Below are positions 1 through 45,068 of a stretch of DNA of 45,068 nucleotides, piece after piece. Position 1 is the stretch's first letter. Each line of letters begins with the position of its first letter. Both the position numbers and the translations under genes were made by a program. A model generated the notes under the pieces. The model was not told the origin of the DNA. It saw nothing but the letters and a program-made list of their open reading frames with translations, and did no database searches. Location: contig CANGXP010000010.1 of the NCBI GenBank assembly GCA_947457935.1, forward strand, positions 1 to 45,068, given 5' to 3'. The stretch is from Alphaproteobacteria bacterium. Lineage in GTDB: Bacteria > Pseudomonadota > Alphaproteobacteria > JAJTHO01 > CANGXP01.

Positions 1-347
<347 letters not shown>

Positions 348-706
348 GATTAGGTGTAATATCCACGAAAGATATTACATATTTATTCTCGCACAAACGT
401 ATTCGAGACAGCCACCCTGTGGTTCAGTTGATAAATCAACCTAATGAGGTGACTGCTCAAGAGATACGTTAGCGAATTAGTCTTGTTGCCAAGCCTTGTC
501 GCCAACATATCCCTTCCTAAAAATTCACAATGTCAAAGAGCGTGAGACAATTTTGCCTCTTTAAAACTTTTTCTTGTGTGCTGCGCCGTTTCGGGCGCCG
601 CGTCAAGAGAAGAGCGTTCTAGTCGCTTCCTAATATCTTTGCAAGAGGAAAATTTCAGTTTTAAGAACTTTTTTACTTTTCGCAAAGAAAACAGTCAGGT
701 GCATTT
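348..706 (-). other. rRNA operon leader and promoter region
   Basis: This 359-nt stretch has no convincing gene and lies upstream of 16S on the minus strand. It should hold the rrn promoter, the leader and the upstream half of the RNase III stem. One weak promoter candidate reads TTGCAA, 17 nt, TAGAAC around 619-647; the hexamer matches are poor, so this is only a suggestion. A boxA-like antitermination signal is listed separately. Confidence 0.6.
531..541 (-). promoter_or_regulatory. boxA-like rRNA antitermination signal
   Basis: The minus strand reads GCTCTTTGACA followed by TTGTGAA, about 190 nt before the 16S start. This matches the TGCTCTTTGACA boxA element bound by NusB/S10 in rRNA leaders, and its position in the leader fits. 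The assignment rests on the motif and its place only. Confidence 0.65.
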
Positions 707-982
707 TCAAGCAGTGGTTATTTTTAGCGTCTTCACCTTCACTGTATGCCCTGCCACGATAGTTATTGTGGATTTTGCAATGCCCCATTCTTTGGCAAGC
801 AGTTCAATCATTGCGGCATTGGACGCCCCTTTAATGGGCGCCGCCGTCACATACACCTTCAGCATCCTCACGCCGTTCACCTCCATCCAATCGCCAATGC
901 GATTGTACGCTGCTTTTGGTGTTAGTTTAACAACTATCGTTTCAGGAAGGGGTTGTGTGTGGGTGAAGAGGTCTATCATCAT
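707..982 (-). CDS. YggU/DUF167 family protein (UPF0235)
   Basis: This 91-residue protein matches the small DUF167 (YggU) family. The family core is visible: VVKLTPKAAYNRI near the N-terminus, then VYVTAAPIKGASNAAMIELLAKEWG, and ITIVAGHTVKVKTLKI at the end. Family members are compact alpha/beta proteins of unknown biochemical role, often encoded near yggT or housekeeping genes. Two ATG codons lie in tandem at 982 and 979; no strong Shine-Dalgarno sequence is seen. It is the first gene upstream of the rRNA operon and on the same strand. Function is unknown beyond family membership. Confidence 0.85.
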   Translation of the reverse strand: MMIDLFTHTQPLPETIVVKLTPKAAYNRIGDWMEVNGVRMLKVYVTAAPIKGASNAAMIELLAKEWGIAKSTITIVAGHTVKVKTLKITTA

Positions 983-994
983 CGTTCTTTATCA

Positions 995-1081
995 TCCTCA
1001 TTTGCCCTCCTCCCTAGCCCTTCTCCCTCAGGGAGAAGGGAACTCCCCTCTCCTATGGGAGAGGGGCTGGGGGTGAGGGTG
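995..1081. repeat. REP-like double-hairpin repeat
   Basis: Two perfect hairpins stand side by side. Positions 1018-1040 have 10-bp arms (cccttctccc/gggagaaggg) and a 3-nt loop; 1045-1066 have 9-bp arms (cccctctcc/ggagagggg) and a 4-nt loop. Outer C-rich and G-rich flanks (about 1003-1017 and 1065-1080) also pair. The composition resembles the intergenic REP/BIME repeats of many proteobacteria. It runs into the 3' end of the DUF559 gene, and a related inverted copy lies at 1456-1484. Confidence 0.75.
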
Positions 1082-1433
1082 TCTTTGTACAAAGAATCGT
1101 TGCCACGCGCACTATCTCCCCCAACACCACTTCAATATTTTGCATCACGTCCGTATTCCAAAACCGCACAACCGTATATCCCCGCGCTTGCAGATAAGCC
1201 GTCCGTTTTTCATCATACCGCCGTGTCGCACCTTCATTATGGCCGCCACCATCCAACTCCACAATCAGCAAAATTTTTTCAGCACAAAAATCAGCAATAT
1301 ACGGCGGCACAGGATGCTGGCGACGAAACTTAAGCCCTTGCAGACGATGGCCGCGCAGATAATAGCACAGCCGCCGCTCGGCATCAGTCATCTGTTTGCG
1401 CAAGGCGCGAGCGTATTCGATGGCTTTGTCCAT
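1053..1433 (-). CDS. DUF559 domain protein, endonuclease-like
   Basis: This is a 126-residue protein of the DUF559 family (PF04480), related to Vsr-type very-short-patch-repair nucleases with a PD-(D/E)XK-like fold. Family landmarks are the N-terminal ARALRKQMTDAERRLCYYLR, then GLKFRRQHPVPPYIADF, and the putative catalytic core LIVELDGGGH. The start at 1433 (MDKAIEYARALRK) is chosen because the residues before it translate from the flanking repeat. The last residues, TKTPSPPAPLP, are likewise read from the REP-like repeat, so both ends of the open frame run into inverted copies of one repeat. No cognate methylase is present. DNA cleavage is inferred from family only. Confidence 0.8.
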   Translation of the reverse strand: MDKAIEYARALRKQMTDAERRLCYYLRGHRLQGLKFRRQHPVPPYIADFCAEKILLIVELDGGGHNEGATRRYDEKRTAYLQARGYTVVRFWNTDVMQNIEVVLGEIVRVATILCTKTPSPPAPLP

Positions 1434-1455
1434 AGGGTATTCCTCAACTATTATT

Positions 1456-1484
1456 CCCCTCACCCTCCCCCACAAGAGAGGGGA
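1456..1484. repeat. Inverted partial copy of the REP-like repeat
   Basis: Its reverse complement begins tcccctctc and ends ggagggtgagggg, matching the segment at 1043-1080 with a short internal deletion. Together the two copies flank the DUF559 gene in opposite orientation. Confidence 0.6.
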
Positions 1485-1517
1485 GCAAAAATAATTTCAC
1501 CGATTGTGATAACAATC

Positions 1518-1542
1518 ATTTTATTTTATTTTATTTTATTTT
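1518..1542. repeat. (ATTTT)x5 tandem microsatellite
   Basis: Five exact ATTTT units lie about 30 nt before the ATG of the next gene. On the plus strand they sit in its promoter/leader region, so changes in unit number could alter promoter spacing. That role is only a possibility. Confidence 0.9.
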
Positions 1543-1572
1543 GGGGGATACACTTAGCGAGGCTTTCCTATT

Positions 1573-1836
1573 ATGGAAAACACTTACATCGTCCGTCTTC
1601 ACGTCAGAAATGGCTCAATTCAAACTGATGATTTCATCGAAGTCGATGAAAGTTTTTTTAATGGCAACATTCCATTAGGCAACTGTGAAGCTGCCGAAGG
1701 GGAAGCGATCATCACAAAAGTTCGATCATTCCGAGACACCATCGAGAAGCATCGCAAGGAAACAGGTTTCATCCGCTATTTTGTAAGTGTGGAGGCGTTA
1801 AAACCAAAGCACGATAGCGCGTACGAAATCTGGTAA
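1573..1836 (+). CDS. Hypothetical protein, 87 aa
   Basis: I do not recognise this protein. It is a soluble, mildly acidic 87-residue chain with no signal peptide or membrane segment. It has alternating beta-like stretches (TYIVRLHVRNG, FIRYFVSVEAL) and a charged helix-like middle (TIEKHRKETG). It is the only plus-strand gene in this part and converges on fabI. A weak Shine-Dalgarno-like GCGAGG lies about 10 nt before the ATG. The coding call rests on a clean frame flanked by intergenic DNA; codon choice looks like that of neighbouring genes. Confidence 0.55.
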   Translation: MENTYIVRLHVRNGSIQTDDFIEVDESFFNGNIPLGNCEAAEGEAIITKVRSFRDTIEKHRKETGFIRYFVSVEALKPKHDSAYEIW

Positions 1837-1849
1837 TTTTTGATTCGCA

Positions 1850-1880
1850 GCCTTGCTTTTCCCTCGTGGAGAAGCAAGGC
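1850..1880. other. Intergenic hairpin between convergent genes
   Basis: A 9-bp perfect stem (gccttgctt/aagcaaggc) with a 13-nt loop lies between the stop codons of the 87-aa gene and fabI. It could end transcription from either side, but no T-run follows on either strand, so an intrinsic terminator is not well supported. A CTCGTG unit sits in the loop and CTCGTGCCT recurs at 1905-1913. Confidence 0.4.
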
Positions 1881-1924
1881 ACCCTCTTCCCTAATGCCTA
1901 AACCCTCGTGCCTAGACCCCATTT

Positions 1925-2689
1925 CTAATCCACCACCCCATAGCCCCCATCCACATAATGCACGCCGCCTGTGATGTTCTGCGAGAGGTCACTCACCAAA
2001 AACGCCGACATATTCCCCACATCTTCAAGCGTTGTTAAGGTATGCAGCGGCGATTTTTCTTTAGATTTTACGATGAGTTCCTCAAAATGCCCGATGCCAC
2101 TACCCGCCCGCGTCATAATCGGGCCACAAGAAAGGGCATTCACACGAATATTCTTTGCGCCTAAATCCACCGCTACATAGCGCGTTGCGCACTCCAACGC
2201 CGCCTTGACTGGCCCCATAATGTTATAATGCTCCACCACCTTTTCACTGCCGTAATAAGAAAGCGTTAAGAGGCTTCCACCTTTTATCATCAGCGGTTCC
2301 GCATAACGACACATCTCAATGAACGAATAACAAGACACCTCCATGGCGGTAAGAAATCCTGCTTTCGGGCAATCTGTCACCCGATTGAGAATGGCATCCT
2401 TTGGCGCAAAGGCAATGGAATGCAGCAGAAAATCAAGTTCTCCCCATGCTTCTTTAATGTGAGTGAACACTCGCTCAATTTCTTGTTCGTTGGTGACATC
2501 ACACGGCAAACAAAACGCAGGGGTTAATTGTGGCAATAACGGCTCAACAAATGGATATGCCTTTGCATTGCCGTAAGTAATCCCCACCTCCGCCCCGCAA
2601 TCTCGCAAGACCTTCGCACAGCCAAATGCTATACTGTGTTCATTGGCGATGCCCGCCACAAGCCCCCGTTTTCCCTTTAGGTTAAGCAT
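1925..2689 (-). CDS. fabI: Enoyl-[acyl-carrier-protein] reductase [NADH]
   Basis: FabI reduces trans-2-enoyl-ACP to acyl-ACP, the last step of each fatty-acid elongation cycle. The 254-residue protein is a FabI-type short-chain dehydrogenase: N-terminal cofactor segment GLVAGIANEHSIAFG, the divergent catalytic Tyr-x6-Lys in HYNIMGPVK preceded by SYYGSEK, and the C-terminal NITGGVHYVDGGYG. The start ATG lies 3 nt after the stop of the MazF-type toxin gene, with GAAGGGGA in the toxin's last codons acting as Shine-Dalgarno, so translation is probably coupled. An 18-bp dispersed palindrome lies inside it at 2460-2477, encoding ERVFTH. Confidence 0.95.
   Translation of the reverse strand: MLNLKGKRGLVAGIANEHSIAFGCAKVLRDCGAEVGITYGNAKAYPFVEPLLPQLTPAFCLPCDVTNEQEIERVFTHIKEAWGELDFLLHSIAFAPKDAILNRVTDCPKAGFLTAMEVSCYSFIEMCRYAEPLMIKGGSLLTLSYYGSEKVVEHYNIMGPVKAALECATRYVAVDLGAKNIRVNALSCGPIMTRAGSGIGHFEELIVKSKEKSPLHTLTTLEDVGNMSAFLVSDLSQNITGGVHYVDGGYGVVD
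2460..2477. repeat. Dispersed 18-bp palindrome, copy 1 (in fabI)
   Basis: The plus strand reads TGAGTGAACACTCGCTCA, with one asymmetric position. It is one of nine copies of TGAGYGA-RYRY-TCRCTCA in the window. In fabI it is read as Glu-Arg-Val-Phe-Thr-His. Confidence 0.8.
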
Positions 2690-2692
2690 AGT

Positions 2693-3055
2693 TCACACAT
2701 CCCCTTCTTCCAGCCAAAATATTAAATCGAGTGCTTCTCGTATAGCAGACATATATGCCGATTCCAGCACCCCCTGCTTCCTCCCTACACGAGAAAGATC
2801 TACAACACGAAGTTGCTTCAAGTTAATATGCCGATTTTTATCAAGACCATTTGCCGTAGAAGGCGCAACATTCACCACAAAAGACCAGCTTTTGTGCTCA
2901 GGCAATAACGGCGCAACAATAGTCGTGCGTGACCCTTTATTTGCTTGTGTTCCTTGCAACACAACACACGGACGATTTTTTTGTGTTTCTGCTCCGCGTG
3001 TTGGTTCTAAATCAACCCACCAAATATCAAGTTGCTTAATGGCTTTATGCATCAT
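2693..3055 (-). CDS. MazF/PemK-family toxin (endoribonuclease)
   Basis: MazF/PemK toxins are ribosome-independent, sequence-specific mRNA endonucleases, blocked by a cognate antitoxin. This 120-residue protein shows the family beginning IWWVDLEPTRGAETQKNRPCVVLQ (Gly-Ala-Glu then Lys-x-Arg-Pro), then TTIVAPLLPE, and a central INLKQLRVVDLSRVG strand pair. Start at 3055 or the adjacent Met at 3052; both overlap the antitoxin's 3' end by 8-11 nt, the usual TA arrangement. Its stop lies 3 nt upstream of the fabI start, so toxin and essential fabI share a transcript unless a hidden promoter exists. mRNA specificity cannot be read from sequence. Confidence 0.88.
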   Translation of the reverse strand: MMHKAIKQLDIWWVDLEPTRGAETQKNRPCVVLQGTQANKGSRTTIVAPLLPEHKSWSFVVNVAPSTANGLDKNRHINLKQLRVVDLSRVGRKQGVLESAYMSAIREALDLIFWLEEGDV

Positions 3056-3278
3056 CGTCCGACAATCCGTCTAACAATGTTACATCCCAAGCCTCTAACT
3101 CTTCCCACATCGCCGTGTCCGCCGCTTCTTCCAAGTTGCTTTGCAGAAACTTCGCCCGTTTTTGCCGTTCCATCTCTTTTTTCAATAACTCATTGATAAA
3201 AGCACTTTTATTCCGCCCACCATGCTGCTGCATAAAGGCAAAAGGGGTATCTTCTAATGTAAATGTTGCACGATGCAT
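3045..3278 (-). CDS. Antitoxin partner of the MazF-type toxin
   Basis: This 77-residue acidic protein sits directly upstream of, and overlapping, the toxin gene. The N-terminus (MHRATFTLEDTPFAFMQQHGGRN, then SAFINELLKKEMER) looks like a ribbon-helix-helix DNA-binding domain: a short strand followed by two helices. The C-terminus is very acidic (MWEELEAWDVTLLDGLSDDDA), as expected for the tail that wraps the toxin. Antitoxins of this kind also repress their own operon. The exact MazE subfamily is not recognised; the assignment rests on position, size and charge pattern. Confidence 0.8.
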   Translation of the reverse strand: MHRATFTLEDTPFAFMQQHGGRNKSAFINELLKKEMERQKRAKFLQSNLEEAADTAMWEELEAWDVTLLDGLSDDDA

Positions 3279-3310
3279 AAAAGTGTGTCTCCATAATATT
3301 ACTATTAATC

Positions 3311-3320
3311 ATACTAGTAT
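3311..3320. promoter_or_regulatory. Palindrome upstream of the TA operon, candidate operator
   Basis: ATACTAGTAT is a perfect 10-bp palindrome about 33 nt before the antitoxin ATG, in an AT-rich gap, and it overlaps the ackA stop codon. Its position suits autoregulation by a ribbon-helix-helix antitoxin, but a 10-bp AT-rich palindrome can occur by chance. Confidence 0.35.
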
Positions 3321-4330
3321 ATCACACCTGAAATAGCAAGATTTTTCACCTGCACAGCAATCTCCGCCTCTTCATCCGTCTGTAATACCAATGTTTTTAA
3401 AGTCGGCAGCCACCCGAAATAGGCGGTTATTTTCTCCCGCACCCGCTTGCTATGCTCACCAATGCCCGCCGTGAACACCAGCGCATCAAGCCCGCCCAAC
3501 AAAGGTATCAGTGCGCCAATCTCACTTGCCGCCCGATAACAAAACAGCTCAACTGCCTGTTGCGCCTTTGGCTCGAGGCTATTCTCCAACACCCGCATAT
3601 CAGCTGAAATGCCCGACACACCCAATAATCCTGACTGTTTATACAACAGATCTGTAAGCTGTGCCTCTGTATACCCTTGGCTCAGCAAATACAGCAACAC
3701 GCCTGCATCCAGCCGCCCGCAGCGCGTGCCCATCATCAGACCTTCCAGCGCACTAAACCCCATGCTGGTTGCAATGCTCACGCCATCTTGCAGAGCACAC
3801 ACACTTGCACCACTCCCCAAATGGGCGACAATCACCTTGCCCCCCTGCCCTTGCTTGCTCAGTTGCCGTGCAATCGAGGCATACGACAACCCATGGAAGC
3901 CATAGCGACGCACCCCTTGTGCGGTTATAGCCTCAGGCAGAGCAAACTGCGTGGCAAGACTGGGTTGGTTCGCATGAAACGCCGTGTCAAACGCCGCCAC
4001 CTGCACTGCATCAGGAAACAGCTGTTGGCTTTGTTCAATACCTTTAATCTCAGCGGGTAAATGCAACGGCGCAAGCGGAATAAGGCCTTTCAAATGAGTG
4101 AACGCTCGCTCATTAATGACTGTCGCCGTGGTATAAGCCTCCCCGCCATGCACCAACCGATGCCCCACCGCAATAATGTTGTTTCCCGCGCATTTCGCCG
4201 CAATCTCTGAAAATCCCGTTGCCCCCTCTAGCGTTGCCCGTTCTATACAAGCAAGCGTATCCGCCGCATACAACGCATACTTCAACGTCGACGAACCAAC
4301 ATTCAGAACTAAGAGGTAGCTTTCAGACAT
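3314..4330 (-). CDS. ackA: Acetate kinase
   Basis: AckA interconverts acetyl phosphate plus ADP with acetate plus ATP. Family signatures are LVLNVGSSTLKYAL at the N-terminus, VGHRLVHGGE, AAFDTAFH, RRYGFHGLSY, VAHLGSGASVCAL, and FTAGIGEHSKRVREKI near the end. The start is placed at 4330 (MSESYLLVLN) because the signature begins just after it; it lies inside the last codons of pta (22-nt overlap), consistent with pta-ackA coupling. At 338 residues it is clearly shorter than the usual ~400 of AckA, although all core motifs are present. The dispersed palindrome at 4095-4112 encodes ERAFTH. Confidence 0.93.
   Translation of the reverse strand: MSESYLLVLNVGSSTLKYALYAADTLACIERATLEGATGFSEIAAKCAGNNIIAVGHRLVHGGEAYTTATVINERAFTHLKGLIPLAPLHLPAEIKGIEQSQQLFPDAVQVAAFDTAFHANQPSLATQFALPEAITAQGVRRYGFHGLSYASIARQLSKQGQGGKVIVAHLGSGASVCALQDGVSIATSMGFSALEGLMMGTRCGRLDAGVLLYLLSQGYTEAQLTDLLYKQSGLLGVSGISADMRVLENSLEPKAQQAVELFCYRAASEIGALIPLLGGLDALVFTAGIGEHSKRVREKITAYFGWLPTLKTLVLQTDEEAEIAVQVKNLAISGVIY
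4095..4112. repeat. Dispersed 18-bp palindrome, copy 2 (in ackA)
   Basis: The plus strand reads TGAGTGAACGCTCGCTCA. In ackA it is read as Glu-Arg-Ala-Phe-Thr-His, the same frame as the fabI copy. Confidence 0.8.
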
Positions 4331-5292
4331 TTGAGCATCTCTTCCTGTTTGCGTGCATACACCAACGCCAGCGCGCAAGAAGCCGTCCGCGTTGTGCCCT
4401 TATCTGCCGCACGAGAGGTTAAAATAATCGGCACCTTTGCGCCCAGCACAATGCCTGCCGATTCAACCCCAAACAAATAGCGCATTTGCTTATAGAGCAT
4501 GTTGCCAGACTCCACATCAGGCACCACGATAATATCCGCATCCCCCGCCACCTGCGAAACAATGCCCTTGGCTTTGGCAGCCTCAACTGACACCGCATTG
4601 TCAAACGCAAGCGGACCATCCAGAATACCGCCCACAATTTGCCCTCTGTCTGCCATTTTGCACAGCGCCGTTGCGTCCAACGTTGAGGGAATTTTCTCAT
4701 CGACCGTCTCTACGGCAGAGACTATCGCCACTTTAGGCGTGCCCCACCCGAGCGCATGAAACAAATCAATGGCGTTTTGCACAATATCGCGTTTTTCCAT
4801 CAAATTTGGGCGGATATTAAGCGCGGCATCCGTAATAAACAGGGGCTTGTGATAGGTGGGCATAATGTCCATCACAAAAATATGGCTCATGCGCCGCCCT
4901 GTTCTGAGTCCCGTGTCCCGCGCCACAATCGGCGTCATAAACTCATCAGTATGCAGCTTACCCTTCATCAGGGCTTCCACCGCGCCAGAACGCACCAGTT
5001 GCACCGCTTTTGCTGCCGCGTCATGGCTATGCTCACACGGCACAATCTCAAACGGCGAGAGGTCATAGCCTCCCGCTTTTGCAACCGCTTCAATTTTTGC
5101 CTGATTGCCGACGAATACAGGAATGATAAACCCCTGTTTGGCCGCCTCTATCGCCCCGCCAAGCGAGAAATCATCAGTCGGGTGTACAATCGCTGTTTTT
5201 AAAGGTGCCAAGCCATCTTTAAGCGCAATCAGCTTTTCGCAAACACTGCTGCCTTTGGGTGGTTTTGCGTATTGGGGGAGGATGTTTTGCAT
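4309..5292 (-). CDS. pta: Phosphate acetyltransferase (PTA/PTB family)
   Basis: The enzyme transfers acetyl between CoA and phosphate; with AckA it forms the acetyl-CoA/acetyl-phosphate/acetate branch. The 327-residue protein is the single catalytic domain (PF01515) seen in short Pta/Ptb enzymes and in the C-terminal part of MaeB-like fusions; it lacks the N-terminal P-loop-like domains of long Pta. Recognisable segments are AIVHPTDDFSLGGAIEAAKQG, ALMKGKLHTDEFM, LFITDAALNIRPN, VGGILDGPLAFDNA and SAGIVLGAKVPIILTSRAA. A phosphate butyryltransferase role cannot be excluded by sequence, but overlap with ackA favours acetate. The Shine-Dalgarno is weak (AGGGA about 12 nt upstream). Confidence 0.88.
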   Translation of the reverse strand: MQNILPQYAKPPKGSSVCEKLIALKDGLAPLKTAIVHPTDDFSLGGAIEAAKQGFIIPVFVGNQAKIEAVAKAGGYDLSPFEIVPCEHSHDAAAKAVQLVRSGAVEALMKGKLHTDEFMTPIVARDTGLRTGRRMSHIFVMDIMPTYHKPLFITDAALNIRPNLMEKRDIVQNAIDLFHALGWGTPKVAIVSAVETVDEKIPSTLDATALCKMADRGQIVGGILDGPLAFDNAVSVEAAKAKGIVSQVAGDADIIVVPDVESGNMLYKQMRYLFGVESAGIVLGAKVPIILTSRAADKGTTRTASCALALVYARKQEEMLKCLKATS

Positions 5293-5334
5293 AGTACAAT
5301 TAAATCCCTAACTAACTCGTCAGGGACGGTACTC

Positions 5335-5350
5335 CTTTTTTGCAAAAAAG
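5335..5350. other. Perfect 16-bp palindrome after ppdK
   Basis: CTTTTTTGCAAAAAAG lies 7 nt past the ppdK stop (minus strand) and before pta. The 5293-5356 gap could contain an attenuator, but this palindrome has no loop and no following T-run beyond its own arm, so its role is unclear. Confidence 0.4.
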
Positions 5351-5356
5351 CGAGAA

Positions 5357-8014
5357 CTACTTCGCCGCTTTTATCGCCGCCTGTGCCGCCGCCAATTTCG
5401 CGACAGGAATACGGAACGGAGAGCAGGACACATAATCCAAGCCCTGCTCCGCAAAGAACTGAATAGAGGCAGGGTCACCGCCATGCTCGCCACAAATCCC
5501 AATTTTCAGCTTAGGCTTGGTCGCCCGCCCTGCTTTCACCGCCATTTTCACCAATTCGCCCACACTTTCCTTGTGCAAGGTCACAAATGGGTCATGCTCT
5601 AACAAGCCCAGCTTTTGGTAAGCGGGCAAGAAACTGCCTGCATCATCACGAGACAAGCCCAACGCGGTTTGCGTCAAGTCATTGGTGCCAAAGCTGAAGA
5701 AATCCGCGCTTTCGGCAATTTCGCCTGCGCGAATGGCTGCCGCTGGCAACTCAATCATCACGCCAAGCGTGTATTGTAAGCCCTGCTCTGCCACTTTCAT
5801 ATCAGCCGCAATTTTTTCAATCATATCGCGGAAAAACTGCAATTCTTGACGACTCGCCACAATCGGGATCATTATTTCCAACTGCACTTTTTGCGTTTTT
5901 TGCACCTGTAAGGCAGCGGCAAAAATGGCTTTCGCTTCCATCGCGTAAACTTCGGGATAGGTTACCCCTAAACGAGAGCCACGATGCCCCAACATGGGGT
6001 TCACTTCCGCCATGCCGTGAATGCGCTTTTCAATCGCCTGTACGCTTAAACCCGATGCCTTAGCAAGAGCGGCAATATCCTCGGCTTTTTCAGGCAGGAA
6101 CTCATGCAAAGGCGGGTCAAGCAAACGAATGGTCACAGGCAAGCCGTCCATCAACTTTAAAATCTCCACGAAATCTTCCGTGTGCAGCGGCAGTAGCGCG
6201 TCGATCGCTTGTTTGCGTTGTTCTTCACTCTCTGCCACAATCATTGCCTGCATATGGAACAACCGCTCTTTTTCAAAGAACATATGCTCGGTACGCGCAA
6301 GACCAATCCCTTCTGCGCCTTGCGTCAACGCGGTTTTAATATCCTGCACTGTTTCTGCATTGGTACGCACCGCCATTTTCTTGAATTGGTTTGCCCAATC
6401 AAGAATGTGCTGTAATTCGGCAGGCAATTCCGATTGTTTCACAGGCACTGCTCCCGCAAACACCGCGCCTGTGTGTCCATCAATGGTGATAAGGTCGTTT
6501 TCGCCAAACACCTGATTGCCCACTTTGAGGGTTTTTGCCAACGTATCCACACCAATTTTGCTTGCGCCCGTCACACACGGCACCCCCATACCGCGCGCCA
6601 CAACCGCCGCGTGGCTGGTCATGCCACCATGCACCGTCAAAATACCCCGCGCTGCCTGCATCCCCATAATGTCATCGGGGCAGGTTTCATGGCGCACCAA
6701 AATAACCTCATGCCCTGCATTCGCCCGCAACACAGCTTCTTCTGCCGTAAACGCGAGTTTGCCAATCACAGCCCCCGGGCTCGCTGGCAAGCCTTTTGCC
6801 ATCGGCTCACCCTTAAAGCTTGGGTCAATGGAAGGGTGCAACAACTGGTCAATGCTGGCAGGGTTTACATTGAGGACGGCTTGCTCTTTAGAAATTAAGC
6901 CCTCGCCCACCATTTCCGACGCAATGCGAATCGCCGCCTTCGCAGAGCGTTTACCGCCCCGTGTTTGCAACAACCACAACTTGTTGCGCTCCACCGTAAA
7001 CTCAATGTCCTGCATGTCTTTGTAGTGCCCTTCAAGGAGCGTCTTAATCCGCACCAATTCGGCGTGCGCCTCTGGCATCACCACCGCAAATTGCTCAAGG
7101 GTTTCAGGCGTACGAATCCCCGCCACCACATCTTCCCCTTGTGCGTTCAGCAAAAACTCGCCAAACATTACGTTTTCGCCCGTTGACGGATTGCGGGTAA
7201 AGGTCACGCCCGTTGCCGAGTCATCGCCTAAGTTCCCAAACACCATCGCCTGAATGACAACACCTGTGCCGAGGGTTTCAGAGATGCCATTGAGCTTGCG
7301 ATAAAACACCGCCCGTTCATTGTGCCAACTGCGAAAAACGGCCGTTACCGCGCTTTTCAGCTGCTCATGCACATCTTGCGGGAACTCTTGCCCTGTCTGC
7401 TTTTTAATCAGGGCTTTGTATTGCACAATAACCTGCTGCCAATCTTCGGCAACAAGGGCTGTATCTTGCTCCACATCTTTCGCTTCTTTATATTTTTCAA
7501 GCAGATGCGAGAATTCCGCCCCGTCTACTTCCATCACCACGTTGCCATACATCTGAATCAGGCGGCGGTAACTATCATAAGCAAAACGCGCATTACCCGT
7601 CTGTTTCGCCATCACCTCAACGGTTTTATCGTTCAAGCCCACGTTCAGAATAGTGTCCATCATCCCCGGCATAGAAACGGGCGCACCCGACCGCACCGAC
7701 ACCAACAACGGATTTTCCGTCCCGCCGAAATTTTTGCCCAAGGTTTTTTCCAACTGTGCGAGCGACAGCTTCCATTCGTTCAGCAACGCTTGCGGCAACT
7801 GTTGACCATGCTCATAAAACGCATGACACGCCACGGTAGAAATAATAAATCCGGGAGGCACAGGCAAACCAAGGCTCATCATACCCGCCAAGTTAAAGCC
7901 CTTGCCGCCAAGAATATTGCGGGTTGCTTCGACTGTATTCGCTACGCCAGCACTGCCAAGCTGGTAAATGTAGCTAGGGTTGCTGGAAACAGTTGCTTTT
8001 AATGCTTCTGGCAT
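5357..8014 (-). CDS. ppdK: Pyruvate, phosphate dikinase
   Basis: PPDK interconverts pyruvate, ATP and phosphate with PEP, AMP and PPi, linking glycolysis and gluconeogenesis. The 885-residue length is normal. Domains in order are the N-terminal ATP-grasp region (GGKGFNLAGMMSLGLPVPPGF; VSVRSGAPVSMPGMMDTILN), the swivelling phosphohistidine domain (TVHGGMTSHAAVVARGMG, active His near residue 468), and the C-terminal PEP-binding TIM barrel (LGHRGSRLG; SFGTNDLTQ; KIGICGEHGGDP with the proton-donor Cys). The start is placed at ATG 8014 because AAGGA lies 8 nt upstream; an in-frame TTG at 8020 is too close to it. It sits between glpX and pta on the same strand. Confidence 0.97.
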   Translation of the reverse strand: MPEALKATVSSNPSYIYQLGSAGVANTVEATRNILGGKGFNLAGMMSLGLPVPPGFIISTVACHAFYEHGQQLPQALLNEWKLSLAQLEKTLGKNFGGTENPLLVSVRSGAPVSMPGMMDTILNVGLNDKTVEVMAKQTGNARFAYDSYRRLIQMYGNVVMEVDGAEFSHLLEKYKEAKDVEQDTALVAEDWQQVIVQYKALIKKQTGQEFPQDVHEQLKSAVTAVFRSWHNERAVFYRKLNGISETLGTGVVIQAMVFGNLGDDSATGVTFTRNPSTGENVMFGEFLLNAQGEDVVAGIRTPETLEQFAVVMPEAHAELVRIKTLLEGHYKDMQDIEFTVERNKLWLLQTRGGKRSAKAAIRIASEMVGEGLISKEQAVLNVNPASIDQLLHPSIDPSFKGEPMAKGLPASPGAVIGKLAFTAEEAVLRANAGHEVILVRHETCPDDIMGMQAARGILTVHGGMTSHAAVVARGMGVPCVTGASKIGVDTLAKTLKVGNQVFGENDLITIDGHTGAVFAGAVPVKQSELPAELQHILDWANQFKKMAVRTNAETVQDIKTALTQGAEGIGLARTEHMFFEKERLFHMQAMIVAESEEQRKQAIDALLPLHTEDFVEILKLMDGLPVTIRLLDPPLHEFLPEKAEDIAALAKASGLSVQAIEKRIHGMAEVNPMLGHRGSRLGVTYPEVYAMEAKAIFAAALQVQKTQKVQLEIMIPIVASRQELQFFRDMIEKIAADMKVAEQGLQYTLGVMIELPAAAIRAGEIAESADFFSFGTNDLTQTALGLSRDDAGSFLPAYQKLGLLEHDPFVTLHKESVGELVKMAVKAGRATKPKLKIGICGEHGGDPASIQFFAEQGLDYVSCSPFRIPVAKLAAAQAAIKAAK

Positions 8015-8059
8015 GGTCAAAATCCTTAATGAAAATGAACTATTGTTAATACGCTGTTC

Positions 8060-9025
8060 TTAAGCCTTTGGAAACGGCTTACGCGTAAAATTATGATGTG
8101 CCTCAATAAAGCGGCTTGTACCTGTAAGGGATCGCATCACAATCGAATGCGTCATCATGCCGTTGTCCGTGCGACGCACCCCTCGCAATAACGGGCCATC
8201 TGTTACACCCGTTGCCGCGAACATAATATCATCGCCGTGCGCTAAATCATGGTGACTATAAACACGGTTAAAGTCTGTAATGCCCTGTTTCGTTGCCCGT
8301 TTTTTCTCATCATCATTACGGAACAGTAAACGCCCCTGCATTTGCCCACCGATGCATGACAAGGCAGCCGCTGCAAGCACCCCTTCAGGCGCACCGCCAC
8401 TCCCCATGTATAAATCAACACCGCTATTAGGTTGCGCTGTCGCAATAACCGCACTTACATCCCCATCTTGAATCAGCATAATACGACTGCCAACTTCGCG
8501 CACTTTTGCAATAATTTCTTCATGCCGTGTGCGATTAAGGATGCACACTACCAATTCTTCCACACTCACTTTTTTTGCTTTGGCAAGATTGCGCAAATTT
8601 TCTGCGGGAGAGGCATCAATCATCACCAAATCATCAGGCAGGCCACCACCCACCGCAATTTTGTCCATGTACACATCAGGCGCTGCCAAGAACCCACCCT
8701 TGGTGGTCATGGCAATAACAGTCATGGCGTTATAGCCGCCCTGTGCGGTAATGGTTGTGCCCTCTAACGGATCAAGGGCAATATCCAGCTCAGGACCTTT
8801 ACCCGTGCCCACCTGTTCACCAATATACAGCATCGGCGCTTCATCACGTTCGCCTTCCCCAATCACCACAGTGCCCCGAATATCAAGGCCATTGAGCGCG
8901 GTTCGCATCGCGTCCACAGCCGCTTGATCCGCCGCTTTTTCATCACCCCTGCCCATCCAACGGGTTGATGCCAACGCCGCCCATTCGGTCACGCGTACGG
9001 TTTCAAGTGCTAAGTTTCTGTCCAT
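8060..9025 (-). CDS. glpX: Class II fructose-1,6-bisphosphatase
   Basis: GlpX hydrolyses fructose-1,6-bisphosphate to fructose-6-phosphate, the committed gluconeogenic step. The 321-residue protein shows the class II signatures TRWMGRGDEKAADQAAVDAMR, VVIGEGERDEAPMLYIGE, LDIALDPLEGTT and GSGGAPEGVLAAAALSCIGG. The start at 9025 (MDRNLALETVR) is preferred because AGGAG lies 6-7 nt upstream; Met codons further up are not preceded by such a site. Its position upstream of ppdK suggests both serve growth on organic acids or acetate. A class I FBPase is not seen here. Confidence 0.95.
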   Translation of the reverse strand: MDRNLALETVRVTEWAALASTRWMGRGDEKAADQAAVDAMRTALNGLDIRGTVVIGEGERDEAPMLYIGEQVGTGKGPELDIALDPLEGTTITAQGGYNAMTVIAMTTKGGFLAAPDVYMDKIAVGGGLPDDLVMIDASPAENLRNLAKAKKVSVEELVVCILNRTRHEEIIAKVREVGSRIMLIQDGDVSAVIATAQPNSGVDLYMGSGGAPEGVLAAAALSCIGGQMQGRLLFRNDDEKKRATKQGITDFNRVYSHHDLAHGDDIMFAATGVTDGPLLRGVRRTDNGMMTHSIVMRSLTGTSRFIEAHHNFTRKPFPKA

Positions 9026-9172
9026 GATTGCTCCTGTTTCTGACATGCGTATACAAACCTCTGCTGCTCTGCACAACAGATTTTTTAGGCATATCAATTT
9101 TTTGTATATTTTAACTGTACAACAATTATCGTAAAAAGGCAATACTCGCGCAAAGATTTTTTATTTGTTGCA

Positions 9173-10390
9173 ATGCAACCAAAATTAGCATTTCTTCAAT
9201 ATATCATGCTGTATTCTCCCCCCATGCCCTACACCGCCCCTGATCTCACAAGATGTACAATTTTGCTCATCGAAGATGATAGACTCAATCGCCTTTTGTT
9301 GCGAGAAATTTTCATCCAACATGGCTTCCTTAACATCCTTGAAGCCGCCGATGGACAAGAAGGTATTGAGAAAACTGAAGGGTATAATCCTGATTTAGTG
9401 GTACTTGATATTATGATGCCCAAGGTAAGCGGGCTTGAATATTGTATGCACATCAGAGAGCAAGAAAAATTCCGTCACCTGCCCATTTTAGTACAAACAG
9501 CGTTGGCAGATAGCAATCATAAAGCCATGGTTTTCTCCCATGGCGCAACAGACTATATCAGCAAGCCGCTTGACCCAAGCGAGTTGATAGCACGCGCAAA
9601 AGTCCATCTAGAACATCAATACAACATCAAACAACTGCAAGCCTATCAAACACGCTTGGCAAAAGAATTTGCGGCAGCTCAAACCATGCAACAATTCCTC
9701 TTGCCTAATGACACTGAGCTTGAATTGGTGCGAACACGGTACGCGATTAATCTAGAACATCATTTTCAAACATGCTCAGAATTAGGGGGAGATTTTTGGG
9801 GTATAACGCCGCTATCCCCCTCAACATTCAGCATTTACTGTGTGGATTTTGCAGGGCACGGCTTAGATGCCGCACTCAATACCTTCCGCCTTCACACACT
9901 CATGCACGAACATCTCAATACAACAGGTAATGCAGGCGATTACCTTGCCTTACTTAATAAAAAACTTTGCGCGCTGTTACCGCTAGAGCAATTTGCCACG
10001 ATGTTTTATGCTGTTGTTGATACCGAAAAGGATACCTTGCGTTACAGCAGTGCAGGTAGCCCCCCCCCGTTTGTTTTTTATAAAAATCTCGCCATGCCCC
10101 TTGAATCTAGCGGACTTCCACTCGGTATTGTTGAGAGCGCAGAATACCCCACATTTGAAATTCCGTTTAATGTCGATGATGCTCTGTTACTCTACAGCGA
10201 TAGCCTTGTTGAAAGCCGCAATCCACAAGGGAATGCGTGGCAAGAAAAAGATATTATCGCGCATCTTAAAAACGAATTGCGCACCAAAAACTGCAAACAA
10301 ACATTCCAAGATTTACTCAATCATTTCGACGAGCAATTCGGGACAAATCTGCATGATGATTTAACGCTTGCGTTGCTACAACGACACTGA
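9173..10390 (+). CDS. Response regulator with PP2C-type (RsbU/SpoIIE) phosphatase domain
   Basis: A receiver domain (about residues 28-150) shows ILLIEDDRLNR, the phospho-acceptor Asp79 in LVVLDIMMP, and GATDYISKPLDP. It is followed by a linker and a PPM/PP2C phosphatase domain with GGDFWGITP, VDFAGHGLDAAL, SSAGSPPPFVF, LYSDSLVESRN and HDDLTLALL. Such proteins usually dephosphorylate an anti-sigma-factor antagonist in a partner-switching pathway. No antagonist or anti-sigma gene is adjacent. Met codons at 9206 and 9224 are alternative starts, and none has a clear Shine-Dalgarno. A C9 run lies at 10060-10068. Its 3' end overlaps the convergent histidine kinase by 15 nt. Confidence 0.9.
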   Translation: MQPKLAFLQYIMLYSPPMPYTAPDLTRCTILLIEDDRLNRLLLREIFIQHGFLNILEAADGQEGIEKTEGYNPDLVVLDIMMPKVSGLEYCMHIREQEKFRHLPILVQTALADSNHKAMVFSHGATDYISKPLDPSELIARAKVHLEHQYNIKQLQAYQTRLAKEFAAAQTMQQFLLPNDTELELVRTRYAINLEHHFQTCSELGGDFWGITPLSPSTFSIYCVDFAGHGLDAALNTFRLHTLMHEHLNTTGNAGDYLALLNKKLCALLPLEQFATMFYAVVDTEKDTLRYSSAGSPPPFVFYKNLAMPLESSGLPLGIVESAEYPTFEIPFNVDDALLLYSDSLVESRNPQGNAWQEKDIIAHLKNELRTKNCKQTFQDLLNHFDEQFGTNLHDDLTLALLQRH

Positions 10391-12253
10391 CAAAGCTTTT
10401 TCATATTCTGGTCTGACCTTTGAAAGCTCGTCACTCAGTTTTGCAATCAAAGCCGAACATTCTTGATGATTAAAAGGCTTTAAGGCATCTGCCTGCATTT
10501 CTAATTGTGCAGCAATTTCGCCCATCGCTATCGCCCCTAATTGTTGGCTCGCTGATTTTAATGTATGCGCCGTCAGCCTGAACATGCCCACATCATCTTG
10601 CGCCAAACTATCCTCTAAGATCACCAAAGAGCGCAAGACATCTTCAAAAAACCACGTCACCATGAGAGATAGTTTTTCCTCGCTTAGCGCTTGACGCAAC
10701 GTCTCAATACTGTTTTTATCAAAATTTCCGTTGTCAGCGTGTTCTGTCGTTTTCTCTGGAATGACCGCATCCTCATTAGCAACAGACACCCACCTCGCCA
10801 GCACCCCCTGTAAACCCTGCTTATTATAAGGCTTCGTGAGAAAATCATCCATGCCCGCTTCTAGGCATCGCTGTTTGTTTCCCACCATCGCACTGGCTGT
10901 GAGCGCAACAATCGGTAAGCGAGGCAAACCCTGTTCTGCCTCTTTTTGTCGCAATAGTCGTGTTGCTTCAAAACCATCTAAAACGGGCATTTGGCAGTCC
11001 ATCAACACCAAATCATAGTTTTTCTGATGCACTTGGTCTAACAGCAACGCGCCATTTTCCACAAAATCAACGGCCATGCCTAATTGCTTCAGAATTTCTT
11101 CCAAATAGGCTTGGTTAATACGGTTGTCTTCCGCGCACAAAATGCTGATACCTTCATAATGCAGAGGGGAAGATTCTAAGCACACTATGCTTTTTGAACG
11201 GGGTGCCTCTGCAAGAGCGGCAGGGAACCGCATAGAAAAGGTTGCACCTTGTCCCAACACACTTTTTGCATAAATATTGCCGCCCATCAGGGTTGCCAAC
11301 TGCTTGCAAATTGACAAACCAAGCCCCGTCCCGCCAAATTTTCGTGTTGTTGACGTATCACCTTGCGTAAATTTATTAAAAATCACTTCCAGTTTATCTT
11401 CTGGAATACCAATACCTGTGTCCTCTACCGAAATTTTTATAATAACCCTATTTTCTCCCTCCAAACTGTGACCCAAGTTAATGGAGATGCGCCCTTGTTC
11501 GGTAAATTTCAGCGCATTCCCAACCAAGTTGTTGATAATCTGCCGAATGCGTACGGGGTCTGCAAGAATCCATTGCGGGAAATCTGCCCCCTTCATTTTT
11601 TCTAAAACAATCCCCTTTTGCATCGCTTTAGGGGCATAGAGCGCAATGCTCTCATTACAAATTTGCTCCACATCACACGCAATCGGGTGAAGCTCTAATT
11701 TCCCCGCTTCTATTTTTGAAAAATCAAGAATATCATTCAGCAATTCAAGCAAATTATCTGCTGATTGCGACACTTTCAACGCAAAATCGCGCTGTTTCTG
11801 ATCCAATGTTGTTTCTAACAGCAATTCTGTCATACCGATAATGCCATGCATGGGCGTGCGAATCTCGTGGCTCATCATGGCAAGAAAATCTGATTTTGCT
11901 TTGCTGGCATCATCCGCAAAGCGACGTTGTTTTTCTTTTGATTTCAGTGAAAAACGAAACAACAATAGCGCCAACACAAACAACACCGCATAAAAACCCA
12001 TCTCCTGTGTTCGATGTCGCCCCTCGGTTTGTTGTGCTCCTGCCAAATAAGAGTAATCTTGCTGAACAACAGGAGTGCGTGCGCGTTTCAGAGAAGAAGC
12101 ACTGGGCGCATCAGCGGCGTGATGATGTATTCCGTTTACATATGCCTTATGATGCAACACGCCATTATGTAAAAAGGCATTCTGAAACAGTAAGAGCAAG
12201 GCAGCAACAAGGCTTGCGAGGGCAAAAATGAATTTGAAAGACTGAGGAAGCAT
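10376..12253 (-). CDS. Hybrid sensor histidine kinase with REC and Hpt domains
   Basis: This is a 625-residue membrane-bound hybrid kinase. Two hydrophobic segments (about residues 7-25 and 86-101) frame a short ~60-residue His-rich outer loop (GVLHHKAYVNGIHHHAADAP). HisKA follows with the phosphorylated His129 in MMSHEIRTPMHG, then HATPase_c (NNLVGNALKFTEQG, VEDTGIGIPEDK, FGGTGLGLSICKQL), a receiver domain (LCAEDNRINQ, LVLMDCQMPVLDGFEATR, MDDFLTKPYN) and a C-terminal Hpt domain (LTAHTLKSASQQLG). The architecture resembles BarA-like kinases with an internal phosphorelay. It converges on the receiver/PP2C gene, which may be its partner; that is inference from proximity only. Confidence 0.93.
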   Translation of the reverse strand: MLPQSFKFIFALASLVAALLLLFQNAFLHNGVLHHKAYVNGIHHHAADAPSASSLKRARTPVVQQDYSYLAGAQQTEGRHRTQEMGFYAVLFVLALLLFRFSLKSKEKQRRFADDASKAKSDFLAMMSHEIRTPMHGIIGMTELLLETTLDQKQRDFALKVSQSADNLLELLNDILDFSKIEAGKLELHPIACDVEQICNESIALYAPKAMQKGIVLEKMKGADFPQWILADPVRIRQIINNLVGNALKFTEQGRISINLGHSLEGENRVIIKISVEDTGIGIPEDKLEVIFNKFTQGDTSTTRKFGGTGLGLSICKQLATLMGGNIYAKSVLGQGATFSMRFPAALAEAPRSKSIVCLESSPLHYEGISILCAEDNRINQAYLEEILKQLGMAVDFVENGALLLDQVHQKNYDLVLMDCQMPVLDGFEATRLLRQKEAEQGLPRLPIVALTASAMVGNKQRCLEAGMDDFLTKPYNKQGLQGVLARWVSVANEDAVIPEKTTEHADNGNFDKNSIETLRQALSEEKLSLMVTWFFEDVLRSLVILEDSLAQDDVGMFRLTAHTLKSASQQLGAIAMGEIAAQLEMQADALKPFNHQECSALIAKLSDELSKVRPEYEKALSVSL

Positions 12254-12327
12254 ACATCTATAGTTGCAATCACAATAGAATGTAGCTTTATCAAGAAAAT
12301 CTTAACACAGCCTAAACAAAATGAAAT

Positions 12328-14127
12328 TTAGTATTTCACCGCAACATAACTCCCTGGTGCCGCCTCGATCGCTTTCAAGCCACCCTTGCCAACCTCACGG
12401 GCGGGCACTTTAGTATTGCTTTGCTTTTCGATCCACTTTTGCCAATGCGGCCACCATGAGCCGTCTGTTTTTGTGGCGGTTTTAAGCCATGCATCAGGGC
12501 TTTTCTCTTGCTTGCCACCGCTCCAATAGCAATATTTTTGCTTGGCGGGCGGGTTAATAACGCCCGCAATGTGCCCCGATCCTGCCAAACAGAATGTCAC
12601 ATCACCTTTATACAACTGCGTTGCGGTATAGGTGGTTTTCCACGGCGCAATATGATCCTCGATAGTTGACAGCAAGAAAGACGGCGTTTCGATGATGGAG
12701 ACATCAATCGGCACATCTTTCAGGGTAATCCCGCCCTTTTTAATCAGCAAATTCTTCTGATACATATTCCGCAAGTAGAAGCTGTGCATTTTTGCGGGCA
12801 AACGGGTTGAATCGCTGTTCCAATAGAGCAAGTCAAACGGGAATGGCTCATTCCCCAATAGGTAATTATTGACAACAAAAGACCAAATCAAATCGTTAGA
12901 GCGGAGCATATTAAACGTGCTCGCCATCTCAGATCCTTCAAGGTAGCCCTTCTTATTCATTTTTTCTTCGAGTGCGCCAATTTGCTCGTCATCAATAAAA
13001 ATGCCTAATTCCCCTGGTTCGCTGAAATCCACTAAGGTAGTAAAATACGTCGCGCTTTTAATACGCGTATCTTTTTTCACCGTCATATAGGCAAGCATGG
13101 CAGAGAGCAGTGTCCCACCAAGGCAATAGCCAATCGCGTTGACTTCTTTTTCACCCGTTGCTTTCTCAATTTGTTCCAGCGCGGTAAGAGGCCCCAACGT
13201 CATGTAGTCTTCAAACGTAATGTTTGCATGGCTTTCATTGGGGTTTGCCCAAGAAAGAATAAACACCGTGTGCCCTTGATCAACTGCCCACTTGATGAAA
13301 GAATTTTTGTCTTGTAAATCAAGGATGTAATATTTGTTAATCCATGGCGGAATAATCATCAACGGGCGTTTAAACGCGTCTTTTGTTGTTGGCTCATATT
13401 GAATGAGCTGCATCAAATTATTTTGGAAAACAACTTTTCCCTTGGTGAGCGCAATGTTTTTGCCCATCGCAAACGCATCGTAATCCGTCATGCTGATAGC
13501 GATCTTGCCTTTGCCGCGCTCTAAATCTTCCAGCATATTTTCTAAGCCACGCAGCAAATTTTCTCCGCCCGTTTCAATGGTTAGACGAAGCACTTCTGGG
13601 TTTGTTGCGACAAAGTTACTTGGCGACATCGCATCAATAAATTGGCGTGTGTAAAAATCAACTTTTTGCGCATCTTTTGCCGTTAAGCCGTCAACGTCTT
13701 GCACAGTTGAACGAATCCACCGCGCTGTAAGCAAGTAAGACTGTTTAATAAAATCAAACACCGCGCTTTCCTGCCATGCGGGGTCACTAAAGCGTTTATC
13801 GCCTTTAATAGGCTCAATCACGGGTTCCGACTCTCCGCCAAAGAAGCGCATGGTGGAATTGCGCCACAAATCTATGTAATTTTGCCACAATTCTAACTGT
13901 GCTTGATACACTTTTACAGGGTCTGACATCAACTTTGTTGTCATCTCCATAAACGCTTTAGCGATGTTCAGGGGATCAGCATTCGTGCTCATGCCTTGGG
14001 GATCTTGCTGTTGGCGCGCCAGAAAATCCGCAACGATTTTTTGACTATGCACCGCGATTTCGGACAACTTCCGAGATAAAACAACGGGGTCAGGGGTATT
14101 AGGATTGTTATCAGCGGGATTGGTCAT
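12328..14127 (-). CDS. phaC: Class I poly(3-hydroxyalkanoate) synthase
   Basis: PhaC polymerises (R)-3-hydroxyacyl-CoA into PHA storage granules. The 599-residue length and N-terminal PhaC_N region (FMEMTTKLMSDPVKVYQAQLELWQ) fit class I enzymes. The alpha/beta hydrolase core carries PLMIIPPWINKYYILDL, the lipase-box-like GYCLGG with nucleophile Cys335, and C-terminal His in AGSGHIAGVINPP. Neither phaA/phaB nor a phasin gene is adjacent, so the precursor pathway must be encoded elsewhere. The region 12254-12327 between it and the kinase gene shows no clear promoter. Confidence 0.96.
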   Translation of the reverse strand: MTNPADNNPNTPDPVVLSRKLSEIAVHSQKIVADFLARQQQDPQGMSTNADPLNIAKAFMEMTTKLMSDPVKVYQAQLELWQNYIDLWRNSTMRFFGGESEPVIEPIKGDKRFSDPAWQESAVFDFIKQSYLLTARWIRSTVQDVDGLTAKDAQKVDFYTRQFIDAMSPSNFVATNPEVLRLTIETGGENLLRGLENMLEDLERGKGKIAISMTDYDAFAMGKNIALTKGKVVFQNNLMQLIQYEPTTKDAFKRPLMIIPPWINKYYILDLQDKNSFIKWAVDQGHTVFILSWANPNESHANITFEDYMTLGPLTALEQIEKATGEKEVNAIGYCLGGTLLSAMLAYMTVKKDTRIKSATYFTTLVDFSEPGELGIFIDDEQIGALEEKMNKKGYLEGSEMASTFNMLRSNDLIWSFVVNNYLLGNEPFPFDLLYWNSDSTRLPAKMHSFYLRNMYQKNLLIKKGGITLKDVPIDVSIIETPSFLLSTIEDHIAPWKTTYTATQLYKGDVTFCLAGSGHIAGVINPPAKQKYCYWSGGKQEKSPDAWLKTATKTDGSWWPHWQKWIEKQSNTKVPAREVGKGGLKAIEAAPGSYVAVKY

Positions 14128-14206
14128 CGTTTGTACCTTATTATAGTTTTATTATGCTGAGAGCATGCGCTTAGTACCCTGAAAAAATCATTAAGGCAAT
14201 ACAGCA

Positions 14207-15298
14207 TCATTGCAACACTATTTCCGAGAGGATTTTTGCCGTTAAGGGCGTGAGCAAAATCCCATGCCGATAATGCCCCACCGCCAACAGCAAATTCTCA
14301 ATCGGGGTTTTGCCTAAAATCGGCGCATCATCCAGCGTTCCAGGGCGAAGACCTGCCCATGTCTCAACAATCGGATATTCATCAAGGGCAGGCAGCACCG
14401 CCCACGCCGCTTCAATGAGTTGCCGCATCCCGCCAAAGGTAATTTGTGTGTTAAAGCCTTTTTCTTCCAGCGTCGCGCCAATCAGTAATCGCCCATCAAG
14501 ACGCGGCACCATGTATATCTCAGGGCTACGCACCACATGCCGAATGAGCGGATGTGCCGCATCCATTTGCACACACAGCATTTGCCCTTTCACAGGGCGC
14601 ACGGGCACAGGCATCGGGAAATTTTGCCCCAATAGCTGTTTTGTCCACGCGCCTGTTGTGACGATGACGGTATCAAAATTTTCAATACCTGCGGTTGTTT
14701 CAACCCCTGTAACCGTTGAGTTTTTCTGGGTAAAATTGAGAATATTTGTGTGCTCTCGAATAATGCCGCCAGCGTTGCGCACCGCTATTTCTAGGGCTTT
14801 TGCAAGCTTACGATTATCCACCTGATGATCATCCGCGCTATAAATACCCCCCTGCACGCTACGACCTAAATAGGGTTCTCTCTCGCGGCATTCAGCGGCG
14901 GACAACCATATCATTTGTAGTCCTAAACTGTCCAAATAGGTATATCTGTCGCGGATATGGCGCAACTGATCGCCATCCATCGCCACTTCCAGCGTGCCTT
15001 CTGTGCGATAATCAACAGACATGCCGCTTGCCGCTTCGAGCTCCCCTGCAAAATCTTGCCACAACGCCTTTGACTGTAACAAAAAATTCAACAGGATTTC
15101 TTCACTGGGTTCAGCCTCAATTTGTGGTGCTAACATGCCCGCTGCGGCGTGTGTTGCGCCACGTGCAAGGGTATTTCTCTCAAAAATTGTAACATTTACA
15201 TTCGCTTGCAATAAGCGCCATGCGATGCTAAGTCCTATCACCCCGCCACCTATAACGGCGCAATGCTTTTTTATTTTTGGGATTGTGATGATTTTCAT
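14207..15298 (-). CDS. thiO: FAD-dependent glycine oxidase, ThiO-like
   Basis: ThiO oxidises glycine to dehydroglycine for the thiazole ring of thiamine. The 363-residue protein starts with a Rossmann FAD motif (CAVIGGGVIGLSIAWRLL, then NVTIFERN), contains GATHAAAGMLAPQ, and has ThiO-typical C-terminal segments: WAGLRPGTLDDAPILG and GHYRHGILLTPLTA. Other DAO-family oxidases share the fold, so the thiamine role is likely rather than certain. No other thiazole genes (thiS, thiG, thiE) are adjacent; tenA at 28 kb is the only other thiamine-related gene in the window. Confidence 0.8.
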   Translation of the reverse strand: MKIITIPKIKKHCAVIGGGVIGLSIAWRLLQANVNVTIFERNTLARGATHAAAGMLAPQIEAEPSEEILLNFLLQSKALWQDFAGELEAASGMSVDYRTEGTLEVAMDGDQLRHIRDRYTYLDSLGLQMIWLSAAECREREPYLGRSVQGGIYSADDHQVDNRKLAKALEIAVRNAGGIIREHTNILNFTQKNSTVTGVETTAGIENFDTVIVTTGAWTKQLLGQNFPMPVPVRPVKGQMLCVQMDAAHPLIRHVVRSPEIYMVPRLDGRLLIGATLEEKGFNTQITFGGMRQLIEAAWAVLPALDEYPIVETWAGLRPGTLDDAPILGKTPIENLLLAVGHYRHGILLTPLTAKILSEIVLQ

Positions 15299-15365
15299 AT
15301 CTAAAAATTATTTTTTATAGTACATTAAATTTTATCAAAACGCTATTTTTGAGGGAGTATTCAGC

Positions 15366-15725
15366 ATGAAGACACCGCATAGTACTGCAGAATATAATAA
15401 AGTAACAGGGGATATGCTTGTTGAACAGTTACAGCAACAGATCAGAGAGCATAACACTCAACAACATGAAGATACCCCGTCAACAAACGACATAACTGCT
15501 CAATTGCGGCAACAAATTTACGAAACTACCATTGCCGCTATGGCTACGGCGACGGGCATATCAGTGCAGGTTATCGCCGAGCCAAAACAACTTGTTGAAG
15601 TGTGGCAACACCGCCTTGTACAGTTAGCTGAACTAGGCTTTGATGAGGCGCAAAGGGAGGACATGCTACGTTCATTTGCAGAAATCTGGTTTGCTGAGGC
15701 TTTATTCGACTCAACCTCCCGCTAA
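15366..15725 (+). CDS. Hypothetical protein, 119 aa
   Basis: I do not recognise this protein. It is soluble and rich in Gln, Thr and Glu, with a predicted helical middle (EQLQQQIREHN; TAQLRQQIYETTIAAMATATG) and a C-terminal helix (EAQREDMLRSFAEIWFAEAL). A good GGGAG Shine-Dalgarno lies at 15354-15358, 7 nt before the ATG, supporting translation. It is alone on the plus strand between thiO and mutT, and its last 15 nt overlap the end of mutT convergently. Confidence 0.65.
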   Translation: MKTPHSTAEYNKVTGDMLVEQLQQQIREHNTQQHEDTPSTNDITAQLRQQIYETTIAAMATATGISVQVIAEPKQLVEVWQHRLVQLAELGFDEAQREDMLRSFAEIWFAEALFDSTSR

Positions 15726-16118
15726 ATACCGCTCCACAACAGGAATAACGGGCAAATCCGCTGGCAACAACTGTATTTTTTTGAGCTTTTCTAACGATAC
15801 CCATTGCAAAGCTTGCGCCTCTTTAGAGTTAACCACCCCTTGCCATTGCCGCACCGCATACAGCGGCATCAGCAAATGAAATTTCGCATAATCAAACGAC
15901 ACAAACGTAAGCGGCGTAAGATGCTGCGGTTTAACGGTGATACCTAACTCCTCCCGCAACTCTCTGATGAGCGCTTGCTCAGGTGTTTCATCCAACTCTA
16001 TTTTCCCACCGGGAAACTCCCAATATCCCGCCCATGACTTAGTGAGTGGGCGTTCACTCACTAAGATATTTTGGTCAGGGTCAATCAATACAGCAGCGGA
16101 GACGAGGACGAGGCGCAT
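15711..16118 (-). CDS. mutT: MutT-type NUDIX hydrolase
   Basis: MutT hydrolyses 8-oxo-dGTP, preventing A:T to C:G transversions. The 135-residue protein carries a full NUDIX box, GGKIELDETPEQALIRELREELGI (split as G-x5-E-x7-REL-x-EELGI), preceded by SWAGYWEFPGG as in true MutT. The ATG overlaps the argJ stop as TAATG, so translation is coupled to argJ; an argJ-mutT pair is common in Alphaproteobacteria. A 28-bp inverted repeat inside (16038-16065) encodes VSERPLTK. Confidence 0.92.
   Translation of the reverse strand: MRLVLVSAAVLIDPDQNILVSERPLTKSWAGYWEFPGGKIELDETPEQALIRELREELGITVKPQHLTPLTFVSFDYAKFHLLMPLYAVRQWQGVVNSKEAQALQWVSLEKLKKIQLLPADLPVIPVVERYLAGG
16038..16065. repeat. Dispersed palindrome, copy 3, with extended arms (in mutT)
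   Basis: Perfect 11-bp arms (cttagtgagtg and cactcactaag) flank a 6-nt centre ggcgtt. The 18-bp core TGAGTGGGCGTTCACTCA at 16043-16060 differs from the family consensus at one position. This copy has the longest perfect arms of the nine. Confidence 0.8.
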
Positions 16119-17341
16119 TAGGAACGGTATCCTGCATTAATGTCAATATAGCGGTGGGTCAAATCACACGTCCACACAGTCGCCTTGCCCTGCCCCACGG
16201 CAACATCCACCTCAATGAGCACATCGCGGGTTTTAAGGTGTGCCGCAACAGGCGTTTCATCATAATTTGGCACACGCGCCCCGTTGGCGGTAATCAGTAC
16301 GCCGCCAATCTTGAGCGTAAACGCGGCAGGGTTAATTTTTTCGCCCGATTTGCCAATCGCGCCAATAATCCGCCCCCAGTTGGCATCACTCGCGGCAAGG
16401 GCGGTTTTCACCAAGGGCGAATTGCCAATGGCAAGCCCGATAATCCGCGCCGCCTTATCGGTTTCCGCCCCTGTAATTTTCAACGTAATCAGCTTTTCCG
16501 CGCCCTCGCCGTCTTTCACAACTTGCAGGGCAAGATCTTGGCAAATATCATTAAGTGTTGACTGTAAAATTGCGAGTGAATGCTCACTCACAGCTATTTG
16601 CTGCACGTTTGTGGCAAAACACAACACGGTATCGTTGGTGGACGTATCGCTATCCACCGTAATGGCATTAAAACTTTTATCGGTTGCCTCTGTAAGCATT
16701 GCTTGGAGGGTTGCTTGCGGAATGGTGGCATCCGTAAAAATATACCCCAGCATGGTTGCCATGTTGGGCGCAATCATCCCTGAACCTTTGGCAAAGCCGT
16801 TAAAGGTGATGGTTTTGCCGTCAATGTCCACCTGCCTTGTTGCCGTTTTGATAAAGGTGTCCGTAGTGCAAATGGCACGGGCTGCTGCTTGCCAGTCCTG
16901 TGTTTTTGTGGCGGCAAAAAGTTGTGGTAATCCGCTAAGGATTTTCTCAAACGGCAATGGCTCGCCAATCACGCCTGTCGAGGACATATAGACTTCATCT
17001 GCCGCACATCCCAATTCCTGTGCTACTGCGCCACAAACGGCTTCTAAGGCATGTTTGCCGTGCGCCCCTGTGTAGGCATTGGCGTTTCCCGCATTCACAA
17101 TCACCGCACGAGCACCTTTACCTGTTTTCAGCGAAGCTCTGCCGTATTCCACAGAAACGGCGGCTGTTTGCGACAACGTGAACACGCCTGCCACGGTGGC
17201 GGGTTTATCAAAGGTTGCCAGCATCACATCAGGACGGTTCTTATAGCGTAACTCTAGCGCGGCTGCGCCAATGTTTACGCCACTTAACGGCGAGAGCGTC
17301 ACGATGGTTTTGGGGGCAAGCGGGGAAAGGGGGAGAGTCAT
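16118..17341 (-). CDS. argJ: Bifunctional glutamate N-acetyltransferase / amino-acid acetyltransferase
   Basis: ArgJ transfers acetyl from N-acetylornithine to glutamate in the recycling arginine pathway, and often also acetylates glutamate from acetyl-CoA. The 407-residue precursor carries the autoproteolysis site KGSGMIAPNMATML, where the Thr of AT-ML becomes the nucleophile of the beta chain. Also seen are FTLSQTAAVSVEY, NAGNANAYTG, SSTGVIGEPLP and the C-terminal YIDINAGYRS. The palindromic leader element TTAATCAGTGATTAA ends 2 nt before the ATG with no obvious Shine-Dalgarno. A dispersed palindrome at 16573-16590 encodes VSEHSLA. Confidence 0.95.
   Translation of the reverse strand: MTLPLSPLAPKTIVTLSPLSGVNIGAAALELRYKNRPDVMLATFDKPATVAGVFTLSQTAAVSVEYGRASLKTGKGARAVIVNAGNANAYTGAHGKHALEAVCGAVAQELGCAADEVYMSSTGVIGEPLPFEKILSGLPQLFAATKTQDWQAAARAICTTDTFIKTATRQVDIDGKTITFNGFAKGSGMIAPNMATMLGYIFTDATIPQATLQAMLTEATDKSFNAITVDSDTSTNDTVLCFATNVQQIAVSEHSLAILQSTLNDICQDLALQVVKDGEGAEKLITLKITGAETDKAARIIGLAIGNSPLVKTALAASDANWGRIIGAIGKSGEKINPAAFTLKIGGVLITANGARVPNYDETPVAAHLKTRDVLIEVDVAVGQGKATVWTCDLTHRYIDINAGYRS
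16573..16590. repeat. Dispersed 18-bp palindrome, copy 4 (in argJ)
   Basis: The plus strand reads CGAGTGAATGCTCACTCA. In argJ it is read as Ser-Glu-His-Ser-Leu, a different frame from the fabI and ackA copies. It lies only about 530 bp from the copy in mutT. Confidence 0.8.
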
Positions 17342-17343
17342 AA

Positions 17344-17358
17344 TTAATCAGTGATTAA
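17344..17358. promoter_or_regulatory. Palindromic leader element upstream of argJ (TTAA-N7-TTAA)
   Basis: TTAATCAGTGATTAA has perfect 7-bp arms around one base. The 23-bp block 17339-17361, including the argJ start codon, is repeated with only the centre base changed before iscX at 28524-28546. TTAA-N7-TTAA is the core of the alphaproteobacterial CtrA site, but this spacing alone is expected about once per window. The site also lies 70 nt upstream of divergent thyX. Confidence 0.5.
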
Positions 17359-17427
17359 AATTTTTAAGGACTTGTGAGTGTCTGCGTATGGTAGTAACCT
17401 CACGCGCCAAACTCAAGGACGAAATGT

Positions 17428-18363
17428 ATGTCAACCGCTGAAATAACTGCCCTTCGGGAGCAATCTTTTACCACCCGTCGCGCCACCGTGCCCGCGTTAG
17501 AAGATATTTTATACACACCCCAACCTGTGCTGGATCATGGCTTTGTTCGCGTGATTGATTACATGGGCAATGATGCGGCAATCGTCCAAGCAGCCCGTGT
17601 TTCTTACGGTTCAGGGACAAAACAGGTGAGTCAAGATGCAGGACTCATTAAATACCTCATGCGCCATTGGCACTCTACGCCGTTTGAAATGTGCGAAATC
17701 AAATACCACGTCAAACTGCCAATTTTTGTAGCACGGCAATGGATTCGCCACCGCACCGCCAACGTGAATGAATATTCAGCGCGGTATTCGGTATTGGATA
17801 AAGAATTTTACACGCCCGATGCCGCAAACTTGGCAGCGCAATCAGTAATAAACAACCAAGGGCGGGGAGAAATTTTATCGCCTGACCAAGCAGCGCACGT
17901 TTTGCATCTTCTCAAAAGTGATGCGAGCCAAGTGTATGAACACTACCAAGAAATGCTGAATGAAAATCAGCAGGGCGAGATACTTGATGCGAACAGAACA
18001 GGCTTAGCGCGGGAACTTGCGCGGATGAATTTAACGCTTAATTATTACACGCAATGGTATTGGAAAATTGATCTGCATAACCTGTTTCATTTCTTGCGTC
18101 TTCGCGCTGATTCCCACGCGCAATATGAAATTCGTGTCTATGCTGATGCGATGCTGAAAACCGTGGAAAAATGGGTGCCGATTGCGTTTGAAGCGTTCAA
18201 AGAATATCGCCTCAACAGCGTACAGCTTTCTGCCACCGCATGGACAATTGTACAACGTCGCTTGGCGGGAGAAACGGTCACCTTTGAAAACAGTGGTTTG
18301 ACGAAGCGGGAATGGGGTGAATTAGAAACGCTTATGGGAAAAAGCGCTACTGGGCACTTCTAA
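17428..18363 (+). CDS. thyX: Flavin-dependent thymidylate synthase
   Basis: ThyX makes dTMP from dUMP using FAD, NADPH and methylene-tetrahydrofolate, independent of ThyA. The signature RHR-x7-S is present as [11 protein letters not shown] at residues 107-117. Other matches are [27 protein letters not shown] and [19 protein letters not shown]. At 311 residues it is longer than the ~230-residue bacterial average but normal for Alphaproteobacteria. AAGGA lies about 6-10 nt before the ATG. It is divergent from argJ and convergent with motB. Confidence 0.96.
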
Positions 18364-18498
18364 AAACCCTTTTATCGGGATGAGTGTCGAGAAAGAAGTT
18401 TTTGAGGAAACGCAAGCGTACTCTACCGTACGTGCGGATTCCGAAAAAAAAATTCTGACGATGCCAATCGCCCTAGAAAAGAGGTTTTTAGAGATGCC

Positions 18499-19461
18499 CT
18501 ACTGCCTGAACACGCCATCTTTAATGGGCGCAGCAGGTGCTTCCCGCTGCAAGCGTTTTTTCATCAAGTCTGTATACAGCAGTGTTACACTCACACGCCG
18601 ATTAAGCGCGGAATCGGGTGCATCCTTCAGCAATGGCTCTCTATCTGCCTTGCCTGCAACAGAGGCAATGCGCTTTGCAGACACACCGTTCTCTTCAATT
18701 TCTTTGCGAACAGCGTTGGCGCGATCTGCTGAAAGCTCCCAGTTTGTATAGCCCTGCCCTGCGTAGGGCGTTGAGTCCGTGTGTCCCGCAACCGCAATCT
18801 CGTTCGGGAGCTTGCTAATAACCTCGCTCACTTTTTGCAAAATTGCCTTTGTGTGCGGCAAGGGTGTTATCCCGCCTGTTTCAAACATGGGACGTTTATC
18901 TTGATCAATCAGCTGGATACGCAAACCCTCTTTTGTGATTTCCATGATGAGATTTTGCGATAACATCGCAAGAGCAGGATCAGACTCCATTGCTTTCTTG
19001 ATTTCTTTTTGCACATTCTCGAAATCTTTTGTTTCTTTGGCACGCAATTCTTGCTGCAATTCTTGCAATTTTTTGTCAGCAACGCCTGCCCCTTCGGCGT
19101 TTGATCCCCGGGTGTTTTCTTCCTCTAACGCTTCCTCTGAATCAATGCCCTCAATCGTATCGGTTGGCATAATAATCGGTTGGGAATCACTTTTCATTGC
19201 CTGAATTTCAGACATGCTTTGCCCGCCTAAAATCCCCCCTGCCCCACTGGTTGAACTGGAAACAGAGGTGGGCGCAAAATAATTCGCGATCCCTTCTTTT
19301 TGTTCTACCGTCACGGAGTTCAACAGCCACAATAACAAAAAGAACGCCATCATCGCGGTCACGAAATCAGCATAGGCAACCTTCCATGCGCCGCCATGAT
19401 GCCCATGTCCGCCTTTTTTTATGCGTTTGATGATGATGATGGGGCGTTGATCGTCGGCCAT
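18499..19461 (-). CDS. motB: Flagellar motor stator protein MotB
   Basis: MotB anchors the stator to peptidoglycan and carries the proton-binding Asp. The 320-residue protein has a short cytoplasmic N-terminus (MADDQRPIIIIKRIKKGGHGHHGG), a single membrane span AYADFVTAMMAFFLLLWLL with Asp32, an acidic linker, a charged coiled-coil-like stretch (about residues 125-165) and a C-terminal OmpA-like domain (IAVAGHTDSTPYAG; NWELSADRANAVRKEIE). It follows motA after 5 nt. The remaining flagellar genes are not in the window. Confidence 0.95.
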   Translation of the reverse strand: MADDQRPIIIIKRIKKGGHGHHGGAWKVAYADFVTAMMAFFLLLWLLNSVTVEQKEGIANYFAPTSVSSSTSGAGGILGGQSMSEIQAMKSDSQPIIMPTDTIEGIDSEEALEEENTRGSNAEGAGVADKKLQELQQELRAKETKDFENVQKEIKKAMESDPALAMLSQNLIMEITKEGLRIQLIDQDKRPMFETGGITPLPHTKAILQKVSEVISKLPNEIAVAGHTDSTPYAGQGYTNWELSADRANAVRKEIEENGVSAKRIASVAGKADREPLLKDAPDSALNRRVSVTLLYTDLMKKRLQREAPAAPIKDGVFRQ

Positions 19462-19466
19462 AAATA

Positions 19467-20333
19467 CTACTTAATTATTGACGGCAGCTTTTCGATTGCC
19501 TCTTCTACTTCTTTAAAGCTAGGGCGCACATCAGAGGTGAGAGATTTTCGCGCAAACTCGGCACAAATAGACGGGGCAGACCCTTGCAGATAGGCTAAAA
19601 TGCCTGTTTTCAAACAGGCGTTATATTTTGAATCGGCGGCTTTTGCGGCGGCAATGCCGTTGGCAAGAGGCGCGAACAGTCCATAAGAAACGAGAACCCC
19701 GAAGAATGTTCCCACCAACGCCGCCCCAATGAGTTTCCCCAAAATCGCAGGCGGCTCTGTAATGAACCCCATGGTATGAATAACCCCCAAAACGGCGGCA
19801 ACAATCCCGAGTGCGGGCATTCCATCTGCCATACCCTGCATCGCACTGGCATAGGCGTGATCTTCTTCATGGTGCACATCAAGCTCTAAATTCATCAAAT
19901 CTTCCATGACGTAAGGATTGGTGCTCCCCAGCGAGATCATGCGCAAATAATCGCACAAAAACTCAACAGCATGGTGATTATGGTGAAATTTTGGAAATTC
20001 GTGAAAAAGTGTGCTTTCATGGGGATTCTCAATGTGCGATTCAATCGCCAAAATCCCCTTAGACTTGATCAACTTGAATACTTGATACTGCAAGCAAAGC
20101 AACTCAATATAATCGGCTTTTTTAAGCTTAGAGCCTTTGATGGCACTTCCGATTGCTTTCGGCAATTTTTTTAACACTTTTGGCGGGTTAGCGATAACTA
20201 GTGCACCCAACGCCGCCCCCAAAATGATGACAAATTCAGCGGGTTGCCACAACACACCAAAGTGGCCGCCAGCCATCATATAGCCGCCACAAACTGATCC
20301 AAAAACGATGATAATACCAATAATGGTTTTCAT
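19467..20333 (-). CDS. motA: Flagellar motor stator protein MotA
   Basis: MotA forms the proton channel with MotB and contacts FliG through its cytoplasmic loop. The 288-residue protein has four membrane segments: IIGIIIVFGSVCGGYMM and FVIILGAALGALVI at the N-terminus, then MPALGIVAAVLGVIHTMG and LVGTFFGVLVSYGLFAPL after a large cytoplasmic loop. That loop contains HHEEDHAYASAMQGMADGMP. The length fits proton-type MotA. Upstream, about 20384-20400, there are two CTTAAC direct repeats (minus strand) that may belong to the promoter; this is weak. Confidence 0.95.
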   Translation of the reverse strand: MKTIIGIIIVFGSVCGGYMMAGGHFGVLWQPAEFVIILGAALGALVIANPPKVLKKLPKAIGSAIKGSKLKKADYIELLCLQYQVFKLIKSKGILAIESHIENPHESTLFHEFPKFHHNHHAVEFLCDYLRMISLGSTNPYVMEDLMNLELDVHHEEDHAYASAMQGMADGMPALGIVAAVLGVIHTMGFITEPPAILGKLIGAALVGTFFGVLVSYGLFAPLANGIAAAKAADSKYNACLKTGILAYLQGSAPSICAEFARKSLTSDVRPSFKEVEEAIEKLPSIIK

Positions 20334-20435
20334 GAAGTGTCGCTCAATGTTTTTATGCTGAACAAAAATCAGCTATTGAGGACTAGTTAAGCAAGTTAAG
20401 ATTAAAAAAATGCTAAGGCTGTTGAGGGTATTGCA

Positions 20436-20470
20436 TAAAAAACAAAATAGGCGCGAAACGTTGCCTATTT
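20436..20470 (-). terminator. Intrinsic terminator after accD
   Basis: On the minus strand an 8-bp stem (aaataggc/gcctattt, arms 20463-20470 and 20445-20452) with a 10-nt loop is followed by TTTTGTTTTTT. It lies about 20 nt past the accD stop and so closes the trpB-trpA-accD unit. Confidence 0.8.
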
Positions 20471-20491
20471 ACCACCATAAGTTTTACGCCT

Positions 20492-21391
20492 TCATTGCGC
20501 CGCCAGTTTATACTGCCACGCCGCTGTTTTCTTGCCCAGTTTGTTTTTGCTGGATAGCAACGTGACCAAATTCCCCATGTATTTTTTGAGGTTTTTTCGG
20601 TCGACAACGGCATCAATCATGCCGTGCTCCAGCAAGTATTCCGCACGTTGGAAGCCCTCGGGCAATTTTTCCCGAATGGTTTCTTGAATAACTCGCGCAC
20701 CTGCAAAACCAATCAATGTTCCCGGTTCGGCAAGGGTAATATCGCCTAACATCGCAAAAGAGGCAGTAACCCCGCCCATGGTGGGATCTGTAAGGAGAAC
20801 GATATAGGGCAGTTTTGCATCGCGCACGCGTTGCACGGCAACGGTTGAACGCGCCATTTGCATAAGCGACAAAATCCCCTCTTGCATACGCGCCCCGCCA
20901 GAGGCAGGAATAACGATGAGGGCTGCTTGCTGCAACACCGCGAGTTCAGCGGCGGCCACAATGGCTTCACCCACCGCAATCCCCATGGAGCCGCCCATAA
21001 ACTGGAAATTGAACACGGCAATAACCGCGTTTTGTCCACTCATTTTGCCGTGGGCAACAACGATAGCTTCGTTTTCTTCGGTTTTGCTACGGGCTTCTTT
21101 TAAGCGGTCTGTGTATTTTTTTTGATCACGGAATTTAAGAGGGTCAGTGATAGCTTTGGGCAACTCAATTTTTGTGAACACCCGCTCATCAAACAGTGTT
21201 TCAAGGCGTTCGCTCGCTTCAACGCGCCCATGATGGTTGCAATGCGGGCATACGGCAAGATTGTTTTTATAGTCGCGGTGAAAAATCATTTCGCCGCAGC
21301 TGGTGCACTTGTGCCACAAGTGATCGGGCACATCAGGCTTGCCCACAATGGCACGGATTTTCGGGCGGACGACGCGTTCTAACCAACTCAT
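20492..21391 (-). CDS. accD: Acetyl-CoA carboxylase carboxyltransferase subunit beta
   Basis: AccD with AccA transfers carboxyl from biotin to acetyl-CoA, giving malonyl-CoA for fatty-acid synthesis. The 299-residue protein has the N-terminal four-cysteine zinc ribbon (C29, C32, C48, C51 in HKCTSCGEMIFHRD and LAVCPHCNHHG) and a crotonase-like core (MGGSMGIAVGEAI, ASGGARMQEGILSLMQMA, YIVLLTDPTMGGVTASFA, IGFAGARVIQETI). It follows trpA by 6 nt; trpA-accD linkage is common in Alphaproteobacteria, usually continuing into folC, which is absent here because a terminator follows. Confidence 0.96.
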   Translation of the reverse strand: MSWLERVVRPKIRAIVGKPDVPDHLWHKCTSCGEMIFHRDYKNNLAVCPHCNHHGRVEASERLETLFDERVFTKIELPKAITDPLKFRDQKKYTDRLKEARSKTEENEAIVVAHGKMSGQNAVIAVFNFQFMGGSMGIAVGEAIVAAAELAVLQQAALIVIPASGGARMQEGILSLMQMARSTVAVQRVRDAKLPYIVLLTDPTMGGVTASFAMLGDITLAEPGTLIGFAGARVIQETIREKLPEGFQRAEYLLEHGMIDAVVDRKNLKKYMGNLVTLLSSKNKLGKKTAAWQYKLAAQ

Positions 21392-21397
21392 AAGTCT

Positions 21398-22210
21398 TTA
21401 ACCTTTTGCATGTACCGCCGCTGCCATCGCCGTTACAAACGACACAACCGTGCTGTGTAACGTCGGCAAGGGCTTGCCTGTGCTGTCTACATTTTCCGCA
21501 ATTTTCTGTACAATCGCTGAACCCACAATCACCGCATCAGCAAAGGCTGCCACGGTTTCCGCCTGTTCAGGGGTTCTTATACCAAATCCCACCCCAACAG
21601 GCAACGCGGAAAACGTTTTGATGTGAGTGACGGCTGTTTGCACCGTTTCCGTTGCAAGAGCGGCTGCACCCGTGACCCCCTTTAAGGAGACGTAATAGAC
21701 AAAGCCCGTTGCAGCGGTGGTAATCATTTTAATGCGGGCATCGTTGGTTGTGGGGCTGATAAGGCGCACTAAATCTAGCCCTGCTTTGGTGGCAGGGGTG
21801 GCAAATTCGGCTTCTTCTTCAGGGGGCAAATCAACCAAAATAACGCCATCGACCCCCGCTTTAACCGCATCATCACAAAACGCTTGAATACCATAGGCAT
21901 AGACTGGGTTATAATAGCCCATAAGGACAATCGGGGTGTGGGTGTTCTCAAGGCGGAATTCTGCAACCAGTAAGAAGATTTTGTTTAAGGTTGTGCCTGA
22001 TTTTAACGCTCTGATACCTGCGGCTTGTATCTCTTTGCCGTCTGCCGTGGGGTCAGAAAACGGCACGCCGAGTTCAATCACATCTGCTCCCGCAGCGGGG
22101 AGGGCTTTGAGGAGTGCAAATGTTGTCGCTAAATCAGGGTCTCCTGCCATAATGAACGGGATAAATGCCTTTTTTTGCAGGGCTTTTGACAGACGTGAGC
22201 GTTCACTCAT
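21398..22210 (-). CDS. trpA: Tryptophan synthase alpha chain
   Basis: TrpA cleaves indole-3-glycerol phosphate to indole and glyceraldehyde-3-phosphate, passing indole to TrpB. The 270-residue TIM barrel shows [12 protein letters not shown], the catalytic Glu and Asp in [14 protein letters not shown], and the phosphate-binding [10 protein letters not shown] and VIVGSAIVQ. Its ATG overlaps the trpB stop by 4 nt (ATGA), giving tight coupling. The first codons ATG AGT GAA CGC TCA CGT form one of the dispersed palindromes, so the copy spans the translation start. Confidence 0.96.
22193..22210. repeat. Dispersed 18-bp palindrome, copy 5 (trpA start codon)
   Basis: The minus strand reads ATGAGTGAACGCTCACGT over 22210-22193: the TrpA initiator Met and Ser-Glu-Arg-Ser-Arg. 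The core GTGAACGCTCAC fits the family. It also covers the trpB stop codon. Confidence 0.7.
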
Positions 22211-23394
22211 ATTTCAGTTCCCAACGCTTCAGCAATGGTGAAAATATCTTTGTCGCCGCGCCCACACAGGTTCATCACCAACAGCGTGTCTTTCGGCAAA
22301 TCCCCTGCAATTTTTGCAACATAGGCGATGGCATGGGACGGCTCAAGCGCAGGAATAATGCCCTCTGTTGCCGCACACAGCTTGAAGCCTTCTAAGGCTT
22401 CACTATCCGTGATACTCACATAGTCTACACGCCCTGCATCAAACAATGCTGCATGTTCAGGGCCAATGCCGGGATAATCAAGCCCTGCGGCAATGGAATG
22501 CGCGTCTTTAATTTGCCCGTTGTCATCTTGCAGCAAATAGGTGCGATTGCCATGGAGCACCCCTGCTTTGCCGCCCGCAAGGGAGGCTGCATGATACGCC
22601 GTATCAATACCTTTGCCACCTGCTTCAACGCCAATCATCCGCACTGTTTCGTCTTTTAAAAACGGGGCGAATAACCCTAGCGCATTAGAACCGCCGCCAA
22701 TGCACGCAACCAGCACATCGGGCAATCTGCCTTCCGCCTTAAAGAGTTGCTCGCGCACTTCATGCCCCATGACGGACTGAAAATCGCGCACCATGGTGGG
22801 ATAAGGGTGAGGGCCTGCTGCGGTGCCAATCAGGTAATAGGTGTCATCCACATTGGCGACCCAATCGCGCAATGCCTCGTTCATCGCGTCTTTCAGCGTT
22901 TGCCTGCCGCTGGTGACAGGCACAATTTCTGCGCCTAACAGGCGCATACGGAATACGTTCGGTTTTTGCCGTTCTACATCGCGTGCGCCCATGTAAACCG
23001 TGCATTTAAAGCCGAACAACGCGCATACGGTGGCGGTTGCAACGCCGTGTTGCCCCGCGCCTGTTTCTGCAATAATGCGGGTTTTGCCCATGCGCTTTGC
23101 GAGCAAAATTTGCCCCAAACAGTTGTTAATTTTGTGCGCGCCTGTGTGGTTAAGTTCATCGCGCTTAAGGTAAATTTTCGCACCGCCTAGTTTTTTTGTT
23201 AGCTTCTCTGCGTAATATAGCGGGCTGGGGCGACCGATGTAATGCTCCGCATAATGCTGAAATTCTGCGGCAAAAGCGGGATCGTCTTTATATTTTGCAT
23301 AGGCGGCTTCCACTTCTAAAATCAGCGGCATGAGCGTTTCCGCCACATATTGTCCGCCATAAATACCGAAATGGGAGTGTTGAGGTGCTGTCAT
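22207..23394 (-). CDS. trpB: Tryptophan synthase beta chain
   Basis: TrpB is the PLP enzyme that condenses indole with serine to give tryptophan. The 395-residue protein has [15 protein letters not shown] at the start, the PLP Lys in [22 protein letters not shown], phosphate-binding [11 protein letters not shown] and [12 protein letters not shown]. Length and motifs are those of TrpB1. The usual upstream trpF is missing; mrp lies 26 nt upstream on the same strand. Confidence 0.97.
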
Positions 23395-23420
23395 GGCGTG
23401 GTTTTGCCGTGAAACACGCT

Positions 23421-24452
23421 TTAAGTCAACAATTTTGCCGCAATCGGCGCATAATACTGGTTTTCTGTGACCGCTATCGGCACGCCGCTATCTGCCTGCA
23501 AGCGAATGGTTGCTTCCAGTGGGATTTCCCCTAAAAACGGCACGCCTAGCTTCTCGGCTTCTAGCCGTGCGCCGCCATGCCCAAAAATTTCCGCGCGATG
23601 CCCACAATTCGGGCAACAAAAATAGCTCATGTTTTCTACAATACCCAACACAGGCACATTGACCTGCTGGAACATTTTGAGTCCCTTGCGGGCATCAATC
23701 AGCGCGATGTCTTGGGGGGTTGAGACAATAATCGCGCCCGCGAGCGGGGCTTTTTGACACAGGGTGAGTTGCGCGTCGCCCGTTCCCGGCGGCATGTCGA
23801 TAATCAGCACATCAAGGTCGTGCCATGCAACATCGCGCAGCATTTGCTCCACCGCGCCCATCACCATGGGCCCCCGCCAGATGAGGGCTTTATCTTCGTC
23901 CACCAACAACCCAATAGACATGCATTGCAGTCCGAATTTTTCTAGTGGCTTCATGCGTTTATTGCCTAAATATTCGGGGCGTTCGGTCAGCCCCAACATT
24001 TTAGGCAGAGAAGGGCCATAAATATCACAATCCAGAATACCGACTTTTTTCCCCTGCTGCTGCAGGCTAATCGCGAGGTTCACCGCAACGGTGGATTTCC
24101 CCACGCCGCCCTTTCCACTCGCAACAGCAATGATATTGCGGATTTCGGGCAACACCATTCTCGCGCCGATGTTTCCGCGCTTTTGTTGAGGCGGCGGTAC
24201 AGGCTGGCTACCATCAAGATGGGCGGTGAGCAACACTTGTGCTCTGTTAATCCCTGAAACAGTTAAGAGGGCGGCTTCTGCTGCTTGGCGCAGCGGTTCT
24301 GCTTCCTTGCCTTGTTTGGCGGGCACTTCCAAAACGAATCCTGCTATATCATCCGTCACCTTCAAGCCTTTAACCATGCCGCTTTCAACAATATTTTTCC
24401 CCGTGGCGGGGTTGATGATTGTTGCCAAAACGCGTAATGCTGCTTCCGTCAT
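23421..24452 (-). CDS. mrp: Mrp/ApbC-type Fe-S cluster carrier ATPase
   Basis: Mrp/ApbC binds and transfers Fe-S clusters in an ATP-dependent way. The 343-residue protein has an N-terminal MIP18/DUF59 domain (about residues 1-85) and a ParA/MinD-type NTPase with the deviant Walker [20 protein letters not shown], then [17 protein letters not shown] and [13 protein letters not shown]. The cluster-binding Cys-x2-Cys is in [18 protein letters not shown]. It is functionally linked to the ISC operon at 28-37 kb but in a separate unit, divergent from hflK. Confidence 0.94.
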
Positions 24453-24464
24453 AAAAACTCTTTC

Positions 24465-24494
24465 TTGTAATTTCTGATATGCTCCTTACATAAT
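24465..24494 (+). promoter_or_regulatory. Candidate promoter of hflKC
   Basis: TTGTAA (24465-24470), an 18-nt spacer and CATAAT (24489-24494) lie about 30 nt before the hflK ATG in the 72-nt gap to mrp. The -10 box matches five of six consensus positions. Confidence 0.45.
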
Positions 24495-24524
24495 AGGAAC
24501 GCAAAAAATAACAAGGAGCACGCA

Positions 24525-25655
24525 ATGACGGGTGATGACGAAGACGGCAAAAAGCCTAATAGCAATCCATGGGGTGCGCCAAATAATGCCAATAAAAATA
24601 CAGGTAAACGCCCCACAGGGAGCGGACAGCAGCCGCCGAACCTTGAAGATATTTTTAGAAAAAGCCAAGATCGCTTTAAGAAAATGAGCATGCCAAATGG
24701 CGGAGGGAATGGTTTTAGCCCTAAATTTATCCTGTTCGGCGTTGTCTGTGCACTAGGGCTATGGGGTGTTTCAGGGTTTTACCGCGTTGATTCTGATGCC
24801 GTTGGCATTGAAATGACGTTTGGAAAATGGACGAATGCGGCAAATCCCTCACCTCCTGGATTACACTGGAATTGGCCTGCGCCGATTGGTGCTGTGGAAC
24901 GCCCTGTTGTCACAAGGGAAAACCGTATTACGGTTGGCTTTGAGGCAACATCAGGTAACTTCCGTTCGCGTGCAGACAGGCGCGATGTGCCTGCAGAAAG
25001 CATGATGCTCACAGGCGATGAAAACATCGTTGATATTGATTTTATTGTGTTTTGGCGCATTAAAGATGGCGGCAATTATGTGTTTAACGTGGCGCGCCCC
25101 GAAGAAGCGTTGAAATCTTCTGCGGAAAGCGTGATGCGCGGTGTGATTGGGGAACGCCCGATTTTAGATGCCTTGGCAGAACGTCGCCGTGATATTGAGC
25201 AAGCAACGATTACCCGCTTGCAGCAAATGATGGATCAATACGGCACAGGCATTGAAATTAAAAACGTGCAGTTGCTCGATGTAAGCCCTCCCGAACAGGT
25301 GGTTGATTCGTTTAACGACGTGCAACGGGCGCGTGCTGACAAAGAAAAAATGCGTAACCAAGCAGAAGCCTATCGCAATAGCGTTCTTCCGCAAGCGAAA
25401 GGGCAAGCACAAAAAATTTCTCAAGAAGCACAAGCCTATCGCGAGCAAATTGTGGATAAAGCTAAGGGGGATGCGGATCGCTTCACCAAGGTGTATAATG
25501 CCTATAAGCAAAATGAGGACGTGACCACCAAGCGTTTGTATCTCGAGACGATGGAAACGGTGCTTAAAGACACCAAAAAAGTTATCATTAGCGATGGTGC
25601 TAAAGGCGCATCAGGCGTTGTGCCGTATTTGCCGCTCAATGATTTAAAAAAATAA
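24525..25655 (+). CDS. hflK: Modulator of FtsH protease HflK
   Basis: HflK forms with HflC a membrane complex of the SPFH/band-7 family around the FtsH protease. The 376-residue protein has a Gly/Asn/Pro-rich cytoplasmic N-terminus (about residues 1-60), one membrane span (FILFGVVCALGLWGVSGFY), then a band-7 domain (DSDAVGIEMTFGKW; ENIVDIDFIVFWRIKD; GERPILDALAERRRDIE) and a charged coiled-coil tail (KGQAQKISQEAQAYREQIVD). AAGGAG lies 7 nt before the ATG. Confidence 0.95.
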   Translation: MTGDDEDGKKPNSNPWGAPNNANKNTGKRPTGSGQQPPNLEDIFRKSQDRFKKMSMPNGGGNGFSPKFILFGVVCALGLWGVSGFYRVDSDAVGIEMTFGKWTNAANPSPPGLHWNWPAPIGAVERPVVTRENRITVGFEATSGNFRSRADRRDVPAESMMLTGDENIVDIDFIVFWRIKDGGNYVFNVARPEEALKSSAESVMRGVIGERPILDALAERRRDIEQATITRLQQMMDQYGTGIEIKNVQLLDVSPPEQVVDSFNDVQRARADKEKMRNQAEAYRNSVLPQAKGQAQKISQEAQAYREQIVDKAKGDADRFTKVYNAYKQNEDVTTKRLYLETMETVLKDTKKVIISDGAKGASGVVPYLPLNDLKK

Positions 25656-25667
25656 GGAATGCACATC

Positions 25668-26531
25668 ATGGAAAGTAAGCGGTTACAAATTTTGTTGAGT
25701 GTTGGCGCAGGGGTAGTTTTTCTTCTGTTTAACGCATTTTTTATCGTCAACATGCGCCAGCAAGCGGTGGTGTTCCAATTCGGACAATTCAAACAAGCAC
25801 ACACCACACCGGGGCTAAAAGTCAAAGTGCCGTTTTTGCAAGATGTGGTGTATTACCCCAAACAAGCGCAAAATGTTTCCCCGCCTGAACAACAGGTTAT
25901 TTTGGCGGATAAAAAACGATTGAACATTGATTCATATGCGTATTTCCGTCTCGTTGACCCGTTGAAATTCTACCAAAACTTACGCACTATTGAGCAAGCA
26001 CGTAGCAACCTTGGCGATCGTATCAACTCAAATATGCGGGAAGTGTTGGGGAAATATACGCTTGCGGATGTGTTGTCCGTCAAGCGTGATGTGATTATGG
26101 AGCAAATCCGTACCAATATGAATGATGATATTGCAACGCTTGGTGTGCAGCTCATTGATGTACGGATTGGTCGGGCGGAACTCCCTGCTGAAACACGGGA
26201 ATCTATTTTTGCGCGTATGGTATCAGAACGGGAACGGGAAGCCCGCGAATTCCGCGCCCAAGGGGAGCAAGAAGCGTTGCAGATTCGTGCAACTGCCGAC
26301 AAAGAACGTACTGTAACCGTTGCTCAAGCAGAAAAAGAAGCGCAAGGCTTGCGCGGTTTAGGAGATGCAGAGGCATCAAAAATCTATGCGGATGCGTTTT
26401 CTGCTGATCCAAAGTTCTATGATTTTTATCGCTCTTTAGAAGCCTATCGCAACACCATGACAGGGAATAGCACCACGTTGGTGTTGTCGCCTGATAGTGA
26501 TTTCTTAAAGTTTTTTGAGAAAAGTAAGTAG
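25668..26531 (+). CDS. hflC: Modulator of FtsH protease HflC
   Basis: This is the partner of HflK: a 287-residue SPFH protein with an N-terminal membrane anchor (LSVGAGVVFLLFNAFFIV), band-7 core (QQAVVFQFGQFKQAHTTPGL; LADKKRLNIDSYAYFRL; GVQLIDVRIGRAELP) and a long Glu/Ala/Arg-rich coiled coil (SEREREAREFRAQGEQEALQ). The start is placed at 25668 rather than the upstream ATG 25659 because AAGGA at 25654-25658 is 9 nt from the former and directly adjacent to the latter. Its stop is followed at once by the CTCGTGCC-type inverted repeat. Confidence 0.94.
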   Translation: MESKRLQILLSVGAGVVFLLFNAFFIVNMRQQAVVFQFGQFKQAHTTPGLKVKVPFLQDVVYYPKQAQNVSPPEQQVILADKKRLNIDSYAYFRLVDPLKFYQNLRTIEQARSNLGDRINSNMREVLGKYTLADVLSVKRDVIMEQIRTNMNDDIATLGVQLIDVRIGRAELPAETRESIFARMVSEREREAREFRAQGEQEALQIRATADKERTVTVAQAEKEAQGLRGLGDAEASKIYADAFSADPKFYDFYRSLEAYRNTMTGNSTTLVLSPDSDFLKFFEKSK

Positions 26532-26534
26532 GGC

Positions 26535-26601
26535 ATAGGCACGAGGCGAAAGGGAATAGCAACCACGTGTTACCCTCTCGCGCCTCGTGCCTCGTGCCTA
26601 T
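26535..26601. repeat. Solo inverted repeat of the CTCGTGCC family between hflC and mnmA
   Basis: The left arm ataggcacgaggcg (26535-26548) pairs with cgcctcgtgcct (26581-26592) and also, shifted, with ctcgtgcctat (26591-26601), since the right side holds two tandem CTCGTGCCT units. The 32-nt centre has no gene. The same 12-mer brackets the four-helix-bundle gene at 33.1-33.5 kb. The repeat covers the mnmA stop and encodes its last residues, RHEARGARG. It might also act as a hairpin terminator, though no T-run follows. Confidence 0.75.
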
Positions 26602-27673
26602 CTCTCCCTATCCACCCCCCCCCCAGCACCCGTGTTTCGTCATACATCACACAGGCTTGCCCCGGAGAGATCCCTTGTTGCGGCTCGTCAAGAATAACGC
26701 GGGCGGTGTTGTTGTCGCCCGCAAACACGGTAGCAGGGACGGGCGGTTTTGTGGAGCGCACTTTGACAGAAACACGCAGCCCTGTATCATCAAGCGGTGT
26801 ATCGCCTAACCAGTTAGTTGAGTGAACGCTCACGCAATTTTGCCCCAAGGCTTCCACGCCGCCTACAACCACCTCGCGGGTTTCAGGTTTGAGGGCAATA
26901 ACATACAGCGGTTCAGGGCTGCTGATACCTAACCCTTTGCGCTGCCCCACTGTATAATGAATGATACCTTCGTGTGTGCCGAGGATACGCCCATCCAGAT
27001 GCACAATATTACCCGCCACAATCGCCTCGGGGCGGAGTTTTTGCACCAGATCCGAATAATGCCCCGTGGGCACAAAGCAAATGTCTTGGCTATCGGGTTT
27101 CTCTGCAACGCTCAAGCCAAATTGGGCGGCGAGCGCGCGGGTTTGCTCTTTGCTATTTCCGCCTAAGGGAAAGCGCAAGAAATCAAGCTGTTCTTGGGTG
27201 GTGGTGAACAGGAAATAGCTTTGATCTTTTGCCGCATCGGCTCCTTGATGAAGTTCGGCTTTGCCGTTATTTTCCAGCCGTTGCACATAGTGCCCTGTGG
27301 CGAGGAAATCGCCGCCTAAGTCTTTGGCTGTTTGCAACAAATCGCGAAATTTCACTGTTTGGTTGCAGCGAATGCAGGGCACGGGCGTTTCCCCCCTTAA
27401 GTAACTTTCCGCAAAATCATCAATCACGGATTGCTTGAAACGACTTTCATAATCCAGCACATAATGGGGAAAACCGATGCGTTCCGCTACATTCTTGGCA
27501 TCTTGAATATCTTGTCCCGCGCAACAGGCTTTGGCTTTTTGAATGGCTGCCCCGTGATCATAGAGTTGCAGCGTGATGCCCACCACGTCATAGCCTTGGG
27601 TGTGCAGCAGGGCGGCGACAACGGAACTGTCAACGCCGCCAGACATGGCTACGATAGCACGTTGTTTTGTCAT
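26570..27673 (-). CDS. mnmA: tRNA-specific 2-thiouridylase MnmA
   Basis: MnmA installs the 2-thio group on wobble U34 of Glu, Gln and Lys tRNAs, using sulfur relayed from IscS. The P-loop-like SGGVDSS lies near the N-terminus, with catalytic cysteines expected in [11 protein letters not shown] and [21 protein letters not shown]-like, GQRKGLGI and [10 protein letters not shown] segments also match. The start at 27673 gives an ATGA overlap with tenA; the track's longer frame starts at 27688. The natural C-terminus after VLGGGWI is extended by RHEARGARG read from the adjacent repeat. A C10 tract at 26615-26624 encodes the Gly run just before it, so slippage would change only the tail. Confidence 0.95.
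26819..26836. repeat. Dispersed 18-bp palindrome, copy 6 (in mnmA)
   Basis: The plus strand reads TGAGTGAACGCTCACGCA. In mnmA it is read as Val-Ser-Val-His-Ser, a third reading frame relative to the earlier copies. Confidence 0.75.
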
Positions 27674-28320
27674 AAGCTCTGCTGCCAAAATGCCGCTTCC
27701 AGTTGGGTTGCTGTGCTAAAAACAGTGTGTAGTTTCGCGAGGCGTTGTGGTATGCCTGCCCGCAAAAATAACGAATTCAAATAGTCTTTTGTGGTTGTTG
27801 CTACGTTCAAATATTCCTGCCCGCTATAGGTGAGAATCCACGGTTGATAGGGGTTATCAGCAGGAGAGAGCGGCAAAAGGCGCGTTGCAATTTCTGCATA
27901 GCCGAGCATACAGGGCGAGAGCGCAACCATAAGGTCAAGCACATCGCCCGTCATCGCTACATCCAGCACATAGCGCGTATAGGCAATGGTTGCGTGTGCC
28001 TCCACAGTGTTTTCAAGAGTGGCGGCATCAATGCCCCATTCCTTCGAATAGGCAACATGCAGTGCCATTTCTGTATTCAAAATAGCATCAATCATACTTT
28101 GAAAAAACCGCATGTCTTCCAGCGTTTCTGCCTTATACACGCCCAAAGCAAAAGCGCGAATGAACTGCTTTAAAAACAGATAATCCTGTATCAAATAGCG
28201 CTGAAAGGCAGGCTTTGGCAGCGTGCCCGCACCTAATTGTTCCACAAAGGGATGGCGCGTATACGTATCCCATGCCTGTTGGTTTGCGTCACGAAGCTGG
28301 GTGAAAATATCTTGCGGCAT
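27670..28320 (-). CDS. tenA: TenA family aminopyrimidine aminohydrolase / thiaminase II
   Basis: TenA hydrolyses aminopyrimidine breakdown products of thiamine to HMP for salvage. The all-helical 216-residue protein matches Ten[30 protein letters not shown], and the active-site Cys in [13 protein letters not shown]. Length is normal. It sits 2 nt after iscX and overlaps mnmA by 4 nt, placing a thiamine salvage gene inside a sulfur/Fe-S operon. The link may reflect the need for thiazole sulfur from the same desulfurases, but that is inference. Confidence 0.92.
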
Positions 28321-28322
28321 AG

Positions 28323-28526
28323 TTAATCTTCCACCTCATCCAGCCACGCCATTTGAATTGCTTCTAAGATTTTCTCGTTAGATTTTTGCGGATCATCCTG
28401 AAAATCAGGCAGGGCGCACACCCATGCGTGCAAATCAGTAAAACGTACCGACAACACATTCTGTTCAGGGTGCGTTTCAGTTAAGGCAATTGCGATAGCG
28501 CGGCTATCAGTCCATTTTAGGGGCAT
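28323..28526 (-). CDS. iscX: Fe-S assembly protein IscX
   Basis: IscX (YfhJ) is a small acidic regulator that binds IscS and iron and modulates cluster assembly. The 67-residue protein is an unmistakable match: [47 protein letters not shown] and the acidic end LDEVED. In gammaproteobacteria it directly follows fdx; here a parDE pair is interposed. Its ATG is preceded by the palindromic TTAATCACTGATTAA element rather than a clear Shine-Dalgarno. Confidence 0.95.
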
Positions 28527-28528
28527 AA

Positions 28529-28543
28529 TTAATCACTGATTAA
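28529..28543. promoter_or_regulatory. Palindromic leader element upstream of iscX (TTAA-N7-TTAA)
   Basis: TTAATCACTGATTAA ends 2 nt before the iscX ATG and includes the parE stop codon. The 23-bp block 28524-28546 equals that before argJ except for the centre base. Two such copies right at start codons suggest a shared regulator or a translational signal. Confidence 0.5.
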
Positions 28544-28829
28544 AATAAAGAGGGGTAATGTCTCGGGCATTATGCAGGACGCGGATAACGCTAATCCCCA
28601 AATCATCAGGATAATAAAAAATGCTGTATTTGCCTACAACAAGCATTCTTAAGCCTTCCATAAGGGCATTTCTTTCCACGCCAAGATAGGGAGATTTCAA
28701 CAGTGTTTTGAAAGTATCTTCAATATCATCAAGCCACATATCGGCAGCAGTGAGGCTATATTGTGCAATATAATACCAGCCGTTTTCTAAGTCGTTAGCA
28801 GCAGTGGGGCGAACGCTAACTCGTGGCAT
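28533..28829 (-). CDS. ParE/RelE-superfamily toxin
   Basis: ParE-type toxins poison DNA gyrase; related RelE toxins cleave mRNA. This protein of 98 residues shows the fold's pattern: VSVRPTAANDLENGWYYIAQYS (strand and helix), WLDDIEDTFKTLLKSPYLGVERN, then LRMLVVGKYSIFYYPDD and ISVIRVLHNARDI, the characteristic C-terminal strands with the xRVLHxxRD end. The start at 28829 (MPRVSVRP) gives a 14-nt overlap with the antitoxin. The RVLHNARD ending favours ParE over RelE. It lies between fdx and iscX. Confidence 0.88.
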   Translation of the reverse strand: MPRVSVRPTAANDLENGWYYIAQYSLTAADMWLDDIEDTFKTLLKSPYLGVERNALMEGLRMLVVGKYSIFYYPDDLGISVIRVLHNARDITPLYFNQ

Positions 28830-29049
28830 CACCCACTCCAAATTTTATACGACACCGTGTTTTGAACGCCTCCAAATCCCACTCTTCAGGTTCCCCGCTA
28901 TCAAGTCCCTTTTGAATTTCGGCACGCAACCACGCATCTTGCTGCTGTTTGAGGGCGAGGCTTTCAGCGATGATCTCATCGGGTGTTTTGCCGAACTGGG
29001 CTTGTTGAGCCAGATAGGCTTCCAGCTCTTGAGGTAAGGTGATGTGCAT
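28816..29049 (-). CDS. ParD-like antitoxin
   Basis: The 77-residue protein overlaps the ParE-type toxin gene. The N-terminus MHITLPQELEAYLAQQAQFGKTPDEIIAESLAL is a ribbon-helix-helix domain (strand ITL, then two helices). The C-terminus (GEPEEWDLEAFKTRCRIKFG) resembles the toxin-binding tail of ParD proteins, including the EEWD-type motif. It starts 33 nt after the fdx stop, with ccTCTTA (minus TAAGAGG) as Shine-Dalgarno. No promoter of its own is obvious in the 33 nt. Confidence 0.85.
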   Translation of the reverse strand: MHITLPQELEAYLAQQAQFGKTPDEIIAESLALKQQQDAWLRAEIQKGLDSGEPEEWDLEAFKTRCRIKFGVGDATS

Positions 29050-29082
29050 AAAAAATCCTCTTAAGCAACAATAGCAAATTTT

Positions 29083-29421
29083 TTACCTGTTATCCACCCG
29101 CATGTTGCGCGTGCTACTCGGCAACCGCAAGCGCATACCATCATAATTCTTGCTCATAATGAGTTGACAGCCAAGGCGCGAGGTTTGCGTCAGCCCGAAC
29201 GCAAGGTCAAGCATGTCCTCTTCTGCATCGCTTGCAGCAGGCAGTTTGGCATAGTCTTTTTCATCGACAATCACGTGACAGGTGGAGCAGGCAAGCGACC
29301 CCTCACACGCGCCCTCTAAGGGAATGTGGTTGCGGTGGGCGATTTCTAAAATCGACAAGCCAAGCTCTGCCTCCACAACTTTTTCCGTACCTGCTTTGTC
29401 AATGAAAGTAATCGTGGGCAT
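29083..29421 (-). CDS. fdx: [2Fe-2S] ferredoxin of the ISC system
   Basis: Fdx supplies electrons for sulfur reduction and cluster coupling during IscU-based assembly. The 112-residue protein is adrenodoxin-type: [21 protein letters not shown] at the start, ligand cysteines in [13 protein letters not shown] (C-x5-C-x2-C) with the fourth in SRLGCQLI, and a C-terminal RLPSSTRNM. It lies 4 nt after hscA, the canonical order. Confidence 0.96.
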
Positions 29422-29425
29422 AGTC

Positions 29426-31216
29426 TTATCCTAGGGCTTTCGAGATCATTTTTTCTAAATCAGGATCATCAATTTTCCTCCCCGCCAACGCCGCTTGAAT
29501 AGCGGTATTGACACGCCGCTCGACAAACGGCGCGCAGGCTTCTTCTAGTGCTTCCATGGCGTTGTGAATTGCATCGCGAGACGTCCCTACAATTGCTGTC
29601 TTTAAGGCTGTCTCCTGCTCAATAATGAGTGAGTACTCACTATTCTCTAGCAAGGAGCTATCTTTATACAGCGCACTTCTTAAGGCTTCTAGCACGCGCT
29701 GTCCTTCGACCCGTGCTTCGATGAGCAAACGTTCACGCATATCTTCTTGCCCATGCTCAAGGCTTTCATACAGCATCTGCGCCATCTCTTCCATGGCGAT
29801 GCCAAAGGTGGGTTTAACTTCCACGCGTTGCGATTTGCCCGTTGTTTGCTCTTTTGCACTTACGGTGAGCAATCCATCGGCATCAACTGTGAAGGTGACG
29901 AGAATGCGGGCAGCTCCTGCAGGCAGTGGTGGAATATCGTGTAGTTCAAACTTTGCCAAAGAGCGACAGTGCCGCGCCTCCTCACGCTCTCCTTGGAGAA
30001 CATGAATACTCATCGCCGTTTGCCCGTCTTGATAGGTGGTAAATTCTTGGGCTTTGGCAAGCGGAATGGGACTGTTGCGATAGATAATTTTCTCCACCAA
30101 ACCGCCCATGGTCTCTAAACCCAAGGACAACGGCGTGACATCAAGGAGCAGCGTATCACTGCCGTTTGTAAGCGCATCGGCTTGCAGTGCTGCACCGATT
30201 GCGACAACCTCATCAGGGTTAAGATTCACGAGCGGGGCTTTGTCGAAAAATTCTTGGACTTTTTGGCGCACGAGGGGCATGCGCGTTGAGCCGCCCACCA
30301 GCACTATTCCGTCAACGCTTGCAACGCCAGCCTGTTGCAGTACATTTTTTAAATGAGTGAGTGTTCGCTCAATAAACGGAAGACAGAGTTTTTCAACGTC
30401 TTCGCGCATAAAACGATGCGAACAATCACGGGGCGGCAGATAGAGCGTCATGTCTGCGCTTGGTTGTGTGCTCAAATTTTCTTTGACTAATCGAGCCGCC
30501 TGTAAGAGCCGTTGATGGTCTTTTTGTGTGAGGGTTTCGGTGTAGTGGACGTGCGCGAGGAAGCTTGCCGCAATTGCCGCATCAAGGTCATCACCGCCCA
30601 ACGTCGTATCGCCGCCCGTGGCGATGACCTGAAAAACGCCCCGCTCAAACCGAAGCAGCGAAATATCAAACGTGCCGCCGCCGAGATCGTAAATGGCATA
30701 AAATCCCTCTGTGTTATTATCTAAGCCATATGCGAGTGCCGCCGCTGTGGGTTCATTGAGCAAACGCAAAACCTCAAAGCCTGCCTGTTCCGCGGCATGT
30801 TTGGTGGCAGACCGCGCTGCATCATCAAAATAGGCAGGAACGGTAATCACTGCGCGACTGACAGGTTGTTTAAGGTCTGTTTCAGCTAATACTTTTAAAT
30901 GCCGCAAAATATCGGCGGAGACGGCAACCGAGTCAATCGCCGTTGTACCTCGACCCATAAGGCGTTTGGCAGACGTTATAATAACCTGTTCTGTTGTGTT
31001 AAATGCCTCATGCCCCACTGTTGCCTTGCCGTCGTGATAGGAGACGGCAGAGGGATGCAAACGCCGTCCTTGTGCGTCTGTTATCACCCGCACCGCGCCA
31101 TTCTCATGGATGGCAATCAGCGAATGCGTGGTGCCAAGGTCAATGCCTACCGCAATGCCTTTTGGTTTAGCGTGCGGTTCGGGCGATTGGTTCGGTTCAT
31201 GAATTTGCAGTAACAT
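29426..31216 (-). CDS. hscA: Fe-S chaperone HscA (Hsp70 family)
   Basis: HscA uses ATP with HscB to release clusters from IscU by binding its LPPVK motif. The 596-residue Hsp70 has [57 protein letters not shown] and substrate-domain [17 protein letters not shown]. The start at 31216 (MLLQIHEP) overlaps hscB by 20 nt and has GGAAAG 8 nt upstream; the longer frame to 31255 is unlikely. It contains two dispersed palindromes, at 29626-29643 (NSEYSL) and 30354-30371 (ERTLTH). Confidence 0.96.
29626..29643. repeat. Dispersed 18-bp palindrome, copy 7 (in hscA)
   Basis: The plus strand reads TGAGTGAGTACTCACTAT; AGTGAGTACTCACT inside it is a perfect 14-bp palindrome. Positions 29629-29640, GTGAGTACTCAC, are identical to the published SlmA-binding consensus of E. 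coli. It is read in hscA as Asn-Ser-Glu-Tyr-Ser-Leu. Confidence 0.85.
30354..30371. repeat. Dispersed 18-bp palindrome, copy 8 (in hscA)
   Basis: The plus strand reads TGAGTGAGTGTTCGCTCA. It is read in hscA as Glu-Arg-Thr-Leu-Thr-His, the frame used in fabI and ackA. It lies 728 bp from copy 7. Confidence 0.8.
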
Positions 31217-31715
31217 GGCTAAGGCTTTCCTGTTTGCGCGCAATGTCGGCGGCAAACTTGGTGATGTATTGCAGGCGCAACAAGTGGGTTGTTGCCTTCT
31301 CTAAATTATGCGCCGCAAAGGCTTGAGCAATAGCCGTTTTGGCGGTGTTTTGCAAGGTTGTGTTTTCTGTCAACAGGTGTTGGAGGTCTAAGGGTGTTGT
31401 TGCCTCTTCCAAGGCTTCCCGTTGTTCCATGCTCTCGATCAAAATGGTTGCATCGGTTGTGGTATAGGCAGGCAAAGTGCCGCCCAAAATTTCCACCAGA
31501 TGAAATCCCCGTTTTAACGGATCGCGCAAGGTTTGATAGGCTTGGTTAATATCCACCGATTGCTGTTGGGCTTGGAGCTTTTCCACGCCGCTTGCATGGA
31601 TGAATCTGTCGGGATGGAACTGCCGTTGCAACTGCCCATAGCGTTGGTGCAGCGTCTGATCTTCAATGATAAAGGAGGGTTCAAGCCCTAATAGGGCGAA
31701 GTGATTGTGTGACAT
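31197..31715 (-). CDS. hscB: Fe-S co-chaperone HscB (J-domain protein)
   Basis: HscB recruits IscU to HscA and stimulates its ATPase. The 172-residue protein has a J domain (HFALLGLEPSFIIEDQTLHQRY; HPD in RQFHPDRF; SVDINQAYQTLRDPLKRG) and a C-terminal three-helix IscU-binding domain (MEQREALEEATT). The start at 31715 (MSHNHFALL) lies 5 nt after the iscA stop; the open frame runs further up but the extra residues do not fit the family. Confidence 0.94.
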   Translation of the reverse strand: MSHNHFALLGLEPSFIIEDQTLHQRYGQLQRQFHPDRFIHASGVEKLQAQQQSVDINQAYQTLRDPLKRGFHLVEILGGTLPAYTTTDATILIESMEQREALEEATTPLDLQHLLTENTTLQNTAKTAIAQAFAAHNLEKATTHLLRLQYITKFAADIARKQESLSHVTANS

Positions 31716-31720
31716 AACGC

Positions 31721-32065
31721 TTAAACGTGGAACGACTCGCCACACCCACACCGCCCCTTCTCATTAGGGTTGCGAAACACAAACCCGCTTTCAAGATCGC
31801 CTTCCACATAATCCATTTCGGTGCCGAGCAAAAACATCACAGCTTTTGGGTCAATGCGAACGGTCACGCCATTTTCCTCAACCACTTCCTCAAATGGCAG
31901 CGGCGCATCCGCATACTCTAATAAATACGACAACCCCGAACAGCCCTTGGTTTTAACGCCCACCCGTACGCCCATAGACGGCTTGCCGCGTGCGTCAAGC
32001 ATTTCTTGCACACGGGTTGCCGCAGCGGGCGTTATAGACATGGATTTAGGAAGGGGGCGAGGCAT
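31721..32065 (-). CDS. iscA: Iron-sulfur cluster assembly protein IscA (A-type carrier)
   Basis: A-type carriers receive clusters from IscU and deliver them to targets. The 114-residue protein shows MSITPAAATRVQEML, the first ligand in VKTKGCSGLSYLLEY, and the C-terminal pair in GRCGCGESF. Family members usually begin at the MSIT methionine (32041), so the first eight residues (MPRPLPKS) may not be translated; neither start has a good Shine-Dalgarno. It begins 3 nt after the hicB stop, suggesting coupling through the TA gene. Confidence 0.94.
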   Translation of the reverse strand: MPRPLPKSMSITPAAATRVQEMLDARGKPSMGVRVGVKTKGCSGLSYLLEYADAPLPFEEVVEENGVTVRIDPKAVMFLLGTEMDYVEGDLESGFVFRNPNEKGRCGCGESFHV

Positions 32066-32068
32066 AAA

Positions 32069-32443
32069 CTATATGTTTGTGTGTAAGGGAAAAGAAGAGA
32101 CTTGGGATAGTTTTTGGGAGACAAGCAAAGCAAGGCTCGTGTGTTGTTCATTTGCTTCTTGGAGTAAAGAGCGGTGGATATTGCTATCAACAGCAACCTT
32201 CGTCATTGTTTCGTAATTCATCAGGGGTTTGGGAATAGCGATGCCATCCTCTTCATATACTTCCTTCATTAAATTCCATGCAATCTGGAGTTCATCAAGC
32301 GCAAGAGCAGGCGTGTCTCCAAACGCGGAAATGTTAGGCATTTCATCAAAATAGGCAACCCAATCATTATCGGGTTGATCATAAAAAATAGTCACCATAA
32401 ATCCGTTAAAATCATGGGATGGTTTGCTTTTATGCTTTATCAT
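32069..32443 (-). CDS. hicB: HicB-type antitoxin
   Basis: HicB neutralises HicA and represses the operon. The 124-residue protein has the degenerate RNase-H-like N-terminal fold (FMVTIFYDQPDNDWVAYFDEMPNISAFGDTPALAL, with ELQIAW) and a C-terminal helical DNA-binding region (DSNIHRSLLQEANEQHTSLALLVSQKL). It overlaps hicA by 4 nt (ATGA), with toxin first as usual for hicAB. It lies between iscU and iscA in the ISC operon. Confidence 0.88.
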   Translation of the reverse strand: MIKHKSKPSHDFNGFMVTIFYDQPDNDWVAYFDEMPNISAFGDTPALALDELQIAWNLMKEVYEEDGIAIPKPLMNYETMTKVAVDSNIHRSLLQEANEQHTSLALLVSQKLSQVSSFPLHTNI

Positions 32444-32697
32444 ACATCTGCCTCTTCTTTCAGTTTTTGCAAAAATTGCCGTACTTGATACGTTTTTGCC
32501 ATACTCTTTTCTGGCTGCACAGGGAGTCCGTATCCTTTAGGGGATTGCCAAATACGGTGACTTCCTGTTTGCCGCCGTAAACGCCAATCACATGCAATTA
32601 ACAGCGCCTCAAACTCAGCAAATTTAAGACTCTGCGGACTACGCTGTGCCTTTTCCAGCAACTTCTCCGCTTTGCTCACCTTTCTACTCCGCCGCAA
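32440..32697 (-). CDS. hicA: HicA-type mRNA interferase toxin
   Basis: HicA toxins are small double-stranded-RNA-binding-fold ribonucleases. The 85-residue protein shows KFAEFEALLIACDWRLRRQTGSHRIWQ, with catalytic His in GSHRIW, and a short C-terminal KTYQVRQFLQKL. It is longer at the N-terminus than minimal HicA (about 60 residues), with a basic leader MRRSRKVSKAEKLLEKAQRS seen in some subfamilies. Its start overlaps the 3' end of iscU by 14 nt. Confidence 0.88.
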   Translation of the reverse strand: MRRSRKVSKAEKLLEKAQRSPQSLKFAEFEALLIACDWRLRRQTGSHRIWQSPKGYGLPVQPEKSMAKTYQVRQFLQKLKEEADV

Positions 32698-33094
32698 CTA
32701 GGGGTTTTTGTGCTAGCCCCTGCTTTTGTTTATAGTCTTCAATGGCGGCTTTAACCGCATCTTCTGCCAAAATAGAGCAGTGAATTTTAACGGGCGGCAA
32801 CGCCAATGTTTGCGCGATTTCAGTATTCTTAAGCGTGCCCGCTTCTTCCAGCGTTTTGCCTTTAAGCCACTCTGTTGCCAAAGAGCTTGAGGCAATCGCC
32901 GAGCCACAGCCAAACGTTTTGAATTTGGCTTCTTCAATCACGCCGTTGTCATTAACGCGGATTTGCAGTTTCATCACGTCTCCGCAGGCGGGCGCGCCCA
33001 CAAGCCCTGTTCCAACGTCTGCGTCTGCCTTATCCAACGCCCCCACGTTGCGGGGATTTTCATAATGATCGATGAGTTGATTGCTGTATGCCAT
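32684..33094 (-). CDS. iscU: Iron-sulfur cluster scaffold protein IscU
   Basis: IscU is the scaffold on which [2Fe-2S] clusters are built. The 136-residue protein has ligands C37 (GAPACGDVM), C63 (FGCGSAIA) and C106 (KIHCSIL), and the HscA-recognition motif LPPVK at residues 99-103. The Shine-Dalgarno TAAGGAG (33100-33106) lies 5 nt before ATG and overlaps the stop codon of the upstream four-helix-bundle gene, so the original ribosome-binding site survives at the edge of that insertion. Confidence 0.97.
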   Translation of the reverse strand: MAYSNQLIDHYENPRNVGALDKADADVGTGLVGAPACGDVMKLQIRVNDNGVIEEAKFKTFGCGSAIASSSLATEWLKGKTLEEAGTLKNTEIAQTLALPPVKIHCSILAEDAVKAAIEDYKQKQGLAQKPLVAAE

Positions 33095-33103
33095 AAATGC
33101 TCC

Positions 33104-33544
33104 TTAGGCTCGAGGGGTGAGGCGCGAGGCACGAGGAAGTGCATCGCGTTGTGTCGTGAGAGAGTTTCTTAATCCAAAAAGCACTTTTTGTGCTTCATCC
33201 AATGTTTGTTTTAAAGGAAGAAAGGGGGCTGTGTAGTTGAGGTCTTCTGCTAAAATGAGTAGCGTTTCAACTTCTGCAAGAGAACCTACAGCGATATTAA
33301 TAAAATTAACGTAGTCTGCGATACCCCGCCGAGAATATCCCTCTGCAATATTGGCAGGAACAGAAACAGCCGCACGCCGTAATTGGCTTGTCAGTCCATA
33401 TAATTCTTCTTTAGGAAAGGATGCTGTCAAAAGATAAACTTCCTTAACAAGTGCTCTTCCTAATTGCCATGCACGCAAATCATGGAAACGACGAATAGCC
33501 GCTTCCTTCTCCTCGTGCCTCGTGCCTGCTGCCTCGTGCCCCAT
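33104..33544 (-). CDS. Four-helix-bundle protein (S23/IVP family)
   Basis: The 146-residue protein belongs to the four-helix-bundle family first seen in intervening sequences of 23S rRNA (S23/IVP, TIGR02436; related to the Avd accessory protein of diversity-generating retroelements). Landmarks are FHDLRAWQLGRALVKEVYLLT, FPKEELYGLTSQLRRAAVSVP, NIAEGYSRRG and the C-terminal EVETLLILAEDL. Its biological function is not established. It sits between iscS and iscU. Both ends (GHEAAGTRHEE and PRASRLTPRA) are read from CTCGTGCC-type inverted repeats, which suggests it came in as a repeat-bounded cassette. No reverse transcriptase or variable repeat is present. Confidence 0.88.
   Translation of the reverse strand: MGHEAAGTRHEEKEAAIRRFHDLRAWQLGRALVKEVYLLTASFPKEELYGLTSQLRRAAVSVPANIAEGYSRRGIADYVNFINIAVGSLAEVETLLILAEDLNYTAPFLPLKQTLDEAQKVLFGLRNSLTTQRDALPRASRLTPRA
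33107..33136. repeat. Left inverted repeat of the four-helix-bundle cassette
   Basis: Positions 33125-33136 (cgaggcacgagg) are the exact inverse of 33511-33522. The neighbouring ggctcgaggggtgaggcg is a degenerate second unit. Confidence 0.75.
33508..33542. repeat. Right inverted repeat of the four-helix-bundle cassette
   Basis: It holds three CTCGTGCC units (33512, 33519 partly fused, 33533), with cctcgtgcctcg at 33511-33522 pairing with 33125-33136. It ends at the start codon region directly after the iscS stop. Confidence 0.75.
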
Positions 33545-33545
33545 C

Positions 33546-34781
33546 TTAATGCGCCGCCCACTGTATTGTCTTCAAGTCAATACCTTCTTCTTTCACCATC
33601 TCCCATAACGGGCTCATGGCGCGGAGGCGTTCCACTTGGGTAGCAATCGCGTTTGCCGCGTAATCTACTTCCTGTTCTGTGGTGAAGCGTCCGAAACCAA
33701 GTCTTAGGCTGGTATGCGCGAGTTCTTCTTCCACACCAAGAGCGCGCAGCACATAAGACGGCTCAAGTGAGGCAGACGTACAAGCCGAGCCAGAAGACAC
33801 CGCCAGTTCCTTAATGCCCATCATCAGGCTTTCGCCTTCTACGAAGGCAAAGCTGATGTTGAGATTCCCTGGAATACGCATCACCACATCGCCATTGATA
33901 TAAATATCAGATAGGCGTTTGTTAACGATACTAAGGAATCTATCGCGCAAGCCTTCAAGGCGGGTTGTCTCGGGCGCCATTTCTGCTTTAGCAATACGGC
34001 ACGCTTCGCCTAAGCCTACGCACAGTGGCGTTGGTAGTGTGCCAGAACGCATACCGCGTTCTTGCCCGCCACCATGAATGAGCGCTTGCAAGCGAACGCG
34101 TGGCTTGCGCCGCACATAAAGCGCCCCAATGCCTTTGGGACCATAAATTTTGTGCCCTGAGATGCTTAGTAAATCAATATTCATCGCTTCCACATCAAGG
34201 GCGATTTTGCCGACCGCTTGCGCACAATCGGTATGAAAAAATACGCCCCGTTCGCGGCAGATTGCGCCAATTTCTTTGAGTGGTTGAATAACGCCAATCT
34301 CATTGTTTACCGCCATGATGGACACGAGAACGGTTTGCTCGGTTATCGCGGATTTGAGTTGTTCAAGGTCAATCAACCCGTTTTCATGGACGGGCAAATA
34401 CGTCACCTCAAACCCTTCTTCTTGCAGGTGACGGCAGGAATCCAGCACACACTTATGCTCGGTTACGCAGGTGATAATATGGTTTTTCTTACCTTTGTAG
34501 AATTGCGCAACACCTTTAATGGCAAGATTGTTAGACTCGGTTGCGCCACTCGTGAATACAATTTCCTTGGGGTTTGCGCCGATGATGCTCGCGATATGTT
34601 CCCGCGCTATTTCCACCGCCTCTTCCGCTTCCCAACCATATTGGTGATTGCGCGAATGGGGGTTGCCGAAATGCTCGGTAAACCACGGCAGCATTGCCTC
34701 CACCACGCGAGGGTCACAGGGCGTTGTCGCCTGATAATCAAGGTAAATAGGGCGTTTGTGGAGGGGAGAGACGTTCGTCAT
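33546..34781 (-). CDS. iscS: Cysteine desulfurase IscS
   Basis: IscS removes sulfur from cysteine as an enzyme persulfide and feeds IscU and tRNA thiolation. The 411-residue PLP enzyme shows [36 protein letters not shown] Lys in [12 protein letters not shown], and the mobile active-site Cys in [17 protein letters not shown], typical of group I IscS. The C-terminus LKTIQWAAH matches the IscU-contacting tail of IscS. Its ATG directly abuts the stop of the upstream paralogue (TAA-ATG). Confidence 0.97.
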
Positions 34782-35873
34782 TTAGGCTGCCTGTTTCTGT
34801 TGTTGACGCTTATAAAGGGCGTTCCATGTTGTAATAAAAATTTGCGCGTCACTTTCTGTTGTTTGCCAGCCAAGACTGAGGCGAATGGCGCTTGACGCGA
34901 TGTTTTCTGGAATACCCATGGCGCGTAATACATGGGATGATTGCACCTTACCTGAAGAGCAAGCAGAACCGCTGCTTACCGCGATGCCGCTTAAATCAAA
35001 AGCGATAACTTGCGTCTCTGCTTTAACAAAAGGCATCGCCACACACAGGGTATTCGCGACTCTCGGCGCATTTTCACCAAAAACAATCGCGCCTTGTAGC
35101 TGTTGTTGGATATAGTCACGTAAGCCTTGAATTTCAAGGGTTTGAGCGGTATTTTCACGCAATTCTTTGACTAATACGGAAAGGGAGGCAAGGAGCGGCA
35201 CATTCTCCGTGCCCGCCCGCAAGCGTTTTTCCTGTGTGCCGCCATAAATCAATGGAATCAGCAGTTCATGCGCTGTTGCCACCACCGCGCCGATGCCCTT
35301 CATGCCGCCCACTTTATGAAAAGCGAGCGTCATAAAATCAATCCCGCTATTGATAAAATCAAGCGAGATTTTGCCGAATGCTTGTACCGCGTCAACATGC
35401 AATTCTGCCCCATACTGGTGGACAAGTTTTGCAATGTCTTTAACTGGCTGTATCACGCCCGTTTCATTATTCACCGCCATGACGGAAACCAAGGAAACAG
35501 AGCGCCGTTGCAACAACGCTTCCAACGCCTGAAGGTCAACCACGCCCTCCCCATCAACGGGAATGAGCGTTTTTGTAACAGGCACATTCAGCACGGAGTC
35601 ATGCTCCACGCTGGAGACTAAAATCTCTCGCCCCGCAAACGACGCAAGCACCATGGTGTTTGCTTCACTACCGCCGCTGGTGAACAGAACTTGATGCGGT
35701 TTTGCGCCCACAAAGTCAGCCAAATCTTCACGGGCTTGCTCTACCACACGGCGTGCTTTTACGCCCATTTGATGCACGGAAGAGGGGTTTCCATATATCT
35801 CTAACCCGTCAACAAAGGCTTTTTTGACGGCGGTGCGAAGAGGAGCAGTAGCATTATAATCCAGATATATCAT
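34782..35873 (-). CDS. Second cysteine desulfurase, NifS/IscS-like
   Basis: This is a 363-residue group I cysteine desulfurase paralogue, shorter than IscS. It shows YLDYNATAPLRTAV, TSGGSEANTMVLAS, PLP Lys in AFHKVGGMKGIGA and active Cys in SSGSACSSGKVQSSHVL. Unlike IscS it lacks the extended C-terminal tail that docks IscU, so it may serve another acceptor. Tandem desulfurase genes between iscR and iscU are known from Rickettsiales. It begins 3 nt after iscR. Confidence 0.9.
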   Translation of the reverse strand: MIYLDYNATAPLRTAVKKAFVDGLEIYGNPSSVHQMGVKARRVVEQAREDLADFVGAKPHQVLFTSGGSEANTMVLASFAGREILVSSVEHDSVLNVPVTKTLIPVDGEGVVDLQALEALLQRRSVSLVSVMAVNNETGVIQPVKDIAKLVHQYGAELHVDAVQAFGKISLDFINSGIDFMTLAFHKVGGMKGIGAVVATAHELLIPLIYGGTQEKRLRAGTENVPLLASLSVLVKELRENTAQTLEIQGLRDYIQQQLQGAIVFGENAPRVANTLCVAMPFVKAETQVIAFDLSGIAVSSGSACSSGKVQSSHVLRAMGIPENIASSAIRLSLGWQTTESDAQIFITTWNALYKRQQQKQAA

Positions 35874-35876
35874 AGA

Positions 35877-36323
35877 CTACTCCGCCGCAACGCTATGCGA
35901 GTGAATACTCACTCGTTTTTCACAAACATCCGCAATACTTACACTGCTTAAATAACGATGCATCTGTTGTCCCAATGCTGACCACAAATCATGGGTAAGG
36001 CACTGACTTTTTGCTTTCATGCATCCATTACCCGCTTTATTTTTGCAGCGGGTTACATCCAGCGGCTCATCAACGGCCAAAATAATATCAGCGATAGTTG
36101 TGCCCGTCACACCGTGGGTAAGCACATAGCCGCCCCCTGGCCCTCTTGCGCTGGTGACCACGTTTGCACGGCGCAATTTTGCAAATAACTGCTCAAGGTA
36201 GGAAAGCGAAATATCTTGCCGTTCGGCAATATCACTTAAGGAAACGGGCTTGCCTTGTTGCCCATAAAGCCCCAAATCAACCAGCGCCATCACGGCATAA
36301 CGTCCTTTGGTGTTAAGCTTCAT
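35877..36323 (-). CDS. iscR: Rrf2-family Fe-S cluster regulator IscR
   Basis: IscR senses Fe-S status by binding a [2Fe-2S] cluster and represses the isc operon when loaded. The 148-residue protein begins MKLNTKGRYAVMALVDLG, has the recognition helix LSYLEQLFAKLRRANVVTSARGPGGGY, and likely cluster ligands C93, C101 and C108 with H111 nearby. An extra Cys (C134) is near the end. A dispersed palindrome at 35898-35915 encodes RVSIHS in the C-terminal tail. A near-consensus type-1 IscR site lies upstream of cysE, the first gene of this operon. Confidence 0.94.
   Translation of the reverse strand: MKLNTKGRYAVMALVDLGLYGQQGKPVSLSDIAERQDISLSYLEQLFAKLRRANVVTSARGPGGGYVLTHGVTGTTIADIILAVDEPLDVTRCKNKAGNGCMKAKSQCLTHDLWSALGQQMHRYLSSVSIADVCEKRVSIHSHSVAAE
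35898..35915. repeat. Dispersed 18-bp palindrome, copy 9 (in iscR)
   Basis: The plus strand reads CGAGTGAATACTCACTCG. It has 7-bp arms and differs from the SlmA consensus core at one position. It is read as Arg-Val-Ser-Ile-His-Ser, the frame used in mnmA. Confidence 0.8.
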
Positions 36324-36326
36324 AGG

Positions 36327-37049
36327 CTAAATTCCGCCTCCGTTTGAAACCACTATTTTAGGACGCGATACAGCAGTTTCGTCTGTCATCTCTAATTCTG
36401 CCACACGTTTTTTGAGTGCCTTCATTTCAGTGCACAATATTTCAATTGCTTTTGCTGTGGGGTCATCGTCCCGCATACCATCTGCGCCGTACGCCATGAA
36501 TGCCTGACAGTCTTGATTGAGGGGAATAGACGGCATTTTTTGGACGAGTCGTGCGGGCACACCCACCGCCGTTGTGTTATCAGGAACATCAATTAAAACA
36601 ACGGCATTCGCCCCCACTCGCGCATATTCGCCAACCGTGATGGGACCTAAAATTTGTGCCCCCGCGCCAACAATCGCACCATTTTTGAGGGTTGGATGGC
36701 GTTTTTCTGCATTAGAAGATAATCCGCCCAACGTCACCGCTTGATAGAGTGTTACGTCATCGCCAATTTCCGCTGTTTCGCCAATGACAACGCCTGTGCC
36801 GTGATCAATAAAAAATCGCCTGCCAATTTTAACAGCGGGATGAATTTCAATCCCTGTAAGAATACGAGAAATATAGGCAACAACGTGCGCTATTAGTTTT
36901 AAATGATTGCGCCATAGAAAATGCGCCACCCGATGCAACACGAGCGCATGAAACCCCGGATATGTCAAAACAACCTGCAACAACGAGTGCGCCGCAGGGT
37001 CACGCACCCGAATAGCCTTAATATCATCGCGAAGTTGCCGAAAGGGCAT
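36327..37049 (-). CDS. cysE: Serine O-acetyltransferase
   Basis: CysE makes O-acetylserine, the committed precursor of cysteine. The 240-residue protein has an N-terminal helical region ([26 protein letters not shown]) and a left-handed beta-helix of hexapeptide repeats with [28 protein letters not shown] and [24 protein letters not shown]. The C-terminus is longer than minimal CysE, ending in a charged helix. As first gene of the isc operon, 3 nt before iscR, it links cysteine supply to sulfur demand. Confidence 0.95.
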
Positions 37050-37112
37050 GGTGTCCTCAAAAAAATCTTTTAATCAGTTGCCCGAGTATGATAAGCATCA
37101 ATCCAAAGTGGA

Positions 37113-37141
37113 ACTTTACTATATCCTACTTTAATAGTCAA
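37113..37141 (-). promoter_or_regulatory. Candidate promoter of the cysE-isc operon
   Basis: On the minus strand TTGACT (37141-37136), a 17-nt spacer and TAAAGT (37118-37113) lie about 64 nt before the cysE ATG. The -35 box is nearly perfect; the -10 box matches four of six positions. It overlaps the predicted IscR site. Confidence 0.55.
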
Positions 37142-37145
37142 GTAT
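37121..37145 (-). promoter_or_regulatory. IscR type-1-like binding site
   Basis: Read on the minus strand, the 25 bp match the E. coli type-1 IscR consensus (half-sites ATASYYGACT and YAGTCRRSTAT around a WWW-type centre) at 22 positions: ATACTTGACT at one end, then ATTAA, and AGTAGGATAT at the other. The three mismatches are all in the second half-site. It spans the predicted -35 box, as expected for repression by cluster-loaded IscR encoded in the same operon. Confidence 0.7.
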
Positions 37146-37178
37146 ACCGCTGTCACTATTTTTTATAGAAATGTTGTC

Positions 37179-37829
37179 ATGCCTGAAGTAATGATTAGTG
37201 GCCCTGTGGGTCGTTTAGAAGCACGATACAGCCCTGGTAAAACTGAAAAAGCACCGATTGCGCTGTTGTTGCATCCGCATCCGCGCCCCGATGATAACCC
37301 CGCTAATCGCGGGAGCATGAACACCAAAGTGATTTATGTTTTGTATCATACGCTGGTGAAAGCAGGGTATGCGACATTACGTTTTAATTTTCGCGGTGTG
37401 GGCAAAAGCCAAGGCGAGTATGATAAAGGCGATGGAGAATTAGCCGATGCAGCGGCAGTCCTTGATTGGTTGCAACTCCATAACCTTGATGCGTCAAAAG
37501 TGCTTGTTGCAGGATTTTCATTTGGCGCATGGATTTGCATGCAACTGTTGATGCGCCGCCCTGAGATTGACAGATTTATTGCGATTGCGCCTCCCGCCCA
37601 TAAGTATGACTTTAGTTTCTTGGCGCCTTGCCCGTCTTCAGGTCTTATTTTAACAGGCGATAAAGATGATATTGCGCCAGAGCCGTATACAAAATTACTG
37701 GCCGCAAAACTCGCCAAGCAAAAAGATATTCAGATTGATTATCGGGTGGCAAGTGGCGTTGACCACTTCTTCACGGGGCGGCTAGATGATTTGATGCTGA
37801 CGGTTGAGGATTATCTCAACGGAATTTAA
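37179..37829 (+). CDS. Alpha/beta hydrolase family protein
   Basis: The 216-residue protein is a compact alpha/beta hydrolase: LLLHPHPRPDDNPANRGS (oxyanion region), TLRFNFRGVGKSQGEYD, nucleophile Ser in VAGFSFGAW, the acidic residue near LTGDKDDI, and catalytic His in GVDHFF. This small family (often annotated as hydrolase of the alpha/beta superfamily, COG2945) is widespread in Proteobacteria and its substrate is unknown. It is divergent from cysE, sharing the 129-nt promoter region with the IscR site, so it might also be IscR-affected. Confidence 0.85.
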   Translation: MPEVMISGPVGRLEARYSPGKTEKAPIALLLHPHPRPDDNPANRGSMNTKVIYVLYHTLVKAGYATLRFNFRGVGKSQGEYDKGDGELADAAAVLDWLQLHNLDASKVLVAGFSFGAWICMQLLMRRPEIDRFIAIAPPAHKYDFSFLAPCPSSGLILTGDKDDIAPEPYTKLLAAKLAKQKDIQIDYRVASGVDHFFTGRLDDLMLTVEDYLNGI

Positions 37830-37844
37830 TTTCTGTTGAACCAT

Positions 37845-37880
37845 AAAAAACGACCGCGTTTTGCAAGGCGGTCGTTTTTT
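37845..37880. terminator. Bidirectional intrinsic terminator
   Basis: Perfect 13-bp arms, aaaaaacgaccgc and gcggtcgtttttt, enclose a 10-nt loop. The arms supply a T-run on both strands, so it can terminate both the hydrolase gene and the convergent cspA. Confidence 0.93.
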
Positions 37881-37898
37881 ACTAAACTGTAGGAGATC

Positions 37899-38102
37899 CT
37901 AGGAAACTTTGAGGTTTACTGCTGAGCTTTTACCGTTTTGTGCTGCCAATTCGTATTGCACGGCTTGACCTTCACGCAAATTGTTCAAACCTGCTTTTTC
38001 AACAGCACTGATGTGAACAAAAATATCTTTCGTGCCATCGCTAGGTTGAATGAAGCCGTATCCTTTGGTTGCGTTAAACCATTTTACTGTTCCGTTTGCC
38101 AT
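37899..38102 (-). CDS. cspA: Cold-shock domain protein (CspA family)
   Basis: CspA-type proteins bind single-stranded RNA and melt secondary structure. The 67-residue protein is a single cold-shock domain with KWFNATKGYGFIQP (RNP1 KGYGFI) and DIFVHISAVE (RNP2 VHIS). Length is normal. A predicted promoter at 38214-38241 gives a leader of roughly 100 nt, as is common for temperature-responsive csp genes. Cold induction is likely but not shown by sequence. Confidence 0.95.
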   Translation of the reverse strand: MANGTVKWFNATKGYGFIQPSDGTKDIFVHISAVEKAGLNNLREGQAVQYELAAQNGKSSAVNLKVS

Positions 38103-38213
38103 AGTAGTCTTGTCTCTTCTCTTGAAATTCTACTCTTCCCTAGAAAAATCTAAGGAGAAAGCAGTAGTAAGCCAATGCAATGCACAGCGTCCTATAGGTT
38201 GAAATTAAGCATA

Positions 38214-38241
38214 CATATACCACAGCTATCAGAAAAGTCAA
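38214..38241 (-). promoter_or_regulatory. Candidate cspA promoter
   Basis: On the minus strand TTGACT (38241-38236), 16-nt spacer and TATATG (38219-38214). The start point would be near 38207, leaving a leader of about 105 nt before the cspA ATG. Confidence 0.55.
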
Positions 38242-38476
38242 GGTTGTAATGACGCGTCACACCACTCGGGAATGCCGACATTTCAAGCCGTTGAGTGTGA
38301 TAATTAAGTTACAATCTTATGTCTGTTTTTGTAGTAAAATGCTGTTCTGTTGAAATTGTTAAACGGGGCATTTTTTGCGCTTGTCAAAGCGAAAAACTGC
38401 GGCTAAACAACCATAAAGTAATTTTATTGCGTCTCGTGAAAAACCACAGAGAACCAAGAGAAAAAGGGCGTACTCG
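38242..38476. other. Intergenic region upstream of the PDH operon
   Basis: This 235-nt gap has no supported gene. It should hold the pdh promoter. One candidate is TTGTCA (38381-38386), 17 nt, TAAACA (38404-38409); another is TTACAA, 17 nt, TAGTAA near 38310-38339. Neither is strong. Confidence 0.4.
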
Positions 38477-39481
38477 ATGACTACCACCCCCAAAAACACC
38501 GATAAAAAATCTGCCAAGATCTCCTACACAAAAGAACAGTTACTGCATTTTTACCGTGAGATGCTGAGCATCCGCCGCTTTGAAGAGCGTGCAGGGCAGC
38601 TTTATGGCATGGGGCTGATTGGCGGATTCTGCCACCTTTATATCGGTCAAGAGGCCGTTGTGGTTGGGATGCAAGCAGCAATCACGCCTGATGATGCAGT
38701 GCTCACCAGCTATCGCGACCACGGCCATATGTTGGCGTGTGGGATGGAAGCACGCGGGGTGATGGCGGAACTCACGGGACGTAGTGGTGGTTATTCGCGT
38801 GGTAAAGGCGGCTCCATGCATATGTTTAGTCGCGAGAAAAATTTTTACGGCGGACATGGTATTGTAGGCGCGCAAGTGCCGATTGGCACAGGCATCGCGT
38901 TTAACTACAACTATCGCAATCAAAAGCGCGTGTGTTTGACCTATTTGGGTGATGGTGCGGTGAATCAGGGGCAGGTGTATGAGTCCTTCAACATGGCTAG
39001 TTTATGGAAATTGCCTGTTATTTATGTGATTGAAAACAATCAGTATGGCATGGGCACCAGCGTGGCGCGCGCCTCTGCGGTAACCGATCTCTACAAGCGT
39101 GGTTCTGGTTTCGGCATTGAAGGCGAGGCTGTAGATGGCATGGATGTATTAGCTGTGAAAGCTGCGGCTGATAAGGCAGTTGCATGGTGCAAAAGCGGTA
39201 AAGGCCCCTACATTTTAGAAATGAAGACGTATCGCTATCGGGGGCACTCCATGTCAGATCCTGCTAAATACCGCACCAAAGAAGAACTCGAGAAAATGAA
39301 AACGGAACACGATCCGATTTTGATGGTGAAAGCCCTGTATCTCAAAGAAGGCGGCTCTGAAGACGCCCTCAAAAAAGTGGAGCAAGAAATTAAAGCCATC
39401 ATGGAAGAGGCAGTGGAATTTGCGAAAGCCAGCCCTGAGCCTGATCCCGCTGAGTTGTGGACAGATATTCTGGTTGCGTGA
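38477..39481 (+). CDS. pdhA: Pyruvate dehydrogenase E1 component subunit alpha
   Basis: E1 decarboxylates pyruvate with thiamine diphosphate and reductively acetylates E2. The 334-residue alpha subunit shows MLSIRRFEERAGQLYGMG, the TPP motif GDGAVNQGQVYESFNMASLW, VIENNQYGMGTS and the phosphorylation-loop-like TYRYRGHSMSDPAKYR. It is the first gene of the PDH operon and precedes pdhB by 66 nt. Alpha/beta E1 with a lipoyl-bearing beta is typical of Alphaproteobacteria. Confidence 0.97.
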   Translation: MTTTPKNTDKKSAKISYTKEQLLHFYREMLSIRRFEERAGQLYGMGLIGGFCHLYIGQEAVVVGMQAAITPDDAVLTSYRDHGHMLACGMEARGVMAELTGRSGGYSRGKGGSMHMFSREKNFYGGHGIVGAQVPIGTGIAFNYNYRNQKRVCLTYLGDGAVNQGQVYESFNMASLWKLPVIYVIENNQYGMGTSVARASAVTDLYKRGSGFGIEGEAVDGMDVLAVKAAADKAVAWCKSGKGPYILEMKTYRYRGHSMSDPAKYRTKEELEKMKTEHDPILMVKALYLKEGGSEDALKKVEQEIKAIMEEAVEFAKASPEPDPAELWTDILVA

Positions 39482-39547
39482 TCTTGAGCAATCACAAAGC
39501 CTCATCTATCTTTTACGCATAAACCCTACATTATTAGGAAATTCACT

Positions 39548-40915
39548 ATGTCCGTTCAAGTTCTTATGCCCGCCCTTTCCCCTACGATGACAGAGGGAAA
39601 CCTTGCTCGTTGGCTCAAAAAAGAGGGGGACCAGATTAGCGCGGGCGATGTGATTGCCGAGATTGAAACGGACAAAGCGACCATGGAAGTGGAAGCCGTG
39701 GATGAAGGCATTCTGGGCAAAATTCTTATTGCAGAAGGTACGCAAAATGTAGCGGTGAATACCCCTATTGCGTTGTTGTTAGGTGAAGGGGAAGACAAGG
39801 GCGCAGCAATTGCGGCGAATGAGAATAAAGGCACGAGTCATGCGGCACAAGGTGCAAGCAAGGAAGAAAAAGTGTCTGTAAGCACTGTTGCAGCACCACT
39901 CGTAACTGTTGGTAATGATCCCGAATACGGTAAAACCCGCCCGCAGACTGTCCGCGAAGCCCTCCGTGATGCCATGGCAGAAGAAATGCGCCGTGATGAC
40001 AATGTGTTTGTCATGGGCGAGGAAGTGGCGGAATACCAAGGGGCGTATAAAATCACCCAAGGTCTGTTGCAGGAATTCAGTGCACGCCGCGTGATTGACA
40101 CCCCTATTACCGAACATGGTTTTGCGGGACTTGCGGTCGGGGCAGCGTTTATGAACTTACGCCCTGTAGTCGAGTTTATGACGTTCAATTTTGCGATGCA
40201 GGCTATTGATCATATCATCAACTCTGCAGCTAAAACACTGTATATGAGTGGTGGGCAAATGGGCTGCCCCATTGTGTTTAGAGGGCCCAATGGGGCGGCA
40301 AGCCGTGTGGGCGCACAGCACTCTCAATGCTATGCAAGCTGGTATGCACACTGCCCTGGTTTGAAAGTAATTGCACCGTATAGTGCAGCCGACTGCAAAG
40401 GACTTTTGAAGGCTGCTATTCGCGACAACAACCCTATTATTTTCCTAGAAAATGAGCTCACCTACGGGATGACGTTTGATGTGCCAGAGGATGAGAATTT
40501 TATTCTCCCTATCGGCAAGGCAAAGATTGTGCGGGAAGGCAAAGATGTCACCATCACCGCGTTCTCCATCATGGTGAAATACGCACTGGAAGCCGCGGAA
40601 GAACTAGCGAAAATCGGTATTGAGGCAGAGGTGATTGACTTGCGTACTTTGCGTCCGTTGGACATCGAAACGATTGTTACGAGTGTGAAAAAAACCAACC
40701 GTGTTGTGTCCTTGGAAGAGGGCTGGCCTGTTGCGGGGATGGGGTCTGAAATTGCCGCTATCATCATGGAAAATGCGTTTGATTATCTCGATGCGCCTGT
40801 GTTGCGTGTTACAGGCAAAGACGTGCCGTTGCCATATGCAGCAAACCTTGAGAAACTTGCGCTGCCCCAAGTGGCGGATGTGATAGAGGCAGTGAAGGCG
40901 GTTTGTTATAAGTAG
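39548..40915 (+). CDS. pdhB: Pyruvate dehydrogenase E1 beta with N-terminal lipoyl domain
   Basis: The 455-residue protein is a fusion. Residues 1-80 form a lipoyl domain ([18 protein letters not shown], lipoyl Lys in [12 protein letters not shown]), residues 80-130 a flexible linker, and the rest the E1 beta transketolase domain ([54 protein letters not shown]). The fused lipoyl domain is a known alphaproteobacterial trait. Its DNA is closely similar to the first 230 nt of pdhC, suggesting domain duplication or gene conversion. TTAGGAAA precedes the ATG. Confidence 0.97.
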
Positions 40916-40927
40916 GCTGGATGATTT

Positions 40928-41356
40928 ATGGATGATAGTTATATTCAGCAAAAAATGGATGAGATATGGCTTGAGGCTGTTCGGATTCAAGAAGAAGACT
41001 TGAGTGTGGACGAGGAAACTCTCGATGTGCTTTATGAAGGCAGGACAGAAGTTCTTACGACTATGGTAGTCAGTAAGTTAAGTTTGTCGCAGGAAGATGC
41101 CGAAAAAGTAACGTGGATTTTAGGTGGATTAGCGATTGGAGGGGGCGTTCGGGGAGAAGAGGGGGAATTTAATGAAATGTTAGATGGGCTCTTCACTGGA
41201 TGGGATTTTAAAGAATTAGATGATGCGGTGCAAGGCATTGATTTATTAGAGAAAATGGGGGGGGGGGTAGATGTGAGAGTTTTAGAATACATGAGGCATA
41301 TTCATAACGGTATTGTGACACGACGATATCTCAATAAAGAAGGCGGTATGGAGTAG
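40928..41356 (+). CDS. Hypothetical protein, 142 aa, within the PDH operon
   Basis: I do not recognise this protein. It is strongly acidic (many Glu and Asp) and soluble, with a helical N-terminus ([20 protein letters not shown]) and a Gly-rich middle ([19 protein letters not shown]). It sits 12 nt after pdhB and 65 nt before pdhC, an unusual place since pdhB and pdhC are normally adjacent. An 11-G tract at 41257-41267 encodes Met-Gly-Gly-Gly-Val; loss or gain of one G would replace the last ~30 residues. Possible roles (PDH modulator, inserted orphan) cannot be separated. Confidence 0.6.
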
Positions 41357-41421
41357 GACTTAGCAAGCATTTTCTAGCTACTATTTGTGTACGAGAGACA
41401 AAAAATATAAGGATTAATTTC

Positions 41422-42663
41422 ATGGCTATTCAAGTTTTAATGCCCGCGCTTTCTCCCACCATGACAGAAGGCAATCTTGCTAAATGGCATAAAAAAGAAG
41501 GCGATACGGTGAGTGCAGGCGATGTGATTGCCGAGATTGAAACCGACAAAGCCACCATGGAAGTGGAAGCGGTGGATGAAGGTATTTTGGGGAAAATCCT
41601 TGTTGCTGAGGGCAGCCAAGGCGTGAAAGTGAATGAAGTCATTGCAGTGCTGGTGGGCGAGGGAGAAAAATATGAGGCGGGAAGCGCGAGCCAAAAGGCA
41701 CAAGCGGCAGAACAGCCTAAGACTGTAACCGCTGCGAATGTCCCTGATGCAAAAGCATCTGCTCCTAAATCCTTAACTCTTACCCCTGTTGCGGGTAACC
41801 GTCCGTTCGCTTCTCCTTTGGCACGCCGCATTGCCGAGCAAAATAATGTTGATTTGTCTGCTATCAAAGGCAGTGGCCCTAATGGGCGGATTGTCAAGGC
41901 GGATGTGGAAAATGTCAAAGCAACGGGCGGCAAGTCGTCATCAGCAGCGAAAAAATCCGCTGATACCTTCAGTTTGCTGCCTGATGTTGAACTCATCCCG
42001 CACACCACCATGCGTAAAGTGATTGCGAAACGCCTCACTGAAGCCAAACAGCAAGTGCCACATTTTTATCTGAATATGGATATTGAGTTGGATGCCTTGT
42101 TGGCGTTACGCAAACAACTCAATGCGCGTGATGAAAAACTGAAATTAAGCGTGAATGATTTCATTATTCGTGCCTGTGCTTTGGCGTTAGTCGAAGTGCC
42201 CGCCGCGAATGCCTCATGGAGTGATGAAGGCGTACATCAATATGCATGGCCTGATATTTCGGTGGCGGTGGCGATTGAAGGGGGACTCATTACCCCCATT
42301 ATTCGCGCCGCCCATGATAAGCGCTTGCCCACGTTGTCGTCAGAGATGAAAGACTTAGCATCACGGGCGCGGGCGGGAAAACTGAAGCCAGAAGAATTCC
42401 AAGGTGGCACGTTTAGTTTGTCAAACTTAGGCATGTTTGGGGTTAAAAACTTCAACGCGATTATCAACCCGCCACAGGGCTGTATTTTAGCGGTGGGTGC
42501 AGGCGAAGAACGCCCTGTGGTGAAAAACGGTAGCCTTGCCGTTGCAACCGTAATGACCGCAACGCTGTCTGTTGACCACCGCGTGGTGGATGGCGCGGTA
42601 GGTGCGCAGTTCTTAGGCGCGTTTAAGAAATTGCTGGAAGATCCGTTAGCGTTGGTTTTGTAG
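41422..42663 (+). CDS. pdhC: Dihydrolipoamide acetyltransferase, PDH E2
   Basis: E2 is the core of the PDH complex and transfers acetyl to CoA. The 413-residue protein has one lipoyl domain (residues 1-80, Lys in [12 protein letters not shown]), a peripheral-subunit-binding domain ([28 protein letters not shown], about 130-165) and a catalytic domain ending in [19 protein letters not shown] with the active-site His and Asp. With the lipoyl domain on E1 beta, each E1-E2 unit has two swinging arms. AAGGA lies 9 nt before the ATG. Confidence 0.97.
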
Positions 42664-42674
42664 GATAAAAGAAC

Positions 42675-44075
42675 ATGACATCACAAGCATTTGACATCAT
42701 CATCATCGGTGGCGGGCCGGGTGGCTATGTGGCGGCGATTCGCGCAGCCCAACTCAAAATGAAAGTGGCACTCGTGGAGCGCGAACATCTGGGGGGTATT
42801 TGTCTGAATTGGGGCTGCATTCCAACCAAAGCATTGTTACGTTCAGCAGAAGTGATGCATCTCATCAAACACGCTGATTCGTTTGGTCTTAGCGTGAAAG
42901 ACGTATCGTTTGATATTAAAAAAGTGGTGGAACGCTCTCGCAAAGTCGCTAAACAGCTTTCAGGCGGCATCGGGCATTTGCTGAAGAAAAATAAGGTCAC
43001 CGTGTTTGATGGCGAGGCGAAATTGCTGGGGCAGGGTAGCCTGTCTGTCAGCAAAGGCGGCAAAGTAGTGGAAACCTTGACAGCACCGCACATTGTGCTT
43101 GCCACAGGCGCACGAGCGCGGGTGCTCTCTGGCTTTGAGCCAGACGGTAAAATTGTGTGGAGCTACAAAGAAGCGATGGTGCCCGAGACAATGCCAAAAT
43201 CACTCATCGTAGTGGGCAGTGGCGCGATTGGCATGGAGTTCGCGAGTTTTTATCGCACCCTTGGAGCAGACGTCACCGTGGTGGAAGCGGTGGATCGCAT
43301 TCTATCGGCTGAGGATGAGGAAATCTCTGCCTTTGCGCATAAATCTTTTGAAAAGCAGGGGATGAAAATTTTCACGAAAACAACCCTGAAAGCCTTGAAA
43401 AAGGCGGCGAACAGCGCGACGCTAACACTAGAGCATAACGGCAAAACGCAAGAACTGAACGCAGAGCGTGTCATTATGGCCGTTGGCATTGTGGGGAACG
43501 TTGAAAACATTGGCTTAGAGAACACCAAAGCCAAAGTGGAAAAGTCGCATATTGTGGTGAATCAGTGGCTGGAAACAGACGAAAAAGGACTCTACGCCAT
43601 TGGTGATGTGGTGAGCGCACCATGGCTGGCTCATAAAGCCAGTCACGAGGGCATTATTTGCGTGGAAAAAATTGCGGGACTCAAAGACGTACACCCGATG
43701 AAAACAAAGCTGATACCGGGATGTACGTATTGTCACCCACAAGTGGCAAGCGTGGGCTTAAGTGAAGCCAAAGCCAAAGCCGCAGGGCATGAGATTAAAG
43801 TCGGGCGTTTCCCGTTCATGGGCAACGGCAAGGCGATTGCGTTGGGCGAACCAGAAGGCTTTGTGAAAACAATTTTTGATGCCAAAACGGGCGAATTACT
43901 TGGCGCACATATGATCGGTGCGGAAGTAACCGAGATGATTCAAGGCTATGTGGTCGCCATGAATTTGGAGACAACCGAGGTTGACCTGATGCACACCATT
44001 TTTCCGCATCCGACATTATCGGAAATGATGCATGAAAGTGTGCTGGATGCATATGGCAAGGTGGTGCATTTTTAG
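42675..44075 (+). CDS. lpd: Dihydrolipoamide dehydrogenase, E3
   Basis: E3 reoxidises dihydrolipoamide with FAD and NAD+. The 466-residue protein shows the FAD motif IIIGGGPGGYVAAIRAAQL, the redox disulfide in GGICLNWGCIPTKALL, the NAD motif VVGSGAIGMEFASFYRTLG, AIGDVVSAPWLAHKA, and the C-terminal His-Glu pair in HPTLSEMMHE. It ends the PDH operon, 11 nt after pdhC. No clear terminator is seen in the 31 nt before the tRNA gene. Confidence 0.97.
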   Translation: MTSQAFDIIIIGGGPGGYVAAIRAAQLKMKVALVEREHLGGICLNWGCIPTKALLRSAEVMHLIKHADSFGLSVKDVSFDIKKVVERSRKVAKQLSGGIGHLLKKNKVTVFDGEAKLLGQGSLSVSKGGKVVETLTAPHIVLATGARARVLSGFEPDGKIVWSYKEAMVPETMPKSLIVVGSGAIGMEFASFYRTLGADVTVVEAVDRILSAEDEEISAFAHKSFEKQGMKIFTKTTLKALKKAANSATLTLEHNGKTQELNAERVIMAVGIVGNVENIGLENTKAKVEKSHIVVNQWLETDEKGLYAIGDVVSAPWLAHKASHEGIICVEKIAGLKDVHPMKTKLIPGCTYCHPQVASVGLSEAKAKAAGHEIKVGRFPFMGNGKAIALGEPEGFVKTIFDAKTGELLGAHMIGAEVTEMIQGYVVAMNLETTEVDLMHTIFPHPTLSEMMHESVLDAYGKVVHF

Positions 44076-44106
44076 GGTGCTCCCCATCACGCCTGAGCAA
44101 AAAGGT

Positions 44107-44183
44107 TGGTGATTCCGGCGTGATTCGAACACGCGGCCTCTCATTTAGGAAACGAGCGCTCTATCCAGCTGAGCTACGGAACC
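44107..44183 (-). tRNA. tRNA-Arg (anticodon CCT)
   Basis: The minus strand folds as a 77-nt cloverleaf. The acceptor stem GGTTCCG pairs with CGGAATC, the D-arm contains AGCTCAGCTGGATAGAGC, the anticodon stem CTCGT/ATGAG encloses loop TTCCTAA giving anticodon CCT, and the T-loop is GTTCGAATC. The 3' CCA is encoded. It decodes AGG arginine codons. Confidence 0.96.
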
Positions 44184-44304
44184 ATAAGAATACAGCTAGC
44201 ATTCCTGCCATCTTCAACATCTCAATACAAGCACTTGTTGAGGGTATGTCACTACAAACATTTTTATGATATGACTGGCAAAAATAAACTTTTTTTACAC
44301 TTCA

Positions 44305-44958
44305 ATGATGTTAATTTCAGGTATGACTAAAGGAAGTAAAATACCTATAAATCCGAATGTCCTAAAGTGGGCAAGGGAAACATCTAGGTATTCATTGATT
44401 GATCTTCAAAAAGAGTATAGGGATTTTTATTTATGGGAAGCAGGCGAAGACTACCCAACCTATGCCAAGCTGGAATCTTTAGCTCAAAAGTTCAAACGAC
44501 CACTTGCCGTATTTTTTTTTCCTGAACCGCCACAAGAAGAAAAATTAGAGAAAGCTTTTCGGGCAATCTCTCAGGAAGACGTTAAAACCCTTAGCCCTCA
44601 TATGCGGAAGCTGGTAAGAAAAGCCTACGCTTTCCAGATTAGTTTGCGAGAACTTATTGACGAAGATTTAGCGAAACAACAAAAAAAATTACAATGGCTT
44701 GCAAATCTCAAAACACTTTCTATTGATGCGATGGCTGAAGCAACTCGTGCGCAATTAGGAATTAGCCTAAATGAACAACGGTCGTGGGGAAGTTCCGAGG
44801 TAGCATTAGAGAAATGGCGCGAAGCGCTTGCACAAAATGGTCTTTTTATTTTCAAAGACAGCTTTAAAGATGAGAGAATATCAGGATTTTGCATTTATGA
44901 TAGATTTTTTCCAATTGTTTACATCAATAATTCATTAGCAAAAAACAGGCAAATATAG
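44305..44958 (+). pseudogene. ImmA/IrrE-type regulator-peptidase gene, truncated by an IS
   Basis: The 217-residue open frame matches the N-terminal part of XRE/ImmA-IrrE (DUF955) proteins: NPNVLKWARETSRYSLIDLQ (helix-turn-helix-like), YPTYAKLESLAQKFKRPLAVFFFPEPP, and the beginning of the peptidase domain FFPIVYINNSLAKNRQI. The frame stops at TAG just where the zinc-binding HExxH (normally within 20 residues of NRQI) should follow, and an IS630-type element begins there. The intact protein would be a metalloprotease cleaving a phage- or ICE-type repressor. A Met at 44323 is an alternative start. The AT-richness and long A-runs differ from the pdh genes next to it. Confidence 0.8.
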
Positions 44959-45068
44959 TCCTTCCAAAACAAAATTACTCATGTTATAATGGTTTCATGA
45001 GCTACAGCATAGATCTGCGGGAACGAGCAGTAAAATACGTTCAAGATGGTGGGTTGCAGTCTAAGGCA
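44956..45068 (+). mobile_element. IS630-family insertion sequence, left end (partial)
   Basis: The element's boundary is inferred at a TA (44956-44957), the usual IS630 target, where the ImmA-like frame breaks. An AT-rich leader with TATAAT at 44985-44990 precedes the transposase start. The rest lies beyond the window, so the terminal inverted repeat cannot be checked. Confidence 0.7.
44997..45068 (+). CDS. IS630-family transposase, N-terminus (partial)
   Basis: The 24 visible codons read MSYSIDLRERAVKYVQDGG then LQSKA, the characteristic start of IS630 transposases (helix-turn-helix region; family consensus begins YSxDLRERV). It is open to the right edge. Too short for the ordinary length cut-off, but the motif is distinctive. 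Confidence 0.82.
   Translation, partial: MSYSIDLRERAVKYVQDGGLQSKA

Follow-up and report, generated by a model that had tools for sequence, protein, structure and literature searches.

In the window analysed here, a stretch of 45,068 nucleotides from an alphaproteobacterial contig, a gene of the S23/IVP family lies between iscS and iscU and is enclosed by inverted arrays of a 7-bp unit. The anatomy of these arms and their generality among S23 genes are close to certain, and the repeats very probably form a family that has been mobile or amplified. The data suggest an overlooked family of mobile elements, and we consider the chances somewhat better than even that S23 genes are the gene-bearing form of widespread small mobile elements ended by inverted 7-bp-unit arrays. 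A first-pass annotation of the window had described the repeat-bounded gene; the 7-bp tandem unit, its variation from genome to genome and the generality of the association for S23 genes go beyond it.

The cassette and its neighbours are organized as follows:

33104-33544, minus strand, S23/IVP gene (four helix bundle, PF05635/TIGR02436), between iscS and iscU
33546-34781, minus strand, iscS, upstream neighbour of the S23 gene, same direction
32684-33094, minus strand, iscU, downstream neighbour of the S23 gene
33511-33540, arm upstream of the S23 gene, array CCTCGTG-CCTCGTG-CCTGCTG-CCTCGTG-CC, purine-rich in the gene's sense
33107-33136, arm downstream of the S23 gene, heptamer array in inverted orientation and degenerate in part, GGCTCGAGGGGTGAGGCGCGAGGCACGAGG

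Profile searches with the open reading frame at 33104-33544 matched both PF05635 (5e-34, 117.1 bits against a curated cut-off of 33.8) and TIGR02436 (2.5e-33, 114.5 bits against a curated cut-off of 24), and solved relatives of the protein are 2gsc (XCC0516) and 2rld. A single nucleotide separates the iscS stop codon from the S23 start codon. The arm unit is TCGTGCC, or GGCACGA when read from the opposite strand. At 33125-33136 lies the exact 12-mer CGAGGCACGAGG and at 33511-33522 its reverse complement, which confirms the inverted repeats first reported around this gene. Their proposed translation at both ends of the protein also held, the N-terminal residues MGHEAAGTRHEE and the C-terminal residues LPRASRLTPRA being arm-encoded. 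Over the whole window, 13 inverted exact 12-mer pairs were found within 600 bp, five of which belong to the S23 cassette and to a gene-less element between hflC and mnmA. Allowing up to two mismatches, CTCGTGCCTCG was counted 19 times where 8.2 would be expected, and no shuffle reached this number. An Rfam search of the window gave no credible match. Elsewhere in the window, a DUF559/PF04480 open reading frame (1053-1475, minus strand) overlaps the stretch 953-1475, in which SPSPSGRRELPSPMGEGLGVRV-like motifs are repeated in the translation; they may represent another family of small palindromic repeats in the host genome.

To evaluate the association across the family, S23 loci were gathered from protein or profile matches alone, blind to repeats, 80 of them from genome contigs and the others from whole genomes. 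The period test was applied to the 108 loci with both 150-bp flanks, with a run threshold score of at least 12. Among upstream flanks, 35 had a period-7 run and 33 a period-14 run; for downstream flanks, the numbers were 55 and 44. Each of the other periods appeared in at most three flanks. Period 7 was found in no shuffled flanks and at four of the stretches taken 1 kb away. At 54 of the 108 loci, one flank shared a 12-mer with the reverse complement of the other, whereas mismatched loci gave an expectation of 0.9 and the direct orientation yielded 7. Both arrays could be measured at 45 loci, and here the arm units were identical at all seven letters in 23 cases (null 0.3) and alike at six of seven in 13 (null 1.9). 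Upstream arms are generally purine-rich (47/55) and downstream arms pyrimidine-rich (59/69), with a median length of 4.3 units and a weak consensus on the downstream strand of about [AC]CNNYT[CG] (3.69 bits versus 2.66-2.97 for shuffled units). Counting either sign, 105 of the 113 S23 loci have arms, and they span at least 15 phyla, archaeal Methanophagales MAGs included. The two archaeal loci (L045 and L105) lie on Methanophagales contigs, for which a binning error is possible; one has a period-7 arm and one shares inverted 9-mers.

Heptamer similarity tracks S23 protein identity only above about 50-60%. A cognate code readable from the S23 sequence was rejected, the link between heptamer and protein vanishing below about 55% identity. 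Of 249 genomes sampled from the window's phylum, 44 carry S23. Matches were found in 31 plasmid records, mostly cyanobacterial, and in none of 50,697 phage records. Some S23 genes are split or have an internal stop codon (G123:C1:3420183, G183:C1:2864244, G237:C1:308550 and G104:C1:98169), so decaying copies are common.

The heptamer of the window is also found away from the gene, at the following positions:

26535-26601, solo element, an inverted heptamer array with no gene, located between hflC and mnmA and folding as a long hairpin (-44.3 kcal/mol, z -7.5)
26570-26605, minus strand, 3' end of mnmA, with the last codons and the stop codon from the solo element
1905-1913, plus strand, lone heptamer CTCGTGCCT, no partner arm

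The solo element carries ATAGGCACGAGG at 26535-26546 and its complement at 26590-26601. The C-terminal residues of MnmA (26570-27688), past the last profile-matched residue (360), are arm-encoded, as anticipated by the first-pass annotation, in which this inverted 12-mer was said to change the end of MnmA. The lone unit that it listed at 1905-1913 is present and reads CTCGTGCCTAG; it was left out of the element count because it has no partner arm and forms no element. A search of the 1.83-Mb host genome for the doubled heptamer CTCGTGCCTCGTGCC with at most one mismatch gave 43 occurrences, against none for the reversed control, and inspection of the matches in place yielded 17 solo elements besides the S23 cassette, these solo counts resting on pattern searches and on the sequence stretches examined. 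The repeat is present at many other places in the genome. A second S23 gene of the host, located between genes resembling ilvB and ilvN, also has inverted arms, made of a different unit around CCCGCCT/CTCGCCT. On these two counts, the first-pass annotation withstood the refutation test that it had set for itself. In the host solos, the G-rich arm always comes first, followed by a core of about 20-70 bp and then by the C-rich arm, and the 12 solos folded as RNA gave z-scores of -4.8 to -13.

The solo cores of the host show no sequence similarity to the S23 cassette, and among themselves a single pair exceeded the shuffle 95% value (26 versus 25). In the two Xanthomonadaceae, degenerate arm sequence along the core edges accounts for at least part of the excess similarity among solo cores. 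The arrays, and not a body, thus look to be what is propagated. The hflC-mnmA element had been interpreted as a MITE-like empty derivative, and this interpretation was not supported, because MITEs share a body with their parent and the solo cores do not. A classical MITE system, with solos as internally deleted S23 cassettes moved by a transposase, would account for the inverted ends and the short gene-less copies; given that the cores are unlike the cassette and almost unlike each other, that the cassette has no transposase and that no terminal repeat is constant, the unit changing between genomes, such a system is very improbable. The uniqueness of the cores also weighs against our own reading as mobile elements, being odd for simple copy-and-paste.

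At least 7 of the 17 host solos are located in frame deep within long open reading frames, including ileS (twice), carB, kdsB, uvrA and glyQ. When CarB was aligned to 1bxr, the match extended to residue 836, was interrupted by about 31 extra residues and resumed at 835. Structure alignment of IleS to 8c9e placed its inserts at query residues 472-514 and 632-686, opposite residues 415-419 and 540-546, and alignment of KdsB to a solved structure revealed one insert; those of UvrA and GlyQ are known from open frames only. A further solo-bearing gene lies on C40. Part of the in-frame bias is survivorship, because essential genes interrupted out of frame would escape notice. Palindromic elements in frame in unrelated protein genes are known from Rickettsia (RPE; PMC10969869), which compared by architecture differ from the window's family in that the latter has heptamer-array arms and an associated S23 cassette. 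These positions deep within coding sequences, together with a presence that varies between close species, leave very little probability to regulatory hairpins or terminators fixed by selection and unrelated to mobility, even though hairpins do occur near gene ends and starts and passages of two papers propose a regulatory role for heptamer repeats (PMC4679880, PMC2700814).

We then compared the units between genomes by searching three doubled units in 25 genomes, nearly all chosen for carrying S23. The host's own doubled unit occurred 21 times, in the host genome alone. Doubled CCTACTG was found 42, 61, 23 and 20 times in four genomes of one genus with CCTACTG-bearing S23 cassettes between acd and mmsB, four times in one other genome, once in each of two and not in the others. 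Doubled GGGGACC was found 10 times in Xanthomonas codiaei and 71 times in Pseudoxanthomonas wuyuanensis, both of which have an S23 gene with GGGGACC, and once in one genome outside these two Xanthomonadaceae. All three heptamers are thus amplified essentially only in genomes with an S23 gene that bears them. The same architecture, with the G-rich arm first, was present in 18 of the 19 solo regions examined in these other genomes, the remaining one (L254) being single-armed. One region (L251, G300:C6:121400-122700) has a 193-bp core between GGGGACC arms, longer than in other solos, which includes CAGCAGCAACCGCAG-like repeats and further degenerate heptamers.

Heptamer repeats have been described in Xanthomonas (GGGAATC) and Nostoc (GGGGA(C/T)T) (PMC4692102), in Beggiatoaceae (TAACTGA) and others (PMC4679880), and in Geobacter metallireducens, where GGGACCG forms 49 elements in and between genes (PMC2700814). 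As far as the passages of these papers go, they resemble the solos in their period of 7, genome-specific unit and dozens to hundreds of copies, and the Xanthomonas heptamer also in its inverted pairs (70-75); they differ in being described as unexplained or regulatory, with S23 unmentioned in the passages searched. Upstream of the Coxiella S23 ORF, heptameric GACAGAT repeats have been noted in a passage of PMC4990558. Direct identity of the collected S23 arms with published heptamers was rejected, comparison giving single partial matches only (L084, GGGGACT; L068, GACAGAT). No passage that we searched ties heptamer repeats to S23 as a class; most subscription papers lie outside this coverage, and an earlier report is possible. 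We predict that the published heptamer families are solo forms of the S23 system.

The state of insertion junctions was then compared among relatives. In the window, the iscS-iscU gap is 454 bp. It measured 18-105 bp in 11 of 12 relatives and 455 bp in the twelfth (G001, L201), without an S23 match. Two genomes of the same order (G002 and G003) carry three and five copies of CCACTCA between iscS and iscU and no S23 gene there, and none was found elsewhere in these drafts. The acd-mmsB junction was compared in 30 genomes from the genus of G222, whose species are about 93-98% identical in Acd. It is filled by an S23 gene with CAGTAGG-type arms in 12 genomes (gap 428-573) and empty in 16 (26-31 bp). 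One genome (L187) has a 147-bp gap consisting of an inverted GTAGTGA array without a gene, and another (L197 in G314) an unrelated 87-bp spacer without a heptamer array. This last spacer holds a short inverted repeat, ATGCATGTCG...CGACATGCAT, and represents a small insertion of another kind at acd-mmsB. On the acd-mmsB tree, which takes in L129 as a thirteenth filled row, at least ten changes between filled and not filled are required. The main split of the S23 tree agrees with that of the flanking genes, so this junction cannot separate gain from loss; the data fit old presence followed by repeated loss or allele replacement equally with repeated gain. At nuoC-nuoD, seven S23 loci have units differing by up to four letters, both arms of each locus changing together. 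These differing heptamers at the same junctions suggest that the heptamer code is replaceable as a set, in both arms together.

The mobile nature first attributed to the cassette is thus favoured by its inverted ends, its gene-less relatives and the presence or absence of the same kind of cassette at one junction in close species. Against it stand the arrays of G002 and G003, where no S23 was found, and the facts that no movement was observed and that the element ends are not fixed to the base. Comparison by eye of filled and empty acd-mmsB junctions, with ends not fixed to the base, found no target-site duplication.

Persistence of arrays in relatives where S23 was not found would also be expected if arrays were spread by an unrelated host process, such as slippage with template switching or another enzyme, and S23 were cargo. 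The lack of a known catalytic domain in S23 and the unique solo cores, so that arrays alone seem propagated, point the same way, as do published heptamer families described without S23 in passages of PMC4692102, PMC4679880 and PMC2700814. Arrays around 105 of 113 S23 genes in many phyla are nevertheless too regular for random cargo, and each genome multiplies the unit of its resident S23 cassette. Moreover, the known hairpin and retro engines that were looked for are not needed: RVT_1 (reverse transcriptase) was absent from the host genome and six others with solos, and no Y1 transposase was found in the host (G000) or in G108, G222, G123 and G104, so that both are lacking in the host and four solo-rich genomes. 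We therefore regard S23 as mere cargo as quite unlikely. On the same counts, a reverse transcriptase was rejected as a necessary engine (no RVT_1 in seven solo-bearing genomes), and so was a Y1/RAYT transposase (absent in five); the two Xanthomonadaceae do have a Y1 transposase.

A known setting of S23/IVP genes is the intervening sequence (IVS) of 23S rRNA, as in Coxiella and Leptospira, in which the gene also lies between complementary ends. The window's cassette shares such stem-forming ends (inverted exact 12-mer and arrays); it differs in lying outside a 23S rRNA gene, between iscS and iscU, in having heptad arrays as both arms and in having its unit dispersed as solos, features described in none of the sources consulted. 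According to a passage of PMC4990558, how IVSs arose and how they move has yet to be clarified. The arms could be RNA-processing stems, with cassettes and solos mainly intervening sequences retained as RNase III substrates and spread rarely by homologous recombination, and with S23 acting on RNA and not in mobility. Several observations agree with this explanation: a relative's S23 copy (L040) sits within 23S rRNA (Rfam RF02541), in vitro cleavage of the Coxiella IVS stem by RNase III is described in a passage of PMC4990558, solos fold strongly, S23 is co-directional with both neighbours at 63 of 98 loci, and the junction states are compatible with allele recombination. However, a processing stem requires neither a 7-nt period, nor a genome-specific unit, nor spread to dozens of sites, and excision without religation would destroy essential mRNAs such as that of ileS, where the frames stay open. 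Processing stems are on balance an unlikely explanation.

Our best reading is a system that would resemble REPIN/RAYT and be based on an Avd-like pentamer without a known catalytic domain. In REPIN/RAYT too, inverted repeat-pair hairpins are dispersed and the same repeat lies beside a gene believed to work in trans (PMC3116915); the present family differs by the lack of a Y1 transposase in the host, by tandem 7-mers in place of palindromic REPs, by unique cores and by the many copies inside genes. The Xanthomonas S23 protein is a homopentamer, as reported in a passage of PMC4990558, and its structure 2GSC and that of the Avd protein of diversity-generating retroelements (DGR), 4DWL, are homologous four-helix bundles (PMC10053308), although the reverse transcriptase of DGRs was not found in the seven genomes searched. 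A pentameric Avd-like S23 might bind the tandem 7-nt units, each subunit perhaps holding one, and tag the arrays to be copied or inserted in trans, the role supposed for RAYT with REPINs. A ring protein with repeated sites would, we infer, fix the spacing while leaving the unit free to vary. We know of no catalytic domain in S23, so strand transfer would be supplied by host enzymes or a partner. Inserts in transcribed units could be tolerated through excision of the RNA hairpin by RNase III, as in rRNA IVSs, or through in-frame readthrough. Whether S23 acts in trans on the arrays is an even call, and any particular chemistry of movement is put forward with low confidence.

S23/IVP is a widespread family of "hypothetical" proteins, and unexplained heptamers are known from separate reports on Xanthomonas, Nostoc, Beggiatoaceae, Geobacter and Coxiella. 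Their link to S23 gives one testable system, with the prediction that the heptamer of each genome is that of its own S23 cassette, and would account for the inserts seen in frame within essential enzymes. Through this link, an Avd homologue also comes to stand beside a repeat-reading problem without a reverse transcriptase. More tentatively, S23/IVP may be the specificity factor of an unrecognised class of mobile elements, in which a non-catalytic ring would read a 7-nt tandem code and most unexplained bacterial heptamer families would be its hairpin offspring.
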